Shown in pieces: positions 1-64,000 of a stretch of DNA of 64,000 nucleotides. This DNA is from Gillisia sp. Hel1_33_143 (GTDB lineage Bacteria; Bacteroidota; Bacteroidia; Flavobacteriales; Flavobacteriaceae): assembly GCF_900104765.1 (NCBI RefSeq), contig NZ_LT629737.1, positions 1,736,001 through 1,800,000 on the forward strand. The letters are read 5' to 3'. Within the stretch, counting starts at the first letter, position 1. Each line of letters begins with the position of its first letter. The notes below the pieces were generated by a model. The model saw nothing but the letters and a program-made list of their open reading frames with translations. It was not told the DNA's origin and made no database searches. Position numbers and translations under genes: made by a program.

Positions 1-685
1 TATAGATAATACTACTTCAAGAGGTAGAACCCTACGTTTTTTATATGATGGTTCTTACGAAGAGTTTAGAAAAAAATTACAAGACCTAGGAGAAACTCCA
101 CTTCCTAAATATATTAAAAGAGAAGTGCAACCTGAAGATCAGGAAAGATATCAAACCATTTATGCTAAAAAAGAAGGAGCTGTTGCTGCGCCAACTGCCG
201 GACTTCACTTTTCTAAGCATTTATTAAAAAGATTGGAAATTAAAGGGATAGATTTTGCTGAGGTAACTCTTCATGTTGGTCTTGGAACTTTTAACCCGGT
301 GGAGGTAGAAGATCTTTCTAAACATAAAATGGATAGTGAAGAAGCTTTTATTGAAACTAACGCTACCAATACAATTAACCAAGCAATACAGGATCGTCGC
401 AGAATTTGTGCTGTAGGAACTACGGTAATGAGAGTTTTAGAAAGCGCGGTTTCTTCAAATCATACATTAAATGAATTTAGTGGTTGGACCAATAAATTTA
501 TTTTCCCTCCATATGATTTTAGTATTGCAAATTGTATGATCACCAATTTCCATACCCCAAAATCTACTTTAATGATGATGGTGTCTGCTTTTGCTGGTCA
601 TGATTTTATGAAAAAAGCATATGCTGAAGCTATTAAAGAAGAGTATAAATTCTATACTTATGGTGATGCCATGTTGATTATCTAA
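1..685 (+). CDS. queA: S-adenosylmethionine:tRNA ribosyltransferase-isomerase (5' truncated by window edge)
   Basis: QueA transfers and isomerises the ribosyl moiety of S-adenosylmethionine onto 7-aminomethyl-7-deazaguanine in tRNA to give epoxyqueuosine, in the cytoplasm. The reading frame is open from base 2, so the gene starts before the window; about 227 C-terminal residues of a usual ~340 are present. Visible family signatures are [17 protein letters not shown] near the edge, the [12 protein letters not shown] segment and the [13 protein letters not shown] block, followed by HVGLGTF. A GTG at 125 lies inside the conserved body and is not the start. A strong terminator follows the stop codon, so queA ends its transcription unit here. 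The identification is secure. Confidence 0.95.
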
Positions 686-706
686 TAGCAACTTATAATA
701 TTATAA

Positions 707-753
707 AGTCACGATTTTACAGATTTGAAACTGTAGGATCGTGGCTTTTTTAT
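707..753 (+). terminator. Rho-independent terminator after queA
   Basis: An imperfect inverted repeat (arms starting gtcacgat and ending atcgtggc) is followed directly by a run of T residues at 745-750. It lies 20 bases after the queA stop codon. Confidence 0.85.
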
Positions 754-846
754 TTTATAGAGCCAAGTCAAATTTTAATTTGAAGATTTACGATGATTGA
801 AAATACTGAAATTAGGTTCTTTACAGAGAAATCCTAATAATCTTCT

Positions 847-854
847 TACTTTTG
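847..854 (+). promoter_or_regulatory. Bacteroidota -7 promoter element for rlmN
   Basis: The octamer tacttttg matches the Bacteroidota -7 consensus TAnnTTTG. It ends four bases before the GTG start at 859, so the transcript would be leaderless or nearly so. No clear -33 TTG was found. Confidence 0.55.
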
Positions 855-858
855 CATC

Positions 859-1902
859 GTGAAAAATGATAAGAAAGATATACGGGCTTTAACCAAACAG
901 CAACTACAGGAATTTTTTGTTTCTCAAGGAGATAAATCATTTCGTGGAACTCAGGTTTACGAGTGGTTGTGGGTGAAGAGTGCCTATAGTTTTGAAGATA
1001 TGACCAATATCTCCAAGCAAACCAGACAAATGCTGGAAGATAACTTCGTGATCAATCATATTAGGGTAGATCAAATGCAGCGCAGTAGTGATGGTACTAT
1101 TAAGAATGCTGTAAAATTACACGATAATCTTACGGTTGAATCTGTTCTTATTCCAACTCCTAAAAGAACCACTGCTTGTGTTTCTTCTCAAGTTGGTTGT
1201 AGTCTGGATTGTAAATTCTGTGCTACCGCAACTTTAAAGAGAATGCGAAATTTAAATCCTGATGAAATTTACGATCAGGTAGTAGCTATAGATAATGAAA
1301 GCAGGTTGTATTTTGATAAGCCACTTTCAAACATTGTATTTATGGGAATGGGAGAGCCTCTCATGAACTATAATAATGTTATGAAGGCAGTAGAGAAGAT
1401 CACTTCAAAAGAAGGTCTGGGAATGTCTGCTAAGCGAATTACCATATCTACTTCCGGAGTTCCAAAAATGATCAAGAAATTGGCAGATGATGAAGTTAAG
1501 ATCAAATTGGCAGTTTCTTTACATTCTGCAATAGATGAAGTTAGAACCACCATCATGCCTTTTAATGAAACCTTTCCATTATCAGATCTTAAAGAGGCAT
1601 TAGAATATTGGTATTCTAAAACCAAAAGTAGAATTACTTATGAGTATATAGTTTGGGAAGGTATCAACGATACCCCAAAAGATGCAGAAGCGTTAGTGAG
1701 ATTCTGTAAATATGTGCCATGTAAGGTGAATTTAATTGAATATAATCCAATAGACGATGGTGTTTTTCAACAAGCATCTTCTAAAGCTACTCATATGTAT
1801 GAAGCTATGTTGGAACAAAATGGTATTACAGTTACAGTGAGAAGATCTCGCGGAAAAGATATTGATGCTGCTTGTGGGCAACTTGCTAATAAATCATCGT
1901 AA
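859..1902 (+). CDS. rlmN: Dual-specificity 23S rRNA/tRNA adenine-C2 methyltransferase RlmN
   Basis: RlmN is a radical SAM enzyme that methylates C2 of A2503 in 23S rRNA and A37 in some tRNAs. The 347-residue protein has the radical SAM cluster motif CxxxCxxC at C114, C118 and C121 (GCSLDCKFC), the GMGEPLMNY motif that contacts SAM, a cysteine at 107 and the C-terminal cysteine C339 (AACGQL). C107 and C339 correspond to the paired cysteines of the ping-pong methylation mechanism. The GTG start at 859 is chosen because it is the first in-frame start after the -7 element and gives the expected N-terminus. The next gene starts 38 bases downstream and is probably co-transcribed. Confidence 0.97.
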   Translation: MKNDKKDIRALTKQQLQEFFVSQGDKSFRGTQVYEWLWVKSAYSFEDMTNISKQTRQMLEDNFVINHIRVDQMQRSSDGTIKNAVKLHDNLTVESVLIPTPKRTTACVSSQVGCSLDCKFCATATLKRMRNLNPDEIYDQVVAIDNESRLYFDKPLSNIVFMGMGEPLMNYNNVMKAVEKITSKEGLGMSAKRITISTSGVPKMIKKLADDEVKIKLAVSLHSAIDEVRTTIMPFNETFPLSDLKEALEYWYSKTKSRITYEYIVWEGINDTPKDAEALVRFCKYVPCKVNLIEYNPIDDGVFQQASSKATHMYEAMLEQNGITVTVRRSRGKDIDAACGQLANKSS

Positions 1903-1940
1903 CGTTCAAATTTATAATTTTTAGCTATTTTTAAATCCTT

Positions 1941-2918
1941 ATGAAGGTCATCTCTCAAATAAAATTGCCGGTAGAAAAAGAGATGGAGCTTTTTGAAAAG
2001 AAGTTCTTTGAGTCCATGTCTTCAAAAGTCGCACTCTTAAATAGAATAACACATTACATTGTAAATAGAAAGGGGAAGCAAATGCGCCCTATGTTCGTGT
2101 TTCTGGTAGCTAAAATGGTTTCTGAAGGAAATGTGAACGAGCGTACCTATCGTGGCGCAGCGGTTATTGAATTGATTCACACAGCCACCTTAGTGCACGA
2201 TGATGTGGTGGACGATTCTAACAGGAGAAGAGGTTTCTTTAGCATCAATGCGCTTTGGAAGAATAAAATCGCAGTCCTAGTTGGAGATTATCTGCTTTCT
2301 AAAGGATTACTGCTTTCTATAGATAATAACGATTTTGATTTGCTGAAGATCATTTCTGTGGCTGTAAAGGAGATGAGTGAAGGAGAATTGCTTCAAATTG
2401 AAAAAGCCAGAAAGTTAGATATTACAGAAGCGGTGTATTATGATATCATCCGTCAAAAAACAGCAACGCTTATTGCTGCGTGTTGTAGTTTAGGAGCAGC
2501 TTCGGTAAAACCGGAATCTTTAGAAATTGCTAAAATGAGAAGATTTGGTGAGTTGATAGGGATGGCATTTCAAATTAAAGATGACCTTTTTGATTATGGA
2601 GATGAACAAATAGGAAAACCTACTGGTATCGATATCAAAGAACAAAAAATGACTTTACCTCTTATTTATACCTTAAATAATTCTTCAGCAAAAGATAAGA
2701 AGTGGATCATTAATTCTGTGAAGAATCATAATAAAGATAAAAAACGTGTAAAAGAGGTAATAACCTTTGTAAAAACTAGCGGTGGCTTAGATTATGCAGT
2801 TAAGCGAATGAAAGAATATCAAAAAGAGGCACTTGCAATCTTAGATGATTATCCAGAATCTCCTTTTAAAGACTCCTTGATCTTAATGGTTAATTACGTA
2901 ATAGATCGCAAAAAATAA
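1941..2918 (+). CDS. All-trans polyprenyl diphosphate synthase (octaprenyl-type)
   Basis: This trans-prenyltransferase extends an allylic diphosphate with isopentenyl diphosphate units to make a long-chain polyprenyl diphosphate, most likely the menaquinone side chain. The 325-residue protein has both aspartate-rich Mg-binding motifs: DDVVDD starting at residue 87 (first DDxxD) and DDLFD starting at residue 214 (second). The GKQMRPM segment before the first motif is also typical. The absence of a bulky residue just before the first DDxxD fits a long-chain product, but length cannot be read exactly. It lies 38 bases after rlmN, probably in one operon. Confidence 0.92.
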   Translation: MKVISQIKLPVEKEMELFEKKFFESMSSKVALLNRITHYIVNRKGKQMRPMFVFLVAKMVSEGNVNERTYRGAAVIELIHTATLVHDDVVDDSNRRRGFFSINALWKNKIAVLVGDYLLSKGLLLSIDNNDFDLLKIISVAVKEMSEGELLQIEKARKLDITEAVYYDIIRQKTATLIAACCSLGAASVKPESLEIAKMRRFGELIGMAFQIKDDLFDYGDEQIGKPTGIDIKEQKMTLPLIYTLNNSSAKDKKWIINSVKNHNKDKKRVKEVITFVKTSGGLDYAVKRMKEYQKEALAILDDYPESPFKDSLILMVNYVIDRKK

Positions 2919-2932
2919 TATCTTAATTATTC

Positions 2933-2958
2933 TGTCCTACCTAGCGGAGTCCAGATGT
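2933..2958 (+). repeat. Short interspersed repeat, copy 1
   Basis: A 26-base element that matches 21 of 26 positions with the element at 3027. The core AGCGGAG with partly complementary flanks (cat/gat) resembles small intergenic palindromic repeats seen in Flavobacteriia. This copy is degenerate. Confidence 0.5.
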
Positions 2959-3026
2959 AATACAGAACTTGTTTTCACCATCTCTTTAGACCCTGAAACA
3001 TATTTAGATGGCCTATTTTTATCTTT

Positions 3027-3052
3027 TGTCCCATCGAGCGGAGACGAGATGT
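3027..3052 (+). repeat. Short interspersed repeat, copy 2
   Basis: A 26-base element with the imperfect palindrome catcgagcggagacgagatg. It sits in the same direction as copy 1, 94 bases further on, in the 267-base gap before the sigma factor gene. Confidence 0.55.
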
Positions 3053-3129
3053 TTACTATCATTTTTAGATGATTAGTCTGCGTCAAAAATCAATTTTAAA
3101 AACTTTTTTAAAATTTTTCATACCCTCAG

Positions 3130-3157
3130 GCAACCTTTTGTAATTTAAACTCGTCTT
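3130..3157 (+). promoter_or_regulatory. Candidate ECF-sigma-dependent promoter before the sigma gene
   Basis: GCAACC at 3130-3135 and CGTCTT at 3152-3157, spaced by 16 bases, have the form of an ECF sigma -35/-10 pair. No TAnnTTTG element is found here. ECF sigma genes are often autoregulated, so recognition by the downstream sigma factor is plausible. This is inference from spacing and composition. Confidence 0.45.
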
Positions 3158-3185
3158 ATAAATAGATGGTTTAATTGAAACATTA

Positions 3186-3743
3186 GTGAAGGTCATTCAA
3201 CTTTTTAATCAGGAATCTAAATTAATTGCCCGAGCTGCTAAGCAGAATCGGGAAGCTCAACAACGCATCTATGATCTATATAGCGCTAAGATGTTAAGTG
3301 TTTGCAGAACGTATATCAAAGATCTTCAGCATGCAGAAGATGTAATGATAAAAGGCTTTCTAAAAGTTTTTACTCACTTAAATGATTTTAAGGAAGAGGG
3401 AAGTTTTGAAGGCTGGATAAGAAAGATCATGGTTAGAGAAAGTATCTCTTTTTTAAGAATTCAGAAAAGAATAGAATTTCAAGAAGAGTTTACAGAAGAT
3501 AGAAGTTTTGATGATGTTAATTCGAATTTTGAGGTAGAGCATATTCAGCAATTAATAGATGAATTGCCAGAAGGTTATAGAGTAGTTTTTGTGATGTATG
3601 CTATTGAAGGATATAAACATCAAGAGATCGCAGAAACATTAAACATCACCGTTGGAACCTCAAAATCTCAATTGTTCAAGGCCAGAAAAATGTTACAAGA
3701 AAGTTTAAAGACACAAAATAGTATAGGTTATGGGACGCCTTAA
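3186..3743 (+). CDS. ECF-type RNA polymerase sigma factor
   Basis: A 185-residue sigma-70 family protein of the extracytoplasmic function group. It shows region 2 (residues ~25-95, with AEDVMIKGFLKVF and GSFEGWIRKIM) and region 4 (residues ~115-175, with LPEGYRVVFVMYAIEGYKHQEIA and the helix-turn-helix VGTSKSQLFKARKML). It would direct RNA polymerase to a small regulon when released from its membrane regulator. The start is GTG at 3186; no better ATG lies upstream. Its end overlaps the next gene by 14 bases, so the two are translated as a pair. Close relative in arrangement: the sigma gene at 12114-12662. Confidence 0.93.
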   Translation: MKVIQLFNQESKLIARAAKQNREAQQRIYDLYSAKMLSVCRTYIKDLQHAEDVMIKGFLKVFTHLNDFKEEGSFEGWIRKIMVRESISFLRIQKRIEFQEEFTEDRSFDDVNSNFEVEHIQQLIDELPEGYRVVFVMYAIEGYKHQEIAETLNITVGTSKSQLFKARKMLQESLKTQNSIGYGTP

Positions 3744-4515
3744 GTTTGAAAAAGAGTTTAAAGAAAAGCTGGATCGTAGAGAGATGAAGCCTTCAGAAAA
3801 TAGTTGGAATAAATTAAGTTCTCAATTAGATTCAGAAGAAAAAACTTCCAAAATAAATGTTTGGTGGTTGGGGATTGCTGCTACTTTTTTAGCAGGTATA
3901 TTAATTATTGGACTTCAATATAGAAATTCTGCGGTAGAAAGTTCTCCACAAGTGGTAGATGCTCCGGTAGATAACGTAGATACAGAGCAGCATGAGCCGT
4001 TAAATGAGAATTCAGAAGAAGTAGAAGTAGTGAATACATCAATAATTAATAAAAATAATATAAGATCTCAAGAGGCAGTTGCTCAAAATTCCTCAACAGC
4101 TAAAAGTGCAGGACTTCAAAAATCTGGAGATGCTACTAGAAAAGAAAAGGTCAGAAAAACTGCTTCAAAAGAGGAGGGTATTCAGGTAGCAAGTGTCGCA
4201 GAGCCTCAAATTATAACTTCAAAAGAAGATATACTTATATCCAAAAAATTGAGTGAAGTTATCGCTCAGGTTAACAGTATGAATTCTGATGGGAATTCTA
4301 TTACAGATATTGAGGTAGAGCAATTACTTGTTCGTGCTGCCAGGGAAATAGAAAAAGATCGGAATTACAATTTTTCTGTAGGTAAAATAGATCCGGAAGA
4401 CCTTTTAAGATCTGTAGAGATAGATATGGAGCATTCTTTTAGAGATAAAGTATTTGATGTGCTTAAAGAGGGGTATTTAAAAGCCAAAACCGCCGTTGCA
4501 AATAGGAATTATTAG
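3730..4515 (+). CDS. Putative membrane-bound anti-sigma regulator
   Basis: A 261-residue protein overlapping the sigma gene by 14 bases. The N-terminal ~45 residues are charged and carry the pattern KFEKEFKEKLDRREMKPSEN followed by WNKLSSQLD, which recurs in the fused regulator at 10804-12117 (DKFKDAEINPPDDIWEGISSQL). One membrane segment follows at about residues 46-63 (WWLGIAATFLAGILIIGL), then a Ser/Glu-rich periplasmic linker and a helical C-terminal segment. Position and topology suggest it sequesters the sigma factor and receives a signal from the periplasm. The anti-sigma role is inferred from position and topology; no classical ASD zinc motif is visible. Confidence 0.7.
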   Translation: MGRLKFEKEFKEKLDRREMKPSENSWNKLSSQLDSEEKTSKINVWWLGIAATFLAGILIIGLQYRNSAVESSPQVVDAPVDNVDTEQHEPLNENSEEVEVVNTSIINKNNIRSQEAVAQNSSTAKSAGLQKSGDATRKEKVRKTASKEEGIQVASVAEPQIITSKEDILISKKLSEVIAQVNSMNSDGNSITDIEVEQLLVRAAREIEKDRNYNFSVGKIDPEDLLRSVEIDMEHSFRDKVFDVLKEGYLKAKTAVANRNY

Positions 4516-4585
4516 TTTAAAATTAGTCATAAAAATCTTCTTTCTTAGAAGTAAACAAAAATTCATTCATCAATCAGGTCTGAAA

Positions 4586-4616
4586 CTGTTCCTCCCATAT
4601 ACATTTGGGAGGACAG
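4586..4616 (+). promoter_or_regulatory. Stem-loop in the leader of the barrel gene
   Basis: Arms tcctccca and tgggagga pair perfectly, extended by ctgt/acag with one bulged base. The hairpin lies 25 bases before the ATG at 4642 and has no T-run, so it is more likely an mRNA leader or processing structure than a terminator. Confidence 0.45.
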
Positions 4617-4641
4617 TGAAAGATTTTAAAAATCAATCATC

Positions 4642-5679
4642 ATGAGAACAATTACAATTTACTTGAGTATTTTATTTATGTCTTTAGCTATGTCTTCTAT
4701 GCATGCTCAAAACGACAGTATTCCTGCCAAAGCGGAAAGAATTCAGGAACTAAAAGATAAGATCATTAATGAAGAAAAAGATCTGCTAAGAATTGAACTT
4801 GAAGGAATCAATTACAGACTGGAAAGAGAGTATATAACTAAAGAAGAAGCAGATAAGCAAAAGGAAGAGGCTGCTAAAACCCATGCGCTTAATATTGAGA
4901 ACAGGATCGCCATCTTAGAAAATCAGATAGCTTTAAGGCAAAGAGACGGGAATAAAACCTATTTAGCTCTGGAAATTTTTGAAGATGGAAAAGCATTAAA
5001 TTTAAAGTTCGATGAGGGAGAATCTAAAAGAAAATTTGATAGAAGAACCACCAGCGATCTCGTGATAGCCGTTGGACTTAACAATGCTATTTCAGAAGAT
5101 AATTCTATAGATGATTCAGATTTTAAAATTGGTGGTAGCCGTTTCTTCGAAATAGGGTGGGCATGGAAGACTAGAGTTTTTCAGAATTCAAATTTTATGC
5201 GAGTGAAATACGGAGTTTCTTTTCAGTTTAACGGATTAAAACCTACAGATAATCGAGTATTTGTAGAAAATGGAGAGCTTACTGAATTAGAGGAATTTGA
5301 ATTTGATCTTAATAAATCCAAATTTAGAACAGATAATCTTGTTTTTCCTCTTCATTTTGAATTTGGTCCTTCTAAGAAAACAGAAACCGAGAATTATTAT
5401 AGATATTCTACTAATAACAAGTTTAAGATAGGATTGGGAGGATATGCCGGTTTTAACATTGGAGAAAGACAAAAATTAAAGTACAGAGAAGATGGAGATA
5501 AGAAGAAAGATAAATTAAAAGGTGATTACAATACCAATGATTTTATTTACGGTCTTAGCGGTTATCTAAGTTTTGGTGGAACTGCCTTATATGTAAAATA
5601 TGATCTTAATCCATTATTTAAAGATCCGAATATAGACTTGCACAACATATCATTAGGTTTAAGATTTGATATAGATTAA
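4642..5679 (+). CDS. Exported coiled-coil/outer-membrane beta-barrel protein of the sigma locus
   Basis: A 345-residue protein with a signal peptide (cleavage near MHAQ|ND, residue 23), a charged helical coiled-coil region at ~30-105 with heptad-like spacing, and a C-terminal half (~115-345) of alternating beta strands ending in RFDID, as in outer-membrane barrels of Bacteroidota. It follows the anti-sigma gene by 126 bases. I infer that it is the outer-membrane partner or target of the sigma/anti-sigma pair, by analogy with the locus at 10.8-12.7 kb where barrel and regulator are one protein. No specific ligand can be named. Confidence 0.65.
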   Translation: MRTITIYLSILFMSLAMSSMHAQNDSIPAKAERIQELKDKIINEEKDLLRIELEGINYRLEREYITKEEADKQKEEAAKTHALNIENRIAILENQIALRQRDGNKTYLALEIFEDGKALNLKFDEGESKRKFDRRTTSDLVIAVGLNNAISEDNSIDDSDFKIGGSRFFEIGWAWKTRVFQNSNFMRVKYGVSFQFNGLKPTDNRVFVENGELTELEEFEFDLNKSKFRTDNLVFPLHFEFGPSKKTETENYYRYSTNNKFKIGLGGYAGFNIGERQKLKYREDGDKKKDKLKGDYNTNDFIYGLSGYLSFGGTALYVKYDLNPLFKDPNIDLHNISLGLRFDID

Positions 5680-5801
5680 AGTTAGTATTTACTTCTTAAC
5701 TCTTTGTTTATTAGATAATTGAATAAGGTTAGTTTTATAATTTTATGTTGATTTGGCTTGAGTTTTGATGTAATAATAGTGACAATCTGCTAAGTTGTTA
5801 A

Positions 5802-5844
5802 AGAGAATGGTTTCCGGCATAAGTGGAATCGTTCTCTTTTTTTA
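5802..5844 (+). terminator. Rho-independent terminator
   Basis: Arms agagaatggtttcc and ggaatcgttctct pair with G-T wobble and are followed by a run of seven T residues. It ends the sigma locus before dnaG. Confidence 0.85.
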
Positions 5845-5887
5845 TTGTTACATTTGACGATTCATAAAAACTTCATTTCCCACTACA

Positions 5888-7849
5888 TTGATATCTAAAA
5901 ATACCATCGATCAGGTTTTTGAGACCTCTAGAGTTGAAGAGGTGCTGGGTGACTTTGTTCAGCTTAAAAAATCTGGTAGTAATTTTAAAGGTTTAAGTCC
6001 GTTTACAGATGAGCGCTCTCCAAGTTTTATGGTCTCTCCTGTAAAACAAATTTGGAAGGATTTCTCTAGTGGAAAAGGAGGTAATGTGGTTGCCTTTCTA
6101 ATGGAGCACGAACATTTTACCTATCCTGAGGCTATAAAGTATCTGGCTAAAAAATATAATATTGAGATTGAAGAAACCGAGCAGTCTGATGAGCAAAAGC
6201 AACAAGCAGATGAACGAGAGAGTATGTATTTGGTTTCAGAATTTGCAAGCACCTATTTTCAGAATACTTTATTAAAAACAGAACAAGGAAAAGCAATTGG
6301 TTTAAGCTATTTCAAAGAACGTGGATTTACAGATGAAACCATCAGAAAATTTAAGCTTGGTTACTGTTTAGATGAATGGGATGCATTTACTTCTGAAGCT
6401 ATTAGAAAAGGATATAAGCTAGATTATCTTGAGAAGACCGGATTATCAATTGTAAAAGGAGAGAAACAATTCGATAGATTTAAAGGAAGAGTAATGTTTC
6501 CAATACATTCGATGTCTGGACGGGTGCTTGGATTTGGAGGACGAATTTTAACCAACGATAAGAAAGCTGCCAAATATCTGAACTCTCCGGAAAGTGATAT
6601 TTACCATAAAAGCAAAGTACTATACGGTATACATTACGCTAAACAAGCTATCGCCAAAGAAGATAATTGCTTTTTGGTAGAAGGATATACAGATGTTATT
6701 CAGTTTCATCAGAGCGGTGTGGAGAACACGGTATCCTCTTCTGGAACAGCTCTAACACAGGAGCAGATCAGATTGGTCAATAGGTTAACTAAAAATATTA
6801 CGGTTCTTTTTGATGGAGATGCTGCAGGAATGAGAGCTTCTATTCGCGGAATAGATCTTATTCTGGAACAGGGAATGAATGTGAGAGTTTGTGTATTTCC
6901 TGATGGTGAAGACCCAGATAGCTTTGCAAAGAATCATTCTCAGGCAGAATTAGCAGAATTCTTATCAGAGAACTCCAAAGATTTTATAGAATTTAAAGCA
7001 TCCTTGTTATATCAGGATGTGAAGAATGATCCTATAAAAAGAGCTAATCTCATACAGGATATGGTCTCTAGTATCGCTAAGATCCCAAATCAGATTCAGC
7101 AGGAAGTTTATATTCAGGAATGTTCTAGGATCATGGATATTTCGGAAGATGTACTTTTCTCAACCTTATCTCAGATCCTAGTTAAAGAAGGCAAGGCTAC
7201 AGCAGCTAAACCTGCAAAAACTAAATCTTTTGAAGTTGTAAAGGAAACAGCTGCAGAAAGAACAAAAGTAGATGAACAATTTGAGCTTGAACGCAAGATC
7301 ATTAGTTTACTAATGCTTTATGGTACTGTCGAAGAAGAGTTTGAAGATATGATCTGGAAAGAAAATGCCCAAGGAGATCTGGTTTTAGAACCTGTGGTGC
7401 ACAAGGCGAAAGTTTTCGAGAAGATCTTTTTAGACCTGCAAGAAGATGAGATTGCTTTTACTAATGATCATTTTAAAGAATTGTATACTAAAAGTATCAA
7501 TCATTTAAATGCAAATGGCTCTTTAAATATGGAGTTGTTTGTAAATGAATTAGATGCAGATCTGTCTTCTGAGGTTACTACCATTTTAATGGAAGAAGAA
7601 CAATATGTTCTTCACGATTGGGAGCGAATGGATATTATTGTAAAAACAAAAGATACCACGATCTCTAGATTAGTGAACGAAACCATTCTGTCTCTTAGAA
7701 GATATCTTATCAATCAAAAGATAAATGAGCTTTCTGCAAGTATTCGGGAGGCTAATGATGCTGAATTTGCCCAGGCAACTATAATCGATATTATGGATTA
7801 TCAATCATTAAAAATGATCCTTTCCAGTAAATTAAATAGAGTTATGTAA
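5888..7849 (+). CDS. dnaG: DNA primase DnaG, zinc-ligand-less form
   Basis: DnaG makes the RNA primers for chromosome replication. The 653-residue protein has an N-terminal domain of CHC2 fold (~1-100), a catalytic core with TOPRIM motifs EGYTDVI (E265) and FDGDAAG (D309, D311), and a C-terminal region (~430-653) for helicase contact. The N-terminal domain keeps the fold signature (SPF, SPSF, SPVKQ, GGNVVAFLM), but the four usual zinc ligands C, H, C, C are replaced by S37, T40, D58 and S61. The start is TTG at 5888, which gives the standard MISKNTIDQVF opening. It is flanked by a terminator upstream and overlaps the tail of a convergent regulator gene by 8 bases. Confidence 0.95.
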   Translation: MISKNTIDQVFETSRVEEVLGDFVQLKKSGSNFKGLSPFTDERSPSFMVSPVKQIWKDFSSGKGGNVVAFLMEHEHFTYPEAIKYLAKKYNIEIEETEQSDEQKQQADERESMYLVSEFASTYFQNTLLKTEQGKAIGLSYFKERGFTDETIRKFKLGYCLDEWDAFTSEAIRKGYKLDYLEKTGLSIVKGEKQFDRFKGRVMFPIHSMSGRVLGFGGRILTNDKKAAKYLNSPESDIYHKSKVLYGIHYAKQAIAKEDNCFLVEGYTDVIQFHQSGVENTVSSSGTALTQEQIRLVNRLTKNITVLFDGDAAGMRASIRGIDLILEQGMNVRVCVFPDGEDPDSFAKNHSQAELAEFLSENSKDFIEFKASLLYQDVKNDPIKRANLIQDMVSSIAKIPNQIQQEVYIQECSRIMDISEDVLFSTLSQILVKEGKATAAKPAKTKSFEVVKETAAERTKVDEQFELERKIISLLMLYGTVEEEFEDMIWKENAQGDLVLEPVVHKAKVFEKIFLDLQEDEIAFTNDHFKELYTKSINHLNANGSLNMELFVNELDADLSSEVTTILMEEEQYVLHDWERMDIIVKTKDTTISRLVNETILSLRRYLINQKINELSASIREANDAEFAQATIIDIMDYQSLKMILSSKLNRVM

Positions 7850-8480
7850 CTCTTAATTGAAGCATCCTCGCTTGATTTATAAGATCTGCAAGATTATCTA
7901 CTTTCAATTTTTTAAGTAATCTGGTTTTATAGGTACTTACCGTTTTTTCGTTGATAGCTAATGCTTCTGCAATGTCTTTATTTCTTTTTCCATTAGAAAG
8001 AAGATTTAATACTTCACTCTCTCTGGTAGACAATTTTTTAAATTTTGCAATAAGTCCATTGCTTAAGGTAGCTCCAGAATTTATTTTATCGGTAATGCTC
8101 TTGTTAAGATATATTCCACCTCTAGCCACCTGTTGAATGGCTTGTTGCAGATTTTCTGTAGAAACTGTTTTGGATACATATCCTGATGCTCCTGCTTTTA
8201 TAGCACTTAAGGCATACATCTCTTCAGGATGACAGCTAAATACCAGCATTTTGGTACCTGGATATTCATTCTTGATATTCCTTAAAGCGGTAATGCCGTT
8301 TATTTGCGGTAGATCTAACTCCATTACTAAAACATCAGGAATTTGATGTTTTAGAAATTTGAATAATTCATTTCCGCTAGTTACGTTTCCAATGACCTCA
8401 AGATTTTCGTTAGTCTTTAGAAGTGCTGTAATTCCTTCTTTAGTGATTGGATGATGATCTGCAATTAAAACTGTACTCAT
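7842..8480 (-). CDS. NarL/LuxR-family response regulator with atypical receiver
   Basis: A 212-residue transcription factor with an N-terminal receiver domain (~1-120) and a C-terminal LuxR-type helix-turn-helix (~145-208; LSTRESEVLNLLSNGKRNKDIAEAL, with a TVSTYKTRLLKKL recognition helix). In the receiver, the position of the phosphorylated aspartate (PDVLVMELDLP) is Glu54, and the acidic pair after the first strand is D8-H9 in place of two acids. The switch lysine (SGYVSK) is kept. The domain may therefore work without phosphorylation or in a permanently active-like state; that is inference. No kinase gene is adjacent. It is convergent with dnaG. Confidence 0.9.
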   Translation of the reverse strand: MSTVLIADHHPITKEGITALLKTNENLEVIGNVTSGNELFKFLKHQIPDVLVMELDLPQINGITALRNIKNEYPGTKMLVFSCHPEEMYALSAIKAGASGYVSKTVSTENLQQAIQQVARGGIYLNKSITDKINSGATLSNGLIAKFKKLSTRESEVLNLLSNGKRNKDIAEALAINEKTVSTYKTRLLKKLKVDNLADLINQARMLQLRVT

Positions 8481-8611
8481 ATGAAATGCTTAGCACTAAA
8501 ATTAACAGTACGTGGGGGTTGCAATTTAGCTGGTTAGTAATGTATTAAATAAAATTAACCGTTATAAATTTCAATTTCTAGTCTTAGCAGATATATTCGT
8601 TAAAAGTATTA

Positions 8612-9400
8612 TTATTTAAGATGAACGGGTATCTCACACACCGGAATCGGATTCATTTTGTGCTGATTCATTCTGTTGAGTCTGATGTAAATTTTGAAGA
8701 CTTCTTTTTCTCTGCTAGTAAATTCCTCCACATTAACATCTGGGGTATCCTGTTTCATGGCCCATTCCAATTCGTCATAAGATGCTCCTAATTGATCTTC
8801 ATCACTTCTATCATCTCCAAACAATCCATCTGTAGGAGCCGCTGTAATGATCTCATTGTTGATGTTAAGATATTTTGCAATCTCATAAACTTCACTTTTA
8901 GTAAGATCTGCAATAGGACTTAGATCTACACCTCCGTCTCCATATTTGGTGAAAAATCCTACACCAAAATCTTCCACTTTATTACCCGTACCTGCAACTA
9001 GATATCTATGTAATCCTGCAAAATAGTAAAGGGTGGTCATTCTTAGTCTGGCTCTGGTATTTGCTAAACTTAGATCTTTGGTAGCGCTTACTTCTGCCTG
9101 AGGAACTGCAGTCATAAATTGTTCAAAAACATTGGTAAGGTCTACGGGGAGGCTAGAAATATTTGCAAATTGCTGCTTTAAAGAAGTAATATGATTTTGT
9201 GCTCTGGTAACCTGGGTAGGAGCCTGATGTATTGGCATTTCTAAACATAAGGTGCGCAAACCTGTTCTGGCGCAAAGAGTAGAAGTAACGGCAGAGTCTA
9301 TACCTCCACTAATTCCAATTACAAATCCATTCATAGATGCAGAAACTGCATAATCTTTTAGCCAAGTAACTATGTGCTCTACTACCTTTTCTGTATCCAT
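8612..9400 (-). CDS. nadE: NAD+ synthase (ammonia-type)
   Basis: NadE adenylates and amidates nicotinate adenine dinucleotide to give NAD+. The protein has the N-type ATP pyrophosphatase loop SGGIDSAV, the LPVDLTNVFEQF segment, NTRARLRM and the GTGNKVEDFGVGFFTKYGDGG block that binds the dinucleotide. The open frame runs to 9451, but a minus-strand -7 element lies at 9440-9447, downstream of which only the ATG at 9400 (MDTEKVVEHIV) remains; this gives the expected 262 residues without glutaminase domain. It is divergent from gldB, an order commonly seen in Flavobacteriaceae. Confidence 0.95.
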   Translation of the reverse strand: MDTEKVVEHIVTWLKDYAVSASMNGFVIGISGGIDSAVTSTLCARTGLRTLCLEMPIHQAPTQVTRAQNHITSLKQQFANISSLPVDLTNVFEQFMTAVPQAEVSATKDLSLANTRARLRMTTLYYFAGLHRYLVAGTGNKVEDFGVGFFTKYGDGGVDLSPIADLTKSEVYEIAKYLNINNEIITAAPTDGLFGDDRSDEDQLGASYDELEWAMKQDTPDVNVEEFTSREKEVFKIYIRLNRMNQHKMNPIPVCEIPVHLK

Positions 9401-9439
9401 ATTTTGGGTGTTTAAATTTGTAAGTAATACCTTTGTAAG

Positions 9440-9447
9440 CAAATTTA
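9440..9447 (-). promoter_or_regulatory. -7 promoter element for nadE
   Basis: On the minus strand this reads taaatttg, a match to TAnnTTTG. It lies 39 bases before the ATG at 9400 and decides against the longer open frame starting at 9451. Confidence 0.5.
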
Positions 9448-9498
9448 GCATTAAATCATAATTTATAAAAACGGGTTAAGTTAAACGCTTCACAATAT

Positions 9499-10464
9499 AT
9501 GCTCATGTTTAGAAAAACTTTTTTGGTGCTAACACTGTTCTTAGTCTTTGCTTGTAATGAAGACTCCAAACAAAGGGAGGAAATAGATAAAATTAATATA
9601 GAATTCAAAGTAGAAAGATTTGACCAAAAGTTTGCTAACGCCGAGCCTGAAGATCTTCCTCAATTAAAACGTGATTATCCATTCTTATTTCCTGCACAGT
9701 ATCCAGATAGTGTATGGGTAAATAAGATGCAAGATTCCATTCAATTAGAATTAAATACAGAAGTAACTGCTGCTTTTAAAGATTTCTCTAAAGAAGAGGA
9801 TGAGCTAAAAACATTATTTCAACATATTAAATATTACTTCCCATCGTTTAAGGCACCAACTGTTATAACTGTTACTTCAGATGTAGATTATAGAAATAAG
9901 GTCTTACTAACACCAGATTTTCTATTTATAGCATTGGATACCTATTTAGGAAAGGACCATCAATTTTATATGGGAATACAAGAATATTTAAAAAAGAACT
10001 TTGAAAGAGCGCAAATTCTACCAGACGTTGCATCACAATATGCAGAGAGATATGTGCCACAACCACAAAAAAAGAACTTTTTGGCTACCATGCTCTATTA
10101 TGGAAAGCTATTATACTTAAAAGACAGATGGTTGCCAGATACCCCAGATTTTGAAAAAATAGGATATACCGAAGAAGAATTGAAATGGGCAGATGCTAAC
10201 GAGGAACAGATATGGAGATACTTTGTAGATAAAGAACTGATTTTTGATTCTGATACAAAGCTGTATAGCAGATTTTTGTATCCGGCACCTTTCTCAAAAT
10301 TTTATCTGGAATTAGATAATGAATCTCCAGCAATGCTTGGCCAGTACATTGGTTGGCATATTATAAGAGATTATATGGATAAGAACGATGTAAGTTTACA
10401 GGAGATGTTAGACACAGATGCTGAAACAATCTTTAATAAAGCAAAATATAAACCGAAGAAATAA
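9499..10464 (+). CDS. gldB: Gliding motility lipoprotein GldB
   Basis: GldB is an envelope lipoprotein required for gliding motility in Flavobacteriia and needed for normal assembly of the gliding/type IX machinery. The 321-residue protein has a lipoprotein signal (LTLFLVFAC, lipid cysteine ~19, then NEDSKQ) and the family block FEVERFD-like EFKVERFDQKF, with DYPFLFPAQYPDSVW and the C-terminal LGQYIGWHIIRDYM. Its stop overlaps the start of gldC by one base (TAATG), so the two are co-translated. Confidence 0.93.
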   Translation: MLMFRKTFLVLTLFLVFACNEDSKQREEIDKINIEFKVERFDQKFANAEPEDLPQLKRDYPFLFPAQYPDSVWVNKMQDSIQLELNTEVTAAFKDFSKEEDELKTLFQHIKYYFPSFKAPTVITVTSDVDYRNKVLLTPDFLFIALDTYLGKDHQFYMGIQEYLKKNFERAQILPDVASQYAERYVPQPQKKNFLATMLYYGKLLYLKDRWLPDTPDFEKIGYTEEELKWADANEEQIWRYFVDKELIFDSDTKLYSRFLYPAPFSKFYLELDNESPAMLGQYIGWHIIRDYMDKNDVSLQEMLDTDAETIFNKAKYKPKK

Positions 10465-10799
10465 TGTCAGAATATAAAAAATCAGAAATAAACATTGAAG
10501 TGATATTGGACGAGAATCGTGTTCCGGAAGAACTTTATTGGAGTGCCCAAGATGGCGATATTTATAAAGAAGAGGCAAAGGCTATGTTACTTTCTATGTG
10601 GGATAGCAAACAGCAAGAAACATTAAGAGTAGATCTTTGGACAAAAGATATGCCGGTAGATGAAATGAAAAAGTTCTTTCACCAAACTCTTGTAGCTATG
10701 AGCGATACTTTTAATCGTGCAACTCAGGATGAGAAAATGACAGCTACTATGAAAGATTTCTGTGATTACTTTGCAGAAAAAATGGAACTAAAAAAGTAG
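10464..10799 (+). CDS. gldC: Gliding motility protein GldC
   Basis: A 111-residue soluble protein matching GldC over its whole length (EINIEVILDENRVPEELYW, then DGDIYKEEAKAMLLSMWD). GldC is linked to gliding and stabilises the motility machinery in Flavobacterium johnsoniae; its biochemical role is not settled. It starts within the gldB stop codon and ends four bases from the convergent barrel gene. Confidence 0.93.
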   Translation: MSEYKKSEINIEVILDENRVPEELYWSAQDGDIYKEEAKAMLLSMWDSKQQETLRVDLWTKDMPVDEMKKFFHQTLVAMSDTFNRATQDEKMTATMKDFCDYFAEKMELKK

Positions 10800-10803
10800 T
10801 ATT

Positions 10804-12117
10804 TTAAAATTTATACGTTAGGCCAGAATAGAATCCAATATAGTAAGGCTTATAATCTTGCGTATTGTTAAATGTATTTAATTGGTACTTCAATATTGGT
10901 TCTAGATGCAATTGAAGTTTAGGTACGATCTTATAGTTAAGCCCCATTCCTAAATTTGCAGTAAAACTCAAATTATTAAGGTTCTCTACTTTAGAAGCTA
11001 CGTTATTAAAATTATCTGAAGTTATAGATATTTTATTCTTATTTAAGATTAAGGTGCTAAAGCCAGTAATAAAGCTAAAGCCAAATTTTTTATTAAGAAT
11101 AAAATACTCTATTTCTGTTGGGACTTCTATAAACCCTATATTCTGATCAATTTTAACAGCAGCTTCCACCACATCGGTGGTTGTAAGTAAGGCGGAGTTT
11201 ACAGAAAAATCATTTCCAATGGCTTTAGAATTTAATACTGAAGCATACGTAGTATTCTGAAAATTGTCTTTAAGTTCTACCTGACTAATTCCTGATCTTA
11301 TTTTTAATCTTTCGGTTACAAGATATCCAAAGGAAACTCCATATGAAGTTGATGTAAGACCACCTGCATTACTTGCAATTTGATTACTCAAAGAACTTCC
11401 GCTTCCTAAATTATCGAAATAAAGCGCTGCAGCATTTGCAGAAATACTAAATCTATCAAAGTTAGATGAGCTTTCTGCTAGTTCCTCTTTTTCAGGTTTT
11501 AGCATGGGCTGAATGATTTTGGTAATTTTTTTAGTTGGCTCATTAATTCCAATATTTCTCTTAAAGGTAGAGTGATCTCCAAGCTTAACACCCTCAGAGT
11601 TCAATGAAATACTTTTTGAAGATATATTTGCCTTTCTCTTTGTATTTATAATTTGATCAGAATGTGAACTTGAGCTTTGATGTTGATCTGTACCTAATAC
11701 AGTAGTATAAAATTGTTCTTGCTTGCTATTTTTCGAATTAGAAGAATTCTCTTTAGATATCAAAGCGCCAGTACCAACAATTTCATTCTGATTTTTGATC
11801 ATAGGCAAATGCTTTTCGTTCTCTAAAGTAGGGGGATTACTGTCATTTATTTTATCAACTTTTATTGAATTTTCACTGTTGTGATCTGTAATTGTTGGAG
11901 ATGTATGTTGTACAAAACTGTTTCTTAATAATAGTGCTACAATTATTAGAGCAGCGGCAGTTCCTCCTAAATAATACCAAAGTGGAACTATTCTATACTT
12001 ACGTTTTTTTAGAGGTAGCTGTGATGAGATTCCTTCCCAAATATCATCTGGTGGATTTATTTCTGCATCTTTAAATTTATCGCTAAAGATCTTATCTATG
12101 TTCTTATTTTGCTTCAT
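10804..12117 (-). CDS. Fused regulator/outer-membrane beta-barrel protein of an ECF sigma locus
   Basis: A 437-residue protein with an N-terminal cytoplasmic segment (~1-40, IFSDKFKDAEINPPDDIW then EGISSQL) like that of the anti-sigma protein at 3730-4515, one membrane helix (~47-65, WYYLGGTAAALIIVALLL), a Ser/Asn/Lys-rich linker of ~150 residues, and a C-terminal domain (~220-437) of beta strands ending in GLTYKF, typical of an outer-membrane barrel. It overlaps the sigma gene by four bases. The topology implies one chain anchored in the inner membrane and inserted in the outer membrane. I infer that barrel state is passed directly to the sigma factor. Confidence 0.75.
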   Translation of the reverse strand: MKQNKNIDKIFSDKFKDAEINPPDDIWEGISSQLPLKKRKYRIVPLWYYLGGTAAALIIVALLLRNSFVQHTSPTITDHNSENSIKVDKINDSNPPTLENEKHLPMIKNQNEIVGTGALISKENSSNSKNSKQEQFYTTVLGTDQHQSSSSHSDQIINTKRKANISSKSISLNSEGVKLGDHSTFKRNIGINEPTKKITKIIQPMLKPEKEELAESSSNFDRFSISANAAALYFDNLGSGSSLSNQIASNAGGLTSTSYGVSFGYLVTERLKIRSGISQVELKDNFQNTTYASVLNSKAIGNDFSVNSALLTTTDVVEAAVKIDQNIGFIEVPTEIEYFILNKKFGFSFITGFSTLILNKNKISITSDNFNNVASKVENLNNLSFTANLGMGLNYKIVPKLQLHLEPILKYQLNTFNNTQDYKPYYIGFYSGLTYKF

Positions 12118-12662
12118 AACTCTCTCGCCATTTTATTTAATTTATATGAAATAATAGTTTCCTTTAACTTTAGCCTTGCGCGTGCTAAATTAGATTTGGA
12201 GGTTCCTACAGAGATCTTTAGAATGTCAGAAATTTCTTTATGAGAATATCCATCTAGCGCGTATAAGCAGAATACCAATCTGTATTGATCTGGAAGACCC
12301 TGAATTAATGTCATTAGATATTCAAAAGACAGTGCTTCCTCTTCAATTTCTAATGATATCTCTTCATTTGGAATTAAATTATCTTCAATTTTCACAAAGA
12401 TCGATTTACCTTGATATTCCTTCAGGGCGTTATTGATCATTATTCTTGTCATCCAGCCTTCAAAACTACCGTTGCCTTTATAGGACGAAATGTTCTGATA
12501 TATCTTTATAAAACCATCGTGTAGACTATCTTTAGCTTGCTCATAGCTGCTGGAATATTTTAGGCATATCACAAAGAATTTGGGAGAAAATGATCTATAG
12601 AGATTTTCTTGAGCTACTTTGTCATGCTCTTTGCATCTCCTTATTAAATTCTCAATATCCAA
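12114..12662 (-). CDS. ECF-type RNA polymerase sigma factor
   Basis: A 182-residue ECF sigma factor with region 2 (residues ~10-85, AKDSLHDGFIKIYQNI and GSFEGWMTRIMINNAL) and region 4 (~110-170, LPDQYRLVFCLYALDGYSHKEI plus the helix-turn-helix VGTSKSNLARARLKL). It is similar throughout to the sigma factor at 3186-3743. The four-base overlap with the fused regulator/barrel gene indicates translational coupling. Confidence 0.93.
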   Translation of the reverse strand: MDIENLIRRCKEHDKVAQENLYRSFSPKFFVICLKYSSSYEQAKDSLHDGFIKIYQNISSYKGNGSFEGWMTRIMINNALKEYQGKSIFVKIEDNLIPNEEISLEIEEEALSFEYLMTLIQGLPDQYRLVFCLYALDGYSHKEISDILKISVGTSKSNLARARLKLKETIISYKLNKMAREL

Positions 12663-12904
12663 TGTTTTCTCGTTTAGCGTGGTGGTGGTTAGCTTAATTG
12701 TTGTGTAGATTATACTTTTAAATGTAATCTCTATTCTTTTTTATCTAAACAGAATTATTTTGAGCACTTAATCCTAAAGTAAATATCAAAATTAGAACAG
12801 ATGCTTTAGTTTTTTAGAGTCTAATTAGGTTCTTGAATATTACGTGAGTCTCCTTAAAGTCTTTGTTCAATGTCAACATAAAAATGAGCATTTTACGTTA
12901 AAAA

Positions 12905-13357
12905 TTATTCCTTCGCATACTCAAGTCCAAGACCATCGCAAGCATTGTAAGTATTTCTTAATTTAAGGTCGTTAGCAAAATAGAGATACTCAGTTAAACT
13001 TTGAGAGTAACAATTTGCGAGTAATGTGCTGTTGGTATCAAATGTAGTTTCTAAATATTTAACAGAATTATCAGTATTCATGAATTCAGATTCATCTAAT
13101 AATCTATAGGTTCCTGTGGCCATTAAGATAGTATCTTTTGTAGTTCTTGTTTTTGTAAATGTGCCATCATAGTTGAGCATATAATCCTCCTGCCACTCCA
13201 TATCTAAGCCTTCAGTCACAGTTGAGGAAAAACTTCCGGTTATTTTAACTAGAGACCATTTTCCTTTATAAGTTAATACATCGGTATCGTCTGTAGATTC
13301 TTTACTACAAGAAAATAGTACGGTAAGTATAAGAATTATTGCAAGGATATTTTTCAT
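12905..13357 (-). CDS. Lipocalin-like lipoprotein of unknown function
   Basis: A ~150-residue lipoprotein. The open frame extends to 13399, but the ATG at 13357 gives a compact lipoprotein signal (MKNILAIILILTVLFSC) with the lipid cysteine at 17, so that start is preferred. The mature part has the pattern KGKWSLVKITGSF, MLNYDGTFTKT and GTYRLLDES seen in small lipocalin-like Bacteroidota lipoproteins. It is a single gene between the sigma locus and rho. No function is evident. Confidence 0.7.
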   Translation of the reverse strand: MKNILAIILILTVLFSCSKESTDDTDVLTYKGKWSLVKITGSFSSTVTEGLDMEWQEDYMLNYDGTFTKTRTTKDTILMATGTYRLLDESEFMNTDNSVKYLETTFDTNSTLLANCYSQSLTEYLYFANDLKLRNTYNACDGLGLEYAKE

Positions 13358-13483
13358 AGTTGGTAATTTAGGTGAAATTAGATTTTTATACGCATTCATA
13401 TTTATATGACCTAAATATTCTAAATGGTTGCGTTAATTCTAAATAAATTTAATTTTTTCTAATTTCAGGAAGATATACTTATA

Positions 13484-13519
13484 AAAACAAAACCCCTACT
13501 GTTTTAATAGTAGGGGTTT
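13484..13519 (-). terminator. Rho-independent terminator after rho
   Basis: Perfect 11-base arms aaacccctact / agtaggggttt with an 8-base loop, followed on the minus strand by a T-rich run. It lies 23 bases beyond the rho stop codon. Confidence 0.9.
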
Positions 13520-13541
13520 ATAAATAATATTGGAAATATTT

Positions 13542-15317
13542 CTAGCCGTTCATAGAAAGTAGAAATTCTTCGTTATTCTTAGTTTGTTTAAATCTCTGGT
13601 TGATGAATTCCATTGCTTCTACAGGATTCATATCAGAAAGATACTTTCTCATTACCCACATACGTTGCAAAGTGTTCTCGTCTAATAAAAGATCATCACG
13701 ACGTGTACTAGAAGATGTAAGGTCTATAGCAGGGAAAATTCTTCTGTTTGCAATTTTTCTATCTAATTGAAGTTCCATGTTTCCAGTACCTTTAAATTCC
13801 TCAAAGATAACTTCATCCATTTTAGAACCTGTATCTGTAAGTGCCGTAGCAATAATAGAAAGAGAACCTCCATTTTCTATATTTCTGGCTGCACCAAAGA
13901 AACGTTTAGGCTTATGTAAAGCATTAGCATCTACACCACCACTCAACACTTTACCACTTGCTGGCTGCACTGTATTGTAAGCTCTTGCCAATCTGGTAAT
14001 AGAATCTAGTAAGATTACTACATCATGTCCGCATTCCACCATTCTTTTAGCTTTTTCAAGCACAATATTAGCAACTCTTACATGTTCATGGGCTTCACGG
14101 TCAAAAGTAGAAGCAACAACTTCTCCCTTAACATTGCGCTGCATGTCTGTAACTTCTTCTGGTCGCTCATCTATTAATAGAATGATTTGGTAAACTTCGG
14201 GATGATTTGCTGCAATGGCATTAGCGATGTCTTTTAGTAACATCGTTTTTCCCGTTTTAGGTTGAGAAACAATCATTCCACGTTGTCCTTTTCCAATTGG
14301 GGAGAACAAGTCTATAATTCTTGTAGAAACGGTACTTTCTCTTTCTGCTAAATTAAATTTCTCTTTCGGAAAAAGAGGGGTTAAATGTTCAAAAGAGATC
14401 CTGTCCCTTACAACTTGTGGATCTAGACCATTAATCTTGGTAATTTTTATAAGTGGGAAATATTTCTCTCCTTCTTTTGGAGGTCTAATTTGCCCAAGTA
14501 CAGTATCTCCTGTTTTTAGACCAAATAATCTAATTTGAGATTGAGATACATAAATATCATCTGGTGAAGAAAGGTAATTATAATCTGAAGAGCGAAGAAA
14601 ACCATAGTTGTCTTGCATAATATCCAGTACTCCTTCACTTTCTATAATTGCATCAAATTCATAATCTGGCTCGCGGTAACGGTTTCTATTATCACGGTTA
14701 CCATTATTCTTTGGAGAATTAGAATTATTCCCAGAATTGGTGTTATGATTTTGATCTTTATTGCCTTGGTTACGAGTATCTTTTCGCGGCTCTCTATTAT
14801 TGTCTCTACTGTTATCTCTGGAATTTCTGTTATTGTCTCTATCTCTACTGGAATTAGAATTAGAGTTCGAATTAGAATTTCCATTCTTATCATCTCTTCT
14901 AGGAGAATGAGATTTTTCGGTAGGCTTTTTTACTTCTTCTTTAGCTTTTGCGCCTTCGTTCTTCTTTTCTGAAGATTTTACAGGAGCTGGTTTTTTGGCT
15001 TCTGTTACATTATCTGGCTTATTATTTTGCTCCGGTTTAACCTGATTTTCCTCGCGCTTTTTAGCTGGTTTACGTTCTGAACCTATTTTAGATTTTACAG
15101 GCTTTTCGTCTGTCTTTTCATTACTGATAGGTTTAGAAGCAGTAGTATCATCGTTTAAAACTTCTTTTACCTTATTAGGGTTTGCTGCTTGATAGTCTAG
15201 AATTTGATATACTAGATCTAATTTCTTTTGAGTGCGATATTTTGGGACATTCAAAGATTTGGCAATGTCTTGAAGCTCAGGTAACTTCTTAGCTTTTAAT
15301 TCTGAAATTTCAAACAT
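13542..15317 (-). CDS. rho: Transcription termination factor Rho with disordered insert
   Basis: Rho is the hexameric RNA helicase that ends transcription. The 591-residue protein has an N-terminal helical SAP-like part (~1-45), a long low-complexity insert rich in Lys/Glu and then Asn/Arg/Asp/Ser (~55-215), the RNA-binding cold-shock-like domain (~220-300) and the ATPase core with Walker [11 protein letters not shown], Walker [17 protein letters not shown] and the Q/R loops. Escherichia coli Rho has 419 residues, so the insert adds about 170. Such inserts are known in Bacteroidota Rho, where one was reported to drive condensate formation. The gene is divergent from the DUF4293 gene. Confidence 0.96.
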
Positions 15318-15512
15318 GTATAAGTATGAATAAGTTGGTGTTTGGTTTTGAATTTACTTCTCGAGGAAGAATCGAAAAAAATATGGAGTCTTAAGTAACC
15401 TATATTGAACCGGTTACGCATTATATATGCAATAATACAACTTTATTTTAAATTTTTGAATACCTATTTTAAAAAGAAAACTTAATTTTGTTGTCAATAT
15501 TTAAGATTTCAA

Positions 15513-15923
15513 ATGTTACAACGAATACAATCTGTTTACTTATTAATTGCCGCGTTATTAAGTGGGGTGTTAATATTTTTTGTTTCTTTGTGGAGCAATG
15601 AGGCTGGAGAGCCTACATATGTTGAAGATGTTATGCTGGCTCTGGGCGTATTTTTAGGGTCTGCCATCTTATCGTTCATCACCATATTTTTATTTAATAA
15701 TAGAAAGCTTCAATTTATCTTGGGGCGTATCAATATAATTTTAAACTTTTTTTTGCTAGGAGTTTTTGTGTATTGGTCTCTAACTGTACCTGGAGAGATG
15801 GAAATCTCTGAGAAAGGTATTGGGATGTTTATTCCTATTCTTTCTATCGTTTTTTTAGTGTTAGCCAATAAAGCTATCCAAAAGGATGAAGATCTTGTAA
15901 AATCTGTAGACCGGTTACGATAA
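15513..15923 (+). CDS. DUF4293 four-helix membrane protein
   Basis: A 136-residue protein with four predicted membrane segments (about 5-25, 40-60, 70-92 and 105-122), opening with MLQRIQSVYLLIAALLSG, which is the hallmark of the DUF4293 family. The family is specific to Bacteroidota and is usually next to rho, as here (divergent, 195 bases). The function is unknown. Confidence 0.85.
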   Translation: MLQRIQSVYLLIAALLSGVLIFFVSLWSNEAGEPTYVEDVMLALGVFLGSAILSFITIFLFNNRKLQFILGRINIILNFFLLGVFVYWSLTVPGEMEISEKGIGMFIPILSIVFLVLANKAIQKDEDLVKSVDRLR

Positions 15924-15952
15924 ACCTATTATCTTAGTGTTATTAGTGCGTA

Positions 15953-15982
15953 AAAACCCAGAGCGAAAGCTCTGGGTTTTTT
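15953..15982. terminator. Bidirectional terminator
   Basis: Perfect 12-base arms aaaacccagagc / gctctgggtttt around a gaaa tetraloop, with A and T runs on the two sides. It separates the convergent DUF4293 and phosphodiesterase genes. Confidence 0.93.
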
Positions 15983-15990
15983 AGTTGTAA

Positions 15991-16479
15991 TTATTCCAGC
16001 TCTATCACTTCGAGATCAAAAATTCGCTCTCCTTCAATTTTAAATCTAAGCATAGTTCTCTTTTTATGAAATCCGTGTTTTCCTGCTGCGCCCGGATTCA
16101 TATGCAATAAGTTTAAATTTTTATCATTCATTACCTTCAGAATATGAGAGTGCCCAGAGATAAATAATTTAGGTGGATTAATTTTGATCTCCTCTTTTAC
16201 AGCTGGAGAATATTTATTGGGATATCCACCAATATGGGTGATCCACACATCTACTCCTTCACAAAAAAATCGTTGATTTAATGGAAACTCTTTTCTTACT
16301 TCATGATCATCAATATTCCCGAAAACGGCGCGTAGAGGCTTTACTTTTTTAAGTTGGTCTGTAACAGAAATTAATCCTATATCTCCTGCATGCCAGACCT
16401 CATCTGCCTGTTCTGCATAAAATAATATTCTGTCATCTATATGGCTATGGGTATCGCTTAATAATAAGATCTTCTTCAA
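15991..16479 (-). CDS. YfcE/MJ0936-type metallophosphoesterase
   Basis: A 162-residue protein of the calcineurin-like phosphoesterase superfamily. All metal-ligand motifs are present: SDTHSH (residues ~8-13), HAGDIG, GNIDDH, THIGGYP and GHSHI. Small members of this family hydrolyse phosphodiesters with a bound Mn pair; the natural substrate is not known. It is divergent from truA. Confidence 0.88.
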   Translation of the reverse strand: MKKILLLSDTHSHIDDRILFYAEQADEVWHAGDIGLISVTDQLKKVKPLRAVFGNIDDHEVRKEFPLNQRFFCEGVDVWITHIGGYPNKYSPAVKEEIKINPPKLFISGHSHILKVMNDKNLNLLHMNPGAAGKHGFHKKRTMLRFKIEGERIFDLEVIELE

Positions 16480-16555
16480 AACTGCTTAAAACGTTAATTT
16501 ATAATTACATATAAAACTCGGGGGAGATGCTTCCTGTGAGTTGCTAAGTTTGCCG

Positions 16556-16563
16556 TATCTTTG
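16556..16563 (+). promoter_or_regulatory. -7 promoter element for truA and the ABC exporter
   Basis: The octamer tatctttg matches TAnnTTTG and lies 30 bases before the TTG start of truA. Confidence 0.6.
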
Positions 16564-16593
16564 CAGGCAATCACGTAAAAGTATCAATTTACA

Positions 16594-17340
16594 TTGAGAT
16601 ATTTTGTAGAACTAGCATATAATGGAAAGGCGTATCATGGTTGGCAAAACCAGCCAGATGCTATTTCTGTTCAGGAAACTTTAGAGAAGGCATTGTTCAC
16701 CTTATTGCAGGTGGAAACCCCTGTGGTAGGAGCTGGGCGTACAGATGCGGGCGTCCATGCTACGCAATATTTCGCTCATTTTGATGCAGATTCTCTTGGA
16801 GATCTTCAGGATTGGGTGTATAAATTAAATTCTGTATTACCACCTGATATTGCGGTGTATGATTTGTTTAAAGTTACCGACCAAGCTCATGCTCGGTTTA
16901 ACGCAGTTAGTAGAAGTTATCAATATCATATAGTGCTTCGTAAAGATCCATTTAATTTTGATGCAGCTCATTACGTGAAGAATCCTTTGGATGTACAGAA
17001 GATGAATAAGGCGGCAAGCACCCTTATGAACTATGTAGATTTTAAATGTTTTTCCAAATCTAAGACAGACGTTAATACTTATAACTGTACGATAACTCAT
17101 GCAGCTTGGAGGAAAGAAGGCGATAAGCTAGTGTTTTATATCACTGCCAATCGTTTTTTGAGAAATATGGTGAGAGCCATTGTAGGGACTTTGCTTGATA
17201 TTGGTCTTGGCAAAACAGCAGAACATAGGCTTGATGAAATAATTGAGAGTCGAGACAGGCAAAATGCAGGAACTTCGGTGCCTGCTAAAGGTTTGTATTT
17301 AACAGAAATTGAATATCCAACATCTATTTTAATTAAATAA
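16594..17340 (+). CDS. truA: tRNA pseudouridine(38-40) synthase
   Basis: TruA converts uridines 38-40 of the tRNA anticodon arm to pseudouridine. The 248-residue protein opens with the family N-terminus (RYFVELAYNGKAYHGWQ) and carries the catalytic GRTDAGVHA motif with Asp51. FLRNMVRAIVGTLLDIG marks the C-terminal half. The start is TTG at 16594; no ATG lies between it and the promoter element. The stop codon touches the ATG of the next gene, so truA and the ABC exporter form an operon. Confidence 0.96.
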   Translation: MRYFVELAYNGKAYHGWQNQPDAISVQETLEKALFTLLQVETPVVGAGRTDAGVHATQYFAHFDADSLGDLQDWVYKLNSVLPPDIAVYDLFKVTDQAHARFNAVSRSYQYHIVLRKDPFNFDAAHYVKNPLDVQKMNKAASTLMNYVDFKCFSKSKTDVNTYNCTITHAAWRKEGDKLVFYITANRFLRNMVRAIVGTLLDIGLGKTAEHRLDEIIESRDRQNAGTSVPAKGLYLTEIEYPTSILIK

Positions 17341-19107
17341 ATGGCATCAGCAACAGGAAATGCTTTTGATTTTACACTTTTCAAAAGATTAATAAGATAT
17401 ACAAATCCCTACAAATGGACTTTTTATTTTGTAGGATTTGCGGCAGTTTTATTGTCATTTTTCGCGGTTTTTAGACCGTATCTTTTACAGATCACCATAG
17501 ATGATTCTATAGTGCCTAAAGACAATGATAATTTGGTGTATTACATCTCTTTGATGTTGATAGCGCTTATGTTGGAAGTGATCTTTCAGTTCTGTTTTAT
17601 TTATTTTGCAAACTGGTTGGGCCAAGAGGTAATTCGAGATCTCCGGGTGAATCTTTTCAAGCATATGCTTCAATTTAAAATGAAGTATTATGATAAATCT
17701 GCTGTAGGTAGATTGGTAACCAGAGCTGTGAGCGACATCGAGACCATTGCAAGCATTTTCAGCGAAGGTCTTTTTATGATTGCTAGTGATCTTTTAAAAA
17801 TGATTGTTGTCTTAGGTTTTATGTTCTATAATAGCTGGCAACTAACACTTTTGGTGCTATTAGTACTTCCTTTCATATTATATGCTACCAGAGTGTTTCA
17901 AAAGAAAATGAAGATCGCTTTTGAAGATGTAAGAAATCAAGTAGCAAATCTAAACACCTTTGTGCAGGAAAGAATTACCGGGATGAAAATCGTTCAGCTC
18001 TTTACAAGAGAGCAGACAGAGTATGATAATTTTAAAGAGATCAATGATAAGCATAGAAAAGCATGGGTTAAAACCGTGTGGTATAACTCTATATTTTTCC
18101 CAATTGCAGAAATGTCTACTTCTATTACCATTGGTCTTATTGTTTGGTACGGTGGTTTAAGAGTGGTAGAAAGTGATGCGCTTAGTTTGGGTATCATTAT
18201 TATGTTTATTGAACTGGCTCAAATGTTGTTTAGACCTTTACGCCAAATAGCAGATAAGTTTAATACCCTTCAAATGGGGATGGTTGCCGCTAATCGTGTA
18301 TTTGCAATATTAGATACAGATGCTATTATTAAAAATGAAGGTACTATCGAGATTAAAAATCTTAAAGGTAATATTGAATTTAAAGACGTGCGTTTTGGGT
18401 ATATAGAAGATGAAGAAGTGCTTAAAGGAGTTTCATTTAAAGCAAATGCCGGAGATACTATAGCGATAGTGGGTTCTACAGGGGCCGGAAAGACAACTAT
18501 TATTAATCTGCTGAATAGATTCTATGAAATTAATAGCGGACAAATTCTTACTGATGATATTGATATCACTAAAATTACGCTGCAATCTCTAAGATCTGAA
18601 ATTGCTGTGGTGCTGCAAAATGTTTTCTTGTTTGCAGATACTATTTTAAATAATATCACCCTTCATAACCCAAATGTTACTGAGCAGGACGTTATTAATG
18701 CTGCTAAAGAAATAGGGGTGCACGATTTTATTAACTCTCTTCCAAACGGATATCATTATAACGTGAAGGAAAGAGGGGTAATGCTATCTTCTGGGCAAAG
18801 ACAATTAATCTCTTTCTTAAGAGCTTATGTGAGTAATCCTAGTATTCTTATCCTAGATGAAGCTACCTCGTCTATAGATTCTTATAGTGAGCAGTTAATA
18901 CAGGATGCTACAGATAAGATCACAGAGGGCAGAACATCCATTGTAATTGCACACAGGTTGGCTACTATTAAAAAAGCAGACAAAATTATAGTTATGGATG
19001 CTGGGCAAATTGTAGAAATGGGAACACATAAAGAATTACTTCAGGTACAAGGTGGTTTTTACAAAAATCTATATGAGGTGCAATTTATGGCAGAAGAGTC
19101 TATATAA
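17341..19107 (+). CDS. MsbA-like ABC exporter, half-transporter
   Basis: A 588-residue fused membrane/ATPase half-transporter. Six membrane segments occupy residues ~20-320. The nucleotide-binding domain has Walker A GSTGAGKTT (from residue 378), a Q-loop (VLQNVFLF), a signature reading LSSGQ where LSGGQ is usual, Walker B ILILDEATSS and the H-loop IAHRL. It would act as a homodimer exporting a lipid or drug-like substrate. The gene starts immediately after truA. Similarity to MsbA is at superfamily level; the substrate cannot be named. Confidence 0.9.
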   Translation: MASATGNAFDFTLFKRLIRYTNPYKWTFYFVGFAAVLLSFFAVFRPYLLQITIDDSIVPKDNDNLVYYISLMLIALMLEVIFQFCFIYFANWLGQEVIRDLRVNLFKHMLQFKMKYYDKSAVGRLVTRAVSDIETIASIFSEGLFMIASDLLKMIVVLGFMFYNSWQLTLLVLLVLPFILYATRVFQKKMKIAFEDVRNQVANLNTFVQERITGMKIVQLFTREQTEYDNFKEINDKHRKAWVKTVWYNSIFFPIAEMSTSITIGLIVWYGGLRVVESDALSLGIIIMFIELAQMLFRPLRQIADKFNTLQMGMVAANRVFAILDTDAIIKNEGTIEIKNLKGNIEFKDVRFGYIEDEEVLKGVSFKANAGDTIAIVGSTGAGKTTIINLLNRFYEINSGQILTDDIDITKITLQSLRSEIAVVLQNVFLFADTILNNITLHNPNVTEQDVINAAKEIGVHDFINSLPNGYHYNVKERGVMLSSGQRQLISFLRAYVSNPSILILDEATSSIDSYSEQLIQDATDKITEGRTSIVIAHRLATIKKADKIIVMDAGQIVEMGTHKELLQVQGGFYKNLYEVQFMAEESI

Positions 19108-19110
19108 TTT

Positions 19111-19884
19111 CTAAGTAAGATCTTCTTTTAGCTTGTTGATAAGTTCCTCATTATCTTCAAAGATCACGAATTCACCATCTTTTAGATAAGATATCTGGCC
19201 TGTTTCTTCGCTAACTACTAAAGCCAATGCATCGGTCTTTTCAGTAATTCCCACTGCAGCCCTATGTCTTAATCCGAATCTTAAAGGAATAGTTCTATCA
19301 TTAGAAACCGGAAGTATTACTCTGGTGGCGGTAATTTTATTGTCTTCAACAACTAAAGCACCATCATGTAAAGGGGAGTTTTTGAAGAAAATAGATTCTA
19401 TAATTGGTTGGTTTAATGTAATGTTCATGGCATCTCCAGAATTCTTTACGAAATCTAGTTTTGTGCTCTTTTGAATAATGATGAGGGCTCCGGTAAAGGT
19501 TTTCCCCATGTTTTCACAAGCCTTTACTATTGCGGTTAAATTGGTCTTTATTTGTGTATCATCTTTTACGAACCTGAAGGATCTTAAGAATTTTCTTCTG
19601 TGGGTAAAGTTGGTAGAACCAATCATTAATAAGAATTTTCTTATTTCTTGCTGAAATACTACGATCAATGCAAAGATTCCTGCCCCTATAAATTCACCCA
19701 GTACATTACTCAGCAATTCCATTTGCAGCAGTTGGGTGATCTTCCAAACTACCCAGATGATCACAATCCCCACAAAAATGTTTACAGCAACGGTACCTTT
19801 AACGAGTTTATATAGATAGAATAGCAGTATTGCTAAAAACACAATATCTACTATATCTAAAATACGAAGGTTTAAGAAATCCAA
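19111..19884 (-). CDS. cdaA: Membrane-bound diadenylate cyclase CdaA/DacA
   Basis: CdaA condenses two ATP to cyclic di-AMP, a messenger for osmolyte and envelope control. The 257-residue protein has three N-terminal membrane helices (~13-32, 35-52, 62-82) and the DAC domain with the DGA motif (SPLHDGALVV) and RHRAA motif (GLRHRAAVGITE) of the active site. It lies 36 bases after folP on the same strand, a pairing common in Bacteroidota, and ends four bases from the convergent ABC exporter gene. Confidence 0.95.
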   Translation of the reverse strand: MDFLNLRILDIVDIVFLAILLFYLYKLVKGTVAVNIFVGIVIIWVVWKITQLLQMELLSNVLGEFIGAGIFALIVVFQQEIRKFLLMIGSTNFTHRRKFLRSFRFVKDDTQIKTNLTAIVKACENMGKTFTGALIIIQKSTKLDFVKNSGDAMNITLNQPIIESIFFKNSPLHDGALVVEDNKITATRVILPVSNDRTIPLRFGLRHRAAVGITEKTDALALVVSEETGQISYLKDGEFVIFEDNEELINKLKEDLT

Positions 19885-19920
19885 ATTCTGAGGCTTTGTG
19901 TAAAAATAGAAAATATACGC

Positions 19921-20745
19921 TTAGTTTGGCAGAAGAGATGTTAATTTCACAACTTCCATAGCTTCCTTTGCATCATGCACTCTCAAAATATTTGCACCTT
20001 TGGTAATAGCTATAGTGTTTAAGACTGTCGTGCCGTTTAAAGCGTCTTCAGCGCTGCATTCTAAAGTCTTATAAATAGTAGACTTTCTAGATAATCCAGC
20101 AAGAATTGGAAGATCTAGATTTTTTAAAAGTTCGAGCTTACCAAGTAATTCAAAATTTTGAGCAATATTCTTTGAAAATCCAAAGCCCGGATCTATTATT
20201 ACATCGTTAATTCCTAGTGCTTTTGTTTTATTTATTATTTCTGAAAAGTAGTAGATCACATCCTGAGTTAGATCCTTATAATCTGTAAGATCTTTCATGG
20301 TTCTTGGATTACCCCTCATATGCATTGCGATGTAAGGTGATTGATATTTAGCAATTAAAGTTAGCATCTTATTATCTAGATGTCCGCCAGAGATATCGTT
20401 AATTATTGCTGCTCCGGCATCAAGGCATTTTTCAGCAACCTCACTTCTAAAAGTATCTATAGATAAAAGAGTTTCCGGAAAGTTTTTAAGTATAGATGTT
20501 ATTGCAGGAATAACGCGTTCTAATTCCTCGGCTGTACTAATATCTGTTGCACCTGGTCTACTACTATAGCCTCCCAGGTCTAAAAAAGTAGCTCCTTCAT
20601 TCAGCATTTTTTCAGCAGATACCAATAAACTTTCTTCTGAATCTTTTCTGCTTTCAGAATAGAAGGAATCTGGAGTTAAGTTTAGTATTCCCATTACTTT
20701 TGGCGTAGTGAGATCTATAAGGGTGCCTTTACAGTTAATTGTCAT
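19921..20745 (-). CDS. folP: Dihydropteroate synthase
   Basis: FolP joins 4-aminobenzoate to dihydropterin diphosphate in folate synthesis. The 274-residue protein has MGILNLTPDSFY, LDLGGYSSRPGA, the SIDTFRSEVAEKCLDAGA block, INDISGG, MHMRGNP and DPGFGFSKN, covering all pterin-binding motifs. It is upstream of cdaA in a probable two-gene operon. Confidence 0.96.
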   Translation of the reverse strand: MTINCKGTLIDLTTPKVMGILNLTPDSFYSESRKDSEESLLVSAEKMLNEGATFLDLGGYSSRPGATDISTAEELERVIPAITSILKNFPETLLSIDTFRSEVAEKCLDAGAAIINDISGGHLDNKMLTLIAKYQSPYIAMHMRGNPRTMKDLTDYKDLTQDVIYYFSEIINKTKALGINDVIIDPGFGFSKNIAQNFELLGKLELLKNLDLPILAGLSRKSTIYKTLECSAEDALNGTTVLNTIAITKGANILRVHDAKEAMEVVKLTSLLPN

Positions 20746-20845
20746 TCTTTAAAGCTTATAATTTTGAAGTTGAATTACCTCTGGTAAATTAACTTTGACT
20801 ATCTAAATTATTTGACCGAAATTTACGGAAATTAGACTGTTTTTT

Positions 20846-21391
20846 ATGAAGGATACTTCAAAACAATATGATGCGGTAGTAGAAATATGTCGCTCTTTGT
20901 TTTCAAATAAAATGAGAGATTATGGAAGTGCTTGGAGAATTTTAAGACTTCCTTCTCTAACCGATCAAATTTTTATTAAAGCGCAACGCATTCGTGGACT
21001 TCAGGAAAACGAGGTTAGAAAAGTGGATGAAGATGAAATTCCTGAATTTATTGGGATCATTAATTACGCTATCATGGCGCTTATTCAATTAGAGAAGGGA
21101 ATCGCTGCACAACCAGATCTTTCTTTAAAAGAGGCAATTTCGTTTTATGATAAACATATTTCTGAGACTAAATCCTTGATGGAAAATAAGAATCATGATT
21201 ATGGAGAAGCTTGGAGAGAGATGAGAATTAGTTCTCTTACAGATCTAATCCTTCAGAAATTATTAAGAGTTAAGCAAATTGAAAATAATAAAGGAAAGAC
21301 TTTGGTAAGTGAAGGTTTGGATGCTAATTATCAAGACATGATTAATTATGCCATCTTCGCCTTAATCCTTTTGGAGGAAGAGGAGGCTTAA
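20846..21391 (+). CDS. DUF1599 (nucleotide-modification-associated domain 1) protein
   Basis: A 181-residue protein made of two similar halves. DYGSAWRILRLPSLTDQIF at ~22-42 matches DYGEAWREMRISSLTDLIL at ~113-133, and each is followed by a KxxRxxxI/LQENE-like helix and an INYAI segment. This duplicated module is the DUF1599 domain, found mainly in Bacteroidota and in some phages. The function is not established. It is divergent from folP. Confidence 0.85.
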   Translation: MKDTSKQYDAVVEICRSLFSNKMRDYGSAWRILRLPSLTDQIFIKAQRIRGLQENEVRKVDEDEIPEFIGIINYAIMALIQLEKGIAAQPDLSLKEAISFYDKHISETKSLMENKNHDYGEAWREMRISSLTDLILQKLLRVKQIENNKGKTLVSEGLDANYQDMINYAIFALILLEEEEA

Positions 21392-21551
21392 ATTTAGAAT
21401 TTATGAATAGTGCAGTCTTACCTCAAATGCATATTGGATTTACTAGATATCGTAAATAGCTGTTATTATTTAAGCTTGCTACAGATGCCGTATTATATAC
21501 TATAGTTATCTCAATTTTAAAATATCAAGTTAAGATAAAACCAGATTAAAC

Positions 21552-22646
21552 ATGAAAGTATTTGTAGGAATTACACGAATCTTTGTTGGGATCTTATTTA
21601 TGATCTCTGGTTTTATTAAACTTAATGACCCTATTGGTTTTTCATTTAAGCTTCAGGAATATTTTAGTGCGGAGGTATTAAATCTTGAATTTCTTGCTCC
21701 ATTTGCATTAGCAATTGCTGTGATCTTGGTTGTTTTTGAATTGGTGCTAGGGGTGATGCTTATTATAGGATATTTACCAAAATTTACATTATGGAGCTTA
21801 TTGCTCATGATACTTTTCTTCACTTTCCTAACATTCTATTCAGCTTATTTTAATAAAGTAACAGATTGTGGATGTTTTGGAGATGCTTTGCCATTAACGC
21901 CTTGGCAGTCTTTTTATAAAGATGCTTTTCTATTAGTGTTGATATTAATTCTGTTCTTCAACCCGAAATTGATTACTCCAATTTTAGTGCCTGCATCTCA
22001 TAGATGGGTGATTTTCTTGGCATTTATGTTAAGTTTCCTTTTTGGATATTACGTGTTAATGCATTTGCCACTTATAGATTTTAGAGCCTATAAAATTGGG
22101 AATAACATTCAAGAACAATTGGTTCTCCCACAAGATGCGCAGAAAGCGGAAGTGGAGTATAGATGGAAATTTATTCAGAATGGAGAAGAGGTAGTGATAA
22201 AAAATAATGGCATTTATCCGCAAGTTAAAGGTGAATATTTAGGAGTGGAAACCAAGGTTATAAAAGAAGGAGATCTACCGGCTATTCCATATTTTAAGAT
22301 CGAGAAGAATGGAAAAGATCGTACATACGAATTTTTAGCAGAAGAAAAGCTAATAATGATCGTTGCGTATAATTTAAGAAATACTGAAACTCAAGGTTAT
22401 AAAGAAATAAAGCTACTTACAGATAGCGCTTTAAGAAACGGATATACCGTGATTGGCCTTACAGCTTCCGGAAAAGACAAGCAAGAAGAATTAATTGAGA
22501 AGTTCGACCTCGGATTCGAATTTTATCAGTCTGATGAAACTGGATTGAAGGCGATAGTTAGATCTAATCCTGGAATATTGGTACTCACCAAAGGAACCAT
22601 CACTCAAAAGAAACACTGGTTTGATGCCGCAGAAATTGGATTGTAA
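21552..22646 (+). CDS. BT_3928-type membrane protein with DoxX-like N-terminus
   Basis: A 364-residue protein. The N-terminal ~140 residues have four membrane segments with the DoxX/MauE-like opening (ITRIFVGILFMISGFIKL) and the cysteine-containing loop DCGCFGDALPLTPWQ; a fifth segment lies near residue 160. The C-terminal ~180 residues are extracytoplasmic, with a thioredoxin-like tail (RSNPGILVLTKGTI). The order DUF1599, this gene, tpiA, prmA, clpS is a known Flavobacteriia arrangement. A role in redox or disulphide handling is possible but not shown. Confidence 0.8.
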   Translation: MKVFVGITRIFVGILFMISGFIKLNDPIGFSFKLQEYFSAEVLNLEFLAPFALAIAVILVVFELVLGVMLIIGYLPKFTLWSLLLMILFFTFLTFYSAYFNKVTDCGCFGDALPLTPWQSFYKDAFLLVLILILFFNPKLITPILVPASHRWVIFLAFMLSFLFGYYVLMHLPLIDFRAYKIGNNIQEQLVLPQDAQKAEVEYRWKFIQNGEEVVIKNNGIYPQVKGEYLGVETKVIKEGDLPAIPYFKIEKNGKDRTYEFLAEEKLIMIVAYNLRNTETQGYKEIKLLTDSALRNGYTVIGLTASGKDKQEELIEKFDLGFEFYQSDETGLKAIVRSNPGILVLTKGTITQKKHWFDAAEIGL

Positions 22647-22820
22647 TGGCTACTATTTCAAATAGTCTTGTTAATCTTTAAGGCTATGTTTCTACTTATC
22701 AATATATTTGTAATTCTTGAAAATTAACTGCTTTTTAGATAGCATCCAATTAAATAATTATCATCTAAAACTTCCATTGCATAGGTTGAAGGAAGTTTAA
22801 TTAACATTTAAATAATTAGA

Positions 22821-23576
22821 ATGAGAAAGAATATTGTTGCCGGAAACTGGAAAATGAATAATGATCTTGCCGAAACTCAGGAATTATTATCGCACTTAAA
22901 AATGCAATTGGTAAAAGAGCCTAAAGCAGATGTTTATGTAGCACCATCTTATATAAGTTTATTTAGTGCTTTTGAATCGCTAAAAGGAACCGCTATAGAG
23001 GTAGCCGCACAGAACATGCATTTTGCAGAGAACGGAGCTTACACAGGTGAAATTTCTGCAAAAATGTTGAAAAGTGTAGGAGTAAAGACAGTAATTCTGG
23101 GTCATAGTGAGCGTCGTGCTTATTTTAATGAAACCGATGAATTGTTGGCAAAGAAGGTAGATGCTGCTTTAGAAAATGAAATGACGGTGATCTTTTGTTT
23201 TGGTGAAGAATTAAAAGATAGAAAAGCAGACCAACATTTTGAGGTGGTAAAAAATCAATTAGAAAATGGTATTTTTCATATTTCTAAAGATGCTTGTAAA
23301 AATGTGATCTTAGCCTATGAACCGGTTTGGGCAATAGGAACAGGAGAAACAGCATCTCCAGAACAAGCTCAGGAAATTCATGCCTACGTTAGAAAAATGC
23401 TTACAGAAAAATTTGGTGAGACCATCGCGCAAGATGTTTCCATTTTGTATGGAGGAAGTGTAAAGCCAGATAATGCTAAAGATATCTTTGGTAAAGAAGA
23501 TGTTGATGGAGGACTTATTGGTGGTGCCAGCTTAAATGCAGTGGACTTTTTAGCTATTGTAAATTCTTTTGAATAA
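22821..23576 (+). CDS. tpiA: Triosephosphate isomerase
   Basis: TpiA interconverts dihydroxyacetone phosphate and glyceraldehyde 3-phosphate in glycolysis. The 251-residue TIM barrel has NWKMN (catalytic Lys), GHSERR (catalytic His), the AYEPVWAIGTG motif (catalytic Glu) and the phosphate-binding YGGSVKP and GGASL loops. Its stop is four bases before the prmA ATG, so the two genes are co-transcribed. Confidence 0.98.
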   Translation: MRKNIVAGNWKMNNDLAETQELLSHLKMQLVKEPKADVYVAPSYISLFSAFESLKGTAIEVAAQNMHFAENGAYTGEISAKMLKSVGVKTVILGHSERRAYFNETDELLAKKVDAALENEMTVIFCFGEELKDRKADQHFEVVKNQLENGIFHISKDACKNVILAYEPVWAIGTGETASPEQAQEIHAYVRKMLTEKFGETIAQDVSILYGGSVKPDNAKDIFGKEDVDGGLIGGASLNAVDFLAIVNSFE

Positions 23577-23579
23577 AAT

Positions 23580-24410
23580 ATGAATTACTTAGAATTTCAG
23601 TTCAAAATAGAACCGCTTCAACCTGCTTCAGAGATCCTGATCGCAGAATTAGGAAATGTTGGTTTTGAGAGCTTTGTAGAAAATGAAGAAGGGATTACTG
23701 CCTATATTCAGGTTAACGAATTTCAAGAAGGATCATTAAAAGATATATATGTTCTAAATTCCGACGAATTTGAAATAAGTTATACTACTTCAGAAATCGA
23801 GCAAGTGAATTGGAACAGTGAGTGGGAGAAGAACTTTAACCCAATTATAGTAGATAATAAATGTTCTGTTCGAGCTCCATTTCATGTAAAGCCAGAAACT
23901 GAATTTGATATAGTTATAGAGCCTAAAATGTCTTTTGGAACCGGCCATCATGCAACTACGCATATGATGCTTCAGCATATCTTAAAAGATGATTGGAGAG
24001 ATCTGTCTGTGTTAGACATGGGCTGTGGAACAGGAGTTTTGGCAATACTTGCAGGGATGAAAGGTGCTAATCCTATAGATGCAATAGATATAGATAATTG
24101 GTGTTATCTAAATACGATGGAAAATGTGGAGCGCAACAATGCCAATAACATATCTGTTTATGAAGGTACGGCAGCGCTTTTAGAAGGTAGATCTTATGAT
24201 AGAATTATAGCTAATATCAATAGAAATATATTATTAGAAGATATAAGTGTCTATTCACAATGTTTAAAATCTGGAGGAAAATTATATTTAAGCGGATTTT
24301 ATGTGGAAGATATTCCAATGATAGAGAAAGAGTGCAATGCTAATAATTTAAATATAGAGGCAACACTGGATAGAGAAAATTGGGCTGCAGTAAGTTTTAC
24401 TAAGGTTTAA
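23580..24410 (+). CDS. prmA: Ribosomal protein L11 methyltransferase
   Basis: PrmA methylates amino groups of ribosomal protein L11. The 276-residue protein has an N-terminal substrate-binding region and a C-terminal Rossmann methyltransferase domain with the PrmA signature MSFGTGHHATT, SAM motif I VLDMGCGTGVLAILA, and NINRNILLED in place of the usual NIxANPL motif. It follows tpiA by three bases. Confidence 0.95.
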   Translation: MNYLEFQFKIEPLQPASEILIAELGNVGFESFVENEEGITAYIQVNEFQEGSLKDIYVLNSDEFEISYTTSEIEQVNWNSEWEKNFNPIIVDNKCSVRAPFHVKPETEFDIVIEPKMSFGTGHHATTHMMLQHILKDDWRDLSVLDMGCGTGVLAILAGMKGANPIDAIDIDNWCYLNTMENVERNNANNISVYEGTAALLEGRSYDRIIANINRNILLEDISVYSQCLKSGGKLYLSGFYVEDIPMIEKECNANNLNIEATLDRENWAAVSFTKV

Positions 24411-24425
24411 TTTTTTATTAATTAG

Positions 24426-24433
24426 TATCTTTG
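24426..24433 (+). promoter_or_regulatory. -7 promoter element for clpS
   Basis: The octamer tatctttg matches TAnnTTTG, 31 bases before the clpS ATG. Confidence 0.6.
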
Positions 24434-24464
24434 TAACTGAATTTCAATATATTAAAAACTGAAG

Positions 24465-24743
24465 ATGAGCACGAAAGAAGAAGTATTGGAAAGAGTAAAG
24501 ACCAGTACAAAAAAGCAACAGAATTACGAGATCGTTCTATTTAATGATGATCATAACACCTTTGATCATGTTATAGAAACACTGATCACTACTTGTGAGC
24601 ATACCGCAGAGCAAGCAGAGCAATGTGCAATTTTAGTACATTATAAAGGGAAATGTACCGTAAAGACAGGAGATTATAAAGATCTTAAACCTAGATGCTC
24701 TAAATTATTAGATGCGGGTTTAAGTGCTGAAATAATGGGGTAA
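24465..24743 (+). CDS. clpS: ATP-dependent Clp protease adaptor ClpS
   Basis: ClpS delivers N-degron substrates to ClpAP. The 92-residue protein has the conserved core VLFNDDHNTFDHVIETL, which forms the N-degron pocket, and HYKGKCTVKTGDY. It has its own promoter 31 bases upstream and a terminator after it. Confidence 0.94.
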   Translation: MSTKEEVLERVKTSTKKQQNYEIVLFNDDHNTFDHVIETLITTCEHTAEQAEQCAILVHYKGKCTVKTGDYKDLKPRCSKLLDAGLSAEIMG

Positions 24744-24763
24744 TCTCATCAATTTAAGTGTTA

Positions 24764-24812
24764 AATATCCAATAATGTAGGTTTTTTCTTACTTTATTGG
24801 ATATTTTGTTTT
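24764..24812 (+). terminator. Probable terminator after clpS
   Basis: Arms aatatccaata and tattggatatt pair perfectly around a long T-rich loop, with a T-rich tail. Confidence 0.6.
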
Positions 24813-24835
24813 ATGTTTATAGGAACCAAAGTAAG

Positions 24836-24850
24836 GTTTTAAATACCCCC
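24836..24850 (+). repeat. 15-base inverted repeat, left copy
   Basis: The sequence gttttaaataccccc lies 27 bases before the ATG of the metalloprotease gene and recurs in exact reverse complement after the gene (25725-25739). Confidence 0.7.
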
Positions 24851-24877
24851 ATCTAACCCTAACTTAAATTCCTACTT

Positions 24878-25714
24878 ATGAAAATTAAAAAATTACCATT
24901 ACTATTATTGGCATCTGGATTGTTTTTCACTTCTTGTCAGAAAGATGATATTTCAGATACTACCTTAGATGATTCTTTAAGTGCAACTTCAGAATTAACC
25001 CCGGAAACCATTGATAAAATAAAGGCATTACACTTTAATCCTGTAGATGCTACTGTTGGAAAGATCATGCTACCAGACGGTAGTTATGAGAAAACCTATA
25101 TTGTGGAAGGAGATATTGCTTTAAATTCATCTCAATTAAATAATATGAGTACTGCAGAGATCACTAATAAGCAGTATAGAACCAATAACCTAGTTAGTAA
25201 TAATAGAACTATAAGAGTAATTGGATATACTGGTGGTTCTCAAGCCTTAACTACTAAGCAGCGCACAGCATTACAATATGCTATTAACAATTACAATGCA
25301 TTAAACATTGGTCTTACTTTTACCTTAACCTTTGGAACTAACTATTCTCCTTATGATATTGTGGTTTACCAAACAAATAACGGTCAAGCAGGTGGAGTAG
25401 CAGGATTCCCTAGTGGAGGAAATCCTTATAAATACGTGCAGATCTATAGTGGTATGGAGAGCTATAGTGTAGATACTAATGAGCATGTGATGACACATGA
25501 AATTGGACATACCTTAGGAATGCGTCACACAGATTGGTTTAGCCGCCAGAGTTGTGGGCAATCTGGAGAATCTGCAGGAGCAGATGGAGCTGTATTAATT
25601 CCAGGAACACCTAGCGGGTATGATGCTACTTCTGTAATGTTAGCTTGTTTCAGCGCTAATGAAGATGGAGAATTTGGTGCAAATGATATTACTGCCTTTG
25701 AATACCTTTACTAA
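24878..25714 (+). CDS. HEIGH-type (M57-like) lipoprotein metalloprotease
   Basis: A 278-residue predicted zinc protease. It has a lipoprotein signal (LLLASGLFFTSC, lipid cysteine ~20, then QKDD, an acidic tail of the kind linked to surface export) and a pro-region ending near residue 110 (ITNKQYRTNNLV). The catalytic domain has HEIGHTLGMRH, where the two His and Glu of HExxH plus the third His bind zinc and catalyse. Two cysteines (SCGQ and LACF) may form a disulphide. A paralogue with the same layout is at 49507-50346. The gene stands alone, flanked by an exact 15-base inverted repeat. Substrate unknown. Confidence 0.85.
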   Translation: MKIKKLPLLLLASGLFFTSCQKDDISDTTLDDSLSATSELTPETIDKIKALHFNPVDATVGKIMLPDGSYEKTYIVEGDIALNSSQLNNMSTAEITNKQYRTNNLVSNNRTIRVIGYTGGSQALTTKQRTALQYAINNYNALNIGLTFTLTFGTNYSPYDIVVYQTNNGQAGGVAGFPSGGNPYKYVQIYSGMESYSVDTNEHVMTHEIGHTLGMRHTDWFSRQSCGQSGESAGADGAVLIPGTPSGYDATSVMLACFSANEDGEFGANDITAFEYLY

Positions 25715-25724
25715 TAATTAATAC

Positions 25725-25739
25725 GGGGGTATTTAAAAC
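25725..25739 (-). repeat. 15-base inverted repeat, right copy
   Basis: The sequence gggggtatttaaaac is the exact reverse complement of 24836-24850 and begins 10 bases after the metalloprotease stop codon. Confidence 0.7.
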
Positions 25740-25805
25740 TTTAAAAAAAATGGATATATTTATATCCATTTTTTCTTTTTATAAAATAAATCAAATTAAT
25801 CTTTC

Positions 25806-25832
25806 TTGAATTTAAAATAAAACATATATTTG
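25806..25832 (+). promoter_or_regulatory. Promoter of tRNA-Arg
   Basis: TTG at 25806-25808 and tatatttg at 25825-25832 match the -33 TTG and -7 TAnnTTTG elements of the Bacteroidota primary sigma factor. The tRNA begins 12 bases after the -7 element. Confidence 0.75.
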
Positions 25833-25844
25833 CACTCGCAAAAA

Positions 25845-25918
25845 GGCCTCGTGGCGCAACTGAATAGCGCACTTGATTACGGCTCAAGAGGTTGCTGGTT
25901 TGAATCCAGCCGAGGTCA
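25845..25918 (+). tRNA. tRNA-Arg (anticodon ACG)
   Basis: A 74-base cloverleaf. The acceptor stem ggcctcg/cgaggtc has one G-T pair. The D stem is gcgc/gcgc, the anticodon stem cttga/tcaag with loop ttacggc (anticodon ACG at 25879-25881), and the T stem gctgg/ccagc with loop tttgaat. The discriminator base is A at 25918. The ACG anticodon, after A-to-I editing, reads CGU, CGC and CGA. CCA is not encoded. Confidence 0.97.
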
Positions 25919-25925
25919 CAATAAG

Positions 25926-25962
25926 ATCCTAATTATCTATTATAGATAGTTAGGATTTTTTT
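25926..25962 (+). terminator. Terminator of tRNA-Arg
   Basis: Arms atcctaattatct and agatagttaggat pair with one G-T wobble and are followed by seven T residues, starting 8 bases after the tRNA. Confidence 0.9.
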
Positions 25963-26283
25963 ATGCTCAAAATTGACTTTAAGCTGATATCAAATTAGTT
26001 GATTGATGTTTTTATGTTGATATACCGCAAATTTAGTAATCGCGTCTTTATTAAACCTGTAAAAATTTTATGTGTAATTAACTGAAGCTTAGAGTTAAAA
26101 TATTTATTTCATAATCTCACGTTGTCTTTATTTAGGTGTTACAAGATATTGTAAAACAGATTGTTAGGATTAATTTCTCTAGAAGTTATAGTTGGATGTT
26201 CAAAAATGGATTAAAAGTATTTTAAGTTATCATAAAGATTTATAGTCTCTTTCATTAAATTACTCCCATTAACCTACTTACTT
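25963..26283 (+). other. Intergenic region before the hybrid kinase
   Basis: About 320 AT-rich bases with stops in all frames. No clear TAnnTTTG element, hairpin, tRNA fragment or repeat was found. Confidence 0.5.
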
Positions 26284-29200
26284 ATGTCCCCAGATAATAG
26301 CCTAAAAGAGAACTTCTACGATCTTTTGTCACGTGATATTTCTATTCTAGAATGGATTACAAAAGAAACTATATATGGAATTTGGGTTGTAAATCAAGGC
26401 TATCCAAGAAATTTTTGGGCTAATGATGCTTTTTTAAAGAATTCTGGATTTACCTCTGTAGCTGCACTTATTACAGATCTTGATTCTTTATTATTTTCAT
26501 CAGAATTAGAAAAAATACAGAAAATTTTGCAAGATTCTTCAGAAGAGATTTCTGATGTAAAATTGTCTTTTAATTTTCAGAAGGATTATAGAGGTGAGGT
26601 AGAGCTTCAGGCCTATGTGCAAAAAGTTGTAGATACTAATGGGGAATGGTTATATATCTTCAAATTTTTAAGAATTGATACCGATGAGAATAATATTGAT
26701 TTCTTACTGAATACACTAGATAAAGCTAAGAACAAGTTGTCTATTTATCATGAAACCAATAAGATAGCAGAAGTTGGTGGTTGGGAGGTAGATCTCGTTA
26801 ATAATAAATTGTCTTGGACCAGAGTAACAAAAGCGATACATGAAGTTGATGCAGATTATGAACCAGATATTAGTTCAGGGCTCAATTTTTATAAGCCGGG
26901 TAGGAGTAGAGATAAGATCACGAAATTATTTGAAAATGCCATAACCAAAGGAGTCCCTTTTGATACCAAGTTAAAGCTTATTACAGCTAAGAATAGGGAG
27001 ATATGGGTTAGATCTTTGGGAAAACCTGAATTTAAAAATGGGAAATGTGTGAGGGTCTATGGAGCCTTTCAAAATATTGATAGAGAAAAAAGAATTCAGT
27101 TAGAATTTGAAAGAACCAAAGAGCAATATGAAATGATTTTTAATAACTCTGCAATAGGTAATGTATTGGTGCATAGTTCTGGAAAATTGTTAGAGGTAAA
27201 TCCTGCTACCTTAAAGATTTTTGGTTTTGAGAAAGAAGATATGGAGACAGCAATGTCCTTAACTTTTAAAGATCTTATTCATAAAGATTTTCTGCAAGCT
27301 GCTGTCAAACAGCGAAAAATGTTGGTATCTGGAGAAGTAGATAGCTATCAATTAGAATCTAAATTCTACAAAAAGGATGGTTCTCTAATATGGTGTAGAA
27401 CAAACTCATCTATAATTAGATCTTTAGAAGATGCTGGAGATCTTATTATTACTCAAATAGAAGATATTAACGATACCAAAGAGTTAGAGTTTAAAGCGAG
27501 TGAGAACTCAAAAAGATTTAAAGCAGCATTTGAATATTCTCCAAATGGAATGGGAGTGGTAAGTCTGGCTGGTAATTGGCAGATGGTCAACCAAAATCTG
27601 GCAAGTATGTTTGGGTTTTCCAAAGAGGAGTTTAAAGAGAAATCTTTTAAAGAGCTTACTCATGAAGATGATTTTAAAAAGGATACAGCATTGCTTGGTT
27701 CCCTTTTAAATAGAGAAATTGAAACGTATAGTGTAGAAAAAAGATTTATTCATAAAAGCGGCAGAACCATATTTGGGTTGCTAAATGTTTCCACTATACT
27801 TGGGGAGAATGGGCAGCCACTATATTTAATTGGACAAATTAGCGATATTACAAAACGTATCGTTTCTGAAAGGGCATTGCAAAAAAGCTTAAATGAGCTT
27901 CAGTGTTTGATGGATGCAACTTCTCAGATAGCCATTATTCAAACAGATCTGAAGGGTAAAGTGGAAAAGTTTAATAAAGGAGCAGAAAACCTTTTAGGTT
28001 ATAAAGAAGAAGAGATAAAATATACTTTTAACGCCACCGGTTTTCATGATGAAGAGGAAATTGAAAGTAGAGCCCTAACACTTAGCAATAAATATAATAA
28101 GAACATTTCAGGATTTGAGATATTCTCTTATCCGGCACAAAGAGGTGAGTACGATGCTCGAGAATGGACCTATATACGTAAAGACGGGAGTAGGTTTACG
28201 GTGCAGCTTATAGTGACTTCTATTACCAATCATAGAGGTAAAATAACCGGATTTCTTGGCGTAGCAACAGACATTTCTCAGCTTAAAGAGATGGAGGTCT
28301 CTTTAATAAATGCAAAGATCAAGGCAGAAGCAGCCAGTAAATCTAAATCTGAATTTCTGGCGAATATGAGCCATGAAATTAGAACTCCATTAAATGGAAT
28401 TATAGGGTTTACAGATCTTCTTATGAGAACAGAGCTAGAGAACTCTCAGCAAAAATATATGCATACCGTCTATAATTCTGCAAATTCTTTAATGGACATT
28501 ATAAACGATGTTTTAGATTTTTCTAAAATTGAAGCAGGTAAATTAGAACTAAGTGTAGAAAGAACAGATCTTATTGAGCTTTGCGATCAAACCGTAGATA
28601 TTATTAAGCATCAAGCCCACAAAAAAGGATTAGAAGTCTTGATGAATATTTCCCCATCTTTAAGAAGGTATGTTTATGCAGATGCTGTAAGGTTGAGGCA
28701 AATTCTTACCAACCTTTTGGGTAATTCAGTTAAGTTCACTCAAAAAGGTGAAATAGAATTAAGCATTTCTTCAGAAACAGTAGAAGGAAGTGAAAATGAT
28801 AGAATCTTAACTTTTTCAATTAGAGATACAGGAATTGGAATTGCCCCTCAAAATCTAAAAAAGATATTCCATGCTTTTGATCAGGAAGATGCCTCTACAA
28901 CTAGAAAGTATGGAGGTAGTGGCTTGGGCTTGTCTATTAGTAATAAGCTTTTAAATCTTATGGATAGTAAATTAGAGCTAAGAAGTGTACTCAATGAGGG
29001 GAGTGAGTTCTATTTTAAAGTAAGACTTAGCACAGATAAGGAGGTTAATTATATCTCTAGACCTAGCAAAAATGTAAAAAATGTGCTGGTAATAGATGAC
29101 AATACTAATAACAGAATTATCTTAAAAGATATGTTGGCCGCTAATAATATAGATTCTCAAGAATGTGCCAATGGAGTAGAAGCCTTAAACATACTTAAAA

Positions 29201-29886
29201 GAGGAGAACAGAATTTTGATCTAGCTATTGTAGATTTTAATATGCCATATATGAATGGTATTAGTGTTATAGATCAAATAAGGAATAATCTCAAATTAAC
29301 ATCTAATGATCTTCCTGTTATTCTTTTACACAGTTCTACAGAAGATGATGAAATTTTAAAAGGTTGTAAGAGATTGGATGTTAGATTTAATATTCCAAAA
29401 CCTATACAGATACATACCTTGTATAAGATGATAGATGAAATTGAAGAACCGGGAGTAGAGCCACAAGCTGCACCTAGAGATTTACAATTTTCCATGGATA
29501 GTTCAAAAGTTTACAATATTCTTATAGTGGAGGACAATCCTGTAAACAAATTTCTTGCGAAGACTATTATTAAAAAAGTTTTACCAAATGCAAATTTGCT
29601 GGAGGCAGAAAATGGAGAAGATGCCGTTACCATCTTTCAGCAATTTAATCTGGACCTCATTTTTATGGATATTCAAATGCCGGTTATGGGAGGAATTGAA
29701 GCTACAAGAGAAATTAGAAAAGTCGAGAAGGAAAATTCCTACACTCCAATTGTTGCTCTTACTGCTCGAACCGTTAAGAATGAAGAAGAACTTTGTTTGG
29801 AATCTGGAATGGACGATTATCTTACAAAGCCAGTGGTAATGGAAGATATGAGACTAATGATGGTTAAACATCTTAAAACAGATTAA
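26284..29886 (+). CDS. PAS-rich hybrid histidine kinase with two receiver domains
   Basis: A 1200-residue sensor without signal peptide or membrane segment, so probably cytoplasmic. It has about five PAS-like domains (~15-130, 155-275, 280-400, 405-530, 537-675). They are followed by a HisKA domain with phospho-accepting His697 (LANMSHEIRTPLNGIIG), an HATPase domain (NLLGNSVKFT, DTGIGIAP and GSGLGLSI, ~797-915) and two receivers. REC1 (~930-1050) has Asp984 and REC2 (~1078-1195) has Asp1129, both with intact acidic pockets and KP switches. The next genes encode an Hpt-type protein and a lone receiver, which suggests a His-Asp-His-Asp phosphorelay. Confidence 0.95.
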   Translation: MSPDNSLKENFYDLLSRDISILEWITKETIYGIWVVNQGYPRNFWANDAFLKNSGFTSVAALITDLDSLLFSSELEKIQKILQDSSEEISDVKLSFNFQKDYRGEVELQAYVQKVVDTNGEWLYIFKFLRIDTDENNIDFLLNTLDKAKNKLSIYHETNKIAEVGGWEVDLVNNKLSWTRVTKAIHEVDADYEPDISSGLNFYKPGRSRDKITKLFENAITKGVPFDTKLKLITAKNREIWVRSLGKPEFKNGKCVRVYGAFQNIDREKRIQLEFERTKEQYEMIFNNSAIGNVLVHSSGKLLEVNPATLKIFGFEKEDMETAMSLTFKDLIHKDFLQAAVKQRKMLVSGEVDSYQLESKFYKKDGSLIWCRTNSSIIRSLEDAGDLIITQIEDINDTKELEFKASENSKRFKAAFEYSPNGMGVVSLAGNWQMVNQNLASMFGFSKEEFKEKSFKELTHEDDFKKDTALLGSLLNREIETYSVEKRFIHKSGRTIFGLLNVSTILGENGQPLYLIGQISDITKRIVSERALQKSLNELQCLMDATSQIAIIQTDLKGKVEKFNKGAENLLGYKEEEIKYTFNATGFHDEEEIESRALTLSNKYNKNISGFEIFSYPAQRGEYDAREWTYIRKDGSRFTVQLIVTSITNHRGKITGFLGVATDISQLKEMEVSLINAKIKAEAASKSKSEFLANMSHEIRTPLNGIIGFTDLLMRTELENSQQKYMHTVYNSANSLMDIINDVLDFSKIEAGKLELSVERTDLIELCDQTVDIIKHQAHKKGLEVLMNISPSLRRYVYADAVRLRQILTNLLGNSVKFTQKGEIELSISSETVEGSENDRILTFSIRDTGIGIAPQNLKKIFHAFDQEDASTTRKYGGSGLGLSISNKLLNLMDSKLELRSVLNEGSEFYFKVRLSTDKEVNYISRPSKNVKNVLVIDDNTNNRIILKDMLAANNIDSQECANGVEALNILKRGEQNFDLAIVDFNMPYMNGISVIDQIRNNLKLTSNDLPVILLHSSTEDDEILKGCKRLDVRFNIPKPIQIHTLYKMIDEIEEPGVEPQAAPRDLQFSMDSSKVYNILIVEDNPVNKFLAKTIIKKVLPNANLLEAENGEDAVTIFQQFNLDLIFMDIQMPVMGGIEATREIRKVEKENSYTPIVALTARTVKNEEELCLESGMDDYLTKPVVMEDMRLMMVKHLKTD

Positions 29887-30053
29887 TTCATATTTTCTAT
29901 TAAATAGGGAAAGAATATTTTCTAAAATTCTTATTTGCACCCTTGCGAAATACTATGTATATTATAGTTTTGCTAACACTAGTCTGATTCTATTTAAAGT
30001 GATACTTTTGGAGACTAGTTTAGATAGTACAATTTTGTCCCAAATACCCCAGT

Positions 30054-30773
30054 ATGAATAATTTACCCCAAAATGATTTTTTTCAAGTGCTTCTTATTGA
30101 AAGGTCTGAGGTTGAAAGTATGCATTTTATCGATGTAATGAATAGACATCATAACAACGTATGTGTTCAGGTTTGTAAGAATAGTTTTGATGCAGTACAA
30201 TGGGTGCAAGAGAATAATGCGGATGTAATTGTTATAGAAGAAGATGCTCAACCTATGAGTGCATCTCAAACTATAGACTATCTTATGTTGGAGCTAAATT
30301 CAGAAACGCCTGTTTTTGTCACGGCTACTTCTTCCCAAGACAGATATTATCAGCATTTAATTCTCAAACCCTTTACAGAAAGATCACTATTCGCGCTATT
30401 TGATGCTACATCAGTAGTAATTAAGGCTGCGGAAATCCCACTTTATTCTTTGAACTATTTGATGGATATATCAGATGGAGATACAGATTTTATAATGGAA
30501 ACCTTAGATGTTTTTAAGTCTTCAGTAAAAGAGAAAATGAGGGAGCTAGATGCAGCCTCTAAAGAAGGAGATAAGAAAGAGGTTGGTGGCATAGCTCATA
30601 ATATTAAACCTTCTTTTGAAATGTTAGAAAATGAAGAAGGAACAAGTATTTGCAATGAACTTACCTATTACAAGGCTGAGACAGCAATCCCAGAACTAGT
30701 TGCTAGACTCAAATTAATATTTGAGGAAATTGTAGAACAAATAGATGCAGATTTTTCAACTAAAAATATATAG
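30054..30773 (+). CDS. Pseudo-receiver/Hpt phosphotransfer protein
   Basis: A 239-residue protein. The N-terminal half (~10-125) has the receiver fold pattern, but the phosphorylation site is Glu62 (VIVIEED), the acidic pocket reads LLIERSE in place of LIVEDN, and only the lysine-proline switch (LILKPF) is kept, so it should not be phosphorylated. The C-terminal half (~140-235) is an Hpt helical bundle with the phospho-accepting His182 in GGIAHNIKPSF. It would carry phosphate from the kinase's receivers to the response regulator encoded next; its stop abuts that gene's ATG. Confidence 0.85.
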   Translation: MNNLPQNDFFQVLLIERSEVESMHFIDVMNRHHNNVCVQVCKNSFDAVQWVQENNADVIVIEEDAQPMSASQTIDYLMLELNSETPVFVTATSSQDRYYQHLILKPFTERSLFALFDATSVVIKAAEIPLYSLNYLMDISDGDTDFIMETLDVFKSSVKEKMRELDAASKEGDKKEVGGIAHNIKPSFEMLENEEGTSICNELTYYKAETAIPELVARLKLIFEEIVEQIDADFSTKNI

Positions 30774-31136
30774 ATGCAACGTATTCTTATCATAGAAGAT
30801 AATCCAATGATCGTTAAATCTTTAGAGTTTAAACTCAGCAAAGATGGCTATCATGTGGTTACAGCCATAGATGGAAGAGAAGCCATGAATATTTTAGGAG
30901 AACAATCTTTTGATCTAGTTTTAACAGATCTTATGCTTCCTTTTGTTACTGGCAACCAGCTTATAAAACACATAAAGGAGAGTTCTCCCGAAACTTCAAT
31001 TATTGTTCTTTCTACTTCTAAGCAGGAAAAAACTATTATGGAAGCCTTTAACTTTGGAGTAGACGATTTTATTACCAAGCCTTTTAACCCCAATGAGCTA
31101 ACACTACGTGTAAAAAGATCACTTAAGAAAATTTAA
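30774..31136 (+). CDS. Single-domain response regulator (CheY-like)
   Basis: A 120-residue stand-alone receiver. The acidic pair E8-D9, phospho-acceptor Asp52 (VLTDLMLP), switch Ser/Thr (VLSTS) and Lys (ITKPF) are all present. It has no output domain, so it must act through protein contact. The ATG directly follows the stop of the Hpt gene, and the HEAT-like membrane gene starts 9 bases downstream; these neighbours are the best candidates for donor and target. Confidence 0.93.
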   Translation: MQRILIIEDNPMIVKSLEFKLSKDGYHVVTAIDGREAMNILGEQSFDLVLTDLMLPFVTGNQLIKHIKESSPETSIIVLSTSKQEKTIMEAFNFGVDDFITKPFNPNELTLRVKRSLKKI

Positions 31137-31145
31137 TATGAGTTT

Positions 31146-32177
31146 ATGGATGATTTCTTTAGACATATTACCAATAATGGGAATTGGATCCTGCAATTAA
31201 ATATAGTTTTTGCAGCTTTTTTCCTGAGTATAACATTGGGCTTTGTCTTCGCTATTATTTATCTGCGTATTTCAAAAATTATTAAGAATAGAGAAATTGG
31301 GAAGCAAAAGGAGTTATTTTCCAATTATATTATGCTTTATTTATTTGATACCAATATACCTTCCGTAGAAGAAGTAAAGCAATTTAAGCAGCAACATATA
31401 CAGACTAAACTTTCTGAAAAGATCGCCGTTAAGGTTTTGCTTATTTTTGAAGAAAATTTTAAGGGTGAAACCAATCAGAAAATAAAAGAATTATTCTACC
31501 TGTGGGATCTTCGTAAAATTGTTGATAAAGACCTTAATAGTGGAAAGTGGTATAAGATAGCAAGAGCTATCTATGTAGCTGCAGAGCTTAATCTTAATGA
31601 TTTTAGTAAGAATATTGAACAATATTTGGATGCTGAAAAAGACGAACTTAGGCAACAAGCAATTCTTTATTTTATCCAACTTTCTGATAAGAGTCCGCTT
31701 TTGTTCTTATCAAAAATTAAAAAGCCTTTGACGCTTTGGGAGCAAATTTATATTGAAGAATGTTTGAAAAGTAACTATACAGGAGAGATTCCAGATTTTT
31801 CCACATGGTTAAATAGTGATCTGTCGAGTGTAAAGATCTTCTCCATTAAAATGATTGGAGAATATAATCAATATGAGAATATTCCAAACCTGCTACCATT
31901 TTTAGAAAGTAAAGATTTAGATATAAAAAAGGAAACTATTCATAGCTTAGGTAATTTAGGCTATCCGGAGTTGCTTATTTATTTAAAAGAAACATTTCAA
32001 AATGAAGTGCCAGCCTTAAAAAGTTTTATTCTGAAAACTGTGATGAAAATTGGAGTTATAGAAGATGTTCTGGAGTTGGAATCAATGATTCCGGTGGAAG
32101 ATTGGGGAACTAGGCAAACCTTATTTAAGATCAAAAAAAGATGGAATAAAAAAGAATTTGCATTTTCCACAGTTTAA
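31146..32177 (+). CDS. Membrane-anchored HEAT-repeat-like protein
   Basis: A 343-residue protein with one N-terminal membrane helix (~16-42, LQLNIVFAAFFLSITLGFVF) followed by ~300 cytoplasmic residues of helical pairs. The C-terminal part resembles HEAT repeats (for example VKIFSIKMIGEYNQYENIPN and KKETIHSLGNLGYPELLIYL). Such solenoids are docking platforms. It sits between a lone receiver and a polysaccharide synthase (45 bases before the latter), so I infer that it links phosphorylation of the receiver to the glycosyltransferase. There is no enzymatic motif. Confidence 0.75.
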   Translation: MDDFFRHITNNGNWILQLNIVFAAFFLSITLGFVFAIIYLRISKIIKNREIGKQKELFSNYIMLYLFDTNIPSVEEVKQFKQQHIQTKLSEKIAVKVLLIFEENFKGETNQKIKELFYLWDLRKIVDKDLNSGKWYKIARAIYVAAELNLNDFSKNIEQYLDAEKDELRQQAILYFIQLSDKSPLLFLSKIKKPLTLWEQIYIEECLKSNYTGEIPDFSTWLNSDLSSVKIFSIKMIGEYNQYENIPNLLPFLESKDLDIKKETIHSLGNLGYPELLIYLKETFQNEVPALKSFILKTVMKIGVIEDVLELESMIPVEDWGTRQTLFKIKKRWNKKEFAFSTV

Positions 32178-32222
32178 TTTCACCTTGTAACAGATTATCA
32201 AAATTCTTCAAATGATTATAGT

Positions 32223-33641
32223 TTGAACATACATCAAATTACAGAAATTGCAAGCTGGCTATTCTTATTATATGGAATTATAATTTGTTCTGGATATTGT
32301 TTTGCAGCTATCTTCTCTTTTTTGGAAATAAGAGATTATAAAAGGAAGAATAATTTTCAGGCAGAATTCGCACTTCTTCAATCTTCTAGTCTTCCTACTA
32401 TTTCTATTTTAGCTCCTGCATATAATGAAGAAGCGAATGTGGTAGAAAATGTTCGTTCATTACTCACTCTTAACTATCCTTCTTATGAAATTGTTATAAT
32501 AAATGATGGGAGTAAAGATGAAACGCTACAAAGATTAATAGACACTTTTAAATTAGAACTGGAAGAATTCTTATATCATCCTTTTATACCGTCTAAAGAG
32601 GTAAGAGGTATCTATAAATCTAAAAATGAATCTTTCAAAAATCTTACAATTATAGATAAGGTTAATGGTGGAAAGGCAGATGCGCTAAATACGGGTATTA
32701 ACGTGTGTGACAATGATATAATCTGTTGTATAGATGTAGATTGTATTTTAGAGTCTGATGCATTGCTTAAATTAGTAAAACCATTTCTTAATAATTCTAA
32801 GAAAGTTATTGCTTCCGGTGGTATTATTAGAGTTGCAAATTCTTGTACTATTGAAGATGGCAGAATTTTAGAAGTAAAGCTGCCAGATACTTTCTTAGCC
32901 AGAGCTCAGATCATAGAATATTTTAGAGCTTTCTTAATGGGAAGAATGGCATGGTCTAGATTAGATGGTTTATTGCTTATTTCCGGAGCGTTTGGGATGT
33001 TCGATAAGGAAACGGTTATTGCGGTTGGAGGTTACAACCATGAAACCGTTGGAGAAGATATGGAGTTGCTGGTAAGAATGAGAAAGAAGATGAGAGAGGA
33101 TAAAGTTCAATACACGGTTGGATTTGTACCGAATCCGCTTTGCTGGACAGAAGTGCCTCAAAATTGGGATGTATTACATAGGCAACGTAACAGGTGGACC
33201 CGAGGTACTGCAGAAACATTAATGTTACATAAGAAAATGCTTTTCAATCCTAAATACGGTGTTCTGGGATTACTTAGTACACCTTATTGGTTCTTTTTTG
33301 AATGGTTAGCGCCTATAATTGAGTTTTTAGGACTTGTTTATTTAATATTGATCACAATTTTCACAACTCCCAATTACTGGGTCTATTTAATATTTTTTGG
33401 AGTAGTATATACCTTTGCAATCTTGTTCTCAATTACTGCACTATTCTTTGAAGAATTTTCTTTTCAGCAATACAAAAGGCCTAAGTACATTATAAAGCTG
33501 CTGGGAACAATTTTATTAGAGCCATTAATATATCATCCATTTGTAATGTGGGCTTCTGTAAAAGGTAATTGGGATCTAATTCATGGAAAGAAAACTTGGG
33601 GTGCCATGGCAAGAACGGGTCTGGGAAGTAAAAAGTCTTAA
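32223..33641 (+). CDS. Processive family 2 glycosyltransferase (PgaC/hyaluronan-synthase-like)
   Basis: A 472-residue membrane enzyme with a membrane helix at ~10-35, a GT-A domain (~55-310) and two or three C-terminal membrane segments (~345-425). The catalytic set is complete: nucleotide-binding NDGSKD, KVNGGKADALN, the DVD-like IDVDC, the acceptor base GEDMELL and the QRNRWTRG motif of processive synthases. By family it should polymerise a beta-linked sugar such as N-acetylglucosamine and push the chain through the inner membrane. The start is TTG at 32223. No deacetylase or export porin gene follows. Confidence 0.9.
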   Translation: MNIHQITEIASWLFLLYGIIICSGYCFAAIFSFLEIRDYKRKNNFQAEFALLQSSSLPTISILAPAYNEEANVVENVRSLLTLNYPSYEIVIINDGSKDETLQRLIDTFKLELEEFLYHPFIPSKEVRGIYKSKNESFKNLTIIDKVNGGKADALNTGINVCDNDIICCIDVDCILESDALLKLVKPFLNNSKKVIASGGIIRVANSCTIEDGRILEVKLPDTFLARAQIIEYFRAFLMGRMAWSRLDGLLLISGAFGMFDKETVIAVGGYNHETVGEDMELLVRMRKKMREDKVQYTVGFVPNPLCWTEVPQNWDVLHRQRNRWTRGTAETLMLHKKMLFNPKYGVLGLLSTPYWFFFEWLAPIIEFLGLVYLILITIFTTPNYWVYLIFFGVVYTFAILFSITALFFEEFSFQQYKRPKYIIKLLGTILLEPLIYHPFVMWASVKGNWDLIHGKKTWGAMARTGLGSKKS

Positions 33642-33789
33642 AGTTGTTTGTCTCTAACCTATGGAAAACGGATAAAATTTTGTAGATTAATTATAATAAT
33701 CTTAGAACGATTTTCTGTTTCTTAGAATGGTAATATAAAGCCAATTTATATCACATTTTCCCTACTTAAATTAAATAATCTTAAGGTAA

Positions 33790-34512
33790 ATGAATTGTGT
33801 AATTATTGATGATGAGGAGTTACCCAAAAAGATCTTAGCCAAATTGATTTCTCAAACAACGGCGTTAGATCTTATTGAAGTATTTGATAATCCCATTGAG
33901 GGGCTGAAGTTCATCAATAACGACGAGAATACTATAGATCTAATTTTTTTAGATATCCTGATGCCCAATTTCTCAGGATTCGATTTATTACGCGCAATAA
34001 GATCTAATGCACAAATAATTCTAATCTCCTCTGCTAAAGATTATGCGCTTAACGCATTTGAATATTCCAATATTACCGATTATTTACTCAAACCTTTTCA
34101 GAAAGATCGATTTAATAAAGCGATAGATAAAGCTGTTTTACAAAATAATAATTTGAATATTCTTAATAGTAGATCCACAACGGTGGGGCTATCTGAATCA
34201 GAAAAGGAGATCTTCATAAACACAGATAAGCGTCTTATAAAAATTAAGGTTTCAGAGATAGAATATATCGAAGCTAGTGGAAATTTTATAAATATAAAGA
34301 CCTTTAATCAAATGCATCTTACGTATTCTTCCTTGAAGAAAATAGAAGCCAAATTGCCTGCCTCTTCTTTTATTCGAGTTCATAGGTCTTTTATCATTAA
34401 TTATAAAGAGATCATAGATATACAGGATAACAGTGTTTTGATAAATAACAAGCTAATTCCTATTAGTAGAAGATATAAGACACAGCTCATTAAAAGGATC
34501 AACCTTTTATAA
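33790..34512 (+). CDS. LytTR-family response regulator
   Basis: A 240-residue transcription factor with an N-terminal receiver (~1-118, acidic D7-D8, phospho-acceptor Asp55 in FLDILMP, Lys in LLKPF) and a C-terminal LytTR DNA-binding domain (~140-238; IKVSEIEYIEASGNF and SSFIRVHRSFIIN are typical). LytTR factors bind paired direct repeats about two helical turns apart. No sensor kinase of the usual LytS type is adjacent. It may belong with the signalling block upstream. Confidence 0.93.
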   Translation: MNCVIIDDEELPKKILAKLISQTTALDLIEVFDNPIEGLKFINNDENTIDLIFLDILMPNFSGFDLLRAIRSNAQIILISSAKDYALNAFEYSNITDYLLKPFQKDRFNKAIDKAVLQNNNLNILNSRSTTVGLSESEKEIFINTDKRLIKIKVSEIEYIEASGNFINIKTFNQMHLTYSSLKKIEAKLPASSFIRVHRSFIINYKEIIDIQDNSVLINNKLIPISRRYKTQLIKRINLL

Positions 34513-34598
34513 TTACACTCTTATTTTAAAAACCTTACCACTTATCTTTTAAAAGCTACCACTTAAATAATTTATTCCAGTAGATATTTTCCTATGTA

Positions 34599-34606
34599 TA
34601 CTTTTG
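34599..34606 (+). promoter_or_regulatory. -7 promoter element before the STAS gene
   Basis: The octamer tacttttg matches TAnnTTTG. Transcription would start near 34611-34613, just at the first arm of the structured leader. Confidence 0.55.
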
Positions 34607-34609
34607 TTT

Positions 34610-34672
34610 AGAATCTGTAGGGGAATGTTCACATTCTTTCGGTGAGTCCCTACAACCCGCCTTACAGATTCT
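34610..34672 (+). ncRNA. Structured leader or small RNA before the STAS gene
   Basis: Ten-base arms agaatctgta (34610-34619) and tacagattct (34663-34672) pair perfectly and enclose gtaggg (34617-34622) pairing with ccctac (34648-34653), plus a hairpin gaatg-ttca-cattc (34623-34636). The long-range stem and the gtaggg/ccctac pair share three bases, so two folds compete. The 3' arm is followed by TTTTG. It starts at the predicted transcription start and precedes the ATG by 32 bases. It may be a regulated leader or a short terminated RNA. Confidence 0.45.
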
Positions 34673-34704
34673 TTTGTAATTACATTTATTATTTAATCCT
34701 GCTT

Positions 34705-34989
34705 ATGACTAGAAAAGAAGTAGATGGCACGATTAATTTATCTGGTAAATTAACTTCAGGTAACGTATCTGAAATTGAGATCTGTTTGCAAGAAGCATTA
34801 ACAGAAACCGCAGATCTGGTAATTAATCTTAACGATCTTATATCTATCGATGTTTCTGGATACTTTATGTTATTTATTTTCAAGAAGAATGCTGTTCTAG
34901 CAAATAAGAAGGTTACATATCTAATTAGCAACACACCAATTATTACTGGTAGCATAAACGGTATCAATCCGCCCAAATTGGCGCTCTAA
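34705..34989 (+). CDS. STAS-like (anti-sigma-factor antagonist fold) protein
   Basis: A 94-residue protein with the beta-alpha pattern of a STAS domain. GTINLSGKLTSGNVSEIE aligns with the first strands, and ISIDVSGYFMLFIFKKNA is similar to the phosphorylatable DSSG loop of anti-anti-sigma factors, here with one serine. The open frame reaches 34642 through a GTG lying inside the leader hairpin, but the ATG at 34705 starts the domain and is preferred. No switch kinase gene is nearby. The family assignment is moderate. Confidence 0.65.
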   Translation: MTRKEVDGTINLSGKLTSGNVSEIEICLQEALTETADLVINLNDLISIDVSGYFMLFIFKKNAVLANKKVTYLISNTPIITGSINGINPPKLAL

Positions 34990-35055
34990 GTCTGCTGCCT
35001 CATCAAGAATATTTTTTTAATATTTAGATGCTGAACACTTAAATGAAGTTTGCAG

Positions 35056-36030
35056 CTACTTGCCATATTGTAGATCTATCCAAAGAAAGATCTGCTTATA
35101 TGCTTCCTCTCTTACAGGTAAGGGTGATAGTATAAGATCATGCATTCCATCTTTAATAGTACATAATTTTATATCTCCCTGAAGTGCTTTTCCATATTTA
35201 TGGATATCGTCAATATTAAGAACGGCATCTCCTTTTTTTACATCATCTATCCATTGCTTGGTGTAGATCGATCTACTGCTATGTAAAATAAGCATAGGAA
35301 CATCTATTGTAGTATGATGGTGAACCTGTCTCTGAGCTTGGTGAATAGCATTTATAAAGCCCAGATTTACCTTTGGAATTTTGTGTGGTTTCCAAGTAAG
35401 GGAATAATCCCATTCTCCAAATTTTTCTTGATGTAAGCTATACCCATAAAGCTTGGTAAACCCGCTAGAAATTAGTAGATCTGGTTTATGTTGTCCTATA
35501 AAAGATAGCATAGGAATGCCCAACTTTCTTTCTATACTATTTAGATTAAAACTATAGAACGGACTGTTACAAATAATTCCTTGAAATTTTTCACTGTGAA
35601 GATTACGCCCTGCGTAATTGGTAAGTATTAATCCGCCGGTAGAATGCCCCATTAGTATAACCTGAGCATTTTCTTCAGATCTAATGATATCTAAAGATCT
35701 TTCAATCTCTTCATCATATTCCAGAAGACTGCGCACATTATTCATTTTTTGATGTTTAAGCAGGGAACGTCCATATTTTCTAAGGTCTAATGCATAGAAG
35801 TTATAACCCTTAGCATTGAAGCGTTTCGCCAGCTCTTTTTGAAAAAAGTAATCATTAAAACCATGAATATACAAGACCGCTTTAAATGTTGGAATTTTAG
35901 ATTTTCTGCGCACTAAGGTTGCGAGAACTTTCCCCTCATAATCATCTTTAAGATCTAAGGTGCATTGTTCAAAATCTTCACCCAGAACATCTTTTGAATA
36001 ATTCGTATTAATTAAATGTTCTATGGACAT
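35056..36030 (-). CDS. Alpha/beta hydrolase, serine aminopeptidase/monoacylglycerol lipase-like
   Basis: A 324-residue cytoplasmic hydrolase with no signal peptide. The nucleophile elbow is GHSTGG, an oxyanion-region motif YIHGFNDYFF precedes it, and Asp/His candidates are in LNIDDIHK and IKDGMHDLILS. The family (S33-like) includes monoacylglycerol lipases. It is the last gene of the tolC-hlyD-ABC2 operon, three bases after the permease, in the place where an ATPase might be expected. The substrate is unknown. Confidence 0.8.
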   Translation of the reverse strand: MSIEHLINTNYSKDVLGEDFEQCTLDLKDDYEGKVLATLVRRKSKIPTFKAVLYIHGFNDYFFQKELAKRFNAKGYNFYALDLRKYGRSLLKHQKMNNVRSLLEYDEEIERSLDIIRSEENAQVILMGHSTGGLILTNYAGRNLHSEKFQGIICNSPFYSFNLNSIERKLGIPMLSFIGQHKPDLLISSGFTKLYGYSLHQEKFGEWDYSLTWKPHKIPKVNLGFINAIHQAQRQVHHHTTIDVPMLILHSSRSIYTKQWIDDVKKGDAVLNIDDIHKYGKALQGDIKLCTIKDGMHDLILSPLPVREEAYKQIFLWIDLQYGK

Positions 36031-36033
36031 AGT

Positions 36034-37218
36034 TTATTCGGGTGATTGTGAGATGGTTTGTTTGTCTTTTTTAAGATATGATGATATCTTAAATTGAAGT
36101 AATATAAGCATTGCAAAGAAGGTTACCACTATAATTATTAGTAGCATTGTTATTTCTGAATGAATAGAAGTTAACCCGCCTTCATAAAATGCTATTTTTC
36201 TGAATCCGCTAAGAAATTGAGTTAATGGTATAAACTGGGCTACATTGGTAATTGCTGTAGGAATTGCTAGTGTGGGCCATGTGAAACCACTTAGTACGAA
36301 TGCTGGAGTAGAAATAACCATTAAAAGCTCTGTAGCTTTCAATTGGCTGGGAATTGCAATAGAGAAAAGCATCCCAATATTCATAGATGCTAATGTTAAA
36401 AGAGAAGCTAAGACTAGCATTGGCAACGTGAAAATAGAAATCTCTATATTAAAAAATGGAATTAAGAGGCTAACTATGATCCACATTAGAGGAATCATTA
36501 GTAAAAATGGTGTAGATTTTAAAGTGATATGGTAAAGAGACCACTTGCTTTCTTTTACTAATTTGCCAAAATATCCATCTTCAAAATCTCTAGCAAAAAC
36601 CAACGCCATCGCCAAAAAGATGATTTGTTGCATTATAGCGGCAATAAGCCCTGGTAGCATAAAGTATAAGTAATTCCCGGAAGAATTATATAATTTATTG
36701 AAATTGATCTTAAAGCTTTCGTAGGCATTCATAGCTTCATTAGGGTGCATCCCCTGTTTTTTAAGACCTTCTATTTCAATTCCTGCATTTATCGTCATTA
36801 ATACAGATTGTATATTTTTACTAGTAGTATTAGCATTTAAGATATTTGCCATATTAAGATCTACTCGTACTTCAGGATGTCTTTTCTGAAGAATAGCGGC
36901 TTCAAAATTTGCAGGAAATGTAACTACTGCGGCATATTGCTCTTCCGGCATTTCTGCCATAATATTACCAGGAGTAAACCTTAGATCTTTTACTAATAGC
37001 GTTTCATTATCATTAAAAGCATCAATAATTTTATCTGTAGTTGGACTGTGATCTTGGTCTATAATAAGTATAGGCAAATCTATAACTTTTGCCTGCCCAT
37101 ATACATACCCAAATAAAACTCCGTAAAGAATTGGTGCGCCAAAAAAAATGGCAAGTAAAACATTGTTTGAAAAAATCCTTTGGAATTCTATCCGTATTAA
37201 TCTTATAAAATCTTTCAT
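36034..37218 (-). CDS. ABC-2 type transporter permease
   Basis: A 394-residue inner-membrane subunit of the ABC-2 family. A first membrane helix (~20-40) is followed by a large periplasmic domain (~45-175) and five membrane helices (~190-375); LSGFTWPTLAIPTAI is a typical segment. It would form the membrane pathway of an efflux complex with the HlyD adaptor (5 bases upstream) and TolC channel in the same operon. No ATP-binding subunit is encoded in the operon. Confidence 0.88.
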   Translation of the reverse strand: MKDFIRLIRIEFQRIFSNNVLLAIFFGAPILYGVLFGYVYGQAKVIDLPILIIDQDHSPTTDKIIDAFNDNETLLVKDLRFTPGNIMAEMPEEQYAAVVTFPANFEAAILQKRHPEVRVDLNMANILNANTTSKNIQSVLMTINAGIEIEGLKKQGMHPNEAMNAYESFKINFNKLYNSSGNYLYFMLPGLIAAIMQQIIFLAMALVFARDFEDGYFGKLVKESKWSLYHITLKSTPFLLMIPLMWIIVSLLIPFFNIEISIFTLPMLVLASLLTLASMNIGMLFSIAIPSQLKATELLMVISTPAFVLSGFTWPTLAIPTAITNVAQFIPLTQFLSGFRKIAFYEGGLTSIHSEITMLLIIIVVTFFAMLILLQFKISSYLKKDKQTISQSPE

Positions 37219-37223
37219 AGACT

Positions 37224-38186
37224 TTATTGTTTAATTATAACTGTGGCATTAGCAAAGAAGGATTGTTCTTTATTTGTTGAAGTAGGAACAACTTTTAGCT
37301 CATAGATAGATTCTGAGAGATCATATAGTGGAGCAGTACTTGTAATATCTGCGTACTGGGCTAATTGCTTAATAGATTTTACTTTTGCTTTGATCTCTTG
37401 TTCTGTATATGGATTAACAAGAACTAATTCTTTTCCTACCTCAAAATTATAGATGTTAGATTCTGGTACTGTGAATCTGAAATATAGGCTGCTCCTAGCA
37501 TAACCGTTAAAGAGGACGAAACCTGGAGAAAGTAATTCTCCCTCCTTCAGGCTAATAGTTTCAATAGACATATTTGTTGGTGCAATCATATATTTTTCTT
37601 TAGAAGCAGAAAGAACTTCTTCCTTTGCGCCGAGAGCTCTTTGTAATTGCCCTTGAGCCTGATCTATCTGCTCAGATCTAGCGCCGCTTGTGGCTTCTTT
37701 TCGTTTTGCGTTTAGAGCTTCTACCTGTGCTTGTGCCATTTCCAACTTCATTTCTACCTCATCAAACTGCTGTTTGCTTATTAAGGAATCCTTGTACATA
37801 TTTAGCATTCTATTATAAGATTCTTTAGCAAATTCCAATTGCGCTCGTCCAGAATTTAGTTGCCCATCAATTTGATTGATTTGATCTTTTGTAGCACCAT
37901 TATTTGCCATATCTAATTGACCTTGAGCGGATGTTATCGCGCCATTAGCCTGCATCACTTTAGCATTAACTTCTGGAATATCTATAATGGCAAGAGTGTC
38001 TCCTTTATTAACAATTTGCCCTTCTTCAACATATATTTTACTAAGCCTACCAGCTATTTTTCCACTAACAGAAATAGTTTCAAATTTAACTTTGCCTATG
38101 TATGGACTCAAAGCCTCCTTATCATTACAAGACTGGAGCATATAGATGGTTAGTAAAGCAATGGCCAATGTTTTGAATATTTTCAT
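37224..38186 (-). CDS. HlyD-family periplasmic adaptor (membrane fusion) lipoprotein
   Basis: A 320-residue adaptor with an N-terminal lipoprotein signal (LTIYMLQSC, cysteine ~20), a split biotinyl-lipoyl domain (IYVEEGQIVNKGDTLAIID and the second half near residue 205), a coiled-coil hairpin (~75-190) and a beta-barrel part ending near residue 315. It bridges the ABC-2 permease and TolC-like channel. The gene lies 13 bases after tolC. Confidence 0.9.
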   Translation of the reverse strand: MKIFKTLAIALLTIYMLQSCNDKEALSPYIGKVKFETISVSGKIAGRLSKIYVEEGQIVNKGDTLAIIDIPEVNAKVMQANGAITSAQGQLDMANNGATKDQINQIDGQLNSGRAQLEFAKESYNRMLNMYKDSLISKQQFDEVEMKLEMAQAQVEALNAKRKEATSGARSEQIDQAQGQLQRALGAKEEVLSASKEKYMIAPTNMSIETISLKEGELLSPGFVLFNGYARSSLYFRFTVPESNIYNFEVGKELVLVNPYTEQEIKAKVKSIKQLAQYADITSTAPLYDLSESIYELKVVPTSTNKEQSFFANATVIIKQ

Positions 38187-38199
38187 TTCAATATTAATT

Positions 38200-39582
38200 T
38201 TAATTGTAGAAAGAAGTAATTATACCTTTTGCATGAAGCAATTCTGTAACTGCTCTGCGCTGATCGAAATAAGATTCTTGCAATTTGAAATTAGCTTTTT
38301 CTAGATCTGTAAGTGCATTCAAAACTTCCGTAATAGTGGCGAGATTGTTCTTATACTGCTTATTTACCATGGTATAGGTAGCATTTGCCAGATCTATTTC
38401 TTTCTCAACAATCTTTGTATTTTGAATTGAAGACTCTAAGGTTAGTTTCGCTTTAATTATGGATAGATCTATCATCTCTTCTGCCTCTTCAATTTGCTTG
38501 CGATATTTCTGACTTTCAATCATAGACTTTTTGCTTTTCAATACTGCTTGAAAACCGTCGAATACATTCCACGAAACACCAACGCCTAAAAACCATTTTG
38601 GATCTAGTAAGGATAAGTCATCCTCAATAAATTCATAATGTCCTTTTAAACCAAGTTTAGGAATATAACTACTTTTCTCCATCTTAGATTTAAATAATGT
38701 CGCCAGCTCTGCTTCTTCTAAGGCTTTTACCTCATTTCTTTTTTCAGTTGAGGTACTTGAAGAATTTTCAAGCGAATCTAATTGAGGTGCTAGTTGCATT
38801 AACCTTTCTTTAGATTCTCCAGTAAGCTGATGTAAAGATTCGATAATTAGAACTCTGTTATGATCATACTCTAATTCCTTGCCGTTTAATTGCTGCTGAG
38901 CGAGCTCTATCTTTTTTCTACTTATAGGGGTTGCTAACCCATTTTCTATGGCCTTTTTAATATAATATTCCTGATCATCTAAATATTCTTTAGAGGTAGA
39001 AATAACTTTTTTGGAAGCATACACCAACGCTAGCTTGTCATAATATTCTATGATTTTTAAGGCAATTTTATCCTTATCTGCTAAGCCTTTATAAATTATG
39101 GAAGTTTTTTTATGTTCACTAGCTCGTACCGCGTTGGTAACTTCTAAACCGCTAAAAAGAGTCCAGTTTAGATCTACAGAAGATTTTAAGATATTCTTAT
39201 CCTGTAAATTTGGAATATCTGTTAACGGAATATTTTCAGGAAAAGGTGCATTAAATGGAATGCCAATGGCTTCTTTTACTAATAATTTTTGAGTAGAAAT
39301 TAGAAGATTCTGTGTGTCTGAGTCAAAAGTTATGTCGTCATCAAGTCTTGTAAAACTTCCGTTGAAGGTAAGCTTTGGAAGTAGTGCAGATTTTGCAAGC
39401 AAAGCATCTACTTTGGCTTGTTCTGCTTCAAATTGATTGATATTTAATGAATGACTTTTATCAATAGCTTTTTGAATTAGGTATTTAAGGGCTGGATCTA
39501 ATTCTTGAGCATTAGAAACTGTGGCGTTAAGCGAGGTAATAATTATATAAATTAATACAATTTTATTGAGCTTTAATCGCAT
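38200..39582 (-). CDS. TolC-family outer-membrane efflux protein
   Basis: A 460-residue protein with a signal peptide (cleavage near VSNAQ, residue ~26) and the two duplicated helical repeats of the TolC family; DLNWTLFSGLEVTNAVRASE and VSWNVFDGFQAVLKSKKSM are equivalent strand-helix segments in the two halves. It forms the outer-membrane exit duct for the exporter encoded after it and is the first gene of the four-gene operon. Confidence 0.92.
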   Translation of the reverse strand: MRLKLNKIVLIYIIITSLNATVSNAQELDPALKYLIQKAIDKSHSLNINQFEAEQAKVDALLAKSALLPKLTFNGSFTRLDDDITFDSDTQNLLISTQKLLVKEAIGIPFNAPFPENIPLTDIPNLQDKNILKSSVDLNWTLFSGLEVTNAVRASEHKKTSIIYKGLADKDKIALKIIEYYDKLALVYASKKVISTSKEYLDDQEYYIKKAIENGLATPISRKKIELAQQQLNGKELEYDHNRVLIIESLHQLTGESKERLMQLAPQLDSLENSSSTSTEKRNEVKALEEAELATLFKSKMEKSSYIPKLGLKGHYEFIEDDLSLLDPKWFLGVGVSWNVFDGFQAVLKSKKSMIESQKYRKQIEEAEEMIDLSIIKAKLTLESSIQNTKIVEKEIDLANATYTMVNKQYKNNLATITEVLNALTDLEKANFKLQESYFDQRRAVTELLHAKGIITSFYN

Positions 39583-39725
39583 CTTACTATTTTAAGAATT
39601 CTCCTGTAAATATAATAAACATAGTAATTACTTAGTTTAATTAAGAATATAAATAGTTATTATTTACTTTTTTAAGTATTAAGTTTAAAAAAGGTTAAAA
39701 TGATACATAATAAAGTTTTTAATCT

Positions 39726-39762
39726 AAAAAAAGCTGCATTCTTTAGAGATATGCAGCTTTTT
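39726..39762 (-). terminator. Terminator after the exported hydrolase gene
   Basis: Perfect 11-base arms aaaagctgcat / atgcagctttt, with T-runs on both strands. It lies beyond the stop of the minus-strand gene at 39798. Confidence 0.85.
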
Positions 39763-39797
39763 CATAAACGTCTTTGTGCTAATACTTAAGTAGCAAT

Positions 39798-40799
39798 CTA
39801 TTCATCTAAGAAAGAGAGCAGCGGTGTTATAAAACTATCAAATTGCTCTATATGAGGTAAGTGTCCTACATTTTTAATTTCTATAAGTTTAGAATTTGGA
39901 ATCTGTTGTTGAGCTTTTTTACCCAATTCATTATAAAGTCCCATTTGATCTCTAATGGTATCCTCTACCAGAGCTTTACCTAATGCGGTTCTATCTCTGG
40001 TACCAATAATCAATAAAGTAGGAGAGGAGATCTCTGTAAATTCATAGATCACTGGTTGTGTAAAGATCATATCATAAGTTAATGCAGCATTCCAAGCGAT
40101 GGTCTTATAATCTGAGTTTAGTGTCCATCCTGCAAGTAAATTCACCCATTGCTCATATTCTGGTTTCCACTTATTATCGTAGTAACTTTCAAGTTGATAT
40201 TTCTTTATGCTTTTATAATTGTTCTTCAATTCGTTCTTATACCACCATGCTACCGATTTATATGGAACTTTTAATTTCCAATCCTCTAATCCGATTGGAT
40301 TTTCCAAGATCAATTTTGTTGTGTTTTCTGGATACATCAAAGCAAAACGAGTTGCCAGCATTCCGCCCATAGAATGTCCTAAAATAGCAGTTTTGGTCAC
40401 TCCTATAGAATCTAATAAGGTTTTGGTATTTTGAGCCAGTTGCTGGAAGGTATATTGAAAATGTGGAGGTTTAGAAGATTTCCCAAAACCTATCTGATCT
40501 GGAACTATAACTCTATAACCTTCTTTTTGTAGCGCATCAATTGTAGTCTTCCAATAAGCACCATTAAAATTCTTGCCGTGCATAAGCACTATATTATTCC
40601 CATTATAGTTATCGGGTTTTATATCCATATAAGCCATCTCCAAGATCTGGTCTTGAATGCTGAGTTGAATTGTGGACACAGAATAAGGGTATTCATAATT
40701 AGATAACTTTATATCTAACCATTGTAGCTCTTTATCTTGAGCCGATAACAATTGAAAACTGCTAACTAAAATTAGCAGTAGTATTAGATTTTTCTTCAT
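39798..40799 (-). CDS. Exported alpha/beta hydrolase
   Basis: A 333-residue protein with a signal peptide (LLLILVSSFQLLSAQ, cleavage ~20) and an alpha/beta hydrolase domain: HGKNFNGAYW oxyanion region, nucleophile elbow GHSMGG, Asp in IIGTRDRTALG and His in VGHLPHIE. The length and motifs match epoxide hydrolase/haloalkane dehalogenase-like and carboxylesterase groups; which reaction it does cannot be read. It is monocistronic. Confidence 0.82.
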   Translation of the reverse strand: MKKNLILLLILVSSFQLLSAQDKELQWLDIKLSNYEYPYSVSTIQLSIQDQILEMAYMDIKPDNYNGNNIVLMHGKNFNGAYWKTTIDALQKEGYRVIVPDQIGFGKSSKPPHFQYTFQQLAQNTKTLLDSIGVTKTAILGHSMGGMLATRFALMYPENTTKLILENPIGLEDWKLKVPYKSVAWWYKNELKNNYKSIKKYQLESYYDNKWKPEYEQWVNLLAGWTLNSDYKTIAWNAALTYDMIFTQPVIYEFTEISSPTLLIIGTRDRTALGKALVEDTIRDQMGLYNELGKKAQQQIPNSKLIEIKNVGHLPHIEQFDSFITPLLSFLDE

Positions 40800-40825
40800 T
40801 GCTTAAAAAATTTATGACTTAGTAA

Positions 40826-40869
40826 AAATCGACAAGATCTCCATTAGCAATAATTGAGAATGGAGATCT
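40826..40869 (-). terminator. Terminator after the yellow-family gene
   Basis: Perfect 11-base arms agatctccatt / aatggagatct, followed on the minus strand by a short T-run. It starts 9 bases beyond the stop of the gene at 40878. Confidence 0.65.
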
Positions 40870-40877
40870 AAGATTCT

Positions 40878-41924
40878 TTATAATTTTATCTTTTTTATGG
40901 TAAAATCCATATTAGTAATCTCACCGTTGATCTCATTAATTCTGGAATTGGTAAAATAAAGCTCATCTTGATAAATGCTAAAGGTATCTGCCCATCTTAT
41001 CTTTTCTCCTTTAGCAAGAACAGTAATAAGATTAGATGAAATATTGAATTTCATGATACTATGATTTTCCAGATCTGCTAAATAGAGATTTCCTTTTTTG
41101 TCTAATATCATTCCATCTGGTGCAGATGTTTTAGCAATAAATTTCACACCTTTTTCAATCTCTTCTGACGTTCCATTCACTAAAAGATCAGTAGAAATGG
41201 CATATAGGCTATATCCGGTAAGCGCATGGTAGTAAAGAATATTATTTTCCGTGTCTAAAGCAATACCATCGGAATGAATTACATTCTTCCATTTTTTTCC
41301 ATCTATGATGAGATGATCTGTTTCTGTAAGGGTAGAATTATGATCATTTAATACTCTATTTGAAGCTCCTGTTTTTAGATCTAAAATTATAATTCCGGCA
41401 TGTCCGGAATCTGTTAAATATACTTTCTGTTTTTTCTTATCTATTCTAAGATCATTGATGTAAGAATCTTTATGAAAACTAGCATCCTCTAAAATGTAGG
41501 TGCGTTTTAAATTATTATTCTCCAAGTCAAAGACAAAAATTCTTGGATTATCTATTACCCCTTGAAATAAAGAATTTCTAGTGTCTAATACATATAGATC
41601 ATTTTCAAAAGCGAGTACAGATTGTACTCCAATAAATACAGAGTCTTTTGCCGGAGACCCAACTTCCCATGTGTTCCAGCTTTTGTTAGGATAAGCGTTG
41701 GAAGAACCATTTTCTAGAACTTCTACTACAGAATTCTCAACTCCTTTTCTCCATCTAGGAAAATTGGCAAACATTCTGCCTCTATCGCTAATACTTAATC
41801 CGGTAACCTGTTGCTCGCTAAAACTTGCAACATTTTCAATTTCATTATCTGTAGGAGCTGGAATACTAAGAGACTTGCATCCTGCCAGAGATATTAATCC
41901 AATCAATAAAATTATCTTCTTCAT
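40878..41924 (-). CDS. Major royal jelly/yellow-family beta-propeller lipoprotein
   Basis: A 348-residue lipoprotein (signal LIGLISLAGC, cysteine ~16) with a six-bladed propeller like that of the MRJP/yellow family: LSISDRGRMFANFPRWRKG, WNTWEVGSP, VQSVLAFENDLYVLDTRN and ALDTENNILYYHALTGYSLY. Bacterial members are exported proteins of unknown activity, related to SMP-30-like lactonases. No operon partner is present; a terminator lies on each side. Confidence 0.82.
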   Translation of the reverse strand: MKKIILLIGLISLAGCKSLSIPAPTDNEIENVASFSEQQVTGLSISDRGRMFANFPRWRKGVENSVVEVLENGSSNAYPNKSWNTWEVGSPAKDSVFIGVQSVLAFENDLYVLDTRNSLFQGVIDNPRIFVFDLENNNLKRTYILEDASFHKDSYINDLRIDKKKQKVYLTDSGHAGIIILDLKTGASNRVLNDHNSTLTETDHLIIDGKKWKNVIHSDGIALDTENNILYYHALTGYSLYAISTDLLVNGTSEEIEKGVKFIAKTSAPDGMILDKKGNLYLADLENHSIMKFNISSNLITVLAKGEKIRWADTFSIYQDELYFTNSRINEINGEITNMDFTIKKIKL

Positions 41925-41945
41925 CTTTAAATAGTATATAATTAA

Positions 41946-41982
41946 ACAAGCATTGCTCTAAAAATTTTAAAGCAATGCTTGT
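41946..41982 (-). terminator. Stem-loop downstream of the quinone reductase operon
   Basis: Perfect 12-base arms acaagcattgct / agcaatgcttgt. It lies between the start of the yellow-family gene and the end of the oxidoreductase gene. The T-run on the minus strand is short, so it may be a terminator of the upstream operon or a leader structure of the next gene. Confidence 0.55.
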
Positions 41983-42080
41983 TGTAAGTTGTAGGTGTCT
42001 CCAATAAAGTCGGAGAGGGGAGTGGTAACTTACAGCATATTAGATTTTTCAGTCTAATCTATAAGTTTAAAAAGCATAAA

Positions 42081-43073
42081 TTAGAACAAATCTGCCATGC
42101 TTATAATTACTTTTCCTTTTGCCTTTCCTGTAGCTAGATATTCATAAGCGTCTATACCATCTTCAAAAGAATATATAAGATCTACAATAGGCTTTATAGT
42201 GTCATCTTCTACTAAGATTTTTACTTCTTCCAACTGCTTGGCGTTGGGCTGCATCCATGTAAGCTTGTACTCTGCAGATTTTTCTTTCTTTAGTTTTGCT
42301 AACTTCTCAGGTAAGGAATAATCTTTTATTCCCATTTGTTTTGCAGTTTCCTCATCTGGAGGACCTACAATAGTAGTAACCCTTCCGCCTTCTTTAATGA
42401 TCTCGAAAGCATCAAAAGTATAATCGTCTCCCAGCGTATCAAAAACTATATCTAAGTTATTCGCAACCTCTTTATAATCTTCGGTTTTATAATCTATTAC
42501 TCGATCTGCTCCTAGTGCCTTTACCCAATCTACATTTTTTGTGCTTGTGGTGGTATAAACTATTGCGCCTTTGTATTTAGCAAACTGTATAGCAAAACTT
42601 CCAACACCCCCAGAACCAGCATGTATAAGAATTCTATCTCCCTCTTTAATATTTACTTTCTCTAAAGCCTGCATGGCAGTTAATCCTGTTAGCGGAAGTG
42701 CACTCGCCTGTTCAAAAGAAATGTTTTCTGGTTTTAGTGCAACCATATCAATATTAATGGCAACAAATTCTGCAACCGTTCCCATTTGCTCTTGTGGAAC
42801 TCTAGAATAAATTTCATCTCCAATTTCAAAGTTCTTAACCTTGGAACCTTTTTCTACTACAACGCCACTTACATCGTAACCAATGGTTGCAGGAAGTTTT
42901 AAGGATAACATATCCTTTAATTTACCTTCCGCAAGTTTATAATCTATTGGATTTAGAGAAGCCGCTTTTACCGCTACCAGAATGTCATTATCATTAAATG
43001 ATGGTTTGTCTACCTCTTGTATGGAAAGACTATCTTTAATTTCTCCATATTTAGTTATTTGTAAAGCTTTCAT
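42081..43073 (-). CDS. NADP-dependent quinone oxidoreductase (MDR superfamily)
   Basis: A 330-residue medium-chain reductase without structural zinc. It has the GroES-like N-terminal domain (SLNPIDYKLAEG, GYDVSGVVVEKGSKV) and a Rossmann domain with the NADPH loop HAGSGGVGSFAIQFAK. Such enzymes reduce quinones or reactive enones. It is the third gene of the doxX-ohrR-like operon, 11 bases after the regulator, which suggests a role in redox or electrophile defence. Confidence 0.9.
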   Translation of the reverse strand: MKALQITKYGEIKDSLSIQEVDKPSFNDNDILVAVKAASLNPIDYKLAEGKLKDMLSLKLPATIGYDVSGVVVEKGSKVKNFEIGDEIYSRVPQEQMGTVAEFVAINIDMVALKPENISFEQASALPLTGLTAMQALEKVNIKEGDRILIHAGSGGVGSFAIQFAKYKGAIVYTTTSTKNVDWVKALGADRVIDYKTEDYKEVANNLDIVFDTLGDDYTFDAFEIIKEGGRVTTIVGPPDEETAKQMGIKDYSLPEKLAKLKKEKSAEYKLTWMQPNAKQLEEVKILVEDDTIKPIVDLIYSFEDGIDAYEYLATGKAKGKVIISMADLF

Positions 43074-43084
43074 AATTATTTATT

Positions 43085-43564
43085 TTAAGTTGATTGAGAT
43101 GCAATTACCTCATTTTTTAAGTCTTTATTGAGTAGGTTAATTAGTTTATCTAATGTCTCTTTTAAAGAAATAATATCTTTAAGTTCTACTTCTTCTGAAA
43201 TTAAAGATCTTAAAAGAGTTTGTGGAATTGGAATAGCTTCCTTTTTATAATTTAATCCTTTTTTAGTTAGTTCTACAACTATGCTCCGCTCATCTTTTAC
43301 AGATCTTGTACGCTTTAGCAATTCCATTTGTTCCATTCTCTTAATTAATGGCGATAGCGTATTCGTATTTAATTGTAAGTTAATCCCTATCTGATTAACG
43401 GTTAATTTCTCATGTTCCCAAAGAACCAGCATTACCAAATATTGCGGATAAGTAAGTCCCATTTTCTCTAAATATGGCTTATAAGCTTTGGTAATAAGTC
43501 TGGAAACTGAATATATAGGGAAACAAATCTGGTTCTCTAATTTAAGTTGATCTTCTATTTTCAT
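43085..43564 (-). CDS. OhrR-like MarR-family redox regulator (single cysteine)
   Basis: A 159-residue winged-helix repressor. The opening LENQICFPIYSVSR with Cys14 and the block YLEKMGLTYPQYLVMLVLWE match the OhrR group, in which this cysteine is oxidised by organic peroxides. Cys14 is the only cysteine, as in the one-Cys type that needs a thiol partner. The wing has VKDERS. No ohr gene is near; the operon instead carries doxX and a quinone reductase. A perfect palindrome at the operon promoter is the likely operator. Confidence 0.88.
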   Translation of the reverse strand: MKIEDQLKLENQICFPIYSVSRLITKAYKPYLEKMGLTYPQYLVMLVLWEHEKLTVNQIGINLQLNTNTLSPLIKRMEQMELLKRTRSVKDERSIVVELTKKGLNYKKEAIPIPQTLLRSLISEEVELKDIISLKETLDKLINLLNKDLKNEVIASQST

Positions 43565-43567
43565 GCA

Positions 43568-43993
43568 TTACTTCTTTGCATTTCTCCAAGCGGTCCATGC
43601 ACCAGAAGACCACAATACCCATGCGATTAATACAGGCTGAAAAAATAATCTAATGAGTCTGGCTCTATCAGAATTCAAGGCACCAAAAGCATCTTTCCCA
43701 TCCAAATATTGAGCTACGTTCCCTGGAAATACCAGAATAAAGAATATCGCTAATGTCCAACCAATATTAACACGCTGTTTTTTCCAAAATAAAAGGGCTA
43801 ATCCCAAAGCCATTTCTACTATTCCAGAAAGAATTACTACAAGATCTTTACTCATAGGAAGCCAATCTGGTACCTGAGCTTGAAAATCTACTCTGTTAAA
43901 TGTTAGATGACTAAATCCTGCGTAGATCATAAAGACCGCAAGTACTATTCTAAAGATCTTTTGTGTTAAGCTAGTTTGAATTACATTTTCCAT
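43568..43993 (-). CDS. DoxX-family membrane protein
   Basis: A 141-residue protein with four membrane segments (~15-35, 50-70, 78-97, 112-132) and the DoxX-like opening KIFRIVLAVFMIYAGFSHL. DoxX proteins recur with quinone reductases and redox regulators; in Mycobacterium one belongs to an oxidoreductase complex. It is the first gene of the operon; the regulator starts three bases after its stop. Confidence 0.8.
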   Translation of the reverse strand: MENVIQTSLTQKIFRIVLAVFMIYAGFSHLTFNRVDFQAQVPDWLPMSKDLVVILSGIVEMALGLALLFWKKQRVNIGWTLAIFFILVFPGNVAQYLDGKDAFGALNSDRARLIRLFFQPVLIAWVLWSSGAWTAWRNAKK

Positions 43994-44020
43994 ATTGAAT
44001 TTTTAGTCTTTTAATATTTA

Positions 44021-44042
44021 TATCGTGCACGATACAAATATA
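44021..44042 (-). promoter_or_regulatory. Promoter and palindromic operator of the doxX-ohrR-qor operon
   Basis: On the minus strand, tatatttg (plus 44035-44042) matches TAnnTTTG and is followed directly by the perfect 14-base palindrome tatcgtgcacgata (44021-44034), which covers the expected transcription start. The palindrome ends 28 bases before the doxX ATG. A MarR-type dimer bound there would block transcription. Confidence 0.75.
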
Positions 44043-44409
44043 AGGCTATTATCTAACATCCTTATAAAGCGTGAAAAAGGGGAATGATATATTAACATAT
44101 TAAAGCGATTCTTTATCCCAAAAATATTAATTACACCATCATAAAATTATTATCATCCCTTAAAATAATTGTACTATATAATTGAGAGTTAGCTATTTAT
44201 TATGAGATATATTCTAAAAGGTATGAGCTTTTTAAAGTTAAAGATAGTTGACTTTACAGCGCATTAAAGTTGTGTTAATCTTTGTTGATCAACATTCAAA
44301 CCAATCAATAAGGAATATAATTCTACAATTATGGTGACAAAAAACAGTCTTACTACTTTTATTTCTGATTGCTGAAATACTCAGTTTGCAAAATTTTAAA
44401 ATTTGATAG
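44043..44409. other. Intergenic region upstream of the doxX operon
   Basis: About 370 AT-rich bases. A short frame from the ATG at 44331 ends after 14 codons. No RNA gene, repeat or terminator was recognised. Confidence 0.4.
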
Positions 44410-44598
44410 AAATATGGGGAAGATTCCATAATATTCTATTTTCACCATCAAAATAATAAATTAGATTCTAATACTAACCATTGTAGATTCGGAAAGGACT
44501 CTTTAGAAGGTCAGGATTTTATTAGTACTACATTTTCAGGATCACCTAGAGCCAAAATACGAGTTACTGCAAGACACAGTCTTAGTTTTTATGGTTAA
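44410..44598 (+). pseudogene. Possible remnant of a coding region
   Basis: A 62-codon open frame lacking an internal ATG and preceded by two stops. It has a protein-like composition (for example FGKDSLEGQDFISTTFSGSP and ARHSLSFYG), which stands out from the surrounding stop-rich spacer. It ends just before the convergent antiporter gene. I do not recognise the family; it may be a decayed gene end or chance. Confidence 0.25.
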
Positions 44599-44611
44599 TG
44601 CTCCAGTAATT

Positions 44612-46093
44612 TTACGCCATTGCAAAACCCAAAATAAGATACATAATAGAAGTTATAATTCCTCCAATTATTGCATAAGGCAACTGCGTTCTTACATGAT
44701 CTATATGATCACTTGCAGATGCCATAGAAGAAATAATAGAAGTATCTGATATTGGAGAACAATGGTCTCCAAAGACTCCACCTCCCAAAGTTGCTGCAAT
44801 AATAAGTGGTAATTCTGCTTGATGTGCATTTGCCATAGGAATAGAAACGGCTAGCATAATTGCAAACGTTCCCCAGGAAGTACCTGTAGAGAATGCAATA
44901 AAAGAACTTATAATAAATACCACTACAGGTAAGAATTCTGGAGATAACCATTCTTTAGAAGAGTTAGCTATAAACTGGCCGGTTCCTAATTGATTACATG
45001 CATCTCCAATGGCAAAAGCTAAAAGCATAAGGAGCGCCAACGGCATCAATTCACTAATCCCTTTTATTACCAGATCTATCATTTCTTTAGTTTTCATGAT
45101 CCCTTGAGATCTATATAAGATCATAGCAACCAAAATGGCGGTGCAAACTGCATACAACACAGATGAAGAGCCAGAACCTTGACCAATAGCCTGATAAAGA
45201 TGATCTCCAAATGAAGTATATTCTTCTACTGCTGCCCATCCTGTAGCTGCTAAATTTATAGGCATCATAAATACCATTGTAGCCAATGGAATGATCATAT
45301 TATAAGCTTTGGCCTTAATGCCTTCTTTTGGTTTATAAGAAGTAATTGTGTCTGAAAGCATAGGCTTTGAATTTTCATTAAAGAGCTCTCCGGTTTCCTG
45401 AACTCTCTTTTCAGCTTTAGCCATAGGGCCTATATCTTTTCTAAATACGATTACAAGAAAAACTATTATAATGGCTAGAATGGGATAAAAGTTATAAGCA
45501 ATTGAAGAAAGCATCAGGGAGAATGGATTTTCCAGGCCTTGGGTTAGTAATAAGCCCATAATGAATGCTCCCCATGCATTAAACGGAATTAAAATGGAGG
45601 TAGGGGCAGAACTGGAGTCTGCAATATAAGCTAACTTTTCTCTTGATATCTTTAGCTTATCAAATACAGGTCTATATAAAGTTCCAACCGTTAATGAGCT
45701 AATACTTGTTTCTACGAATAGTAAAATACCTGTTAATAGTGCAAGTAACTGAATAATGACCTTGCTATAACCGGTTTGCTTTTTCTCAAAATAACCAATT
45801 AATACATTCAATTTACCGATAAAACCCTCAACACCTCTAGAATATTGGATAAAAAGTAAAAGTGCACCTACCAGTGCACTGAACATAATAGTTCTGGTAT
45901 TGCCTTCAGATTTAAATACGTTTACCAAACCCTCTATTGCAGCAACAGTGCCGGTTAGAAAATTCCAATCATTCATGATGATCCACGAGAACCAGATCCC
46001 AAATAGTAAGGCTATATAAACCTGTTTGGTTTTTAAAGCAAGAATTATAGCTATTACTGGAGGTAGGATGGAAAGCAAACCGTAATTTTCCAT
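44612..46093 (-). CDS. NhaC-family Na+/H+ antiporter
   Basis: A 493-residue inner-membrane antiporter with about 11-12 membrane segments. Family features include LLSILPPVIAIILALKTKQVY at the N-terminus, the GILLFVETSISSLTVG and DSSSAPTSILIPFNAWGA segments and GGGVFGDHCSPISDTSI near the end. Members exchange Na+ (or malate/lactate in some) for protons. The open frame extends to a TTG at 46135, but the ATG at 46093 begins the conserved part and is preferred. It is monocistronic. Confidence 0.9.
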   Translation of the reverse strand: MENYGLLSILPPVIAIILALKTKQVYIALLFGIWFSWIIMNDWNFLTGTVAAIEGLVNVFKSEGNTRTIMFSALVGALLLFIQYSRGVEGFIGKLNVLIGYFEKKQTGYSKVIIQLLALLTGILLFVETSISSLTVGTLYRPVFDKLKISREKLAYIADSSSAPTSILIPFNAWGAFIMGLLLTQGLENPFSLMLSSIAYNFYPILAIIIVFLVIVFRKDIGPMAKAEKRVQETGELFNENSKPMLSDTITSYKPKEGIKAKAYNMIIPLATMVFMMPINLAATGWAAVEEYTSFGDHLYQAIGQGSGSSSVLYAVCTAILVAMILYRSQGIMKTKEMIDLVIKGISELMPLALLMLLAFAIGDACNQLGTGQFIANSSKEWLSPEFLPVVVFIISSFIAFSTGTSWGTFAIMLAVSIPMANAHQAELPLIIAATLGGGVFGDHCSPISDTSIISSMASASDHIDHVRTQLPYAIIGGIITSIMYLILGFAMA

Positions 46094-46230
46094 AGGCGTA
46101 GTAAACAGTGGTAATTTGATTTTTGAAAGAAGCAATAAATATATAAAAACAATTCCAACTACAATATTTTGGAACTAAGAGGCGCCTGAATTAATTGGTT
46201 ATTTTATTTAAAATTACGACCTCAGTATTT

Positions 46231-46273
46231 TAAAAAATACGCTCAAGAAGAGCTACTAAAACTTTCTTGAGCG
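46231..46273 (-). terminator. Terminator after the S9 peptidase gene
   Basis: Perfect 10-base arms cgctcaagaa / ttcttgagcg, followed on the minus strand by six T residues. Confidence 0.88.
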
Positions 46274-46289
46274 AATTTAATTGTAGGAA

Positions 46290-48656
46290 TTATTCTTTAA
46301 GCAAGGTCTCATTGAATAGTTTTAAAATCCTTTTATATTCATCTGTCCAGCTACTAGGCTCTACAAATCCGTGATCTTCCAAAGGATAAACAGCAAGTTC
46401 CCAATTGTTCTTACCTAATTCAATTAACCTTTGTGATAATCTAACTACGTCTTGAAAATGTACATTTACATCTAACATCCCATGTTCTATTAATAAATTT
46501 CCTTTTAGTCCTTCAGCAAAATAAATGGGAGAAGAGCGTTTATAAGCTATAGGGTCATCTACCGGATTATTCAGAATGTTAGAAGTATATCCATGGTTGT
46601 AGTGAGCCCAATCTGTTACAGATCTTAATGCAGCGCCAGAGGTAAAAGTTTCCGGTTCATTGAACATTGCCATAAGTGTTATAAAACCACCATAACTACC
46701 TCCATATATGCCAACTTTATCTTTATCTATCCCTAATTCTTTAACTAAATAAGTTGCACCGTCTACTTGGTCTGATAGGTCTTTACCTCCCATATGTCTA
46801 TAGATCGCGGTTCTCCAATCTCTTCCATAACCTGCACTTCCTCTATAATCTATGTCTAATACGGTATAACCAAGGTCTGTAAGTAAATTATGGAACATAT
46901 ATTCTCTAAAATAGCTAGACCACCATTTATGCGCATTCTGAAGATATCCTGCTCCATGAACAAAGATCACGGCGGCTCCATTTTTAGCAGTTGCACTAGG
47001 TTTATAGATTCTTGCAGGAACCATGGCTCCGTCTTCAGCCTTAAAGTTTACAATTTCTGGATCTCTCCACGGGTACGCTTTAAATTCTTCTGATAATCCT
47101 GAGGTGAGTTGAGTGGCATTATCTTTTTGCTGGGTTTTCTTAAGAAATAGTTCCCATGGCTTATTACTATATGAATATAAAATAGCCATACGCTTTTCAT
47201 CTGGGGAGAGATACACATCGTTATTCCCTGTCATGCTTGTAAGCTTTTCCATTTTACCTCCCATAAGAGGCATTTTATAAAAATGTCTTTCTTCAGGTCC
47301 CACTTCAGAGGTGGTTAAGAACCAACTTTTGTCATCTTTTGATATAAATGGATCAAAAACTTCAAAACTACCTTTTGTAAGTTGTTTTTTATTTCCGGTA
47401 TCTACATTAAGAACATATAAATGAGAATACCCAGATTCTTCAGATTGAAAATAAATATTCTTATTATCTGGAAGCCATCCCATAGTCTCATAACCTGCAG
47501 CATATCCTATCCCGGGACCATTTATCCATGCCTCATCTCTTTGTCTGTCTAGGCTTTTTAAAACTCCTGTGGCTAGATCTAAACTTGCAATCCACCTATC
47601 TTTATTATCTTGAGACCTAATATTTACTATAGCTCGGTTTCCATCTTCAGAAAAATAAGTAGCAGCTGGAATAACTTCACGCACTTCTTTTTCCCAATTC
47701 TTTTCGGGATAATCTTTAGTGTAATCTGGAAGATCTGTAATACCAGGCAATCCATCAGTTTTCACAACATAAACACTGTCATTCTCTACAGAATAGATAA
47801 GCAGTTCTTCTTTTTCGATCTCATTTCCAACTTTGGATCTTGCAGGTAGATTTACAGTATATCCGGAAGCATCTGCATAGTTCGGAACATCTGTATATTT
47901 ATTTTTCACCGGAGTGGTAAGATTAAAAGTAGCAAATTTGCCATCTGGAGAAAGGTGTAGGTTAGAAACTTCTTTATCTCCTGTATAAAAGATTGTTGGA
48001 TCTTTTTGAATGCTATTATAATATGCTGCAGATTCTTCTCGTTTAATTTTGCGCTGATTCACAACTTCGAGGAGTCCTAGGTTTTCATTTTCCAACCATT
48101 CATCTTTAGTAGATAGTTTCTCGTCTTTCTCAGGTTCATTTCCAGACTTTATATTGGTGATCTTTTCTATGAAACCTGTTTTTAAATGAAACAGATATAA
48201 ATTGTTTTTCATAATGAAGCTTACCAAATTTTCATCTTTTAAAAATTCAGCATTCCTAACATTCTCTCCTAGATCTAAAAGTATTCTGGAAGCATTGTCT
48301 TTAGAACTGAAAAGCATTAACTTTCCATCTTTTGTGTACAGTTTTGCACTTTTATCTTTATTATAAGTTCCATTGAAAGTGAGTGTTTTTATCTCTTTCT
48401 GGCCAACTTTAACAATCTTCTCCGGAGCATTAAGCTGTATTTTATACAAAGAATCTGACGGGTCTTTCTGCAGATTATAGTTGAAATAGAGAGTGCCTCC
48501 ATTTTCAGCCCATTTTACATTAGAAGGAAACGTCCCCATCCATTTAGGATCTTTCATTATTTTCTCTACACTAAGACTAGATTGTTGAGCTGTTATTATT
48601 TGAAAGCTAAAGAAAAGTAAAATGGTAAAACTTAATATTTTGAAGTGTGAATGCAT
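46290..48656 (-). CDS. S9 family (dipeptidyl peptidase IV-like) exported serine peptidase
   Basis: A 788-residue exported protease. The signal peptide (ILLFFSFQIITAQ, cleavage ~23) is followed by an N-terminal beta-propeller (~30-530) and an alpha/beta hydrolase domain (~545-788). The catalytic triad appears as Ser in GIYGGSYGG, Asp in MLDVNVHFQD and His in LEDHGF. GAGYLQNAHKWW and NIYFQSEESGYSHLY are typical of prolyl oligopeptidase-like enzymes. It trims peptides in the periplasm or at the surface. It is a single-gene unit with its own terminator. Confidence 0.92.
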   Translation of the reverse strand: MHSHFKILSFTILLFFSFQIITAQQSSLSVEKIMKDPKWMGTFPSNVKWAENGGTLYFNYNLQKDPSDSLYKIQLNAPEKIVKVGQKEIKTLTFNGTYNKDKSAKLYTKDGKLMLFSSKDNASRILLDLGENVRNAEFLKDENLVSFIMKNNLYLFHLKTGFIEKITNIKSGNEPEKDEKLSTKDEWLENENLGLLEVVNQRKIKREESAAYYNSIQKDPTIFYTGDKEVSNLHLSPDGKFATFNLTTPVKNKYTDVPNYADASGYTVNLPARSKVGNEIEKEELLIYSVENDSVYVVKTDGLPGITDLPDYTKDYPEKNWEKEVREVIPAATYFSEDGNRAIVNIRSQDNKDRWIASLDLATGVLKSLDRQRDEAWINGPGIGYAAGYETMGWLPDNKNIYFQSEESGYSHLYVLNVDTGNKKQLTKGSFEVFDPFISKDDKSWFLTTSEVGPEERHFYKMPLMGGKMEKLTSMTGNNDVYLSPDEKRMAILYSYSNKPWELFLKKTQQKDNATQLTSGLSEEFKAYPWRDPEIVNFKAEDGAMVPARIYKPSATAKNGAAVIFVHGAGYLQNAHKWWSSYFREYMFHNLLTDLGYTVLDIDYRGSAGYGRDWRTAIYRHMGGKDLSDQVDGATYLVKELGIDKDKVGIYGGSYGGFITLMAMFNEPETFTSGAALRSVTDWAHYNHGYTSNILNNPVDDPIAYKRSSPIYFAEGLKGNLLIEHGMLDVNVHFQDVVRLSQRLIELGKNNWELAVYPLEDHGFVEPSSWTDEYKRILKLFNETLLKE

Positions 48657-48821
48657 GGTAAATACCCGGTTTAGATGATGATGTTTTTTTGAATTTAGAA
48701 AGATATGAAAATTATGTGGTTAGCATTTTATCTTAGTACTTGTTAAATTTATGTAGAACCACATTCATTATTTTCATATGGAATTTATGGATACCTCTAC
48801 AGTATTTTTTATCTTTCGCGA

Positions 48822-49337
48822 ATGAAGAAAATTGAAGAATTAATTAGAGATATTCCAGACTTTCCAAAAGCTGGAATACAATTTAAAGATATAACTCCAT
48901 TGCTTCAAGATCCGGAAAGAGTAAGAGAAGCAGTTACAAGTTTTGCTAAATCTTTAGAGGGGAAGACAATTCATAAAGTTGTAGGAATTGAAGCTCGTGG
49001 ATTTCTATTTGGTATGTTGCTGGCAGAAAAATTGAATGCTGGTTTTGTGCCTATACGAAAGCCTGGGAAACTTCCATATAAAACTTTTAGTGAAGAGTAT
49101 GATCTAGAATATGGTTCTAATACGCTAGAGATTCATCAAGATGCGATTAAAAAGGGAGAGAATGTAATTATTCATGACGATGTGCTCGCTACAGGAGGTA
49201 CAGCAGAGGCAGCTTGTAAATTGGTAGAAAGAATGGGTGGTAATATTGTTGAATGTAATTTTATAATGGAGCTAAGCTTTTTAAAAGGATCAGATAAAAT
49301 AAAAGCTTATAAATTACACTCTTTGATAACCTACTAA
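48822..49337 (+). CDS. apt: Adenine phosphoribosyltransferase
   Basis: Apt salvages adenine to AMP using phosphoribosyl diphosphate. The 171-residue protein has IPDFPKAGIQFKDITPLL, GIEARGFLFG, the RKPGKLPYKT flexible loop and the PRPP-binding motif VIHDDVLATGGTA. A weak -7-like element (tatctttc, 48810-48817) precedes the ATG. It is a single gene convergent with the metalloprotease. Confidence 0.96.
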   Translation: MKKIEELIRDIPDFPKAGIQFKDITPLLQDPERVREAVTSFAKSLEGKTIHKVVGIEARGFLFGMLLAEKLNAGFVPIRKPGKLPYKTFSEEYDLEYGSNTLEIHQDAIKKGENVIIHDDVLATGGTAEAACKLVERMGGNIVECNFIMELSFLKGSDKIKAYKLHSLITY

Positions 49338-49451
49338 ACAGCTTAATTTTAAAATATAGACTTAAGTAGAGAAGTTAAATTACAATATTTTACGTTAATT
49401 TTTGAAGTAACAATGTTGTGATAAGAGTAGATTTATTTGAACCTATAAAAT

Positions 49452-49485
49452 AAAAAAGCCGAAAGCATATAGCTTTCGGCTTTTT
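49452..49485. terminator. Bidirectional terminator
   Basis: Perfect 14-base arms aaaaagccgaaagc / gctttcggcttttt serve the convergent apt and metalloprotease genes. Confidence 0.93.
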
Positions 49486-49506
49486 AGATCATTAAAATTG
49501 TAAGAT

Positions 49507-50346
49507 CTAGTATAGATATTCAAAAGCTACGATATCAAACTCTCCAAAATTACCAGTTTCACTAGCGCTAAAGCAGGAAGCCATGATAGAATTTGGATCA
49601 TATCTGTATGGAGTACCTGGAATATGAACAGCTCCACTTGGGTTTGCTAATTCTCCAAAACTTGGACGTCCACAGCTTTCACGCGTAAACCAGTCGCTAT
49701 GGCGCATTCCTAAAGTATGTCCAATTTCATGTGTCATTACGTGCTCATTAACACTTAGGCTGTATTGTTCCATTCCAGAAAAGATCTGTACGAATTGGTA
49801 AGGATTTCCGTTAGATGGGAATCCTGCTACCCCACCAGCAGCACCTGGAGATTGAAAGATGATAATATCTGCATTTGCCAGATCTGTTCCGAAAGAAAGA
49901 CTGAAATCTAAACTAATATCAAGATCATTATAATTCTGTACTGCCAACGTAAGTGCTTGTTTTTGTTTAGCAGTCAATCCCTGACTTGATGGTGCATTAA
50001 AACCAAGAACTCTAATTGTTTTAGGAGTGCTAACTAGGTTATAAGTACGGTATTGCTTATCTGTAATACCAACGCCACTCATTTCGTTTATCTGACTTTC
50101 AGAAAGCATGATATCATCTTCCACTAGATAAGAAGTAACTGTAGAACCATCAGGTCTGTCTACAGCTCTTTTTTCTATACCATCTGTATTGAAATTAAGT
50201 GCTTTTAATTTTTTAATAATGTCTTTTGGTACTGCTGCAGATTGTGCATCTGTGGTTTCCAATTCTGTAGACGAGTTGTCATCTGTAGAACAGGCGGTAA
50301 ATAATAGTCCTGCGATGAGGGCTGCTGCGTAAAACTTAATTTTCAT
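49507..50346 (-). CDS. HEIGH-type (M57-like) lipoprotein metalloprotease, second paralogue
   Basis: A 279-residue predicted zinc protease, co-linear with the protein at 24878-25714. It has a lipoprotein signal (LIAGLLFTAC, then STDDNSS), a pro-region ending in ITDKQYRTYNLV, the catalytic motif HEIGHTLGMRH followed by SDWFTRESCG, and the closing FGEFDIVAFEYLY. The two differ mainly in the pro-region and the loop before the last cysteine. The 15-base inverted repeat seen around the first copy is absent. Substrate unknown. Confidence 0.85.
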   Translation of the reverse strand: MKIKFYAAALIAGLLFTACSTDDNSSTELETTDAQSAAVPKDIIKKLKALNFNTDGIEKRAVDRPDGSTVTSYLVEDDIMLSESQINEMSGVGITDKQYRTYNLVSTPKTIRVLGFNAPSSQGLTAKQKQALTLAVQNYNDLDISLDFSLSFGTDLANADIIIFQSPGAAGGVAGFPSNGNPYQFVQIFSGMEQYSLSVNEHVMTHEIGHTLGMRHSDWFTRESCGRPSFGELANPSGAVHIPGTPYRYDPNSIMASCFSASETGNFGEFDIVAFEYLY

Positions 50347-50563
50347 AATTAGTGGTTTTAGTTTGTAGTTATTTTTTCTAATAATGCATTAAAGTATTAA
50401 TATTTTTAGGATATAGTTAACGTTTGTGTTTAATTTTTAAGATTTTCGATAATGAAAGATATTTATCAGATGAAATGTATATTTCAACAATACTTTTGAA
50501 ATACTTTTACTACAAATCTTAAAACCTTGATATGAAAGAATATATAATTATTTAGTTAGAATT

Positions 50564-50716
50564 CTAATCTAATGAGTTCTTGGTAACCCATAATTTCCAT
50601 CCTAAAATAGCTTTTTGAATGTTGGTTGCCTTTTGAAGATTTACTCGATTCTTAGATAGAGATGGCAAGGCTTTCTTATTTATCCTAGAAAGAGTCTTAA
50701 AGAATTGCTTTTTCAT
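50564..50716 (-). CDS. Conserved 50-residue basic small protein
   Basis: A 50-residue frame with ATG at 50716 and stop at 50564. It has a basic helical N-terminus (MKKQFFKTLSRINKKALPSL) and the tail ILGWKLWVTKNSLD. I recognise this pattern as a small Bacteroidota family often labelled SsrA-binding protein in annotations, although it lacks the SmpB fold. It lies in the gap between the metalloprotease and the BlaR1-like gene. Its basic charge suggests RNA or ribosome contact, but this is inference. Confidence 0.7.
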   Translation of the reverse strand: MKKQFFKTLSRINKKALPSLSKNRVNLQKATNIQKAILGWKLWVTKNSLD

Positions 50717-50763
50717 AAAATTGGTTGATTTCTTTCAAAGATATTGAAATTGAGTAATTTATG

Positions 50764-50812
50764 TAAAAAAATTAAAGCTTGTAGCTATATGAATTACATA
50801 AATCTACAAGCT
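50764..50812 (-). terminator. Terminator after the BlaR1-like gene
   Basis: Perfect 9-base arms agcttgtag / ctacaagct, followed on the minus strand by a run of seven T residues. Confidence 0.8.
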
Positions 50813-50842
50813 AATTATTAAAATTTAGTGAGAGAGAGTGGT

Positions 50843-52780
50843 TTACTTCTTTTTTAATGTAATTACAATTACTCCATTCTTCCCTCTTTCTCCATATTTT
50901 TTAATGGCTGTTTTATCTTTTAGGATATATAAACTCTTAATGCTTTCTGGATCTATAGCGTCTGTGCTAAAATCTTTACTTTTTATCTCACCATTTACAA
51001 CCACCAGAATATCTTTATATTTAGGTGTGATATTTAATTTTTTGTCTCCAGATGCTGTTTTTACGATATTAATAGTATCATCTAACTCAGATTGATCTGT
51101 TCCAGATTTAGTGCTAATTTCAATAACCCCATATTTACCTTCGTTACCATATTTTTGAGTTGCATTTTCACCTTTTAAAACATTTACATTTTCAATTGTT
51201 TCTGGAGAAATGGTGTTAATGTCAAAACCTAAAGGCAATTTTTTACCGTTTAGAATTGTCAATATCTTTTTGTCTTGGGGAGAAGTAACAGTTATGCTTT
51301 TCTCTTTAGAACTTTTAGATTGATACACTTCTACCGTATCAACTATTTGAATTCGATTTTTTGGTTTGGTAGTATCGCGCTCAAAATAGGTGACAGGGTT
51401 ACTAGTGTTAATGCTATAATTTTGTCCGGTCAGCCCGCTAGATCCAGAATTACCTGTTGGATAGTATACCTTTTCTGAACCTGAAGAGAATAAATAGGTT
51501 GATTTATTCGTAGAAGATCGCTTTATAATTGGCTCAACCACCTCTTCCTTGTTTAGTTTTGAAACAGTGACGGTAGTATCATTAGGCAATGAAATTGTTA
51601 TAGGAGAGACTGTAGATTGAAATTCAACCTTTTGATCTTCATCAAAGATTATTTCTATTGGCTTTATAGGAGTATTTCCAGATCTTTCGAACTTGCCAGA
51701 CTCATTATTATTTAAGTTCAAATAAATTATATGTATTTCGGTAAGAAAGCCTTGTTCAGAATATTTCAAATCTTGAAACTGAAGCTCTATTCCATACTTT
51801 TTAAAATTTTCGCTGATAGTTTTAAGCATCTCTGTAGTATGTGTTGAGGTAATGATAGCAGATGCTAGGGTGTCAGGAAACCATTCTATGCTTTCAAGTT
51901 TAACTGATGTAACCTTTTTTGTTTGAGCTTCAGTATTTACATTAAAGATGAGCATAAAAGAGAGCAATAATGGAAAGATAAGAGCAATTTTCCAGGAACT
52001 GTGAGATTTGTTTTTGGTGTGTAACATAAGTATTCGTTTTTTGATGAATGATTGATAAAATGAATTTGTAAATGATGGGTGATATTCTTTAGTAGAGACT
52101 TTGACAAGCGCTTGCAGGTATTCTTTTTTCGAAGAGCATCTTTCTACCGTCTCTAGATCTGCTATAAATTCTAAGTTCTGGACAATTTTCTTTTTATAAA
52201 ATGGCATTAAAGGATGAAACCAGAGTAAAAGGGACGCAACATTACCAATTATAATATCTATAGAATGTAATTGAGTAGCATGAACTTTCTCATGGATTAA
52301 TATAAGGTCTATATCTTTTTTGGAATGTAATGTTGGATTAAAAACAATAAAATTGAAGAAGGAAAATGGTCCAACTAATTTAGGAGACTCTATAAATTTG
52401 AAATTTCCATCTCTAATGATCTTGCTAGTATTTATAAAATGAAGTAGCTTCAGAAGTTGAAATACGAATCTTATTAGCAAGGCAGCTGTTATTATTAAAT
52501 AAATAACTCCCACAATCTGCCACCAATCAATAGTTTCTTCTCTAATTAAAGGTGTACTAATAGATCCTACGTTTTCAAATTGGCTATAATCTACCGGTGC
52601 CACCAGTATCTTTTTGGTAAGATAAATTCCTGGCAAAACAAATGATGTTAGAATTCCTCCTAGCAAATACTTTCTATTCATTTGAAAGTTTGTATCCTTT
52701 TGAAGTAGTAAAATGTATAGGATATAGAAAACACTTATAAGTACAGCGCTCTTTGATAGATAAATTAGAATTATATGCAT
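50843..52780 (-). CDS. M56 (BlaR1-like) sensor peptidase with duplicated TonB-plug-like C-terminus
   Basis: A 645-residue membrane protein. Membrane helices near 10-30, 35-55, 90-110 and 265-285 flank a cytoplasmic M56 zinc protease domain with HEKVH (LILIHEKVHATQL). The ~350-residue extracytoplasmic part has no penicillin-binding SxxK domain. It ends in two similar modules, SPETIENVNVLKGENATQKY then GVIEIST, and DPESIKSLYILKDKTAIKKY then GVIVITLKK, which look like the plug of TonB-dependent receptors. By family it would cleave the BlaI-like repressor when triggered. The signal is probably not a beta-lactam. Confidence 0.85.
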   Translation of the reverse strand: MHIILIYLSKSAVLISVFYILYILLLQKDTNFQMNRKYLLGGILTSFVLPGIYLTKKILVAPVDYSQFENVGSISTPLIREETIDWWQIVGVIYLIITAALLIRFVFQLLKLLHFINTSKIIRDGNFKFIESPKLVGPFSFFNFIVFNPTLHSKKDIDLILIHEKVHATQLHSIDIIIGNVASLLLWFHPLMPFYKKKIVQNLEFIADLETVERCSSKKEYLQALVKVSTKEYHPSFTNSFYQSFIKKRILMLHTKNKSHSSWKIALIFPLLLSFMLIFNVNTEAQTKKVTSVKLESIEWFPDTLASAIITSTHTTEMLKTISENFKKYGIELQFQDLKYSEQGFLTEIHIIYLNLNNNESGKFERSGNTPIKPIEIIFDEDQKVEFQSTVSPITISLPNDTTVTVSKLNKEEVVEPIIKRSSTNKSTYLFSSGSEKVYYPTGNSGSSGLTGQNYSINTSNPVTYFERDTTKPKNRIQIVDTVEVYQSKSSKEKSITVTSPQDKKILTILNGKKLPLGFDINTISPETIENVNVLKGENATQKYGNEGKYGVIEISTKSGTDQSELDDTINIVKTASGDKKLNITPKYKDILVVVNGEIKSKDFSTDAIDPESIKSLYILKDKTAIKKYGERGKNGVIVITLKKK

Positions 52781-52782
52781 TA

Positions 52783-53142
52783 TTATCCTTTTTTCTCAAT
52801 TAATTCTAAGATCTCTCTCAATTCTTCTGCGCTTATCTTTTCTTCTTTTGCAAAATATGAGACCATACTCTTATAAGAATTGTCGAAGAATTTTTGGGTA
52901 GCTGTATTCATAAATTGCTTTTTAAATACCTCTTTGGTAACCATTGGAAAGTATTGATGAGTTTTTCCAAAAGCCTGATGGGAGACATATCCCTTATCTT
53001 CAAGGTTTCTTACAATGGTAGATACCGTATTATAATGTAAATTTTCTTCAGTGATCTCTGCAAGGATCTCTTTCACAAAAGCTTTTTTCAGCTTCCATAA
53101 AATATGCATGATCTCCTCTTCTTTATTGGTGAGCTTTTCCAT
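52783..53142 (-). CDS. BlaI/MecI-family transcriptional repressor
   Basis: A 119-residue winged-helix repressor: LTNKEEEIMHILWKLKKAFV, NTVSTIVRNLEDKGYVSH (recognition helix and wing) and a C-terminal dimer helix (~80-118). It is encoded two bases before the M56 sensor gene, forming the usual repressor/sensor pair. A palindrome overlaps the promoter. Confidence 0.92.
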   Translation of the reverse strand: MEKLTNKEEEIMHILWKLKKAFVKEILAEITEENLHYNTVSTIVRNLEDKGYVSHQAFGKTHQYFPMVTKEVFKKQFMNTATQKFFDNSYKSMVSYFAKEEKISAEELREILELIEKKG

Positions 53143-53168
53143 TAATACGATTTATAATTAACTATTCT

Positions 53169-53193
53169 CAAATATAACTACAAAAATAGTTAT
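53169..53193 (-). promoter_or_regulatory. Promoter/operator of the BlaI-BlaR1-like operon
   Basis: The inverted repeat ataactacaaaaatagttat (53174-53193; 7-base arms, 6-base spacer) overlaps two minus-strand -7 candidates, tatttttg (53181-53188) and tatatttg (53169-53176). It lies 31 bases before the repressor ATG and is the natural site for autorepression. Confidence 0.6.
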
Positions 53194-53223
53194 AAACCTA
53201 ATTTTATAGTTTGAAAATGATAT

Positions 53224-53254
53224 TGGTGCAGCAGATTTAGTTTCTTTATCTTCG
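53224..53254 (+). promoter_or_regulatory. Promoter of the calcium/sodium antiporter gene
   Basis: TTG at 53224-53226 and tatcttcg at 53247-53254 are spaced by 20 bases. The latter differs from TAnnTTTG by one base. The ATG is at 53269. Confidence 0.5.
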
Positions 53255-53268
53255 CAAAAAATTAAATA

Positions 53269-54213
53269 ATGAGTATAGTTTTTATCCTAATAGGCTTCGC
53301 TTTGTTAGTTGTAGGGGGAGAATTCCTGGTTCGATCTTCTGTAGCACTATCCTTTAAACTAAACCTTTCCAAGATGGTTATTGGGTTAACGGTAGTATCC
53401 TTTGCTACTTCTGCACCAGAACTGTTAGTAAGTTTGCAAGCAGCATTAACAGGATTTTCAGATATTTCATTAGGAAATGTGATTGGTTCTAACATTGCAA
53501 ATATTGGACTTGTATTAGGGATCACAGCCTTTATTTCACCATTGGCAATAGACAGAGATTTCTATAGATTTAACTGGCCGGTGATGATGATCTTTTCTTT
53601 AGCACTCTACTATTTCCTTAACACCGGTAATAATTTGTCTAGAGTAGAAGGGATAGTGCTGCTATTAGGTATTGTTTTGTATTTATATTTATTGATACGT
53701 AGATCTAGAAAAGAGCATATTGAGGTTGAAGGGATTGATGATAAACTGGCGAGTACCAGTAATTTCAAAGTAACAATATGGCTTCTAATTGGAGCTGCAG
53801 CATTATATGGAGGTTCAGAACTTTTGGTAAAGGGTGCTGTGGATCTCGCAGAAATGATAGGGGTAAGTGAACGCGTAATTTCTGTGACTATTATTGCCGT
53901 AGGAACCAGTGTTCCAGAGTTAGCCGCATCTGTAATAGCTGCTTTAAGAAAGGAAAAAGCAATTTCTTTAGGAAATTTAATAGGCTCCAATATCTTTAAT
54001 ATTGCATCTGTCCTAGGTCTTACAGCGCTTATAAAACCAATTAATGTTCAGTCTGCAGAAATTCTTAACAATGATATCTTTTGGATGATTGGATTCGCTT
54101 TAATCATTATTCCTTTAGCCTTCCTTCCCCGAAGATTTATTTTAGGCAGGTATAAGGGGTTTTTGCTATTTGCAGGATATGCAGTTTTCATAGCACTCGC
54201 GTTTTTAGATTAA
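53269..54213 (+). CDS. Calcium/sodium antiporter (CaCA family, YrbG-like)
   Basis: A 314-residue membrane exchanger made of two inverted halves, each with five membrane segments. The alpha repeats are VSFATSAPELLVSL with GNVIGSNIANIGLVLG (~45-85) and VGTSVPELAASVIAAL with GNLIGSNIFNIASVLG (~215-260). The acidic residues E (SAPELL and SVPELA) bind the cations. It is divergent from the BlaI-like operon and is monocistronic. Confidence 0.93.
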   Translation: MSIVFILIGFALLVVGGEFLVRSSVALSFKLNLSKMVIGLTVVSFATSAPELLVSLQAALTGFSDISLGNVIGSNIANIGLVLGITAFISPLAIDRDFYRFNWPVMMIFSLALYYFLNTGNNLSRVEGIVLLLGIVLYLYLLIRRSRKEHIEVEGIDDKLASTSNFKVTIWLLIGAAALYGGSELLVKGAVDLAEMIGVSERVISVTIIAVGTSVPELAASVIAALRKEKAISLGNLIGSNIFNIASVLGLTALIKPINVQSAEILNNDIFWMIGFALIIIPLAFLPRRFILGRYKGFLLFAGYAVFIALAFLD

Positions 54214-54257
54214 TTTAAGGGGTATTTTTGTTATTTAAGTAAACTTTAAGTTTTTTA

Positions 54258-54300
54258 CCCCTAAATTTTAGGGGGTGTATATATAAATCTTGTATTTTTG
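54258..54300 (+). promoter_or_regulatory. Palindrome and promoter of glnN
   Basis: The palindrome cccctaaattttagggg (8-base arms, one central base, 54258-54274) lies 18 bases before tatttttg (54293-54300), a TAnnTTTG match. It occupies the -33 region and could be a regulator site. Confidence 0.6.
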
Positions 54301-54332
54301 CTGGAGTATTTTTAAAAAATAAATAACTTCAT

Positions 54333-56519
54333 ATGGCAACTTTAAGATTTCAGGCTCTAAAAGAGACTTTAAATAGAAAACCGATTAAGATAGACGAGGG
54401 AGATCGTAGATCAGAACTTTTCGGAAGAAATGTTTTTAATGAAACAGTAATGAGACAATTCCTTACCAAGGAAGCGTATCAGAGCGTAAAAGATGCTACA
54501 ACCAAAGGAACCAAAATTAGTAGAGGGGTAGCAGATCATATCTCTACAGGGATGAAAGAATGGGCTATCTCCAAAGGAGTTACTCATTATACACACTGGT
54601 TTCAACCCTTAACAGGAGCTACGGCAGAAAAGCACGATGCATTTTTTGAAACTATTGGAGATGGACTTGCCATAGAGAAATTTGGTGGTACTCAATTGGT
54701 TCAACAAGAGCCAGATGCCTCAAGTTTTCCACATGGAGGAATAAGAAATACTTTTGAAGCTAGAGGTTATACTGCATGGGATCCAACATCTCCTGCATTT
54801 ATATATGGAACTACCTTATGTATTCCAACGGTATATGTTTCCTATACCGGAGAAGCATTAGATTATAAGACACCACTTTTAAGAGCATTACAATCTGTAG
54901 ATTCTGCAGCAACTGCTGTATGTAAATATTTTGATAAGAATGTTAGCAAAGTTGTGGCTACCCTAGGGTGGGAACAAGAATATTTCTTAATAGACTCTGC
55001 ATTATATAGATCAAGACCAGATCTTCAACTTTCTGGTAGAACGTTATTAGGTCATTCTCCAGCAAAAGGACAGCAGTTAGACGATCATTATTTTGGGTCT
55101 ATTCCAAGCAGAGCTTTGGCTTTTATGAGAGATTTGGAAATAGAATGTATGCTTTTAGGAATTCCTGTAAAGACAAGACATAATGAAGTGGCTCCAAATC
55201 AATTTGAGTTAGCACCTATATTTGAAGAAGCGAACCTTGCAGTAGATCATAACTCCTTATTGATGGATCTTATGGATAAGGTGGGAGAAAGACATAATTT
55301 TAAAGTGTTATTCCATGAAAAACCTTTCGCAGGGATCAATGGTAGTGGAAAGCATAATAACTGGTCTTTAAGTACAGATACCGGAACCAATTTATTGAGT
55401 CCTGGAAGTACACCAATGAAGAATTTACAATTCTTAACTTTCTTTATTAATACTATAAAAGCAGTTCATGATCATGAAGAATTGTTGAGAGCTACTATTG
55501 CTAGTGCCTCTAATGATCATAGACTAGGAGCGAACGAAGCACCTCCAGCTATTATTTCAGCATTTATTGGAAGTCAGCTTACAGAAGTACTTGATGAGCT
55601 GGAAAAAGTTACCGATGGAAAATTATCTCCACAGGAAAAGACAGATCTTAAGTTAAACGTTGTAGGTAAGATTCCAGAAATCTTGTTAGACAATACAGAT
55701 AGAAACAGAACTTCTCCATTTGCCTTTACAGGTAATAAATTTGAATTTAGAGCAGTAGGGTCTACAGCAAACTGTGCAAACCCAATGACCGTTCTTAATA
55801 CTATTGTAGCTAAGCAACTTAAAGACTTTAAGAAAAGGGTAGATACTTTGGTGAAGGATGATAAAATGAAAAAAGATGATGCCATCTTTAATGTTCTTAG
55901 AGAGTACATCAAAGAATCTAAGAAAATTAGATTTGAAGGTGATGGGTATGGAGAAGCTTGGCAACAAGAAGCTAAAAAGCGTGGATTGAGTAATAACAAA
56001 ACTACTCCAATCGCCTTAAGAGCTAAAGTTTCTAAGCAAACTATAGATTTGTACAAGGAGATGAAAGTGATGAACAAGAGAGAAGTTGAAGCTCGTCATG
56101 AAATTGAATTGGAAGATTATTCTATGAGAATTCAAATTGAAGGAAGAATCTTAGGAGATATTGCTAGAAATCACGTAATTCCAACTGCTATTAGATACCA
56201 AAATGTTTTAATAGAAAATGTACGTGGATTAAAGGAAATATTTGAGCAAGATTTCAAAAAGCATTCAAAAGAGCAGATAGGTATTATTGAAGCTATTTCA
56301 GGTCATATTGAACATATCAATGCAGATGTAAATAAAATGACAGACGCTCGTAAAAAAGCTAATGTTATAGAAGATGCTGAAGAGAGAGCATTAGCATACT
56401 GTGATAATGTGAAACCATTTTTTGAAGAGATAAGATATCATTGCGATAAATTAGAGCTGTTGGTAGATGATGAAACTTGGCCATTGACTAAATACAGAGA
56501 ATTATTGTTTACTCGCTAG
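54333..56519 (+). CDS. glnN: Glutamine synthetase type III
   Basis: GlnN makes glutamine from glutamate, ammonia and ATP. The 728-residue length, dodecameric type III family and N-terminal FGRNVFNETVMRQFL distinguish it from the ~470-residue type I enzyme. Catalytic-domain motifs include LGWEQEYFLID, NEVAPNQFELAPIFEEAN, the FHEKPFAGINGSGKHNNWS ATP-binding loop and NRTSPFAFTGNKFEFRAVGS. It is a single gene with a palindrome-bearing promoter and a strong terminator. Nitrogen control through the palindrome is inference. Confidence 0.96.
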   Translation: MATLRFQALKETLNRKPIKIDEGDRRSELFGRNVFNETVMRQFLTKEAYQSVKDATTKGTKISRGVADHISTGMKEWAISKGVTHYTHWFQPLTGATAEKHDAFFETIGDGLAIEKFGGTQLVQQEPDASSFPHGGIRNTFEARGYTAWDPTSPAFIYGTTLCIPTVYVSYTGEALDYKTPLLRALQSVDSAATAVCKYFDKNVSKVVATLGWEQEYFLIDSALYRSRPDLQLSGRTLLGHSPAKGQQLDDHYFGSIPSRALAFMRDLEIECMLLGIPVKTRHNEVAPNQFELAPIFEEANLAVDHNSLLMDLMDKVGERHNFKVLFHEKPFAGINGSGKHNNWSLSTDTGTNLLSPGSTPMKNLQFLTFFINTIKAVHDHEELLRATIASASNDHRLGANEAPPAIISAFIGSQLTEVLDELEKVTDGKLSPQEKTDLKLNVVGKIPEILLDNTDRNRTSPFAFTGNKFEFRAVGSTANCANPMTVLNTIVAKQLKDFKKRVDTLVKDDKMKKDDAIFNVLREYIKESKKIRFEGDGYGEAWQQEAKKRGLSNNKTTPIALRAKVSKQTIDLYKEMKVMNKREVEARHEIELEDYSMRIQIEGRILGDIARNHVIPTAIRYQNVLIENVRGLKEIFEQDFKKHSKEQIGIIEAISGHIEHINADVNKMTDARKKANVIEDAEERALAYCDNVKPFFEEIRYHCDKLELLVDDETWPLTKYRELLFTR

Positions 56520-56538
56520 GTGACATTAATTATATTCC

Positions 56539-56567
56539 AAGCCACACTTTTAAGTGTGGCTTTTTTT
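56539..56567 (+). terminator. Terminator after glnN
   Basis: Perfect 11-base arms aagccacactt / aagtgtggctt, followed by seven T residues. Confidence 0.93.
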
Positions 56568-56918
56568 ATGGAAAGAATTCAGCTGATATTATTTTTAACA
56601 AATATTTAACTATTAGATAATCAGTTAGATAAATCGATTTATTGGATACTTTTTGTGCTAGAAGAAATTAAATAGCAAAATGCTATCAGTTAAACCTTAC
56701 AAATTCTTCTCAAATAATAAATGCTTTGTGTTAGATGTAATATAATTCAGTGAAAAATTCGCATATTTAACTGGATATTAAGATTATAAGAAGATATTTT
56801 TAATTTGAATAGCTTATTTATTTAATAGGTTCTAAATTTCTGAAAATTGATTACTGAAGTTTTAATTAAGATAGAAAACCCTAATAACTAAGCGAGAAAG
56901 GCTTATTATTTTTCAGAT

Positions 56919-56952
56919 TTTACATCCCAACCCTAGAGTTTACACCCCAACC
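56919..56952 (+). promoter_or_regulatory. Two direct repeats upstream of curlin gene 1
   Basis: The 14-base unit tttacaYcccaacc occurs at 56919-56932 and 56939-56952, 20 bases apart, about two helical turns. It lies 76 bases before the ATG at 57028, within an otherwise featureless 460-base gap, and is a good candidate activator site. Confidence 0.55.
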
Positions 56953-57027
56953 TTTATAGAGCATGGAGATCCTGCATTTGCTAGGATTCTACATAAAGTC
57001 TATTTATTAACCAATACTATTTAAATT

Positions 57028-58188
57028 ATGAAAAAAGTAATTCTAAGTGCTGCAGTGCTCATGTGCGGAGCAGTGATGGTAGCTCAATCCAATTCTAGCG
57101 ATGTAGAGCAATCTGGGATGGGAAATGGTTCTGATGTTGCTCAACAGGGGGCATTGAATATGTCTGAAGTGGTTCAGAAAGGAAAGGAAAATTATAACGT
57201 AGTTAGACAAAGGGGTGAATCCAACTTGTCTGATGTTTTGCAGGTTGGCCCGCGTAATGATAGTTATGTGCGGCAAATTGGAGACGATAATGAATCTTCA
57301 GTTTTTCAAGGAATGCCAGGAAACAGCAGTAAAGATAATTACAGCTTGGTGGTGCAACGTGGGGATAAGAATGAATCTGAAGTATCTCAGTATGGAGATT
57401 ATGGATCAGACTTTAATGATTCTTATGTTAGACAGATTGGAGATGAGAATGAATCTGAGGTTGAACAAGAGGGAGATCTTAATTATTCTAGAGTAAGACA
57501 AGATGGAAACAAGAATGAGGCAGATATTGAACAAGAAGGAGATTGGAATACTTCTATTTCAATTCAAAATGGCGATAAAAATGATTCTGATGTAGAGCAG
57601 GAAGGTGATTATAATTTCGCTAGAACAGAACAACTTGGAATAGATAACGACTCTGATGTTGAACAGGAAGGCATGAGTAATATTTCTAGAGTGTATCAGG
57701 ATGGTAAAAAAAATGATTCTGAAGTAGAGCAGGAGGGAGATTCTAACCGTTCTAGAGTTTGGCAATTTGGAGAAGAAAACGAAGCTATTCTAGATCAGAA
57801 TGGAGATAATAACGTGGCAAAGGTTTACCAAAATGGTGATGAAAACTTATCTGATATTGATATGGATGGAGATTATAACAAATCTTTTGTTTCCCAAATA
57901 GGTTTGGACAATATTAGCGAAACAGACCAAGAAGGAGATTCAAATAGAAGCGAAGTTTCTCAGGAAGGAGAAGATAACGAATCTGATATGGATCAATTAG
58001 GAGATAGAAACAGATCTAGAGTTGTTCAGGGAATGTGGGGTGCCTCAGGGTATTCAAATATGAGTACTGTGTTGCAAGATGGTAACCGCAATACAAGCAA
58101 TGTTCAACAATTTGGAAACGATCATACTAATACGGTACATCAATTGGGTAATCAAAACTCTGCGATGACCACTCAAAGTGATCTATAG
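57028..58188 (+). CDS. Curlin-repeat protein 1 (acidic/arginine-patterned amyloid subunit)
   Basis: A 386-residue exported protein. The signal peptide (MKKVILSAAVLMCGAVMVAQ) is followed by about 32 units of 11 residues with the pattern N-x-S-x-V-x-Q-x-G-x-x, the curlin repeat of CsgA/CsgB in which S, V, Q, G and N form the core and turns. Units 7, 9 and 28 carry inserts. From residue 141 to 250, units alternate between acidic (SDVEQEGD type) and Arg-bearing (SRVYQDG type), so the outward side chains of the two strands differ in charge. There are no cysteines after the signal. A major or minor curli-like fibre subunit is likely. Confidence 0.88.
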   Translation: MKKVILSAAVLMCGAVMVAQSNSSDVEQSGMGNGSDVAQQGALNMSEVVQKGKENYNVVRQRGESNLSDVLQVGPRNDSYVRQIGDDNESSVFQGMPGNSSKDNYSLVVQRGDKNESEVSQYGDYGSDFNDSYVRQIGDENESEVEQEGDLNYSRVRQDGNKNEADIEQEGDWNTSISIQNGDKNDSDVEQEGDYNFARTEQLGIDNDSDVEQEGMSNISRVYQDGKKNDSEVEQEGDSNRSRVWQFGEENEAILDQNGDNNVAKVYQNGDENLSDIDMDGDYNKSFVSQIGLDNISETDQEGDSNRSEVSQEGEDNESDMDQLGDRNRSRVVQGMWGASGYSNMSTVLQDGNRNTSNVQQFGNDHTNTVHQLGNQNSAMTTQSDL

Positions 58189-58290
58189 TAATCTAATTAT
58201 CTTTGTTTTAAGCCAGTATTAAGATAGGATATAGGAAATGTGCATTGCCTAATAATTATTTAAAGTACGCTCGTTATTGGGCATTTTACA

Positions 58291-58327
58291 ATGTTCCTTG
58301 TAGTAAGATACAGGGAACATTTTTTTG
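58291..58327 (+). terminator. Terminator after curlin gene 1
   Basis: Arms atgttccttgta / tacagggaacat pair with one wobble and are followed by seven T residues. Confidence 0.88.
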
Positions 58328-59321
58328 TTATCTAAACTAAAAGTTTTTTCTCTAAATAATAGTTGATGGAAGTATGGGTAAAATAGAAATGAGTTGTTGT
58401 TACCTTCCACTTAATGTAACAATCCTTGTTATATCTATATAAAGACATGGAAGCTTAGTAAACCTAGCAAGTATTGCAATATATTAGATATAAGTGAATA
58501 GATAGAATAAGCTAATGTCCTGTAAATTGAATAAGAATACTAGGTGCTACAATGAAGTACTATTTATGAGTTATTTCTAAAACTGTTTTGGACACCTGAC
58601 GCCGTAATCTAGTTAATTCAAAACTATTTTACATCAATTAAGGATTGGCTTTTGGTTCCGTTTCAGTGGTGTTATCTCAATTGATTCAGAAGAAAATTAT
58701 TTTTATGTTATGCTTTATGTAATTAATAATGAGAACGTTACTTAGCTATTTCCTTCACCTTTTCGAAATTCAATTTTATTTTTTCAACACATTATTAAAT
58801 CTATATAACCATTTATAGAATCTAAATTTAACAAAAAATTAACGTTTCGGCAAATGGTAATAATCTGAGATTACGAGCATATATTTTCTTTCTAATATTG
58901 AATAAGGGGAAAAATCCTATAAGATAATTCTTACAAATAAAATGATCATTCATTTTATAAACCTCAGAGTATTTGATGTTTATGCAATTTATTTAGATAT
59001 TTGAAATGTTGAATTCAAAGAAAAGTTCTTATAATTGCTGATTTAATAATATTAAGCTTAAAATGTTTGATTATGGAATTGTCTTATTTCCTTCAAGATT
59101 TATAATGCTAAATGAAAGTTTCGTTAAAAACGTTCACCGAATTTCTTCCCAGGAAACTTTTGTTTTAACATAACTTTTAATAAATGAATCAATTCGTACT
59201 GCCTTCTGAATTATGTTAAACAATAATCTCGTCCCCTCACGATAACCTAATTAGTTATGTCTTCCAATCTTTTCATTGGAATTATATATATGTCAATTTA
59301 TTAACTAAATATATTATCATT
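58328..59321 (+). other. Long non-coding spacer between curlin genes 1 and 2
   Basis: Nearly 1 kb of AT-rich DNA with stops in all frames and no ATG-initiated frame of note. Near its 3' end are cgtcccctcacg (59230-59241), the near-palindrome ataacctaattagttat and a small hairpin tccaat/attgga (59263-59280) before the ATG at 59322. This spacing is unusual here, where most gaps are below 200 bases; it may hold upstream regulatory sites or the scar of a lost gene. Confidence 0.5.
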
Positions 59322-60638
59322 ATGAAAAAAGTAGTTTTAAGTGTTGCCGCTTTAATGTGTGGCGCAATGATGGTGGCTCAATCCAATTCGAGCACTGTAA
59401 ATCAATCGGGCATGAATAATGGATCTACCGTTAATCAAACAGGCTTAACAAATTTATCCACAGTAGACCAAGCAGGAGACTCTAATGTATCTGGTGTAAT
59501 GCAATCTGGTACTAGTAACTGGAATGATACAGATCAACTGGGAGATGGGAATACAGCATCTGCAACGCAAATGGGTCTTAGAAACGATTCCAGTATACAT
59601 CAAGGTTTTGGTTCTGGATCTTCTATAAATGACGGGAATAGTGCAACAGTAATGTCAACGGGAGATTATAACACTGCTCATATAGATCAATATGGTGATT
59701 TAGATGGTTCTGATGATAATACTGCAAGCATAGATCAAACAGGAAATAGTAACTATTCCTATATGGATCAAAATGGAGATATGAACCTTGCTTCAACAGA
59801 TCAAGTAGGAGATTATAATATTTCATACGTTTATCAATATGGAGATTCCAACTCTGCAACTAAAGTTCAATCTGGAGATGGTAATTATTCTAATACTGAT
59901 CAGTACGGTGATGGAAATAGCTCATCTGTTAGCCAAGTAGGAGATGCTAACATTTCTTATGAAACTCAATACGGAGATGGTAATGCTATTTCCGAGAGCA
60001 TAGAAGGTGATGGTAATTACGTTAGTGCATATCAAAATGGAGATTCTAACTCTGCTGTATTAAATGCAACTAAAAATAATCCTGCTTTCTTCGCAGATAA
60101 CAATGAGTTATATGCAACACAAATAGGAGATGGAAACAATGTACAGGTAAGAGTTTCTGGAGGAGATGATAACTACGTAGATGCAAGTCAGGTTGGAGAT
60201 AATAACTATCACCGTATAGGAGTTAGTGGAAATGATAATGAGGTGACTTTAGATGTGGATGGAGATTCTAACAGAGGTGATTGGAGAGTGGCAGATGGAT
60301 ACCCACCAAATGCAGATGATAACGACGTAGAATTAATTCAAAATGGAAATTCAAACTTTTCTACAGGTAGAGTAATGGGAGACAATAACGATGTGGTAGT
60401 TAGCCAAGTAGGAAACAGTAACAAAGTGGGTAGCGCATGGTATACCGGAGATGGTGTGGTTATAGATGGAGACTTTAACACTGCAGAGATCTTTCAGAAT
60501 GGTGATATGAACATGGCTACTTCATTTCAAACTGGAGATTTTAACCAAAGTTATACAACGCAATCTGGTATGAGCCACACAAGTGCTACAACTCAAATTG
60601 GTAATAGCAATACTTCTTCAGTTAATCAAAGTAACTAA
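59322..60638 (+). CDS. Curlin-repeat protein 2 (Asp/Tyr-rich amyloid subunit)
   Basis: A 438-residue exported protein whose signal peptide (MKKVVLSVAALMCGAMMVAQ) is nearly identical to that of protein 1. It has about 35 curlin units with the same N-x-S-x-V-x-Q-x-G spacing. The central units favour Tyr and Asp (SYVYQYGDS, SNTDQYGDG, SYETQYGDG), and several units around residues 250-350 are irregular, with Q lost (VRVSGGDD, IGVSGND). It ends in SSVNQSN, the same form as proteins 3 and the pseudogene. It has its own terminator. Confidence 0.87.
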   Translation: MKKVVLSVAALMCGAMMVAQSNSSTVNQSGMNNGSTVNQTGLTNLSTVDQAGDSNVSGVMQSGTSNWNDTDQLGDGNTASATQMGLRNDSSIHQGFGSGSSINDGNSATVMSTGDYNTAHIDQYGDLDGSDDNTASIDQTGNSNYSYMDQNGDMNLASTDQVGDYNISYVYQYGDSNSATKVQSGDGNYSNTDQYGDGNSSSVSQVGDANISYETQYGDGNAISESIEGDGNYVSAYQNGDSNSAVLNATKNNPAFFADNNELYATQIGDGNNVQVRVSGGDDNYVDASQVGDNNYHRIGVSGNDNEVTLDVDGDSNRGDWRVADGYPPNADDNDVELIQNGNSNFSTGRVMGDNNDVVVSQVGNSNKVGSAWYTGDGVVIDGDFNTAEIFQNGDMNMATSFQTGDFNQSYTTQSGMSHTSATTQIGNSNTSSVNQSN

Positions 60639-60681
60639 GCGGTAGATAGCTAGTAAAAGAATAATATTATTAGAAATTACT

Positions 60682-60706
60682 AAACCTGCTTCGGCAGGTT
60701 TTTTTA
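60682..60706 (+). terminator. Terminator after curlin gene 2
   Basis: Arms aaacctgc / gcaggttt around a ttcg tetraloop, followed by T residues. The stem is shared in form with the terminator at 62250. Confidence 0.9.
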
Positions 60707-60740
60707 TGTAATGTTCATAGAATCAAATGATAAGATTGCA

Positions 60741-60930
60741 TTTTAACAATTATTTGGGCGTTTTGACGAGTAATTTTTAATAACCCTAAAGTTTGACTTA
60801 GATTCGTCTTGTGATTTTGATGCCCCCCAAGCTACACGAAGATCACTTTTTGTAATACTCTACTATTATAGATAGGTTCATAATTTTTGAATTGAATTTT
60901 AATCAGTTATAAATATAAAAATTAATAAGT
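60741..60930 (+). repeat. Duplicated upstream region, copy A (before curlin gene 3)
   Basis: This 190-base leader aligns end to end with 62314-62504. Identical blocks are ttttaacaattatttgggc (60741-60759) and tgatgccccccaagct (60818-60833), and a strongly conserved stretch runs from ttttgaattga to the ATG. The C-run block is a likely regulator site. Confidence 0.75.
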
Positions 60931-61989
60931 ATGAAAAAAGTAATTCTAAGTGCAGCAGCACTAATGATCGGCGCAGTTACATTCGCTCAATCTAATGACA
61001 GTGAAGTTATTCAGCAACGAACCGGTAATATGGCAGATGTTGTACAAACTGGAGCAATAAATGAGTCTGATGTTTTTCAAAATGGTGATAACAACAAGGC
61101 TTCTGCTACTCAAACAGGTGTGGACAATAAATCAACTATTGAACAAGCTGGATCTCAGCCTTTCAAGGTGAAGCGTAACCAAGCAACGCTTGTTCAAACA
61201 GGAGATAATAATATCTCGTTCGCAAGATCTCAAGATGGAGAAGATAATGTTATTACAACAACTTCAGTTGGTAATGATAACAATGCTTATGTTAAGCAAA
61301 TTGGTAGCCGAAATGGAAGTGTCATAGATCAACAAGGAGATGGTAACATTGCTAGATCAACAGTAACCTTTAGTAATGATAACTCGTCTACTATTTTACA
61401 AGATGGAAATGGTAATGAGTCCAGAACCGCTCAAACATTTGGTCCAGCAAGAGGTGATGGTGGTCTTAATATGTCTTCTGTAACTGTAGTAGGTGATTAT
61501 AACCGTGCATTTACATACCAAGCTGGTGGTGGTAATACATCTATCATGAAGCAAGATGGTAATTATAATTTATCTGTTACAGATCAAATTGGTAATAATA
61601 ACTATGCTAGAACTACTCAGCTTGAAAACACAAGTGATAGCTATATTACACAAACAGGAAACGGAAATGGTGCTGCTGTTAGACAATATGCTAACGATTT
61701 TAATATATCTGATGTTGACCAGGTTGGTAATGACAACAAAGCTAATGTAGATCAGTTTGGTGGAAGCAATGAGTCTACTGTTTTAAGCGTAGGTAACGGT
61801 AACATTAATGACGTAGACCAAGGTCTTCAGAGTATTAGTAATCAAGCAAGAAGTTTTGATTCTGTAAGTGCAATTGATCAACTAGGTGACTCTAACAGAA
61901 CTAGAGTTCTGCAGTTAGGAAACAGCCAAATGAGTTCAGTTATGCAATCAGGTAACGGTAACATGGCAACTGTAAGCCAATCTAACTAA
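60931..61989 (+). CDS. Curlin-repeat protein 3
   Basis: A 352-residue exported protein with signal peptide MKKVILSAAALMIGAVTFAQ and roughly 28 curlin units, some broken by short inserts (SQPFKVKR, QTFGPARGDGG and DQGLQSISNQAR). Repeats are neutral to mildly charged (SDVFQNGDN, SATQTGVDN, SDVDQVGND) and the protein ends in MATVSQSN. The upstream region is duplicated before curlin gene 4. A 17-base-pair terminator follows, so it is transcribed alone. Confidence 0.87.
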   Translation: MKKVILSAAALMIGAVTFAQSNDSEVIQQRTGNMADVVQTGAINESDVFQNGDNNKASATQTGVDNKSTIEQAGSQPFKVKRNQATLVQTGDNNISFARSQDGEDNVITTTSVGNDNNAYVKQIGSRNGSVIDQQGDGNIARSTVTFSNDNSSTILQDGNGNESRTAQTFGPARGDGGLNMSSVTVVGDYNRAFTYQAGGGNTSIMKQDGNYNLSVTDQIGNNNYARTTQLENTSDSYITQTGNGNGAAVRQYANDFNISDVDQVGNDNKANVDQFGGSNESTVLSVGNGNINDVDQGLQSISNQARSFDSVSAIDQLGDSNRTRVLQLGNSQMSSVMQSGNGNMATVSQSN

Positions 61990-62004
61990 TCAACTATAAT
62001 TCTA

Positions 62005-62047
62005 ATCATCAGGAATGCCAAATTTGGCATTCCTGATGATTTTTTTT
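62005..62047 (+). terminator. Strong terminator after curlin gene 3
   Basis: Perfect 17-base arms (atcatcaggaatgccaa and its complement) with a two-base gap at the centre, followed by seven or more T residues. Confidence 0.95.
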
Positions 62048-62060
62048 ATTTCAATAATAT

Positions 62061-62167
62061 ATGAAAAAAGCAGTTTTAAGTGAAGTTACCAATCTGGTTT
62101 AAGTAATCGTAGTACTACAATTCAAATGGGTAATAGTAATGTTGCTAACGTAAGTAAAAGCAACTAA
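62061..62167 (+). pseudogene. Decayed fifth curlin-repeat gene
   Basis: An ATG at 62061 opens MKKAVLS, the conserved signal-peptide start, and then runs into a stop after 13 codons. From 62087 another frame reads YQSGLSNRSTTIQMGNSN then VANVSKSN and a stop at 62165-62167, which is the last curlin unit and the typical C-terminus. The middle of the gene has been lost by a large internal deletion that also shifted the frame. It is followed by its own terminator, so a full transcription unit once stood here. Confidence 0.85.
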
Positions 62168-62249
62168 ACTTGATCTTCTTATACTTTTAAAGTGCTTATT
62201 TAATTTCATACATCATAGTAATAAGAATAGCTATTTTATTATTATTACA

Positions 62250-62278
62250 ACACCTGCTAAGAAGCAGGTTTTGTTTTT
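62250..62278 (+). terminator. Terminator of the decayed curlin gene
   Basis: Arms acctgct / agcaggt with loop aaga and a T-rich tail. The stem matches the one at 60682, consistent with duplication of the whole unit. Confidence 0.8.
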
Positions 62279-62313
62279 ATATAATGTGCATACAATTGAG
62301 TAATATATTTACG

Positions 62314-62504
62314 TTTTAACAATTATTTGGGCATTTGGTCGAATACTTTTTATTACTAGACATGTTTCCCTTAGATTAGTCTTATGATTCTGATGCCCCC
62401 CAAGCTGCTTAAGAATCATCCTTTTTTAACATTCTGTTATTTTAGGTAGTCCCCATATTTTTTTGAATTGAGTTTTAATCAATTATAACTATAAACAATT
62501 AATT
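62314..62504 (+). repeat. Duplicated upstream region, copy B (before curlin gene 4)
   Basis: A 191-base leader co-linear with copy A at 60741-60930. The identical blocks are at 62314-62332 and 62391-62406, at the same distance from the ATG to within one base. Confidence 0.75.
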
Positions 62505-63632
62505 ATGAAAAAAATTATTTTAAGTTCAGCAGCTATCTTATTTGGAGCGGTTGCTTTTGCGCAAAGCAATCAAAGCACCGTAGATCAAGTAGGGTACTCT
62601 AATCAATCAGATGTTCAGCAAACAGGTAGTACTAATGGATCTGCTGTTCTTCAAACAGGTGGGCGTGATGGTGAGACCGCTAACCATGAAGCAACTGTAA
62701 TACAAAATGGGAATGCAAACTTATCTTCAGTAGATCAAAACAATGATGATAACATTGCAAACGTAAATCAATTAGGGGAATCTAATGATTCTGGAGTTTC
62801 ACAAGATGGTTCTTCTAACCTTGCTAATGTAGACCAAGATGGAATTGCTAATGGTAGTACAGTTACACAAGTAGGAGATGCAGGAGGGGCAGAACCAAAT
62901 AACGAAGCTAACGTAAACCAAATAGGATTTTTAAATACTGCTGTTGTTTCACAAACAGGAACATTGAACTTAGGGAATTTAACTCAGAATGGAGATTTTA
63001 ACTACGGTTCTATAGATCAATTAGGAGATGAAAATTCTGCAAACCTTCGTCAGTGGGGTAGTGATAATACAGGATTTCAAATTCAAGATGGTGCAGGTAA
63101 CTCAGCTGTAATGAATCAAGGTGAAGCATTAACAGGATGGGCTAGTTCTCAAGGAAGCTTAGCTCAACAAGAGCAATATGGTAATGACAACATGGTTACT
63201 GTTACCCAAAGAGGAAGCGGTCAATTCTCTTTACAGGCACAACAAGGTGATGATAATGAAATGAAAGCTTACCAAGGAAATGACGGTAACTTTAACAGAC
63301 AAGTACAACTTGGAAATGGTAACTACGCAAATACGCAACAATATTTTAGCTCTAACCAATCTCTACAAGAACAAGTAGGAAATGACAACTGGGCTACTAC
63401 AAGACAAACAGGAGCAGGAGCAGGTTTTAACTTCTCTACTGTATCTCAATTGGGAAATGCTAACTATGCTTTAACCTCACAAAATGGTTTAGAAAATGGT
63501 TCAGCTACAACTCAACTAGGAAATATGCATAATAGTGTTGTGAATCAAATGGGTAGCAACAACTCATCTGATGTACTGCAACAAACTGTAGCATCACCAG
63601 GAGGAGCATCAGGACCAGGACTTCCTCAATAA
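62505..63632 (+). CDS. Curlin-repeat protein 4 (Gln/Asn-rich)
   Basis: A 375-residue exported protein with signal peptide MKKIILSSAAILFGAVAFAQ and about 30 curlin units. They are the richest in Gln and Asn of the set (for example SLQEQVGND, SLQAQQGDD, NRQVQLGNG) and low in charge. It lacks the SQSN end of the other copies, closing instead in a Ser/Pro/Gly-rich tail (ASPGGASGPGLPQ), which could be a recognition or flexible end. It is transcribed from the duplicated leader. Confidence 0.87.
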   Translation: MKKIILSSAAILFGAVAFAQSNQSTVDQVGYSNQSDVQQTGSTNGSAVLQTGGRDGETANHEATVIQNGNANLSSVDQNNDDNIANVNQLGESNDSGVSQDGSSNLANVDQDGIANGSTVTQVGDAGGAEPNNEANVNQIGFLNTAVVSQTGTLNLGNLTQNGDFNYGSIDQLGDENSANLRQWGSDNTGFQIQDGAGNSAVMNQGEALTGWASSQGSLAQQEQYGNDNMVTVTQRGSGQFSLQAQQGDDNEMKAYQGNDGNFNRQVQLGNGNYANTQQYFSSNQSLQEQVGNDNWATTRQTGAGAGFNFSTVSQLGNANYALTSQNGLENGSATTQLGNMHNSVVNQMGSNNSSDVLQQTVASPGGASGPGLPQ

Positions 63633-63787
63633 AGATTAATTTTATAGTACTTCATATTCCCTCCCGTAGGCATGAAGACTATGAAACTGCAACTAAATAT
63701 TATTAAAATATTTATTTCATAACTTAAAATAATGGGTGGGCAATTTAAGATCCTGCCCTTTATTTTAATTTATTATTTAAGAATTAG

Positions 63788-63818
63788 GAAATGCTCGGGT
63801 ACGCCCGATTTCTGATTT
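63788..63818 (+). terminator. Possible terminator after curlin gene 4
   Basis: A stem-loop with core tcggg-tacg-cccga, extended by gaaat/atttc with a bulge and followed by a T-rich stretch. A weaker gggca/tgccc stem lies at 63738-63758. Confidence 0.45.
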
Positions 63819-63919
63819 TCTAAATAATTTCAAAATTTTTAGATAAAGCTCTATATGATTACTTCTTTATGAGTGTTTATTTTTAAAATTTATGTAATAT
63901 TGAATAACAGGTACTTACT

Positions 63920-64000
63920 ATGAAAAACTCAATCTACTTTTTAGTTTTTGGGATCTTTTTTTTATTGAATCCATTTACAAGCCATTCACAAAGTCAAACT
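63920..64000 (+). CDS. Start of an exported protein, cut by the window edge
   Basis: The ATG at 63920 opens 27 codons coding a typical signal peptide (MKNSIYFLVFGIFFLLNP then FTSHSQSQT, cleavage probably after SHSQ). The signal differs from those of the curlin proteins, so this is not another copy. From its place after four curlin genes it may be a secretion or assembly factor (CsgE, CsgF or CsgG type), but nothing in the visible part decides this. Confidence 0.6.
   Translation, partial: MKNSIYFLVFGIFFLLNPFTSHSQSQT

Follow-up and report, generated by a model that had tools for sequence, protein, structure and literature searches.

We have analysed a window of 64,000 nucleotides from the genome of Gillisia sp. 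Hel1_33_143, in which four ORFs on the forward strand, between positions 57028 and 63632, are built from 11-residue curlin half-units, as an initial annotation of the same DNA had claimed. All of these csgA-like subunit genes, named here A1 (57028..58188, 386 aa), A2 (59322..60638, 438 aa), A3 (60931..61989, 352 aa) and A4 (62505..63632, 375 aa), matched the curlin model PF07012, with whole-protein E-values of 5.9e-54, 1.9e-44, 5.1e-28 and 5.2e-29, respectively, and scores (97 to 180 bits) far over the cut-off of 20.7. A six-frame search of the whole genome gave 19 matches to this model, every one within the array. The four ORFs are as had been stated, but the half-unit counts are slightly below the suggested figure of about 28–35 per protein: a loose rule counted 32, 28, 26 and 28 in A1 to A4, and a scored parse 30, 26, 22 and 26. 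Export of the four proteins, each with a leader, had also been proposed, and by eye all four do have leader-like N-termini of a common form (MKK-(V/I)-(V/I)-LS ... AQSN). With net charges of -49, -46, -15 and -27, the array appears to encode four long CsgA-type subunits of differing charge.

The gene order after A4 is a csgB-like gene (63920..64000, forward strand, where it leaves the window; 175 aa, L010:9921-10448), a gene for a CsgH-CsgE fusion, csgF, csgG with a beta-barrel, and a lipoprotein gene. Thus, the secretion genes do begin with the protein that starts at 63920, and csgE, csgF and csgG are all present directly downstream of position 64000. CsgG (PF03783, 222 bits, E 6e-66), whose gene adjoins the array, is the sole match to its model in the genome; CsgF (PF10614, E 2.9e-39) scored 134.7 bits against a cut-off of 25.8, and CsgE, the C-terminal domain of the fusion (PF10627, E 6.6e-11), 42.9 against 25. 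The matches of the csgB-like protein are weak (NF007470, E 4.9e-4; PF07012, 12.4 bits, under the 20.7 cut-off), and the csgB place is occupied in 79/79 named relatives. By BLAST the order csgA, csgB-like, csgHE, csgF, csgG, lipoprotein is the same in all 79, counting two loci that are partial at contig ends (L013, L051) and one with the lipoprotein in two pieces (L061). On these sequence matches we identify the locus as curli (type VIII secretion). Solenoids rich in Asn, Gln and Ser are present in other secreted proteins, and A1–A4 could on that ground be repeat adhesins or ice-binding-like solenoids exported by another route; the PF07012 matches, the linked csgE, csgF and csgG and the identical gene order among the relatives make this hardly credible.

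The N-terminal part of the fusion scored 30.6 bits with the CsgH model, under its 35-bit cut-off, and is therefore called CsgH-like. The scan took in eight other proteins, of which four were CsgH parts or CsgH-CsgE fusions with scores over or close to the cut-off; L044, L081 and L086 pass (37.9, 40.7 and 38.7 bits) and L069 and L011 fall short (31.8 and 28.6 bits). An AF2 model of the N-domain of the L011 ortholog (not of the window protein) matched CsgH 2n59 (4.5e-6, TM 0.65) and CsgC 2xsk (1.1e-5, TM 0.77, both TM values by target length), along with many other immunoglobulin-like sandwiches, and this near ortholog suggests a CsgH/CsgC fold for the window protein as well. CsgH sub-families occur in Bacteroidetes, according to passages of Taylor 2016 (PMC4838910), and the N-domain resembles these amyloid inhibitors in its match to the CsgH model and to the CsgH/CsgC folds; unlike them, it forms a single polypeptide with CsgE, and the words “fusion” and “fused” have 0 occurrences in those passages.

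Signs of Duplication and Exchange

Traces of a fifth csgA, also claimed beforehand, were recognised by sequence and frame scan at 62061..62167 on the forward strand, where a leader start (62061) runs, with the body missing, into a csgA-like C-terminus of a different frame (ending at 62167). This relic resembles the 3' end of A2 (repeat family D7). Likewise, the intergenic stretch 5' of A3 (60701..60833, forward strand) is 77% like a second copy 5' of A4 (62274..62406, same strand), and these D11 stretches look like the trace of a tandem duplication. A motif scan of the gap between A1 and A2 (58189-59321) found no curlin relics. The idea that each subunit has its own terminator stood for A1, A2 and A3, which are followed on the forward strand by strong terminator-like hairpins (58290..58321, 13 pairs; 60682..60701, 8 pairs; 62004..62041, 17 pairs), and is weak for A4, because its hairpin (63795-63808) has 5 pairs only; a further one lies 3' of the relic (62252-62269). 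Between 56500 and 64000 we observed 8 terminator-like sites against 2.9 expected from shuffling (sd 1.9), and no excess of promoter-like sites (26 against 36.9 expected).

Each of the 5/5 curli-positive congeners has one csgA, against the four found here. A4 is 61.5% identical over 374 columns to the single csgA of Salegentibacter echinorum (L012), the next best hit by score order among the matches listed being at 34.8%, and by sequence comparison it is the ortholog of that gene. In AU tests, for which the clades were named once the BLAST identities had been seen, placing the window csgHE with the Gillisia/Salegentibacter rows was rejected (p 0.0087), and the tests went against Gillisia for csgB (p 0.019) and, marginally, csgF (p 0.038). 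Placement with Bizionia was rejected for csgG (p 2.4e-5), and the lipoprotein also tested against Bizionia (p 5e-50); in the lipoprotein tree the six Gillisia/Salegentibacter rows were not recovered as one clade (p 0.17). The operon thus looks mosaic: its csgB and csgHE, and less clearly its csgF, side with Bizionia, and its csgG and lipoprotein genes with Gillisia. The congeners G003 and G006 (L090, L093) group with Salinimicrobium in both the csgHE and csgG trees, so exchange of curli genes is general and the window no special case.

The array probably originated by tandem duplication together with exchange with other flavobacteria, a history suggested by the repeated intergenic stretches, the relic and the Salegentibacter match of A4, and, as regards the exchange, by Bizionia-type csgB and csgHE (csgF more weakly) beside a native csgG.

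Use of the Four Subunits

Our preferred explanation, to which we give a probability of about 90%, is a complete Bacteroidota curli locus with a multiplied major-subunit gene, with this origin and the following mechanism. A1–A4 would enter the periplasm through Sec, and there the CsgH part of the fusion would keep them from folding; they would then be handed to the CsgG pore with its CsgE cap and exported. At the cell surface CsgB and CsgF would nucleate them, and they would stack as beta-solenoids into amyloid fibres. We infer that A1–A4 are secreted and co-assemble into mixed fibres. It is plausible that chemically different subunits make up a composite amyloid, and the idea is not new. In the passages of Dueholm 2012 (PMC3521004) cited here, up to six csgA/B homologues are described for Spirosoma (Bacteroidetes), and the extra, dissimilar copies are proposed to modulate the fibre. 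The Bacteroidetes systems of those passages share with the window several dissimilar CsgA-type subunits and csgE, csgF and csgG; csgC and csgD are unreported there, and repeat units number up to 22. The window differs in that a single tandem array adjoining the secretion genes encodes four major subunits, all of them long, and it adds the relic and the charge pattern of A1 described below. CsgA homologues that are long or present in several copies have already been published, as have acidic solenoid faces, and having four different long subunits where close relatives have one is an unusual form of an arrangement already known.

There are two other ways to read the array. One would be that only one or two csgA genes are in use, most likely A4, with A1–A3 as decaying leftovers of duplication and exchange. 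The relic, the single csgA that suffices in 5/5 congeners and the low number of regular half-units in A3 (the fewest) are in line with this, as is the position of A4, which adjoins csgB and is the sole subunit with a close full-length ortholog. However, all four frames are intact over 352–438 codons, each with a leader, strong terminator-like hairpins follow A1–A3, and A1 has kept its sheet-wise charge pattern despite drifted synonymous sites, so we regard such decay as unlikely. The other alternative, to which we give similarly little credence, is that A1–A4 serve as alternatives to one another, with a switch driven by condition or by recombination between their shared flanks, in which case fibre surfaces would vary without being mixed. 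Leaders and upstream stretches are shared (families D9, D11 and D13) and could serve as recombination sites, and the separate terminators and the differing net charges would also fit; against this, the ORFs examined in or beside the array revealed neither an inverted promoter nor a recombinase.

As a complete curli locus with a multiplied subunit gene, the array provides a naturally occurring set of four long subunits that differ in charge and are made for one secretion pore, and the congeners with a single csgA a baseline for testing if unlike subunits combine in the same fibre. It also suits asking about the role of a two-faced charged solenoid.

The Charge Pattern of A1

The outward positions of A1 alternate between acidic and basic-aromatic. 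Mature A1 (367 residues) has 76 D/E and 27 K/R, and its charge autocorrelation is -0.81 at 11 residues and +0.90 at 22 (0/200000 shuffles), with the largest alternation statistic among the 90 subunits tested. This clear result comes from a spacing-based test, which replaces a parity test that gave only p 0.014 because its parse dropped one degenerate half-unit. In half-units 7–28, 27/33 outward residues of one sheet are D/E and none K/R; those of the opposite sheet include 12 K/R, 8 aromatic residues and 3 D/E. Likeness among synonymous codons is no higher within a sheet (0.471) than from one sheet to the other (0.493), and a recent 66-nt duplication therefore does not account for the pattern.

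Structure prediction yielded a beta-solenoid (AF2, mean pLDDT 88.7, pTM 0.86) of ca. 30 successive strands. By phmmer A1 matched 8c50, the CsgA structure of Pontibacter korlensis, with an E-value of 4.6e-47; in a Foldseek search with the A1 model 8c50 was top-ranked but not significant (E 0.32, TM 0.33), nothing was significant at E 0.001, and weak gp120 rows (E 0.029 or worse) were set aside as chance. The P. korlensis protein (R15.5), as described in passages of Sleutel 2023 (PMC10192328), is like A1 in its 11-residue half-units with an N-x-psi-x-psi-x-Q core, its ca. 20% D+E and the Asp/Glu ladders on one sheet, for which Ca2+-mediated lateral packing was proposed. A1 is one of four subunits, and it carries K/R and aromatics on the opposite sheet, which may set it apart from R15.5. 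Its acidic face may bind divalent cations or a neighbour's basic/aromatic face, and A1 would then act as a bundling or cross-linking subunit.

The csgH-csgE Junction in Flavobacterium

In the window, csgH and csgE share a single reading frame as a fusion. An out-of-frame csgE follows csgH in 44 related Flavobacterium loci, with a junction of exactly A10 then G in 43, and in these loci the csgE frame has stayed open and shows purifying selection. Together these features predict slippage, giving CsgH alone and CsgH-CsgE. We consider it probable that csgH-csgE is recoded in a large Flavobacterium clade, with a single start, A10-G as a conserved slip site and two products, the periplasmic chaperone CsgH by itself and CsgH-CsgE, and that slippage sets the ratio of the amyloid inhibitor (CsgH) to the secretion gate. 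The mechanism is most likely transcriptional slippage, or otherwise -1 ribosomal frameshifting at A-AAA-AAG. A parallel is dnaX, which in passages of Baranov 2005 (PMC1088944) has a ribosomal -1 frameshift in Escherichia coli and slippage on nine As in Thermus thermophilus. The Flavobacterium gene (not that of the window) shares with dnaX a coding A-run, one start and a short and a long product; it is unlike dnaX in that the two parts linked at the junction are an amyloid chaperone and a secretion factor, and in that the long product needs the slip. A search of mostly non-subscription journals brought up no paper that deals with a fusion of CsgH and CsgE or with a frameshift in csgE, and the word “curli” is absent from PMC3711429 and PMC1088944 and from 300,000 of the 475,107 characters of PMC5009743. 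If true, this recoding would be a new way of coupling the dosage of an amyloid chaperone and a secretion gate, the out-of-frame csgE genes of Flavobacterium should not be annotated as pseudogenes, and the finding may outweigh the four-subunit array in importance.

Downstream RNA structure was rejected as proof of ribosomal frameshifting. The 75 nt after the run in the split loci do fold better than shuffles (mean z -1.55, 13/43 under -2; control stretch, mean z 0.04, 0/43), but so does the equivalent stretch of 27 Flavobacterium loci that are fused and lack the run (mean z -1.62, 11/27), and there is no consensus structure downstream of the run (RNAalifold 0.0). The A10 is unlikely to be a sequencing error, judging from the shared run length and frame of 43/44 out-of-frame loci; several of the loci are on single contigs of 5–6.7 Mb. 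Run length does vary, with A11 in frame in L060 and L097 and A12 in the third frame in L159, and its change could be a reversible genetic switch. This is less likely than recoding, since 43/46 loci (A10 -1, A11, A12) share one out-of-frame state, which argues against a freely switching tract and disfavours phase variation. Four further loci (L095, L096, L098 and L106) have A10 in frame, with different flanking bases.

Organization of the curli locus

The initial annotation had proposed four curlin-repeat genes and a relic of a fifth, and these are present. The four csgA-like genes (A1, 57028-58188; A2, 59322-60638; A3, 60931-61989; A4, 62505-63632, all on the forward strand) lie at the coordinates it gave and match the curlin repeat model PF07012 (97-180 bits, cut-off 20.7); in a six-frame search of the whole genome, every one of the 19 matches to this model fell inside the array. 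The mature proteins (333-419 residues) are built of N-x-psi-x-psi-x-Q-x-G half-units spaced 11 residues apart, with some inserts. The ladders are long, as described, but lower in number than the ca. 28-35 half-units first estimated (32, 28, 26 and 28 for A1-A4 with a loose rule; 30, 26, 22 and 26 with a scored parse). The relic was located at 62061-62167, where the start of a leader is joined to a csgA-like C-terminus in a different frame, the body having been lost. Since its terminator and the stretch that follows resemble the A2-A3 spacer (77% over 133 nt, family D11, with a second likeness of 92% over 36 nt, family D13), tandem duplication accounts for the growth of the array.

The exported protein starting at 63920, which had been suspected to open the secretion genes, is csgB-like (175 aa, same strand), and the secretion genes come next. 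Past position 64000, read from the extended stretch L010, csgE, csgF and csgG are all found on the same strand, in the order csgB-like, csgHE (a csgH-csgE fusion), csgF, csgG and a lipoprotein gene. The 273 aa fusion protein has a CsgH-like N-terminal part (NF041112, 30.6 bits, below the cut-off of 35) and a C-terminal CsgE (PF10627, 42.9 bits). The exporter, whose absence had been named as an argument against curli, is present as one copy in the genome (PF03783, 222 bits), its C-terminal outer-membrane barrel scoring slightly below threshold (PF13505, 27.8 bits, cut-off 28.7).

By analogy with the known curli pathway, A1-A4 would leave through CsgG with CsgE and CsgF, the CsgH-like part would protect the subunits in the periplasm, the csgB-like protein would nucleate fibres and the subunits would stack as solenoids. 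Docking between different CsgA proteins has been modelled and mixed fibres discussed (Sleutel 2023, PMC10192328), so that a composite A1-A4 fibre would be reasonable. The arrangement is not of a new kind, as up to six dissimilar csgA/B homologues, suggested to tune the fibre (Dueholm 2012, PMC3521004), and genomes with as many as 30 copies and with 4-62 repeats (Sleutel 2023, PMC10192328) have been reported; what we have here is a good example of expansion together with one extreme subunit.

A two-faced subunit

That subunit is A1. Half-units of the curlin solenoid alternate between its two sheets, and their positions 2, 4 and 6 point outward (Sleutel 2023, PMC10192328). The outward charge of A1 correlates at -0.81 at a spacing of 11 residues and at +0.90 at 22, values reached by 0 of 200,000 shuffles (which ignore the relatedness of the repeats). 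Of 93 subunits, 90 were tested, and the charge statistic of A1 (4.22) is the highest; the runner-up has 1.46, and three others pass 0.05/90. Along half-units 7-28, the 33 outward residues of one sheet include 27 D/E and no K/R, while the opposite sheet has 12 K/R, eight aromatics and three D/E. At N, Q and G, the similarity of synonymous codons within a sheet (0.471) does not exceed that between sheets (0.493); selection, and not a recent 22-residue duplication, therefore maintains the pattern. A separate parity test gave only p 0.014 for A1 because its parse missed one half-unit. By the spacing-based test alternation was weak in A2 (p 0.018) and was not seen in A3 and A4.

Structure prediction bore out the solenoid fold, the AF2 model of A1 being regular (mean pLDDT 88.7). 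By sequence A1 matches 8c50, the structure of Pontibacter korlensis CsgA R15.5 (4.6e-47), which was also top-ranked, but not significant (E 0.32), in a Foldseek search with the model. For the P. korlensis protein, ladders of acidic residues along one of the sheets, as in A1, and packing driven by Ca2+ have been described before (Sleutel 2023, PMC10192328). We propose that A1 would bundle fibres via its two faces.

Expansion and mosaic origin

A CsgG search of genome contigs provided 79 related loci, a biased sample because only those of highest similarity were kept. All of them have csgA-like, csgB-like, csgHE, csgF, csgG and lipoprotein genes in the same order (BLAST, 1e-4), although L013 and L051 are partial at contig ends and the lipoprotein of L061 is in two pieces. 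The lipoprotein gene comes after csgG in all 79. Two csgA-like genes precede csgB in five loci (L016, the second operon of L037, L039, L059 and L066) and more than two in none of the 79, eight of which have less than 8.7 kb before csgG, too short for an array of this length. L037 (Flavobacteriaceae bacterium RhTr2) has two full curli operons in tandem, from csgA to lipoprotein twice in 21 kb. Within the genus, that of Gillisia limnaea, curlin repeats and csgF occur in 6 of 16 genomes, and as the five other curli-positive congeners carry a single csgA each, the four-gene array represents an expansion in this lineage.

The genes of the operon also differ in their affinities. Over 374 columns A4 shares 61.5% identity with the only csgA of Salegentibacter echinorum (next matches ca. 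35-38%), and csgHE shares 50-52% identity with Bizionia-type loci but 37-41% with congeners. The clades for the AU tests were chosen after the identities were known. In careful trees of 30 loci, one csgHE clade with Gillisia/Salegentibacter was rejected (p 0.0087) and grouping of the window csgHE with Bizionia was not (p 0.22); for csgG the clade with Gillisia was recovered (support 95/91) and Bizionia was rejected (p 2.4e-5). Quick trees went against Gillisia for csgB (p 0.019) and csgF (p 0.038) and against Bizionia for the lipoprotein (p 5e-50), for which the Gillisia rows were not one clade (p 0.17). Exchange of curli genes is common in this group and happens piecemeal: the congeners L090 and L093 are similarly displaced, both csgHE and csgG falling with Salinimicrobium instead of the other congeners, and their lipoprotein groups with a congener.

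A candidate recoded csgE in Flavobacterium

The window csgHE is a single frame without an A run at the junction. Thirteen of the 79 loci, all from Flavobacterium, have csgH and csgE as two ORFs. In each of them csgE occupies the -1 frame, its reading frame opens within the end of csgH, and the overlap contains a run of ten As followed by G. A search of a 398-genome sample of the L069 genus gave CsgHE in 92, with two matches in 44, of which 40 had them in different frames and four had long single frames (267-278 codons). With 35 further loci and five fused ones added there were 44 distinct out-of-frame loci, and in 43 the run is exactly A10 and csgE is shifted to the -1 frame (e.g., L057:9220-9230, L069:9227-9237, L088:9028-9038, and 40 more); in the lone exception, L159, the run is A12 and csgE lies in the third frame. 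Other junctions are in frame with A11 (L060, L097) or A10 (L095, L096, L098, L106), and 25 more distinct ones are fused with no run of at least seven. L108, L123 and L164 fell outside the junction parse and are single open frames in the 398-genome search.

The csgE frame is open in 43/43, and across the same DNA the csgH frame hits a median of 11 stops (5-17). Split-locus csgE is under purifying selection (median dN/dS 0.104 in 346 of 903 pairs, dS 0.1-1.5; 0.153 for csgH in 230 pairs). The csgH frame stops 0-4 codons past the run in 42 of the 43 and 10 codons past it in the other. There is no room for a leader of csgE itself, and periplasmic CsgE would therefore come only from a joint product. 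Of three split parts of each kind scanned, three CsgE (PF10627) and two CsgH were above cut-off. There are 15 runs of at least ten As in 485,742 coding bases from 29 Flavobacterium loci, and 13 of them are at this junction. As AAA makes up 83% of lysine codons elsewhere in these genes, AAA-AAA-AAG in every genome exceeds the expectation from codon use, even though these genomes share ancestry and are not independent. On a 64-row tree the A10/-1 state needs seven changes, at least four forced by well-supported branches, and L088 sits among fused loci without a run, which suggests more than one origin.

The split gene thus looks like a candidate for recoding, by transcriptional slippage or by programmed frameshifting. 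The junction contains A-AAA-AAG, the heptamer of E. coli dnaX, as ribosomal frameshifting would use, but its run exceeds the length that this heptamer requires, and predicted RNA folding downstream is no stronger in split loci than in fused relatives. In Thermus dnaX nine As lead to transcriptional slippage (Baranov 2005, PMC1088944), much as proposed here for A10. Given the run length and the folding result, we favour transcriptional slippage over ribosomal frameshifting by about 2 to 1. The fused linker of Aquimarina also has in-frame runs, A9 in L017, L018, L047 and L048 and A10 in L054, where slippage would release CsgH alone.

Lipoprotein and upstream motif

The lipoprotein of the window locus (L010:13104-14597, 497 aa) matches a carboxypeptidase-regulatory-like domain and a TolB-like propeller. 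Of 30 leaders sampled, 16 fit a strict lipobox pattern, and each of these 16 has two or more acidic residues immediately behind the cysteine; in Bacteroidota such residues mark surface lipoproteins. The leaders suggest a surface-exposed protein, a candidate for an unrecognised curli component.

CCCCAA is a possible regulator site upstream of csgA. In the window it occurs within 56915-56952, 60740-60850 and 62310-62420, and a 20-bp direct repeat before A1 contains it. Its density is 1.48 per kb upstream of csgA vs. 0.13 per kb across loci, many of them related. The motif is present within 300 nt upstream of 36 of 88 csgA genes.
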